From: a virus
DNA length: 20,723 nt
IMG/VR virus record: IMGVR_UViG_3300003322_000964
Span: 1 to 20,723 of that record
Reading direction: 5' to 3' (one strand)
Below are positions 1 through 20,723 of the stretch, in pieces. The notes under the pieces were generated by a model that searched no databases, was not told the origin of the DNA, and saw only the letters and a list, made by a program, of their open reading frames with translations. Both the position numbers and the translations under genes were made by a program. Numbering within the stretch: the stretch's first letter is position 1; each line of letters opens with the position of its first letter.

Positions 1-36
1 GGTACTGCTGCATCATGGGGGTGTGACGGGTTTCTG

Positions 37-60
37 CCCCTTTCCTAAGGGGTTGATTTT
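37..60. other. Small hairpin at the left edge
   Basis: A perfect 6-bp stem with a 4-base loop (CCCCTT-TCCT-AAGGGG, 37-52) is followed by TTGATTTT. It could be a weak terminator of the flanking chromosomal gene or part of the attachment region, because the integrase gene begins 190 bases to the right. No tRNA 3' end or second att copy is visible in this window, so the att core cannot be placed. Bases 53-162 hold no gene that I can support. Confidence 0.3.
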
Positions 61-162
61 CCGCAAAATTCTTGGTTAAGTCATTGATTTCGCTATGCAT
101 TCCCGTCATTCCACTTTTCATTGCTTTGCCATCTGCGCGCATCCACACAAAGCGACACTCAG

Positions 163-244
163 CATTTTGGCGTAGTATTTTTGGTTGTCGCGTACAATGC
201 TACGCCGACGATTTCATGATTTTTGAAAATGCTACGCCAAAATG
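163..244. repeat. Inverted repeat overlapping the integrase start, with a third half-site
   Basis: The stretch 226-244, AAAATGCTACGCCAAAATG, is the reverse complement of 163-181 with one mismatch in 19 bases. The right arm contains the integrase ATG (242-244). A third partial copy, AATGCTACGCC, lies at 196-206, in the same orientation as the right arm. Such repeats next to int usually serve as integrase arm sites or autoregulatory operators; the sequence shows only the symmetry. An RNA stem covering the start codon could also limit integrase translation. Confidence 0.6.
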
Positions 245-1525
245 TCTTTTGATCCCAGAGCCGCGAAGCTCCTACAGGCGGGGGAGCATATCACGTTTGC
301 CGACCATCCCGGCCTGCGCCTCGAGGCGCGGGCCAAGTGCCGCACGTGGATATACCGCTATAAATCACCCAGCGATGGCAAGATGAAGCAGGCCAAATTG
401 GGTCAATGGCCAGCGATGTCATATCACAAGGCGGTCACTGAATGGGAGCAGGTCAAGACCCAGAACAGGACCGGCCGCGACCTTGCGGCTGAACGACAGC
501 AAGCGCGTGAGGCCCAGCGAGCGGCCGCCGAGGCGGAACGGTTGCGGAAGAAGCGGGAAGGCTACCTGGTACGGCACGTCATCGAAGACTACTGCGAGCA
601 CATTGCGCGGGTAAGGAAGGCCAAGGGCGCTGCGGAAGCCAGACGCACCTTGGTGAAGGGCGCCGAGCCCATCGCCGAGCTGCCGGCAGGCGAATTAACG
701 CGGGCCGAGGCATTCGATCTGCTCGAGCTTTACGTCGACACCCCGGTCCAGTGTGGCCGGCTGCGGGCCGAGCTGGCTGGAGCCTGGGACTATGCGCTCG
801 ATGCCGGCCGCCTGCCGGAAGACACGCCTAACTGGTGGCGGCAGATCATGCGCGGCCGGCTCAAGAGCAAGGGGAAGCGCATTGCCGGCGAGGCCATCGG
901 CACCGCCAAGCGTTCGCTGTCGCTGGATGAGCTTCGCCTCCTGATTCCATTCCTGCCGAACTTTTCACGCAGCGTGAGCGACATCCTGACCCTCTACCTG
1001 TGGACTGGCGCCCGCGGGGCCGAGATCGTCCAGATGGAGGCGCACGAGTTTGCGCTGGAGGACGGCGTGCTGTGGTGGACATGCCCGAAGGCCAAGACCA
1101 AGAACGCGCGTTTCGACGCGGCAACCGACTTCCGAGTGCCGCTGTTCGGCAGGGCCCGTCAGGTCGTGGAGCGCCGTCTGGCCGTCGAGAAATCCGGCTA
1201 CCTGTTCAAGCCGGTGATGAAGAAGCGTGAAGGCCACATGCAACAGAAGGTCGTGCAGGTGGCGGTGTACTATCACATGCCGTATTCGATGACCCGGCCA
1301 GAGGTGGAGCGTCCGCGCTTGCCTGTCACGCGGTGGGCGCCGCACGATCTACGTCGCACGGTCAGGACCCAGCTGGCGGCGCTGGGGTGTCCGAAGGATG
1401 CGGGGGAGGTGATGCTGGGGCACATGCTGCCCGGCGTCGAGGGCGTCTATAACCAGCACGCCTACGACGCCGAGAAGGTTGTCTGGCTCACGAAGTGGAA
1501 CCAGGTTCTGGAATCGCTTTCCTGA
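242..1525 (+). CDS. int: Tyrosine-type site-specific integrase, P4/DUF4102-like
   Basis: This enzyme catalyses insertion of the phage into the host chromosome and, together with an excisionase, its removal. The 427-aa protein has an N-terminal arm-binding region (about 1-75), a charged helical core-binding segment (about 80-215) and a C-terminal catalytic domain. The catalytic set is visible: Arg258 in TGARGAEI, Lys in the KAKTK segment (284-287), His368 and Arg371 in HDLRR, His394 in LGHM and nucleophile Tyr403 in GVYNQ. All are intact, so it should be active. No clear Shine-Dalgarno precedes the ATG, and the start sits inside an inverted repeat, which suggests tight control. Its 3' end overlaps the convergent AlpA-like gene by 38 bases. 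Placement at the left edge, reading inward, fits a prophage end. Confidence 0.93.
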   Translation: MSFDPRAAKLLQAGEHITFADHPGLRLEARAKCRTWIYRYKSPSDGKMKQAKLGQWPAMSYHKAVTEWEQVKTQNRTGRDLAAERQQAREAQRAAAEAERLRKKREGYLVRHVIEDYCEHIARVRKAKGAAEARRTLVKGAEPIAELPAGELTRAEAFDLLELYVDTPVQCGRLRAELAGAWDYALDAGRLPEDTPNWWRQIMRGRLKSKGKRIAGEAIGTAKRSLSLDELRLLIPFLPNFSRSVSDILTLYLWTGARGAEIVQMEAHEFALEDGVLWWTCPKAKTKNARFDAATDFRVPLFGRARQVVERRLAVEKSGYLFKPVMKKREGHMQQKVVQVAVYYHMPYSMTRPEVERPRLPVTRWAPHDLRRTVRTQLAALGCPKDAGEVMLGHMLPGVEGVYNQHAYDAEKVVWLTKWNQVLESLS

Positions 1526-1736
1526 TCCCGGCGTTGACAGGCGGGAGGAGGTCGGACACTGGGCGTGACTCGCTCCATTCCTCGACTTCACGCATCAGCC
1601 AGCCAACCCGGCGACCGGAAAGGACGCGAGGTTTCGGGAACTCGTTCTCGCGGACGAGTTTCTGTACCGTCCCCGTAGAGAGCGACACGACTGCCGCGAC
1701 GGTGGGGAGGTCAATTAGAAGTGGCGGAACCTTCAT
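1488..1736 (-). CDS. AlpA-like excisionase / MerR-fold regulator
   Basis: This 82-aa protein is a small winged-helix DNA-binding protein of the AlpA/Xis type, expected to act as an excision directionality factor or to regulate the integrase. The family pattern is clear: a helix-turn-helix from about residue 10 to 35 (TVAAVVSLSTGTVQKLV), then FPKP and a GRRVGW wing, then VEEW. A good ribosome site (AGGAAAG) precedes the ATG by six bases. It is the last gene of the leftward operon, nine bases after the 81-aa gene, and it converges on int with a 38-base overlap. Readthrough of this operon would therefore produce antisense RNA to the integrase 3' end. Confidence 0.85.
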   Translation of the reverse strand: MKVPPLLIDLPTVAAVVSLSTGTVQKLVRENEFPKPRVLSGRRVGWLMREVEEWSESRPVSDLLPPVNAGIRKAIPEPGSTS

Positions 1737-1745
1737 AGCACTTTC

Positions 1746-1991
1746 CTAGCCGTGGTTGCTGGGCTTGATCTGGACATCGTTGCTGTCGACGCCGTCTGGC
1801 TTGCCGGCCAGGTACACCAGCATCGCGACCCGTCCGCCGTCGTGGTAGAGGGTCAGCCCGTTAATGAACTGGTGCAGACCGTGGTGTACAACTGGCCGCG
1901 CGCAGTGTGCGGATTTCAACAGGCGTGCCTGGTGTTTGTATGCGTTCGGGTCGAGCGGCTCGACCTGGTCGGCATTGATGGGCCCGATCAT
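1746..1991 (-). CDS. Hypothetical 81-aa protein
   Basis: I do not recognise this protein. It is mixed, with a central hydrophobic stretch (LTLYHDGGRVAMLVYLAGK, about 51-69) that looks like two beta strands rather than a membrane span. It is probably real because its ATG overlaps the TGA of the upstream helicase-like gene in an ATGA arrangement typical of translational coupling, and the AlpA-like gene follows after nine bases. Its operon position suggests an accessory early protein, but no function can be assigned from sequence. Confidence 0.65.
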   Translation of the reverse strand: MIGPINADQVEPLDPNAYKHQARLLKSAHCARPVVHHGLHQFINGLTLYHDGGRVAMLVYLAGKPDGVDSNDVQIKPSNHG

Positions 1992-2734
1992 GCGACCCTC
2001 CGGCCATCGTGCTGCGCCGGCGCCGGCGCTAACGGCGGCACCGCGTTCTCGTTGAAGTCGCCCATGTCGAGGCCGTGCATCAGGTAGTCGCGGAAGGCAT
2101 CCAGGCCGCCGTTGGCGATCTCATGCGCGATCGCTTCATAGAAGCTGTGCTCACGCGCCGGAGGGACTTCGACGACGACGAAGCGGCGGCTGCCGGCATC
2201 CGACGGCAGGAAGTCTTCCTGGTCCGACAGGTAGACGAAATTCAGGCGATTGACGACCGTACGGGGCGCGTGTCCCTGGAGTGTGATCACGAAGGCCTCC
2301 GCAGCGTGGAATACCTTCATGCGCTCCAGGTGCCGCGGAGCATAGTCGCCGTCGACCACGACCAGGTTGGCGCCCACGGCCCAATAATTGGATTTGCCGT
2401 ACAGGTCGTTTGGATGGATGTGTGCCGCGTTATCCCCGTACAGAGCGGCGGCCACGTGGTTGAAGAACAGTTTCTTGCCGGACCCTTGGCCACCGTTGAA
2501 TACGAGCGCCGTCGACATTTTCGCGCCCGGGTTGCGCAGGGGATAGGCCAGCCAGCGCAGGACGTATAGTTGCAGGTCGTCGTCCATGTCGCACAGGTGG
2601 GCAACCAAAGTGAGGATATTGCCGCAGTGCGTGGGTCGCACGTCGAGCACGGCCGATTGCCGGGTCGTCCGGGCACGGAGGTCGTTGTAGAGCCGGATGG
2701 CGCCGGCGTGCATGTTTTTGATGATCTGTTTCAT
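1988..2734 (-). CDS. Short SF3-helicase-like (DUF5906) protein with degenerate Walker motifs
   Basis: The 248-aa protein matches only the ATPase core of the large primase-helicase encoded at 9865-12753. Shared landmarks include WLAYPL-NPGAKM (61-73), the P-loop region (81-88), the sensor-like strand FVYLSD (166-171) and the arginine pair GSRRF (181-185). The nucleotide-binding residues differ from the large copy: the P-loop is GGQGSGKK, with Lys where Ser or Thr should bind magnesium, and the Walker B strand ends VVVDGD instead of a paired acid. It lacks the Toprim domain. The start is uncertain: ATG at 2734 or 2713; the frame stays open to 3037 but that part is a shadow of the opposite gene. 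It may be a regulator or competitor of the full helicase, or a decayed copy. Confidence 0.75.
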   Translation of the reverse strand: MKQIIKNMHAGAIRLYNDLRARTTRQSAVLDVRPTHCGNILTLVAHLCDMDDDLQLYVLRWLAYPLRNPGAKMSTALVFNGGQGSGKKLFFNHVAAALYGDNAAHIHPNDLYGKSNYWAVGANLVVVDGDYAPRHLERMKVFHAAEAFVITLQGHAPRTVVNRLNFVYLSDQEDFLPSDAGSRRFVVVEVPPAREHSFYEAIAHEIANGGLDAFRDYLMHGLDMGDFNENAVPPLAPAPAQHDGRRVA

Positions 2735-2822
2735 GGTGTTTTTCAGGTGCTTGCTAATTGAAAATGCGGTCGAAAGAATTCCATGTGTTACTGTTAACTG
2801 GTTGCAACTTTTTGTGGCTAAA

Positions 2823-3599
2823 ATGGAACTTGGACTGTTTGAACTCTTGCCTCCTCGCATCAAGAAGATGGTCGAAGACATCGAACAAATGACGGGCTCG
2901 GAGATCGTTGTTCGCCCGCGGAGAGGGGACGATCCCGCGTTGTATGGGGCCAGGCATTTGCCTACGCTGGACTGCTGGATGGATGGGAAAACGATGCACG
3001 TTACGGTGATTTGTCCGACCACGGAAACGCTGCCCATCCATTTTGTGATTCACGAAATACTCCATGCGTGGCGCAACATTGCGCTTGCGGTCTGGAAGCT
3101 TGAAGCGGCCAATGACAACGATGCGGATGCGCGGCGCTGGTCTGCGTTGATCGAAAACGATATCGAGCACATGTTCATCATTCCTTTGGAGATTCAGCAT
3201 GCTCCAGAAGCGGCCAGTTATTGGGAGTCCCTCTACTGGCAGGCTACGGAGGAACTGCAGGAAATACTGGCTTTCCAGACGCGCTTCAAAAGGGACATTC
3301 GTCCTTCCCTCGAAGACCTTATTCGCCATTGGGTTGTGACGTCAGCCATTCCTCAACTGGGCTGCCGCGCCACGCTTCGCGCAATGCTCGATCAATATGA
3401 CTGCCTTGCTCCTGCTGAACGGATGGTCGCGGAGGTATCGGAAGCTCTGGCGCGGGCGGACAAAGCGCAGATGGCGGCGCTTGTTCTGGCGCACCTCGGT
3501 CGTCCCCGTGATCAGTACCGTCTTGCTCGGTTTGATGTTCCGCAGGCGACGACTTGGTTCGCTCGGATTCCAGAAACCGGTAGTACTCAAGGGCGCTAG
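2823..3599 (+). CDS. HEXXH zincin-like protein of unknown function
   Basis: The 258-aa protein carries HEILH at 77-81, the zinc-binding and catalytic signature of many metallopeptidases, followed by ENDIEHMFIIP at 111-121, which resembles the third-ligand region of ImmA/IrrE-type peptidases. The C-terminal half (about 130-235) is strongly helical. There is no signal peptide if translation starts at 2823, so it should be cytoplasmic; an upstream in-frame ATG at 2697 would add a hydrophobic segment but overlaps the opposite gene. The gene runs against the surrounding leftward operon, looks more AT-rich at its 5' end than its neighbours, and overlaps the 190-aa gene by 281 bases at its 3' end. 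These are marks of a later-acquired cargo gene. Proteolytic activity is inferred from the motif only. Confidence 0.75.
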   Translation: MELGLFELLPPRIKKMVEDIEQMTGSEIVVRPRRGDDPALYGARHLPTLDCWMDGKTMHVTVICPTTETLPIHFVIHEILHAWRNIALAVWKLEAANDNDADARRWSALIENDIEHMFIIPLEIQHAPEAASYWESLYWQATEELQEILAFQTRFKRDIRPSLEDLIRHWVVTSAIPQLGCRATLRAMLDQYDCLAPAERMVAEVSEALARADKAQMAALVLAHLGRPRDQYRLARFDVPQATTWFARIPETGSTQGR

Positions 3600-3891
3600 C
3601 ATTCACAGGACCGCTATTAATGGAACGGCTACAAGTAGTTCTTTTGTATAACTCAATGTCCATAGCTTCGTTCGCGGCGATGCCGGGCCAGAAGGGATAA
3701 TTCTTTATCCATGGGGCGATGGTGTCCGCCAGCTCGGTCAGCGCATCGGCGTTCTCTTTCAGGTGGAGCGCGGCGTGGATGTTGGCCGCGAGCTCCTGGC
3801 CGCGCCCATCGGCGAGCTGCTCCGAGTAATATTTGCGCCTCTCGAATAGCGCGAACACGATTTTGCCGATGGTTCGTTCGCTGAGCATCAT
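3319..3891 (-). CDS. Hypothetical 190-aa protein with overprinted C-terminus
   Basis: No family is recognised. The first 110 residues look like a normal folded protein, with a helical N-terminus (TIGKIVFALFERRKYY) and a central part containing APWIKNYPFWPGIAANEAMDIE-like sequence. The last 80 residues are rich in Pro, Gln, Glu and Ser and lie exactly opposite the coding C-terminus of the HEXXH gene, so they may be an extension acquired when a stop was lost. The start is well supported: AAGGAAATC precedes the ATG, which overlaps the TGA of the ParB-like gene (ATGA), implying translational coupling. The gene sits between the ParB-like and helicase-like genes of the leftward operon. Confidence 0.6.
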   Translation of the reverse strand: MMLSERTIGKIVFALFERRKYYSEQLADGRGQELAANIHAALHLKENADALTELADTIAPWIKNYPFWPGIAANEAMDIELYKRTTCSRSINSGPVNASALEYYRFLESERTKSSPAEHQTEQDGTDHGDDRGAPEQAPPSALCPPAPELPIPPRPSVQQEQGSHIDRALREAWRGSPVEEWLTSQPNGE

Positions 3892-6098
3892 GATTTCCTT
3901 TTGCTGGTCGGTTTGGATGTGTTTTTTGGGGCGGTCGTGCTCACCGGCTTCTTCGAGGCGGTCGGCGCCTTCGGCTGGGCCTTCTTGCGTCCGGACTGAA
4001 CGGTCGTCTCGGCTGCAACCTTGGTGTCTTCGGCGACCATCGCAGCCAGCTGCTCGGCATCGGCCTCACCATCGGTTGCCGGTGCTGGCTCGACAGCCTG
4101 CGTTTCTTGATTCTGGTCGGCCGCGACTGTGGCCGGAACTTCGGTAGCCAACGGCGTGTCTTTAACTTGATCGACGTCGACGACCGGCGTGTCGGTCAGT
4201 GCCGTGGCGTCGGCTTGGTCAGTGGCCAGTGGCGCGTCCAGAGTGGTCTCCTGTTTCTGCAGGATCTCCGAAGCCAGTACAAAGCTGTGATCGCGCCACA
4301 CGTAGCCAAGGCTCGTCGCAGCCTGCTCGAGCTGTCCGGTCAGGTCACCGCGCGGGCTGGCGTTGATGGCGTCGTTAAGCTCGTTGATGCGGTGCGGCTT
4401 TGTCTTGATGAAGCCGACCAGGTCGCCGTATTGCATGTTGGTGACGTCGATCGGCGACGGGAACAACTCTTCGCGCACCTGGTCGGGGTCAATGCCCTCG
4501 TGGCGGGCCATCGCCATGATCGGTCCGAAGCCGTTGTCGCCGAACCAGTCGAGGTCGATGCGCGCGCCAAGGATCGCGTCGATCAACACCAACTGCAGTG
4601 CATTCGCATCGGCCTGGTCGATAAAGTGGTCGAGGTCCGTCCTGACGTCGACCTCGTAGAAGTCGTGCACGAGCGAGTCCAGACCAGCATCTTCAACCAA
4701 TACTTTGACGAACTCGCGCATCGACGGCAGGCTCAGGCCCGTAGTGCCCGCGCGTTGCCGAAGTTGCTTGTAGAGTGCCAGTCGAAAAGTTTCTTCCTTT
4801 TCAGCGAGCGCCTCGGCGGCTTTGCGCTCCTCCTCTTGTTTCTCCTGCTTCAACTGGGCTGCAGTCTTCGGTGGAGCAATGCCCGGATTTTTGGCAATCG
4901 CTTGCAGCCGCGCCTGTTGGGCTTCGACGGTCTCACAAGCGCCTGCTGCTTCCAGGGCCTTTTGCATGTCCGTGCGACGGTAGTAGGCGTCGACGGTTCC
5001 GTCATTAAACTTCGCGTAAGCGGCAACGGGCGGGAGCGCGTCGCCCTTCAAGTAGTCCCTGACGTATCCGGCATTCTTCGTCGACGGTGCATTGCGGGCG
5101 AAGCTGGTGAGATGGACGTTCGGATGGGTGAGTTCGGAGTCCATCATCCACGATTTGTTCAGGAGTGCTGCCGCTTCGGGCCCTTCGTACACCGGGATGC
5201 CCTTCTTATTTGCGAGCGTAATCATGGCGTTATGATGCGCGGCCTTCTTCTCGGAAAAGCAGTCCGGATCGGTGCAGACGTTTGCATCGATTCCTTCAAA
5301 CACCTCGGGCTGATTACCCGCGCGCTTCGGGCATTTCGTGCATGCGCCAGCCGCAGCCAGCAGCTTTGCATCCGTCAGGGAGAACACTGCGCTGCCTAGG
5401 TGGAGCATGTAGCGGCTCTGGATGTGACTGGCAGCTGCTCGAACCGACAGCGGCTCGCCACCGTATTGCGGCTTCAGGATCTCGTTCGCTGCTTTCACCT
5501 GCAGGGCAGGGACAGGGATGCGAGCGATCAGCAGCGCGGTCGACGCCGGCAACTTGTTGTCCAGGAACAGTTCGCGCACTTCGGTGGTCAGCGCGCACAG
5601 CTTCAGGCGCCCGTAGATGTAGGCGCGGCTTTTCTTGATCTCGTCGACCAGCTGGTCCGCCGTGAAGCCGTGCTGCAGCATGAGCAGCTGGTAGCCCTCA
5701 GCTTCCTCCATCGGGTGCGGGTCCTCGCGCTGCAGGTTCTCGAGGATGCGAATCTTCGCTGCGTCCAGGTCGCTGAGGCGGCGGCACAGTGCCGGGATAT
5801 GCGTCAGCCCCGCGATTCCAGAGGCGCGCCACCGGCGCTCGCCGGCGACGATTTCGTATTCCTCCGGCGCTTCAGGGGTTGGGGTCACAGGGCGAATCAG
5901 GATGGCCTGTGCAACGCCCATCGCCTTGATACTTGCTGCCAATTCATGCAGTGCCGGTTCGTTGAATCGCTTCCTGTTGTCCGGCGACGGGCGAATCTTC
6001 GCGCGTTCATACAGGCCGTACACACCCTGATCGAAGACCAGTTCGTCGACGACGATCGGCTGCTCGTTGTTGGCTACTGCGAGTGCGGTATTGCTCAT
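3888..6098 (-). CDS. Orphan ParB/RepB/Spo0J-like protein with long C-terminal tail
   Basis: This 736-aa protein has a ParB-type CTP-binding domain: a YEIVAGERRWRA box (81-92) and ILENLQRED box (118-126), both intact, followed by a helix-turn-helix (about 145-168). A cysteine cluster C253-x2-C256 with C275-x4-C280 probably binds zinc. A charged helical region follows at about 415-450, and the last 115 residues are a disordered Ala/Thr/Pro tail ending in Lys/Arg-rich sequence. Typical partition ParB proteins are about 300 aa, so the C-terminal half is extra. No ParA ATPase is present, so it may be a DNA clamp or regulator rather than a partition protein. The start at 6098 is preferred over the longer frame from 6155 because a purine-rich AGAAAGAAAA lies just upstream. 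Confidence 0.85.
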   Translation of the reverse strand: MSNTALAVANNEQPIVVDELVFDQGVYGLYERAKIRPSPDNRKRFNEPALHELAASIKAMGVAQAILIRPVTPTPEAPEEYEIVAGERRWRASGIAGLTHIPALCRRLSDLDAAKIRILENLQREDPHPMEEAEGYQLLMLQHGFTADQLVDEIKKSRAYIYGRLKLCALTTEVRELFLDNKLPASTALLIARIPVPALQVKAANEILKPQYGGEPLSVRAAASHIQSRYMLHLGSAVFSLTDAKLLAAAGACTKCPKRAGNQPEVFEGIDANVCTDPDCFSEKKAAHHNAMITLANKKGIPVYEGPEAAALLNKSWMMDSELTHPNVHLTSFARNAPSTKNAGYVRDYLKGDALPPVAAYAKFNDGTVDAYYRRTDMQKALEAAGACETVEAQQARLQAIAKNPGIAPPKTAAQLKQEKQEEERKAAEALAEKEETFRLALYKQLRQRAGTTGLSLPSMREFVKVLVEDAGLDSLVHDFYEVDVRTDLDHFIDQADANALQLVLIDAILGARIDLDWFGDNGFGPIMAMARHEGIDPDQVREELFPSPIDVTNMQYGDLVGFIKTKPHRINELNDAINASPRGDLTGQLEQAATSLGYVWRDHSFVLASEILQKQETTLDAPLATDQADATALTDTPVVDVDQVKDTPLATEVPATVAADQNQETQAVEPAPATDGEADAEQLAAMVAEDTKVAAETTVQSGRKKAQPKAPTASKKPVSTTAPKNTSKPTSKRKS

Positions 6099-6135
6099 AT
6101 TTTCTTTCTCGTAGTGGTGGGCATTGGGGGATCTG

Positions 6136-6375
6136 TTACCGATAGCCGTGGGCATCCAGCACCTGCTGCATGTTGGAGCCCTCCCACGAACCCGGCCGGC
6201 TGTTGGTCATTGCGGCGTCCTGTGCGAGCATCAGCAACAGGCCCGCGACATCGAGTTCGCCGTGGCTGGTGAAGCCGCCGTTCGTCTTGTGAATCTGCGT
6301 GCAGTTGGCGGCCACGACCACGATGTCGTCGTAGATGGCTTGGGGGATTTGGAGCGTGACGGTTTTGTTTCTCAC
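6136..6375 (-). CDS. Hypothetical 79-aa protein, GTG start
   Basis: I do not recognise this protein. It begins VRNKTVTLQIPQAIYDDIV, a strand-then-helix pattern that could be a ribbon-helix-helix-type DNA-binding fold, followed by a helix LDVAGLLLMLAQDAAMT. The start is decided by a perfect AGGAGG seven bases upstream of GTG at 6375; the frame is open further upstream but that part is the antisense shadow of the next gene. It lies 37 bases before the ParB-like gene and 19 bases after the 111-aa gene in the leftward operon. A role as a small early regulator is possible but unproven. Confidence 0.7.
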   Translation of the reverse strand: MRNKTVTLQIPQAIYDDIVVVAANCTQIHKTNGGFTSHGELDVAGLLLMLAQDAAMTNSRPGSWEGSNMQQVLDAHGYR

Positions 6376-6394
6376 GGATGGGCCTCCTGTGGGG

Positions 6395-6730
6395 CTACGA
6401 TGCGTTCGGGGTGAAGAAGCCGACGTCGAACTCGGCACCCGGCATGCGGATGTGAACGAGCCAGGCCGTGAAGCCTTTCTTCGGCTGGTGTTGAGGCGGG
6501 GTGGGATCAGAGACCTGGTAGCCGCGGTCGCGCATGAGCTGCAGCACGCGCGGCAGGTGCAGGCGTGCGCCATCCTCCGAAACCTCGGCCGGTGTGCAGA
6601 CGTGTGCACTGCAGAAGCGGGCCAGTTCGACCTTGTCTCGCGCGTCTTCGAGCGCCCGGTGCAGTTCGCCTGTGCCGAGCGGCGTCGTATGGGCGCGCGC
6701 GTTCGGCGCCCGGGTGGATTTGGCGCTCAC
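6395..6730 (-). CDS. Hypothetical 111-aa protein, GTG start
   Basis: No family is recognised. The protein has a helical part (ELHRALEDARDKVELARFC, about 22-40), a possible winged-helix segment (about 45-75, LPRVLQLMRDRGYQV) and a strand-rich end (FTAWLVHIRMPGAEFDVGFF). The GTG start overlaps the stop of the 48-aa gene (GTGA), and a GGTGG ribosome site sits within the upstream gene, so translation is probably coupled. GC-rich third positions support coding. Second gene of the leftward early operon. Confidence 0.6.
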   Translation of the reverse strand: MSAKSTRAPNARAHTTPLGTGELHRALEDARDKVELARFCSAHVCTPAEVSEDGARLHLPRVLQLMRDRGYQVSDPTPPQHQPKKGFTAWLVHIRMPGAEFDVGFFTPNAS

Positions 6731-6873
6731 AGTTCCACCACCGTGATACCAAACGTCACGTCGTCGCTTTGGTCAGCGGCCGTGTAGTCGTAGACCATGG
6801 ATGCTGTCCTGCCAATCGCGAAATGGCAGGACGCGCCGCTGGGCGTCCGAACCGTTACGTGAAATGCTCTCAT
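6727..6873 (-). CDS. Hypothetical 48-aa early protein
   Basis: A small protein of two or three predicted beta strands (MRAFHVTVRTPSG, then HFAIGRTASMVYDYT, then DVTFGITVVEL). Its type is common as the first gene of early operons in Betaproteobacterial prophages, but I cannot name a function. The ATG at 6873 has GGAG five bases upstream. A longer in-frame start at 7020 is rejected because it would cross the promoter and terminator. Its promoter, operator sites and a palindrome lie directly upstream (6884-6946). Confidence 0.6.
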   Translation of the reverse strand: MRAFHVTVRTPSGASCHFAIGRTASMVYDYTAADQSDDVTFGITVVEL

Positions 6874-6883
6874 GCGTACTCCG

Positions 6884-6900
6884 CTATCAAAAGTTGATAG
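6884..6900. promoter_or_regulatory. Palindrome at the start of the leftward early transcript
   Basis: CTATCAA-AAG-TTGATAG is a perfect 7-bp inverted repeat with a 3-base centre. It lies 10-26 bases upstream of the 48-aa gene start and just downstream of the predicted -10 box, so it covers the likely transcription start. It could be an operator, or a small hairpin in the 5' leader next to the ribosome site. Confidence 0.5.
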
Positions 6901-6905
6901 CGAGG

Positions 6906-6946
6906 AATATACGCTAGAAAAACTAGTAAAACAAGAAAAACTAGTA
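6906..6946 (-). promoter_or_regulatory. Leftward early promoter with CTAG operator sites
   Basis: On the minus strand TTGTTT (6934-6929) is followed, after 17 bases, by TATATT (6911-6906), five of six matches to the sigma70 -10. The spacer contains CTAG-AAAAA-CTAG (6914-6926). A second, imperfect copy overlaps the -35 region (6932-6944), so that AGAAAAACTAGTA occurs twice, 18 bases apart. The same CTAG-N5-CTAG layout recurs in the Cro promoter. This should drive the long operon from 6873 to 1488. Promoter strength is inferred. Confidence 0.6.
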
Positions 6947-6988
6947 TTTATTGACGAGCTGATGTGGCGGGTGGGTATGCTCAGACGT

Positions 6989-7010
6989 AAAAAAGCCCGC
7001 CGGAGCGGGC
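6989..7010 (-). terminator. Intrinsic terminator after the Arc-like gene
   Basis: On the minus strand GCCCGC-TCCG-GCGGGC forms a 6-bp GC stem followed by six T residues. It starts 25 bases past the stop of the Arc-like gene and should end the repressor/Arc transcript before the leftward early promoter. Confidence 0.8.
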
Positions 7011-7034
7011 TGTTCAACAACGTCAGGAGATTGG

Positions 7035-7280
7035 TTATCGGTCCCCGACAATGCTGAGAATCTGTCGATCTAACGCTTTGATTTCGGCAACATCCCGCGC
7101 AAGTTTGTCCAAGTGCTCAAGGATGGGAATAGCTCGAAGCCGTGCAACAATTTCTGCATTCATGCTTCGGCCATTTTTCTCGGCCGCGTCCTGAAGTTCA
7201 AGATGGAGATCTGGTGGTAGGCGTAGCGCTGTTTGTACGTAATTCTGCTGGGATGGCTTGGGGACGGGAGGGGTCTTCAT
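7035..7280 (-). CDS. Arc-like ribbon-helix-helix repressor
   Basis: An 81-aa DNA-binding protein with the Arc family core: strand ALRLPPDLHLELQDAAEKN followed by GRSMNAEIVARL, as in phage P22 Arc and Mnt, then a C-terminal amphipathic helix (HLDKLARDVAEIKALDRQI) that could mediate oligomerisation. I chose ATG at 7280 because the fold begins soon after it; an in-frame GTG at 7349 would add 23 poorly ordered residues and would place a perfect palindrome (7321-7339) inside the gene rather than in its promoter. No strong ribosome site is visible for either start. It lies downstream of the XRE repressor on the same strand and ends just before a terminator, so it probably belongs to the lysogenic transcript. 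Confidence 0.78.
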   Translation of the reverse strand: MKTPPVPKPSQQNYVQTALRLPPDLHLELQDAAEKNGRSMNAEIVARLRAIPILEHLDKLARDVAEIKALDRQILSIVGDR

Positions 7281-7320
7281 CGCGCGATTCTTGCGCGACG
7301 AGTTCACATCGTGTTGTTCG

Positions 7321-7339
7321 TGCTTCCAAAATGGAAGCA
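7321..7339. promoter_or_regulatory. Perfect palindrome upstream of the Arc-like gene
   Basis: TGCTTCCA-AAA-TGGAAGCA has 8-bp arms and a 3-base centre, 41 bases upstream of the preferred start of the Arc-like gene. Arc-type proteins bind short palindromes, so this is a reasonable autoregulatory operator. Nothing in the sequence proves which protein binds it. Confidence 0.5.
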
Positions 7340-7400
7340 GTTGTGACACTTGGAGAGTATTTTGGCGCCTTTACAGCGCGACCATATGCATTTTGCATTG

Positions 7401-7631
7401 ATGAAGAACTTAAACCGATGGATTGCCGCGTACAAGAAAATGGATGCACGTCGTAGGAGCGAAAGTCTGGTCATCGCGGAAGCGACAGCAGCAGCGCACC
7501 CTGAGGAACCAACGAAAAAAGTTGCCCGACTAGAGCTTGTTTCCAGCAATAGCAGGGCTGGAGACGCGAAGCATGGCTTCGGCAGTCCGAAGGATAGACG
7601 CGCGACCATCGTCATCTGTAGTGCGGAATAG
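7401..7631 (+). CDS. Possible small protein on the opposite strand, 76 aa
   Basis: A short frame starting MKNLNRWIAAYKKMDARRR continues with a basic, helical sequence (SESLVIAEATAAAHPEE) that looks like real coding, but the last 30 residues overlap the 3' end of the XRE repressor on the other strand. There is no good ribosome site. If real it would be a small, basic protein encoded antisense to the lysogenic transcript in the otherwise empty stretch 7281-7529. Low confidence. Confidence 0.3.
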   Translation: MKNLNRWIAAYKKMDARRRSESLVIAEATAAAHPEEPTKKVARLELVSSNSRAGDAKHGFGSPKDRRATIVICSAE

Positions 7632-7943
7632 AGTCAATAGATAGTCCTCTTGTGACGTCACCCATTGGGTGTGCAGCGGCCCGTCTACTGGCCGTGTGAC
7701 GGACTTCGCTTCGTCCTGATTTGGGCGCTCTTGTTCTTCGCTGTCTCCATGCAGAAGCCACTTGGTCGTCACCTGTAGTGCGGCAGCAACTTTGCCAATC
7801 CGATTACGGTTTGGCGCAGTGCCTCCTTCCTTTTCCCATAGCTGAACCGTTTGCCAGCTCACGCCCACGAGGTCAGCGAGTGCTTGGTGACTTTTCAATC
7901 CGAGGGCAAGGCGACGTTCCTTGATGCGGCTGTGGATACTCAT
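7530..7943 (-). CDS. Short XRE-family phage repressor (CI-like, no peptidase domain)
   Basis: The 137-aa protein has an N-terminal XRE helix-turn-helix (about 5-65: RIKERRLALGL, HQALADLVGVSWQTVQLWEKE, IGKVAAALQVTTKWLLHG), then a short acidic linker and a small helical C-terminus (about 98-130) that may dimerise. It lacks the S24/LexA peptidase domain of lambda CI, so induction by RecA-driven self-cleavage is not expected. ATG at 7943 is chosen because it opens the HTH domain directly; the frame upstream to 8039 reads across the divergent promoter region. It is divergent from the Cro-like gene, with 82 bases between starts, which is the classic immunity switch arrangement. Confidence 0.85.
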   Translation of the reverse strand: MSIHSRIKERRLALGLKSHQALADLVGVSWQTVQLWEKEGGTAPNRNRIGKVAAALQVTTKWLLHGDSEEQERPNQDEAKSVTRPVDGPLHTQWVTSQEDYLLTLFRTTDDDGRASILRTAEAMLRVSSPAIAGNKL

Positions 7944-7949
7944 GTCGGC

Positions 7950-7978
7950 ACTATGCCTACAAGAATTTATTGTGCCAA
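7950..7978 (-). promoter_or_regulatory. Candidate repressor promoter
   Basis: On the minus strand TTGGCA (7978-7973) is followed after 17 bases by CATAGT (7955-7950). Transcription would begin close to the ATG at 7943, so the repressor mRNA could be leaderless, as lambda cI is from PRM. The -10 match is only four of six bases. Confidence 0.4.
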
Positions 7979-7996
7979 TACATAAATTTCTTGTGC
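7959..7996. repeat. Two imperfect operator-like repeats between repressor and Cro-like genes
   Basis: AAGAATTTATTGTGC (7961-7975) and ATAAATTTCTTGTGC (7982-7996) match at 12 of 15 positions and are spaced by 21 bases, two helical turns. Each is roughly palindromic when one upstream base pair is included (ACA...TTGT). They are good candidates for repressor or Cro binding sites. Confidence 0.5.
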
Positions 7997-8018
7997 ATGC
8001 TAGATTTTCTAGTAGAAT
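7991..8018 (+). promoter_or_regulatory. Cro-direction early promoter with CTAG operator
   Basis: TTGTGC (7991-7996) is followed after 16 bases by TAGAAT (8013-8018), five of six matches to the -10 consensus. The spacer holds CTAG-ATTTT-CTAG (8000-8012), matching the site in the leftward early promoter. The predicted start of transcription falls at or next to the Cro-like ATG (8026), so this message may also be leaderless. Confidence 0.55.
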
Positions 8019-8025
8019 TGCCGAC

Positions 8026-8286
8026 ATGAAAAAGAACACTCCTTGTGACGGTCTGCAAAAGGCGATCGCCGAATACCCAACGTTACGTGCATTTGCGGAC
8101 GCTTTAGGTGTCCGCTATCAGGTGGTCCAGCAATGGCTGCGTAACGGGGTGCCAGCAGAGTACGCTCCAGAAATCGAAAAGTTAGTGCACGGTAAGGTGC
8201 GCTGCGAAGATTTGAATAGCCGAGTTGACTGGGCCTATCTCCGCTCTACTGGCTGCGAACAGCTGCCGACGGTTGGGGACGCATAG
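8026..8286 (+). CDS. Cro/YdaS-like helix-turn-helix regulator
   Basis: This 86-aa protein resembles YdaS-type Cro proteins: DGLQKAIAEYPTLRAFADALGVRYQVVQQWLRNGVPAEYAPEIEKL (8-53) is the helix-turn-helix with the typical VPAEYAPEIEKL ending, followed by a short VRCEDLNSRVDWAYLR segment. It is expected to compete with the XRE repressor at the intergenic operators and favour lytic growth. The ATG at 8026 directly follows the promoter, and no strong ribosome site is visible. The 3' end overlaps the convergent 106-aa gene by 52 bases. Confidence 0.82.
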   Translation: MKKNTPCDGLQKAIAEYPTLRAFADALGVRYQVVQQWLRNGVPAEYAPEIEKLVHGKVRCEDLNSRVDWAYLRSTGCEQLPTVGDA

Positions 8287-8555
8287 ACCATATGCACCAG
8301 CTCCAGCAAATGCGCCGGAACCTGCTCCCGTCCGTCGAAGGTCCGTTCCGGGTCGACGTTCATTCCGTCACCGACATCAATCACTTTCCAGCACGGTTGC
8401 TCGTCGCCGGCAGGCCCGCCCGCGACCTGGCGCGCGATCAGCGCCAATCGCTGGCCCCGCAGCAGCGCGAACAGATGCGGCTCGACCGTGCGCACGAATC
8501 CTTGGTCGTGCCATTGCACCAGGTGTCGTTTTTGGACTGCGTCAACAAGATTCAT
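8235..8555 (-). CDS. Hypothetical 106-aa protein
   Basis: I do not know its function. GC-rich third codon positions across the frame and a natural-looking beta-rich sequence (TVEPHLFALLRGQRLALIAR, then CWKVIDVGD) support this strand over the overlapping plus-strand frame. It is divergent from the gene at 8591 with only 35 bases between the starts, and its last 52 bases overlap the end of the Cro-like gene. Its direction is opposite to the early rightward transcript, so it may be expressed separately, for example in the lysogen. Confidence 0.6.
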   Translation of the reverse strand: MNLVDAVQKRHLVQWHDQGFVRTVEPHLFALLRGQRLALIARQVAGGPAGDEQPCWKVIDVGDGMNVDPERTFDGREQVPAHLLELVHMVYASPTVGSCSQPVERR

Positions 8556-8590
8556 CGCTCACTTTTTAAAACTCGTGAAGGGTTGTATCC

Positions 8591-9172
8591 ATGCCAATCG
8601 AAATGCATTTGCCGCCCCATAAGGCTGAAGTCATTCAAGTCATCGCGTTCAAGGCCAGCCGCGGTTCCGGGACGCCCGAAGATCCCGAGCGCTTGGTGAA
8701 TTACTACTTCTCTCTCGACGGCGCGCTTCTGGCTTGTTACGACCCGATCAATGGCCCCGTGGATACCTTCTGGCCCCATTGCCTCAAGTGCGGGGTGTCG
8801 AAGGCGGTGGAGAACGGCATTGGCGTGGTCGAGCCGACGCTTGAGTCGGACCCGGCCGCCCAAGAAATGGTGCTACCCCCGGCACAGGCTGACGTAATCA
8901 GAAAGCTGCCTCCGACCGGGCGCATCGATCCAGAGCGTGAAATCGCTGCATACAAGGCATCGTTCGCGGCCGGCCGTATGAGCGTCGACGCAGCGCTTGA
9001 GCAAGTTGCTAGGCACCGAAGATCGTGCGGACTTCTCCCTCCAGATGATCAAGCGCCGCCAGCCGCAGGTCAGAGACAGGCTCGCCCAACAGTGCCGTCC
9101 GCAGTGCTTCAAGTCGTTCATCGAATTGGCTCAAAAATTCGTCTGTTGGCTGCATGGCGGCCAAGGCAATGA
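8591..9172 (+). CDS. Hypothetical phage protein with extended, overprinted C-terminus
   Basis: The first 60 residues (VIQVIAFKASRGSGTPEDP, NYYFSLDGALLACYDPI) match a small protein type common in early regions of Proteobacterial prophages, usually about 60-70 aa. Here the frame continues to 193 aa, through a CLKCG motif (64-68) and a helical segment (IAAYKASFAAGRMSVDAALEQV). From about residue 140 the sequence is antisense to the gene at 9009-9251 and looks compositional rather than folded. GAAGGG lies upstream of the ATG. The normal end may have been near 9010, with the stop lost; function unknown. Confidence 0.6.
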   Translation: MPIEMHLPPHKAEVIQVIAFKASRGSGTPEDPERLVNYYFSLDGALLACYDPINGPVDTFWPHCLKCGVSKAVENGIGVVEPTLESDPAAQEMVLPPAQADVIRKLPPTGRIDPEREIAAYKASFAAGRMSVDAALEQVARHRRSCGLLPPDDQAPPAAGQRQARPTVPSAVLQVVHRIGSKIRLLAAWRPRQ

Positions 9173-9251
9173 CCATTGCCTTCAGGCCGGCGATCTGCCC
9201 CTGCACGTATTCGAAGTTGTGGTGCAGAGGCTGATTGCGTTGATTCTCCAT
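9009..9251 (-). CDS. Hypothetical 80-aa helical protein
   Basis: The protein is almost entirely amphipathic helix (NFEYVQGQIAGLKAMVIALA, then EFLSQFDERLEALRTALL), a likely small coiled-coil or helical hairpin. It is probably real: AAGGA stands six bases before the ATG and codon use is normal. It runs against the early rightward genes and overlaps the 3' part of the gene at 8591 by 164 bases. No function can be assigned. Confidence 0.65.
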   Translation of the reverse strand: MENQRNQPLHHNFEYVQGQIAGLKAMVIALAAMQPTDEFLSQFDERLEALRTALLGEPVSDLRLAALDHLEGEVRTIFGA

Positions 9252-9400
9252 GGGGTTCCTTCATAAGCGTTGATGTTGTGGAACTGAAACTATAGCGCAC
9301 AGGAAACCCCACCCTGATTTTTGTCTACTTGGCCCAATGCAACAGGCCACAGATTAGTTTTAACCAAAGAATTATCAAACCACCAAGAAAAGGGATAGTT

Positions 9401-9868
9401 GTGGATATCAGGCAATCATTTCTCGCGATGATCAAGGCGTTCCCGGGCGGATGGGACGCGATGGCGGGCGCGCTCGGCATGAGCCGCGATGCCCTGGAGA
9501 ACCGCATCTATGAACGCAAGGGACAGGGCCTGCTGGTGGAGACGGCACGCCAGATGCAGAAGTTTTCCAACACTACTCACTTTGCCGAGGCCATCGCCAC
9601 CGACAGCGGCGGCGTGTTCCTGAGGCTGCCAGAGGCAGACGACGACAACGAGGAAATGTGGGTCAAGGCGCAGAACCTGCAGATCGAGCTCGGGCGCTTC
9701 TTCGGGGACGTGCAGGCGGCGGTCGCGGACGGCGTCATCGATGCGCGCGAGCGCAAGCTGCTGGCCGACGACGAGGCCCGAATTCACCGCGTGGTGGCCG
9801 AGCTGCATGCCCTGGTGCTGCGGCTTCATACCCCTCGCACTCGTCCGGAGGAAGCAGGTCAAGGATGA
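9401..9868 (+). CDS. YmfL-like phage regulatory protein, GTG start
   Basis: The 155-aa protein begins with the family signature: DIRQSFLAMIKAFPGGWDAMAGALGMSRDALENRIYERKGQ (3-43), a helix-turn-helix-like domain found in YmfL/CII-position regulators of lambdoid prophages. The C-terminal half (about 80-145) is helical with VIDARERKLLADDEARIHRVV. It probably controls early lytic genes or replication. GTG at 9401 is preferred, with AAGGG seven bases upstream; a longer frame from ATG 9329 lacks a ribosome site. The stop overlaps the primase start (ATGA), so the two are probably co-translated. Confidence 0.75.
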   Translation: MDIRQSFLAMIKAFPGGWDAMAGALGMSRDALENRIYERKGQGLLVETARQMQKFSNTTHFAEAIATDSGGVFLRLPEADDDNEEMWVKAQNLQIELGRFFGDVQAAVADGVIDARERKLLADDEARIHRVVAELHALVLRLHTPRTRPEEAGQG

Positions 9869-12753
9869 GCAACAAGGACGACGTAGTCGCCAGAATGGCC
9901 GAGTACGACATGCCGCAGCTGCCGGCTGGCCACCCGATCTTCGATGGCAAAGTACACCGGTTCGGGCCGAAGAAAAAGTACTGGTATGTCGTGCGCGAGC
10001 TGACTTTGCGCAGCGGGCGTATTGCAGTAACCGGGGCGTTTGGTTTCAACCAGGGAGAGAACCACAACTCCGTCCCCATCAAGATCGAAGCGGAAGAAAT
10101 GACCGCCGAGGATCGCGCCGAGTATGTGCGGCAGCAGCGCGCCGCGGAGCAGGCCGAGGAGGAAAAGCGTGAAGAGGCCGCGCGCTTGGCGGCCGGTCGC
10201 GCGCGGGACCAGTGGAACAAGGCCGAAGATATCCCGGTCGAGCATTCGTACCTGGTGCGCAAGCAGGTTCCGGCCGAAGGCCTGCGCGTAAGCCGCTCTG
10301 GTGAGCTGCTGGTTCCGCTGGTCCGTGATGGCAAATTGATGGGCTTGCAGAAGATCGACGCGGAAGGCAACAAACTGTTCAATAAAGGTGCCGACACGGT
10401 GGGCGGCGCGCACGTGCTCGGCATGCTGGCCGGCGCCACCGTGATCGCGCTTGGCGAGGGGTACGCGACGTGCGCCAGTGCGCGCTTGTCGGTCGCGCCC
10501 GGCTACGATCTGCCGGCCGTCGTCGGCTTCAACGCCGGCAACCTCATGGCCGTCGCGAAGGCGTTGCGTAAGCGGTATCCCTCTGCGCACTTGCTGATGC
10601 TGGCCGACGACGATTATCTGCTGGCCGAACGATACGCGGCGTCCCTGAACGAGACGTACAAGGTGCCTGACCCGGTGCCGATCGATGGCGTGACGCATCG
10701 GGTGACCAATGCCGATGGCGAGAACGTTGAAATCATGGCCCGGTGGCGAAAGGACGCGCAAGGCATCGAGTACATCGAAGCCGATGTGCGCAAGGGCCGT
10801 GCCATTCGCACGTTGACGTTCACGAATGCCGGCGTGGCCAGCTGCCACGCTGCGGCCGCGGCCGTCGGCAATGCATCTGTCGCGGTGCCGCTGTTCTCGT
10901 TCGACCGCGCCGGCCGCAAGATCACCGACTTCAACGACCTTCATGTCGAGGAAGGGCTGGATAAGGTTGCGGCGCAGATCGGGGCCTTCCTCCTCGCTGC
11001 GCAGCAGCGCAATTCAATCCCTTCCGCTGAACCCGCGCAGGCGGCCGGTGCGGAAGATCTGCCCGTACCTTCCTCTTCCTTCGCTGCGGAGCAGCGCTCG
11101 TCTGGTTCTCCCGCTCCCTCTTGCGGGGAGGGGGCGTCCGCGCTTGGGCCGCCGCCTGCCGTCGACCAGGATGATTCGCTTTCCCCCCCGCCCCCTTTGG
11201 GAGGGGCGCCGCGCGAGAGCGCGATGGAAGCGCCGGCGGCAAGCGCGGACGACGCGGACCAGCCTGCGACCGGGATGATGTCGCTGGAGTGGGCGCTGCG
11301 GCATTGCGCGCTGGTCAAGGGAACGACCGACGTGTGGGATTCCCTGAACAGGCTGAAGATGAAGCGCCGGGCCTTCGTCGATACGGTCGGCAAGGACAAC
11401 GAGAAGGCCTGGAGCACGCACGCCGAACGGCGCTCGATCGATCCGCGCAACTTGCCCAAGACTGTCCGCGGCGTCGCCCTCGACAACGGGGGCGCGGGGG
11501 ACGACAACATCGTCATGATGCTGGACCGCTACACGCTTCTGTACGGAACCAAGACCGTGTGGGATGCCGAAAAGCGGTCGGTGATCGCCTACGACGCGAT
11601 GGCGTTGGCGCGTGGCTCGGAACTGGCCACGCGCTGGCTGGGGCACCGGCTACGGCGCGAGATCGACCTCGACAAGCTCGTGTTCGACCCGACGCAGCGC
11701 GTCGACCTGGACACGCACATCAACATGTTCGAGGGGTTTCCGCTGGTCCCGAAGAAGGACGAGCGGCTGGCGAGTTTGGCACTCGGCCTGTTGTACAGCT
11801 TGTGCAGCAGTGAGGCCAACCATGATGAGGTATTCGACTGGGTGATCAAGTGGCTCGCGTACCCACTACAGCATCCAGGCGCCAAGATGCAGACGGCGAT
11901 GCTGTTTTTCGGCGAAAAGCAGGGCACGGGTAAGAGCCTGTTCTTCGAGGGGATCGTGAAGCCGATCTACGGCGCGCACGGCGCCACGGGCGGGCAGAAC
12001 CAGCTCGAGGCGCAGTACACCCACTGGCGGTCGCAGAAACTGTTCGTGCTGTTCGAGGAAATCCTCAACCGGCAGGACAAGTACAGCCACTTCGGCCTGA
12101 TCAAGCACATGATCACCGGCCGCGACATGCAGATCAGCCAGAAGTTCAAGGACGACCGCACGGAGGCCAATCACCTGAACGTGGTGATGCTGTCGAACGA
12201 GTTCCAGGCGGTGCCGATCGAGCCGGAAGACAGGCGCTTCCAGGTGGTCGAAGCCAGAACGCCGCTGGACGAAGAGCTGCGCCTCGGCATCAAGCGGGAG
12301 ATCGATGCCGGCGTGGCTCTCAGCCAAGCGTTTTACGCGTTCCTGCTCGAGTACCCGCTGGATGGCTTCGACCCGCACACCAAGCCGGTGATGACCGACT
12401 CAAAACAGCGAATGATCAACTTCGGGCGGCCTGACTGGGAGGCGTTTTACCTGACCTGGGCGGCCGAAGAGCTGAACGTTCCCTACTGCTCGTGTCTGTC
12501 CGAAGACCTGTATGTGGTGTATTCGCGCTGGTGTTCGCGTTTCGGCTACAGGTCCTTGTCCTTGACGAAGTTTTCAGAACTGATCGCGCAGCGCCTGGCG
12601 AAGGACCGCCAGTGGGTGACGCTCGGGGCCGCCTCGAAGAAGAAGCTGCTCACGGTCTTCCATGTGCCTCAGCCGGAAGGGGAGGAACCCAAGTCACTGA
12701 GCAAGCGGTGCGACGAGTTCCGCATTGCGGCCGAGATCAAGGGGACGGTCTGA
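9865..12753 (+). CDS. Toprim primase / SF3 DUF5906 helicase
   Basis: This 962-aa protein is the main phage replication enzyme, predicted to make primers and unwind DNA, as the P4 alpha protein does. The Toprim domain contains GEGYATC (197-203) and LADDD (246-250); the DNA-directed activity depends on these acids. About 70 residues (251-320) are inserted in the Toprim before SCHAAAAAVG. A low-complexity Pro/Ser/Ala linker (about 390-470) joins it to the helicase half, whose intact Walker A is GEKQGTGKS (683-691), Walker B LFVLFEE (about 727-733) and arginine finger EDRRF (about 787-791). The start at 9865 overlaps the YmfL-like stop; a further 69 residues upstream are shadow. The repeat region downstream is a candidate origin. 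Confidence 0.9.
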   Translation: MSNKDDVVARMAEYDMPQLPAGHPIFDGKVHRFGPKKKYWYVVRELTLRSGRIAVTGAFGFNQGENHNSVPIKIEAEEMTAEDRAEYVRQQRAAEQAEEEKREEAARLAAGRARDQWNKAEDIPVEHSYLVRKQVPAEGLRVSRSGELLVPLVRDGKLMGLQKIDAEGNKLFNKGADTVGGAHVLGMLAGATVIALGEGYATCASARLSVAPGYDLPAVVGFNAGNLMAVAKALRKRYPSAHLLMLADDDYLLAERYAASLNETYKVPDPVPIDGVTHRVTNADGENVEIMARWRKDAQGIEYIEADVRKGRAIRTLTFTNAGVASCHAAAAAVGNASVAVPLFSFDRAGRKITDFNDLHVEEGLDKVAAQIGAFLLAAQQRNSIPSAEPAQAAGAEDLPVPSSSFAAEQRSSGSPAPSCGEGASALGPPPAVDQDDSLSPPPPLGGAPRESAMEAPAASADDADQPATGMMSLEWALRHCALVKGTTDVWDSLNRLKMKRRAFVDTVGKDNEKAWSTHAERRSIDPRNLPKTVRGVALDNGGAGDDNIVMMLDRYTLLYGTKTVWDAEKRSVIAYDAMALARGSELATRWLGHRLRREIDLDKLVFDPTQRVDLDTHINMFEGFPLVPKKDERLASLALGLLYSLCSSEANHDEVFDWVIKWLAYPLQHPGAKMQTAMLFFGEKQGTGKSLFFEGIVKPIYGAHGATGGQNQLEAQYTHWRSQKLFVLFEEILNRQDKYSHFGLIKHMITGRDMQISQKFKDDRTEANHLNVVMLSNEFQAVPIEPEDRRFQVVEARTPLDEELRLGIKREIDAGVALSQAFYAFLLEYPLDGFDPHTKPVMTDSKQRMINFGRPDWEAFYLTWAAEELNVPYCSCLSEDLYVVYSRWCSRFGYRSLSLTKFSELIAQRLAKDRQWVTLGAASKKKLLTVFHVPQPEGEEPKSLSKRCDEFRIAAEIKGTV
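11104..11210. repeat. GC-rich REP-like palindromes inside the primase linker
   Basis: Two runs resembling intergenic REP-type elements occur in frame: one with CTCCC...GGGGAGGGGG (11108-11134) and one with GCCCC-N8-GGGGC (11190-11207). They encode the low-complexity linker between the Toprim and helicase domains. The shape suggests insertion of non-coding repeat units that the protein tolerates; this is inference from composition and symmetry. Confidence 0.35.
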
Positions 12754-12914
12754 TGCGCGCTGAATCGATCAGGGATTATCGCGGCACGGCGGTAGGGTGT
12801 AACGCTGAGAGCCAGTATTCATGCGGGTTCTACAGGGTTAACAGGGTTTACATGGTCGCGCGGGCGTGCGTGCGCGTGTACGGGTTGTGCCGGGATGTTG
12901 ATGTGGGCTTTTAG
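12753..12914 (+). CDS. Possible 53-aa protein coupled to the primase
   Basis: The ATG overlaps the primase stop (TGATG), a coupling arrangement, and the first 20 residues (MRAESIRDYRGTAVGCNAES) look plausible. The rest is translated from the tandem GGGTTAACA repeats and has no recognisable fold. It may be a genuine small protein or only a chance frame through the repeat region. Confidence 0.3.
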   Translation: MRAESIRDYRGTAVGCNAESQYSCGFYRVNRVYMVARACVRVYGLCRDVDVGF

Positions 12915-12990
12915 TGAATTTCTCATGCGCGTAATAACTACTGTGATAACCCTGTTAACCCTGTTAAAGGTCAGTATCCATGCGGGTTTC
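12813..12990. other. Candidate replication origin with iteron-like repeats
   Basis: The stretch between the primase and the Q-like gene (12754-13096) has a layered repeat structure. ACAGGGTTAACAGGGTT (12832-12848) is matched by its perfect reverse complement at 12948-12964, each arm holding two tandem AACAGGGTT-like units. Outside them CAGTATTCATGCGGGTT (12813-12829) recurs in direct orientation at 12972-12988 with one mismatch. The central 100 bases are GT-rich. Iteron-like repeats next to a phage primase-helicase are the usual setting of an origin; function is inferred. Bases 12991-13096 show nothing else that I can support. Confidence 0.5.
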
Positions 12991-13096
12991 GGCGTATCAG
13001 GGGTGAGGTTCGGGATAGTTAAGCCGTGTAAGTCGGGTGTGTTCAATCAGAAGGATGGGCGCCGTAGAGCGCTGGGATAAGCGAAAGGGCCGAGAA

Positions 13097-14068
13097 ATGG
13101 ATGTAGGACAGAAAATGGAAACAATCTTCGCCAGCACGAGCCAAGCCGTGCATGTGGCGTTCAAGGTGATGAGCCAGCCGGCCATACAGGGCGCGCCGTT
13201 CCGCAAGGCGCTGATCCGGGCGATGGAATCGATCAACCTGGAAGGCCAGCAGCGCGAATGGCTCGACCAGCTGCGCGGCTCGCCGTCGGAGACGGTGAAC
13301 TTCGGGGGCCTGACGGGCGACGAGGTGCGGGCGCAGTGCGTCATGCTGCTCCAGGCCGTGAACCACTTGCCGCCGGCCGAACGGTGGACCCTGCAGGCGA
13401 AGTATGGCTACGTCGAGTTCGAGGACGCGACCGGCGACGATGTGATGCGCAACCAGCTGCTGAACGCCCTGGAGCGTGCGCGTGCCGAGGTCGTGGCAGC
13501 GACCGAGAGGATGCGCCTGGCGCGCGTGGCACTGGAAGCGGCGCGCGAGCAATACTTAGCATGCGAGGGCCGCATCGCACCGGCGCTGACGGAGGTGTCG
13601 GTGAAGGAGCTGTACCATGCCGCCCGCGACGACGTGCGCGACTGCGGCGCCGTGCTGGCACACGCGGAATCGACTGCACGCCAGCTCCAGATCGCCGTCG
13701 ACCGCGCGAACGGCCAGAGCGCGGTCGATGGCAGCGGGCCGGCAGTCGGGATGGGCGGCCGTCGCTTCGCGTTCTCGCAAGAGCGCATCGACGGTATCAA
13801 GGGCCTCTCCGCTTGGTTCCAGCCGATGTTTCCGCGCATCAAGCTGTTCGCGATTGACTGCATGCTCGGCCGCTTGTTTGCGAAGCACAAGGAGATCGGG
13901 ATCTCGTTCCGTGACCTGGCCCAGTCTTTCGGCGATAACGCCATGACGTACCAGCGTGCCTCGTACAAGATGCGGAACCACCTCCGTAAGCTGGAAGAGC
14001 GGGCATTGCAGCGCCTGGAAGAGCGCCTCGTGAAGGACGGTGTTGCCCTCCCGACAGAAAGTGATTGA
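13097..14068 (+). CDS. Putative Q-like late-gene regulator (antiterminator)
   Basis: The 323-aa protein has a conserved-looking core VRAQCVMLLQAVNHLPPAERWTLQAKYG-type segment (77-104), a long helical insertion rich in Ala, Arg and Glu (about 117-205, likely coiled coil), and a C-terminal helix-turn-helix (about 268-300, ISFRDLAQSFGDNAMTYQRA, then a basic LRKLEERALQRLEE helix). This pattern resembles late transcription regulators of Betaproteobacterial prophages. The position is telling: it is the last early gene and sits directly before a strong promoter with stacked terminators, as lambda Q does. ATG at 13097 follows AAGGG at a suitable distance. The function is inferred mostly from context. 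Confidence 0.6.
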   Translation: MDVGQKMETIFASTSQAVHVAFKVMSQPAIQGAPFRKALIRAMESINLEGQQREWLDQLRGSPSETVNFGGLTGDEVRAQCVMLLQAVNHLPPAERWTLQAKYGYVEFEDATGDDVMRNQLLNALERARAEVVAATERMRLARVALEAAREQYLACEGRIAPALTEVSVKELYHAARDDVRDCGAVLAHAESTARQLQIAVDRANGQSAVDGSGPAVGMGGRRFAFSQERIDGIKGLSAWFQPMFPRIKLFAIDCMLGRLFAKHKEIGISFRDLAQSFGDNAMTYQRASYKMRNHLRKLEERALQRLEERLVKDGVALPTESD

Positions 14069-14094
14069 CGGCCTTGTTACAGCTGGGCTATATT
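14065..14094 (+). promoter_or_regulatory. Strong candidate late promoter
   Basis: TTGACG (14065-14070) and TATATT (14089-14094) each match five of six sigma70 consensus bases, with an 18-base spacer. It overlaps the stop codon of the Q-like gene and points to the structural operon. Three terminators follow before the first late gene. An RNA hairpin with arms CGTCCTG/CAGGACG (14117-14123 and 14140-14146) lies early in the leader. Confidence 0.65.
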
Positions 14095-14162
14095 TTCGCC
14101 ATCATCGAAGTAGTTGCGTCCTGATGGAATAGATAGTCCCAGGACGTGCCAAGAAGTTCCAG

Positions 14163-14198
14163 AAAGCCCTGTCCGGCCCGTGCCCGACAGGGCTTTTT
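14163..14198 (+). terminator. Intrinsic terminator 1 of the late leader
   Basis: AAAGCCCTGTC (14163-14173) pairs perfectly with GACAGGGCTTT (14186-14196), an 11-bp stem with a 12-base loop, followed by further T residues. It should stop transcription from the late promoter unless polymerase is modified. The A-rich 5' flank makes it possibly bidirectional. Confidence 0.85.
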
Positions 14199-14239
14199 GC
14201 TTTCCCGATGTCTCCACGGTGCGCTCCGCTCGCGCCTTT

Positions 14240-14263
14240 GCCGGCCACGTGCCGGCGTTTTTT
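14240..14263 (+). terminator. Intrinsic terminator 2 of the late leader
   Basis: GCCGGC-CACGT-GCCGGC (14240-14256) forms a GC-rich 6-bp stem followed by G and six T residues. It is the second of three stacked terminators. Confidence 0.8.
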
Positions 14264-14335
14264 ATTCTCAACGACGAAAGGTGGTGATCCGTCTCGATCC
14301 GCTGCAAAAGCGGGGGATACAAGCATCGTTCGTTT

Positions 14336-14357
14336 GCCCGGTCCGCCGGGCTTTTTT
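14336..14357 (+). terminator. Intrinsic terminator 3, just before the first late gene
   Basis: GCCCGG-TCCG-CCGGGC (14336-14351) is a 6-bp GC stem with a 4-base loop followed by six T residues. It ends 16 bases before the tail protein Z start codon, so it directly guards the structural operon. Confidence 0.85.
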
Positions 14358-14373
14358 CTTCCGGAGGCGTGGC

Positions 14374-14973
14374 ATGGCAATTGCCGTCAACGTGCGGGGC
14401 AGCATGGACAAGATCATCGCTGACCTCGGCGTCAAGAAACGAGACGTGCCGGCCAAAGCCGTGCCGCGCGCCCTCAACCGTGTAGGTGCCATGGCCATCA
14501 CCCAGGCCGCCCGCGAGTTGCGCGATGAGGGCTACAACTTCAAAGTGTCCGAGATCAAGGACGCCATGTCCCAGCGTATGGCGTCGTCGTCCAACCTGGT
14601 CACGACGATCAAAGTCCGGCGCAAGACGAAAAGCCTCATGGAATTCAACCCGCGCGAGTCCAGGGCTGGCGTGACGGTGCGAGTCCACGGCCAGGCCAAG
14701 CTGATCAAGGGCGCTTTCATCGCTCAACGCCTCAATGGGACGAGCGGCGTGTTCATCGAAGACAAGACCGCCGGCAAGATCGTCTTGCGGCGGCAGAAGC
14801 AATACAAGCGCGGCAGCCGCGGCGGCTGGCACAGCTTCCCGGCCCGCAAGCTGTACGGCCCCAGCGTTGGCGGCGCGTACGCCAACGAGAAGGTGCAGCA
14901 GGTGATGCGGCGCTTCATCACCGAGAAGTTCGCCGCGCGCCTGGCGCACGAGATCAAAAACCTTGCGCGCTGA
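14374..14973 (+). CDS. Prophage minor tail protein Z-like
   Basis: The 199-aa basic protein resembles the minor tail protein Z family (lambda gpZ), which acts at the tail end that joins the head. Visible features are an N-terminal helix region with PAKAVPRALNRVGAMAITQAARELRDE (27-53), then a mixed domain including VRRKTKSLMEFNPRESRAGVTV and a KRGSRGGWHSFPARKLYGPSVGGAYANEKV segment (149-178) typical of tail-completion proteins. The ATG at 14374 follows GGAGG with a seven-base gap. In lambda the Z gene lies after the head genes; here it comes first, ahead of terminase. Confidence 0.75.
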   Translation: MAIAVNVRGSMDKIIADLGVKKRDVPAKAVPRALNRVGAMAITQAARELRDEGYNFKVSEIKDAMSQRMASSSNLVTTIKVRRKTKSLMEFNPRESRAGVTVRVHGQAKLIKGAFIAQRLNGTSGVFIEDKTAGKIVLRRQKQYKRGSRGGWHSFPARKLYGPSVGGAYANEKVQQVMRRFITEKFAARLAHEIKNLAR

Positions 14974-14978
14974 ATTTC

Positions 14979-15062
14979 CCGGGTCCTTACCCGGCTCGCG
15001 ATAACGCGGGTGCCATGACCCCGATTTCTCGCTAGTTCTAGAAATTGTAAGGGGGGTATAAA
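14979..15062 (+). promoter_or_regulatory. Hairpin and weak promoter-like sequence before the terminase genes
   Basis: CCGGGT-CCTT-ACCCGG (14979-14994) is a perfect hairpin without a T run, so it is not a convincing terminator. Further on, TATAAA (15057-15062) precedes the AAGGAG ribosome site of the 63-aa gene, but no -35 is found at the right distance. It may instead be an RNA processing or stability element of the late transcript. Confidence 0.3.
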
Positions 15063-15076
15063 ACAAGGAGTTCCAG

Positions 15077-15268
15077 ATGAGTTCGTTCATTTCTGCTGCT
15101 TTAGCATCCCAGCTTCGTTCTCTGGCCAGCTCTGGTGAGGTCACCATATCGACGACCGTGCAAACCAATCGCGATTGGACCAAGGACGAGCTCAAACAGC
15201 TTGAGGCGCTGGTTCGGAAGAACCTTGTTGATAGGCTCGCGCGAGAGGAAATGTTGTCATGCCGTTGA
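15077..15268 (+). CDS. Hypothetical 63-aa protein
   Basis: Not recognised. The sequence has a Ser/Thr-rich first half and a charged helical second half (DWTKDELKQLEALVRKNLVDRLAREE). It has an excellent ribosome site (AAGGAG, six bases before the ATG) and its stop overlaps the next gene by ten bases, so it is translated with the small terminase. It may be a small packaging accessory protein; that is only a guess from position. Confidence 0.65.
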   Translation: MSSFISAALASQLRSLASSGEVTISTTVQTNRDWTKDELKQLEALVRKNLVDRLAREEMLSCR

Positions 15269-15783
15269 CCCAGCAAGAGATCGCCGACCATCTCGACCTG
15301 ACACAGAAAAGCGTGTCGGAGATGTTGAAGAAGCTCGACATCGACTGGAAGGCGGCAACGCTGGATGAGATCCGCATCGCCTACCTCCGCCAGCTGCGCT
15401 CGCAAGCGGCTGGCCACCGCACCGACGACGGGCTCGACCTGGTGCGCGAGCGCGTGTTGACCGAGCGGGTTGACCGCGAGCTCAAGCAGTACACCCTGGC
15501 CGAGAAGAAGGGCCAGCTCATCAACGTCGCCCAGCTCGAGCCGGCGCTGCAGCAGATGGTTGCCGCGTTCCGCACCGAGCTGCTTGCACGCGACGACAAA
15601 CTCAAGGCCGACCTCGACCAGCTGCACGACATCGACGTCGATATTCAGGTGCTCAATGCTTACACGAACGACGCACTCCGTCACCTCGCTCGATACGACG
15701 CCGGCGGTTCAGGCGCTGCTGGGGCGGCTGGTGGCGTCGATCGAACCGACGCCGCAGATCCCGCTGACGCAATGGGCGCGTGA
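15259..15783 (+). CDS. Terminase small subunit, Nu1/DUF1441-like
   Basis: This 174-aa protein should recognise phage DNA (cos or pac) for packaging. The N-terminus is a helix-turn-helix, LTQQEIADHLDLTQKSVSEMLKKLDI (3-28), followed by a helical region LDEIRIAYLRQLRSQAAGH (34-52) and a long charged helix pattern up to VDIQVLNAYTNDALRHLARY, as in DUF1441 proteins. The last 25 residues are Gly/Ala/Asp-rich and unstructured. A GAGAGGAAA ribosome site lies inside the upstream gene. Its 3' end overlaps the large terminase start by 128 bases in another frame. Confidence 0.82.
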   Translation: MPLTQQEIADHLDLTQKSVSEMLKKLDIDWKAATLDEIRIAYLRQLRSQAAGHRTDDGLDLVRERVLTERVDRELKQYTLAEKKGQLINVAQLEPALQQMVAAFRTELLARDDKLKADLDQLHDIDVDIQVLNAYTNDALRHLARYDAGGSGAAGAAGGVDRTDAADPADAMGA

Positions 15784-17797
15784 AGAGCGCCGCCTGTCGG
15801 CGAAGGCCTCGGCGCTGCCCGGCCGCTACAACCCGGACCTGACGCCGTGGGTCGCCGGCATGCACGAAGCGCTGGACGATCCGACCGTGTTCAAGGTCGT
15901 CGCCATGAAGTCCGCGCAGGTGGCCTGGACCGATGGCGTCGTGCTGAACTACATCGGCAAGACGATCGACATCGACCCGACGCCGATGATCGTCATGTTC
16001 GCCAAGGAAAAGGCGGCAAAGGAGTTCAACGAAGAGAAGCTCACGCCGATGGCCGAGGTGACGCCGAGCGTTGCCACCAAGCTGCAGCTCGACCGCCGAA
16101 AGTCCGGCGACAACCGCTGGGATTACAAGAGCTTCCCGAACGGCTTCCTCAAGCTGGTCGGCTCGAACTCGCCCAGCTCGGTGAAGTCGACGCCGGCGCC
16201 GCGCGTCATCGTCGAGGAGCCAGACGACTGTAACGACAACGTCCGCGACCAGGGCGACACCATCACCCTGCTCGAGGAGCGGACCAAGACCTACAAGCGG
16301 CGCAAGGTCGTGTTCGGCGGTACGCCCACGATCAAGGGCGTCTCGCGCATCGAGGCGGCATACCTGGCGAGCGACCAGCGCAAGTTCATGGTGCCGTGTC
16401 ACCACTGCGGCGAGTCGCACGTGCTGATGTGGGAGAACGTCCGCGCCATCGAGGACCCGGCGTTTAACCACGAGGTGTTCGGGCACATCCGGCCGGAGAC
16501 CTCGCGCTACATCTGCCCGCACTGCGGCGGCGCCTGGACCGACGCCGAGAAGAACAGGAACGTGCGCCGGGCGGTGTGGGTCGCCACCGCGCCGTTCTAC
16601 GGCATCGCCGGCTTCTACATCAACGAGCTGTACTCGCCCTTCCCTGGCAGCACGCTGCAGATCCTGATGGAGAAGTACCTGACGGCCGACGATCTGCTGC
16701 GCAAGGGTGACGACACGAAGATGCGCGCCTTTCGCAACAGCAGCGAGGGCCTGACGTACGAGTACAAGAGCGATCTGCCCAAGGCGGATGCGCTGGCCGA
16801 GCGCGCCGAGGACTACGACGAGAAGACCGTGCCGTGGGGCGGCATGGTTCTCACGGCCGGCGTCGACGTCCAGCACGACCGCCTGGCGATCGTCATCCGC
16901 GCATGGGGCCGCGGTATGGAAAGCTGGCTCGTTTATTGGGGCGAGATCTACGGCCAGACGCTCATCCCCAACGCCGGCGCCTGGCTCGACCTGGACCTGC
17001 TGCTGACGGCCGACTTCCTGCACGCGAGCGGCAACGTCCTGCGCATCCGCGCCGCCTCGATCGACTCGTCGGACGGCACGACCACGGACGCCGTGTACGC
17101 CTACGTCCGCAGTCGCAAAGGCCGCGGCTACATGGCGATCAAGGGCGCGTCCGAGCAGTCGAGCGCGACGAAGGAGATCTTCTCGAAGCCGAGCACGTCG
17201 GTCGATCTTGGCAAGAAACACAAGCCGCATCCGTCTGGCGTGACACCGTACATCGTCGGCACGCACCGCGCGAAGGACCTGATCATCGACGGCCGTCTAC
17301 GCCTGGAAGGCAACGGGCCCGGCCGGCTGCACTGGTACAAGACCGTCCGGCCGGACTACTGGGAGCAGATCACCAGCGAGATCAAGGTCCCACACAAGAC
17401 CCAGAAGAGTCGCAAGGTCTGGGCCCAGCGTGCCAGCACGCGCAACGAGGCGCTCGACTGCGAGGTCTACGCGCTGCACTCGGCGATGTCGCTCAAGCTG
17501 CACCTGCTCAAGCCGAGCCACTGGGACGCCATCGAGGAGCAGCTACGGCAGAAGCAAATCTTCGCCGAACCCTCGGCGCCCGCGGCGGCAGATCCCGAGC
17601 CCATGGATGCGCCTGACGATCTCGGCGCCGATGATCCGGCTGCCGCAGGGGAGTCTGTAGACGCCGCGCCGGAACCTGTGCAGACGTCTGCACAACCGCA
17701 GCAGCCACCGCCACCTCCGGCGCCGGCCGCGCCGCTGCCGCGCAAGCGCGCACGCGTGCGTAGTCGCGTCGGCGGATATTCCGCTACCAACTTCTGA
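15656..17797 (+). CDS. Terminase large subunit, GpA family
   Basis: The 713-aa packaging motor and nuclease cuts concatemeric DNA and pumps it into proheads. The ATPase region has the adapted Walker A MKSAQVAW (84-91) and Walker B VIVEEPDD (184-191). Two CxxC pairs, C248-HH-C251 and C287-PH-C290, form the zinc element seen in GpA-type terminases. The nuclease domain begins near GVDVQHDRL (402-410) with the catalytic acid Asp404. The last 75 residues are Ala/Pro-rich. ATG at 15656 is chosen because AGGTG lies five bases upstream; the frame is open earlier but that part is a shadow of the small subunit. The overlap with the small subunit suggests coupled translation. Confidence 0.92.
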   Translation: MLTRTTHSVTSLDTTPAVQALLGRLVASIEPTPQIPLTQWAREERRLSAKASALPGRYNPDLTPWVAGMHEALDDPTVFKVVAMKSAQVAWTDGVVLNYIGKTIDIDPTPMIVMFAKEKAAKEFNEEKLTPMAEVTPSVATKLQLDRRKSGDNRWDYKSFPNGFLKLVGSNSPSSVKSTPAPRVIVEEPDDCNDNVRDQGDTITLLEERTKTYKRRKVVFGGTPTIKGVSRIEAAYLASDQRKFMVPCHHCGESHVLMWENVRAIEDPAFNHEVFGHIRPETSRYICPHCGGAWTDAEKNRNVRRAVWVATAPFYGIAGFYINELYSPFPGSTLQILMEKYLTADDLLRKGDDTKMRAFRNSSEGLTYEYKSDLPKADALAERAEDYDEKTVPWGGMVLTAGVDVQHDRLAIVIRAWGRGMESWLVYWGEIYGQTLIPNAGAWLDLDLLLTADFLHASGNVLRIRAASIDSSDGTTTDAVYAYVRSRKGRGYMAIKGASEQSSATKEIFSKPSTSVDLGKKHKPHPSGVTPYIVGTHRAKDLIIDGRLRLEGNGPGRLHWYKTVRPDYWEQITSEIKVPHKTQKSRKVWAQRASTRNEALDCEVYALHSAMSLKLHLLKPSHWDAIEEQLRQKQIFAEPSAPAAADPEPMDAPDDLGADDPAAAGESVDAAPEPVQTSAQPQQPPPPPAPAAPLPRKRARVRSRVGGYSATNF

Positions 17798-17801
17798 CGC
17801 C

Positions 17802-18332
17802 ATGAATATTCTTAGCAAACTTTATGCTGGCGATTCGGCCAACTGGCACGACGACCCGCGCACGATCGGCGGCGTTCGCTACAGCAGCGCCGACTGGGTG
17901 CTCACCTACGAGCTGCGCGGGCCGAGCGTCCTGACGCTTGTGGCCGTGGCCGACTCGGACGGATGGCGTACGACCATCACGCCGGAGCAGAGCGCAAGCC
18001 TGCAGGCCGGCTCCTACCTGTGGGGCGCCTTCCTGACGCGACCTGGCGAGCGTAAGACGGCCGAGACTGGCGCCCTGGTGGTCGAGGCGGATCTCACCGC
18101 GGTCGCGGCCCCGATCGACGCGCGTACGGCGGCGCAGAAGGCGCTCGCGGATTGTGAGGCGGCGCTGGCCACGTTCAAGTCCAGCGGCGGCAAGGTGAAG
18201 AGCTACACGATCGGCACCCGCCAGACCGAATTCCATTCGCTGCAGGATCTCATGGCGGTGCGTCGCTTCTGGGCGCGCCGCGTCCAGGCCGAGCGCAGGG
18301 ATAAACGACAACTACTCGTGAGCTTTCGATGA
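17802..18332 (+). CDS. Putative head-tail connector protein (gpW position)
   Basis: The 176-aa protein has a beta-rich N-terminal half (VRYSSADWVLTYELRGPSVLTLVAVADSDG style, about 20-95) and a helical C-terminal half ending VKSYTIGTRQTEFHSLQDLMAVRRFWARRVQ (131-160), which resembles gpW-like joining proteins. Lambda gpW is only 68 aa, so the N-terminal domain is extra and may be a separate neck or decoration module. It starts four bases after the large terminase stop and overlaps the portal start (ATGA). Terminase, W, portal is the lambda gene order. Confidence 0.6.
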   Translation: MNILSKLYAGDSANWHDDPRTIGGVRYSSADWVLTYELRGPSVLTLVAVADSDGWRTTITPEQSASLQAGSYLWGAFLTRPGERKTAETGALVVEADLTAVAAPIDARTAAQKALADCEAALATFKSSGGKVKSYTIGTRQTEFHSLQDLMAVRRFWARRVQAERRDKRQLLVSFR

Positions 18333-19978
18333 GCAAGAAGTTCTATAACGAAGCGATGGTCAGCCAGCCCGGCTCCGTCATCCTGCGCAACTGGAACGCG
18401 CAGCGCGCGGCGGACCGGACGCGATTAGCCCGGGCCCGCACCAACCAGCGCACGTACGCCGGCGCCGCGATCAGCCGCCTCGACTCGGACTGGAGCGTGC
18501 TGAACACGTCGGCCGACAGCGAGATCATCACCAGCCTTCGCGTCCTTCGCGCGCGATCGCGTGCCCTGATACGCGACAACGAATACGCGAAGGCTGCTGT
18601 CCGGATCATCAAGAACAACGTCGTGGGCAGCGGCATCGGAATGCAAGCGCAGGTCAAGACCGGCGGCGGCAAGCTGCTCACCAACGTCAACGATGCGATC
18701 GAGGGCGCTTGGGAGGACTGGTGCGATAAAGACACCTGTGACCCGGCGGGCAAGCTGTGCTTCCAGGACATGGAACGTCTGATCATGGGCTCGATCGTCG
18801 AGAACGGCGAGGTGCTGGTCCGGAAGATCCGGCAGCCGTTCGGACGCGGCAAGATCCCGTACGCGCTTGAGTTGATCGAGGCCGACCGCCTCGTCGACCA
18901 GTGGAGCGTTGCCAGAGCGGAGAACGGCAACATGATTCGCATGGGCGTCGAGCAGAACAAGTGGGGCCGGCCGGTCGCGTACTGGTTCTATCCGACCCAC
19001 CCCGGAGACTACCAGTTCCAGGCCTTCGTCGAGAGCGCGCTGATCCGCGTGCCGGCCGAAGACATCTTCCACCTCTACATTCCCGAGCGCATCGGCCAGA
19101 CACGCGGCGTCCCCTGGTTCCACGCCACGCTCAAGCGCCTGCGTAACATGGCCGGCTACGAGGAAGCGGAAATCGTCGCGGCCCGGGCTTCGGCGTCGAT
19201 CGTCGGCATCATCGAGTCGGAAGAGGACCTGGTCCCCGACGACATGGTCGACGATCAGGGACCGGACCGCGCGCCCCCGACCCTGTCGATGGAGCCCGGG
19301 ACGTTCCAGCAGCTGCAGCCCGGCGAGAAGTTCACCGGCTTCAACCCGAGCCGTCCGAACACCGGACTTGATCCCTTCATGCGCTACATGCTGCGCGCCT
19401 TCGCGACCGGCGTCAGTGTGTCGTACGCGAGCGTGTCGAGCGACTACTCGCAGAGTAATTACAGCAGCTCGCGCCTGGCGCTGCTCGACGAACGGGACAT
19501 GTGGCGCGTCCTGCAGGGCTGGTTGATTCGCAACTTCCGGCTGCAGGTGCACCGCGACTGGCTCGAGGCGGCGGTGCTGGCCGGCGAGATCTCGATCTCC
19601 GACTACTACACGCGGCCAAAGAAATACGCCGAGGTCCGCTTCAAGCCGCGAGGCTGGTCGTGGATCGACCCGACCAAGGAAGTCGCCGCGTACAAGCAGG
19701 CCGTGCGCTCCGGCTTCATGACGGTGGGCGACGTGATCGGCCTGACGTCCGAGCACTCGGACGCTGAGGACGTGTTCAAGAATCGCCATGCCGAGCTTGA
19801 GATGATGCAGGACCTGGGCCTCGTGTTCGACACCGATCCGGCTCAGACGGACGGCAAGGGCACCGAGCAGACCAGCGCGGCACCTGACGCCGTGGCGGGC
19901 GACGGAGATGGCGGCGACGTACCGCCGGAAGACGGCAGCGATCAGCGGCCGGGCAAGGACGACCAGAGCGACGAATAA
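18329..19978 (+). CDS. Portal protein, lambda gpB family
   Basis: The 549-aa protein forms the ring at the head vertex through which DNA passes. Family features are RDNEYAKAAVRIIKNNVVGSG (82-102), ENGEVLVRK (158-166), an LELIEADRL segment, and downstream VSYASVSSDYSQSNYSSSRLALLDE, which is typical of the clip and stem region. The length is normal for lambda-type portals. The last 50 residues are acidic, Gly/Asp-rich and probably disordered. Translation is coupled to the connector gene (ATGA overlap). An intrinsic terminator follows 16 bases after the stop. Confidence 0.93.
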   Translation: MSKKFYNEAMVSQPGSVILRNWNAQRAADRTRLARARTNQRTYAGAAISRLDSDWSVLNTSADSEIITSLRVLRARSRALIRDNEYAKAAVRIIKNNVVGSGIGMQAQVKTGGGKLLTNVNDAIEGAWEDWCDKDTCDPAGKLCFQDMERLIMGSIVENGEVLVRKIRQPFGRGKIPYALELIEADRLVDQWSVARAENGNMIRMGVEQNKWGRPVAYWFYPTHPGDYQFQAFVESALIRVPAEDIFHLYIPERIGQTRGVPWFHATLKRLRNMAGYEEAEIVAARASASIVGIIESEEDLVPDDMVDDQGPDRAPPTLSMEPGTFQQLQPGEKFTGFNPSRPNTGLDPFMRYMLRAFATGVSVSYASVSSDYSQSNYSSSRLALLDERDMWRVLQGWLIRNFRLQVHRDWLEAAVLAGEISISDYYTRPKKYAEVRFKPRGWSWIDPTKEVAAYKQAVRSGFMTVGDVIGLTSEHSDAEDVFKNRHAELEMMQDLGLVFDTDPAQTDGKGTEQTSAAPDAVAGDGDGGDVPPEDGSDQRPGKDDQSDE

Positions 19979-19994
19979 ATTTCAACTTAACCCG

Positions 19995-20025
19995 AAGCCC
20001 ACCGGCACGCCGCGTGGGCTTTTTT
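19995..20025 (+). terminator. Intrinsic terminator between portal and prohead protease
   Basis: AAGCCCAC (19995-20002) pairs with GTGGGCTT (20014-20021), an 8-bp stem with an 11-base loop, followed by more T residues. A terminator inside the structural operon only makes sense if late transcription is at least partly terminator-resistant. Confidence 0.75.
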
Positions 20026-20038
20026 ATTTGGAGAGGGA

Positions 20039-20723
20039 ATGCCCACCCAACAACGAAAGCTCGCAGACGGCGTCCAGAAGATGAAGCCGCTCACCCGTCA
20101 CGTGCGCCTGGCTGGTGGCCAGGACGACGCGCCAGAAGTCCCAGTTGGCATCGTCGACCAGGGGACCCGGACAGTAACGTTCTCGTTCTCCAGCGAGACG
20201 CCATGTCCGGCCTGGTTCGGTAACGAAGTTCTTAGTCACACCCCTGGCTCCGCCGACCTGCAGCGCATGAATGCAGGCGGCAGTCTGCTGTTCAACCACG
20301 ATATGGACGACTTGCTCGGCGTGATCGAGCGTGCCTGGATCGGGGCCGACAAGCGTGGTTACTGCACCGTCCGCTTCGGTAAGGACGAGCGTGGCGAATG
20401 GGCCATGCAGCAGGTCGACGACAAGATTTTGCAGAACGTCTCGTTCAAGTATTTCCCGAGCGAGTACGTCCTGACTGATCCCGACAGCGACACCTACACC
20501 GCATTCAAGTGGGAGGTGCTCGAGATTTCGCTTGTGACGATTCCCGCCGACCCGTCGATCGGTGTTGGCCGGTCTGCGTCAGGCGAAGAAATGGACGTGC
20601 TGGTTCGGCGTCCGCAATCCAACCCGGCTCCTGCCGACAACGATGAAGGAAATGAAATGCGCTTCAAGAATAAACACGCCCTGCGCGATGCGGCAGGTGA
20701 AGGTTCGGCCGGTGGTGGCGGGG
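20039..20723 (+). CDS. Prohead protease, 5' part; frame open at window end (likely protease-capsid fusion)
   Basis: This is an HK97-type prohead maturation protease, which trims scaffold and capsid subunits during head assembly. The catalytic His is in LLFNHD (His87) and the catalytic Ser in LEISLVTIPADPS (Ser164). GGAGAGGGA precedes the ATG. Beyond the protease domain (ending near residue 180) the frame has no stop and continues through a Pro/Asn linker into MRFKNKHALRDAAGE (207-221) and Gly-rich sequence at the edge. It therefore is probably fused to a scaffold/major capsid part beyond the window. An internal in-frame ATG at 20657 has its own AAGGAA ribosome site. Confidence 0.85.
   Translation, partial: MPTQQRKLADGVQKMKPLTRHVRLAGGQDDAPEVPVGIVDQGTRTVTFSFSSETPCPAWFGNEVLSHTPGSADLQRMNAGGSLLFNHDMDDLLGVIERAWIGADKRGYCTVRFGKDERGEWAMQQVDDKILQNVSFKYFPSEYVLTDPDSDTYTAFKWEVLEISLVTIPADPSIGVGRSASGEEMDVLVRRPQSNPAPADNDEGNEMRFKNKHALRDAAGEGSAGGGG

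Follow-up and report, generated by a model that had tools for sequence, protein, structure and literature searches.

AlpA of Pseudomonas aeruginosa, which controls a cell-death operon and is described at the alpB and PA0807 promoters (PDB 7xya, 7xyb), is a proven Q-type antiterminator; the papers that describe it report no sequence similarity to known Q proteins (PMC7969949, PMC9371919). Control by AlpA depends on bases −25 to −22 (PMC7969949) and on a stretch resembling a −10 hexamer, with A+1 and T+5, that spans −1 to +5 (PMC9371919). For Q or AlpA to load, such a stretch is required along with a motif in the spacer between −35 and −10 (PMC9371919). GafZ, the antiterminator of the Caulobacter gene transfer agent, is reported to have no sequence or structure similarity to either AlpA or Q (PMC11150451).

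Here we analysed a 20,723-nucleotide stretch of a partial IMG/VR virus record (the window), in which the gene at 13097–14068, the promoter and leader parts, the first structural gene and a terminator within the structural operon lie on the plus strand; related loci carry L numbers. The window very probably encodes a Q-type switch for late genes, worked by an AlpA-type factor, in a temperate phage related to Oxalobacteraceae prophages. The support is computed and comes from homology, a predicted fold, conservation of the promoter architecture, the terminators and covariation in the first of them; where transcription starts, that the protein binds, that polymerase pauses and that it then reads through the terminators we infer from homology and conservation. 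The layout is like that of lambda Q/pR′/tR′ in that the site follows the early genes, the promoter contains a predicted Q site and a predicted sigma pause, its leader transcript should be short and terminated, and a structural operon lies downstream. Unlike in lambda, the protein matches no Pfam Q family, the first downstream genes are head rather than lysis genes, and the leader has extra RNA units (T2, and an element followed by T3). GafZ is alike as an antiterminator that has its element in the −35/−10 spacer and drives head genes past terminators (PMC11150451).

The gene at 13097–14068 encodes a protein of 323 residues that matches phrog_17923, a family annotated as of unknown function. 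It had originally been called Q-like, and its kinship to an antiterminator is upheld by both profile and predicted fold, but it is of the AlpA type and not of the Pfam Q families: the Pfam profiles of lambda Q, 21Q and 82Q were matched neither by the window protein nor by 29 homologues up to an E value of 1, and searches of Pfam and NCBIfam gave no match for the window protein. A profile built from 14 homologues had AlpA as its top PDB match (E 0.007). With 29 homologues the match to AlpA (PDB 7xya) reached E 3.9e-5, the next match being at 0.033, and a second, weak, co-linear match to AlpA appeared in the N-terminal part. For L041, one of the short homologues, the AlphaFold model (pLDDT 80) matched AlpA with a Foldseek E of 2e-4 and with Z 14.5 over 150 of 158 residues, the next unrelated structure scoring 4.9, while its comparison with 21Q (6p1b) gave Z 4.8 over 110 residues, level with unrelated structures. 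By its match to AlpA, the modelled L041 protein would have the AlpA/21Q-type fold, with an N-terminal ring part and a C-terminal helix-turn-helix. The fold match was obtained with L041, which agrees with the window protein at 59% of aligned positions; the model of the window protein itself is of low confidence (pLDDT 55), probably due to a helical insert. The insert comprises about 90 residues (114–205), is coiled-coil-like, is missing from the short homologues (alignment A4 and modelled helices) and sets the window protein apart from AlpA. The residues that align with the DNA contacts of AlpA differ as well, which would fit another binding site but does not prove one. Relatives of the protein occur in viral contigs and in genomes of Massilia, Duganella, Janthinobacterium and Cupriavidus, and the family was found in 2 of 399 genomes in a search of the Burkholderiales.

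Between the primase gene and this gene (12820–13000) we observed the repeats ACAGGGTTAACAGGGTTTAC and AACCCTGTTAACCCTGTTAAAG with CATGCGGGTT. L060 and L087 have a comparable arrangement, which hints at an origin of replication or some other kind of control site.

A promoter matching five of six bases in each hexamer had been predicted over the end of the Q-like gene, and the sequence bears this out: TTGACG (14065–14070) and TATATT (14089–14094), separated by 18 bp, form the sole 10/12 site and the best of the five sigma-70-like sites found in the stretch scanned, and the −35 hexamer overlaps the TGA at 14066–14068. Shuffled sequences are expected to hold 3.8 such sites, and therefore the promoter match alone proves nothing. 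What lifts it above chance is conservation, since a promoter (and, as described below, a terminator) is present at this place in all 46 loci with a Q-like gene, the promoter always at −4 to +21 from the stop codon. The search pattern was loose, with an estimated chance match in about 2% of such stretches, and the 46 loci, whose Q homologues reach as low as 42% identity in L043 and 32% in a Burkholderia phage, share ancestry, so that 46 of 46 does not amount to 46 independent tests. Base conservation was counted in 27 non-redundant promoters with 18-bp spacers, where TTGAC and TA.ATT are invariant. The spacer holds TGTTACA (14075–14081, −26 to −20; consensus TGTnnCA), a putative Q-binding element identified by its conservation and its position relative to the AlpA element (PMC7969949), with G−25 and A−20 kept in 27/27, T−26 in 26/27, C−21 in 25/27 and T−24 in 24/27. 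Spacing places the start at the A at 14101, as we infer, and around it lies CATCAT (14100–14105, −1 to +5), a candidate −10-like sigma-pause element in which A+1 and T+5 are invariant and C−1 is kept in 25 of the 27; it occupies the position known from AlpA (PMC9371919). It is followed by a conserved initially transcribed stretch, GAAGTAGTTGCG (14107–14118, +7 to +18), a probable pause site (G+7, A+9 and G+10 in 27/27, T+15 in 26/27, G+16 in 25/27). The AlpA system and the window both carry a motif in the −35/−10 spacer and a stretch resembling a −10 hexamer that spans −1 to +5 (PMC7969949, PMC9371919), though the motif itself is GGGACG for AlpA and, putatively, TGTnnCA here. The coincidence of TGTnnCA, A+1 and T+5 with the AlpA element positions is the strongest single argument for the proposed mechanism.

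A hairpin-plus-T-run scan called three terminators between the promoter and the structural genes. T1, which is tR′-like, spans 14166–14198 (stem 14166–14193 and T run, −20.2 kcal/mol); another terminator scan missed it because its loop is long. T2 forms the 3′ end of a unit at 14210–14263, its hairpin (14240–14256) having −10.9 kcal/mol, and T3 lies at 14336–14357 (stem 14336–14351, −11.2 kcal/mol) with compensatory stem variants in aligned relatives. In 300 dinucleotide shuffles of 14101–14374 the mean was 0.33 terminators, and three were found in one shuffle. In the T1 stem both sides have changed in 4 of 10 pairs, and 96% of cells are paired, compared to 37–55% when the partners are slid. 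The original prediction of three stacked terminators holds for the three hairpins with T runs, and no conserved gene was seen in 14101–14373, but they differ in origin and do not form a single stack: T1 is part of the Q module, T2 is the end of a double-hairpin RNA unit and T3 goes with a separate conserved leader element. Structural genes do follow directly, starting with a neck/GpZ-like gene at 14374–14973 (phrog_27, PF06763) and continuing with the small terminase subunit (start at 15259), GpA large terminase (15674), portal (18329) and head/protease (20039) genes. The fourth terminator that had been placed inside the structural operon is likewise found, in the gap between the portal and head genes (T4, 19997–20026; stem 19997–20019, −15.0 kcal/mol). 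Among the 46 loci at least one terminator is present in 46 and at least two in 40, the first stem lying at +23 to +151 and mostly at +23 to +70. At alpB a terminator lies at +54 and at PA0807 at +26 and +247; in the window they lie at +66, +140 and +236.

A rival reading would make the Q-like protein an ordinary activator or repressor acting on the late promoter, with the terminators serving just to insulate the head operon from upstream transcription. A helix-turn-helix protein bound between −35 and −10 could indeed influence initiation, and terminators between modules are common. However, the homology to AlpA and the conservation of a candidate pause element at −1 to +5 speak against this explanation, and an activator poorly explains why a terminator lies behind the promoter in all relatives and another inside the operon; we consider it very improbable. 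An antitermination factor acting at the late promoter, as originally proposed, stays the best explanation, given the match to AlpA in profile and predicted fold, the conserved cis elements and the universal promoter-proximal terminators.

Under antitermination, sigma-70 RNA polymerase would start at A14101 and pause just after the start because sigma region 2 contacts the −10-like CATCAT at −1 to +5. When the 13097–14068 protein is missing, polymerase would halt at T1, or at T2 or T3; the RNA from +1 to the end of T1 is predicted to be about 98 nt, in line with the leader RNA of about 100 bases foreseen for this state. When present, the Q-like protein would bind at TGTTACA and be loaded into the polymerase exit channel, where it would prevent hairpins from forming, and because hairpin formation is blocked T1, T2, T3 and T4 would be passed and the head genes turned on.

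The T2 unit consists of GTCTCC, hairpin I (14218–14236), the terminator hairpin and a T run, and two hairpins are predicted at this place in nearly all relatives. The GUCUCC 5′ end, hairpin I and following terminator hairpin are like those of RF02278, a family of betaproteobacterial double-hairpin sRNAs (bdhR, ‘toxic sRNA’). The window copy scores 19.5 bits (E 7) against this family, and a double-hairpin unit in another phage late leader (L007, 6293–6361) scores 42.2 bits (E 4.3e-5). Unlike members of RF02278, T2 units lie in a late leader, a promoter of their own is only hypothetical, and no copy in the window or its relatives reaches the gathering score of 50 bits. RF02837 (anti-hemB) was also considered and set aside, giving weak scores only (E 0.2–5).

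Between T2 and T3 lies a nearly invariant leader element of about 57 bp, TCTCAACGACGAAAGGTGGTGATCC...GGATACAA (14266–14322; alignment A3, model R1), and in aligned relatives T3 is always just 3′ of it. Among 392 genomes drawn from the family to which Massilia polaris belongs, the sequence-only model R1 detects it in 12. The Burkholderiales search met it in 2 of 399 genomes, one of these being a weak match amid host-like genes. BLAST of the leader against GenBank phages returned nothing related, and an isolated phage record carrying the element was not found. In L060, L063 and L064 the element is present and a Q-like gene is absent nearby, and in some of these a promoter-like site and hairpins lie further upstream. 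As a separate observation, these three loci, in phages without an AlpA-type Q, have genes 5′ of the element (L060, 10432–10908; L063, 5833–6327; L064, 5533–6090) that are candidates for another late-regulator family; a search for their identity yielded no name. We rejected a coding function or leader peptide for the element: the frame running through it varies among relatives, and its Shine-Dalgarno-like stretch has no start codon behind it. The window and L003 show paired −1/+1 indels within the element. The Rfam family CC2171 was rejected as well, since its 23.4 bits (E 0.75, in L092) come from the Shine-Dalgarno-like 5′ part.

Other conserved sequences occur in the leaders of relatives. The palindrome GTGCAGACGTCTGCAC, or a close variant, precedes the first head or HNH gene in L018, L021, L022, L029, L041, L060, L064 and L070, and is absent from the window leader. 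A second conserved motif, approximately GGCGGCGTTGGGCGATAACG(N)TAAGCGC, lies shortly 5′ of the element in L039, L062, L063, L083, L085, L086, L088, L090 and L092. A conserved stretch ending approximately in AAGTTGTGG lies 3′ of T3 in L009–L017, L083, L085, L086 and L088, and is possibly another RNA structure.

One reading of the element is that it is a cos packaging site, with T2 and T3 as mere flanks. It borders the head genes on their left side, mostly 1.4–2.2 kb ahead of the large terminase gene, is conserved at the DNA level without covariation, and occurs in phages both with and without the AlpA-type Q gene, all of which would suit a cos site. Against this, the element is not tied to one type of terminase: it precedes GpA enzymes that are 27–95% identical to that of the window, some of them only 27–30% identical, as well as HK97-type enzymes of another family that adjoin HNH genes, and it is absent from a GpA phage (L004) and two HK97-type phages (L069, L070). 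Moreover, T3 stands behind it everywhere. Its position and a loose likeness to the lambda cos region made a cos site a serious candidate, but comparison with lambda and with KT1 and PS3, the pair of phages whose GpA terminases come closest, gave only short chance matches. On this and on the mixed terminase types we rejected the cos candidate and regard packaging as an unlikely function.

Since the same element is found with or without the Q gene and before different terminases, a host partner is likely. The element may act in cis as a leader RNA with the help of a host factor, for example by binding the 30S subunit through the 16S tail or RNA polymerase in the manner of put RNA, and so tune T3 or how the head operon is translated; we put this forward tentatively, our confidence in any single function being low. 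Its hairpin loop varies in length and sequence while CCGC/GCGG is nearly always kept, T3 always comes next, and positions 14276–14290 are complementary to the 3′ tail of 16S rRNA (−27.6 kcal/mol, equalled in 0 of 300 shuffles), the strongest pairing among the positions scanned along either strand of the window. For the tail we used what we take to be the betaproteobacterial sequence. On the other side, compensatory changes are absent from the element, no pair having a two-sided change, on which ground an RNA structure of the element was set aside, and the CCGC stem is broken in L066; the anti-Shine-Dalgarno centre of the pairing is always mismatched or bulged, with no start codon behind it. 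Furthermore, homology reduces the complementarity to a single event, and in L041 the element ranks only tenth among scanned positions on its strand. A wider proposal, that this is a new phage leader RNA which recruits a host component, most likely 30S via the 16S rRNA 3′ tail, and controls the structural operon or host translation whichever late regulator is present, strikes us as improbable.

The late switch is known in principle, and the assignment of the protein family to the AlpA type is new; the retention of the leader element while the Q gene and the terminase are swapped points to a host partner. With the AlpA-type assignment phrog_17923, so far labelled as of unknown function, would gain a role, and AlpA, a bacterial cell-death regulator, would be tied to antiterminators of phage late genes by detectable sequence homology and a predicted fold shared over 150 residues, the one serving a cell-death operon and the other phage late genes. 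The 46 natural promoters would show which bases are important for loading and could be used directly to test the sigma-pause model.
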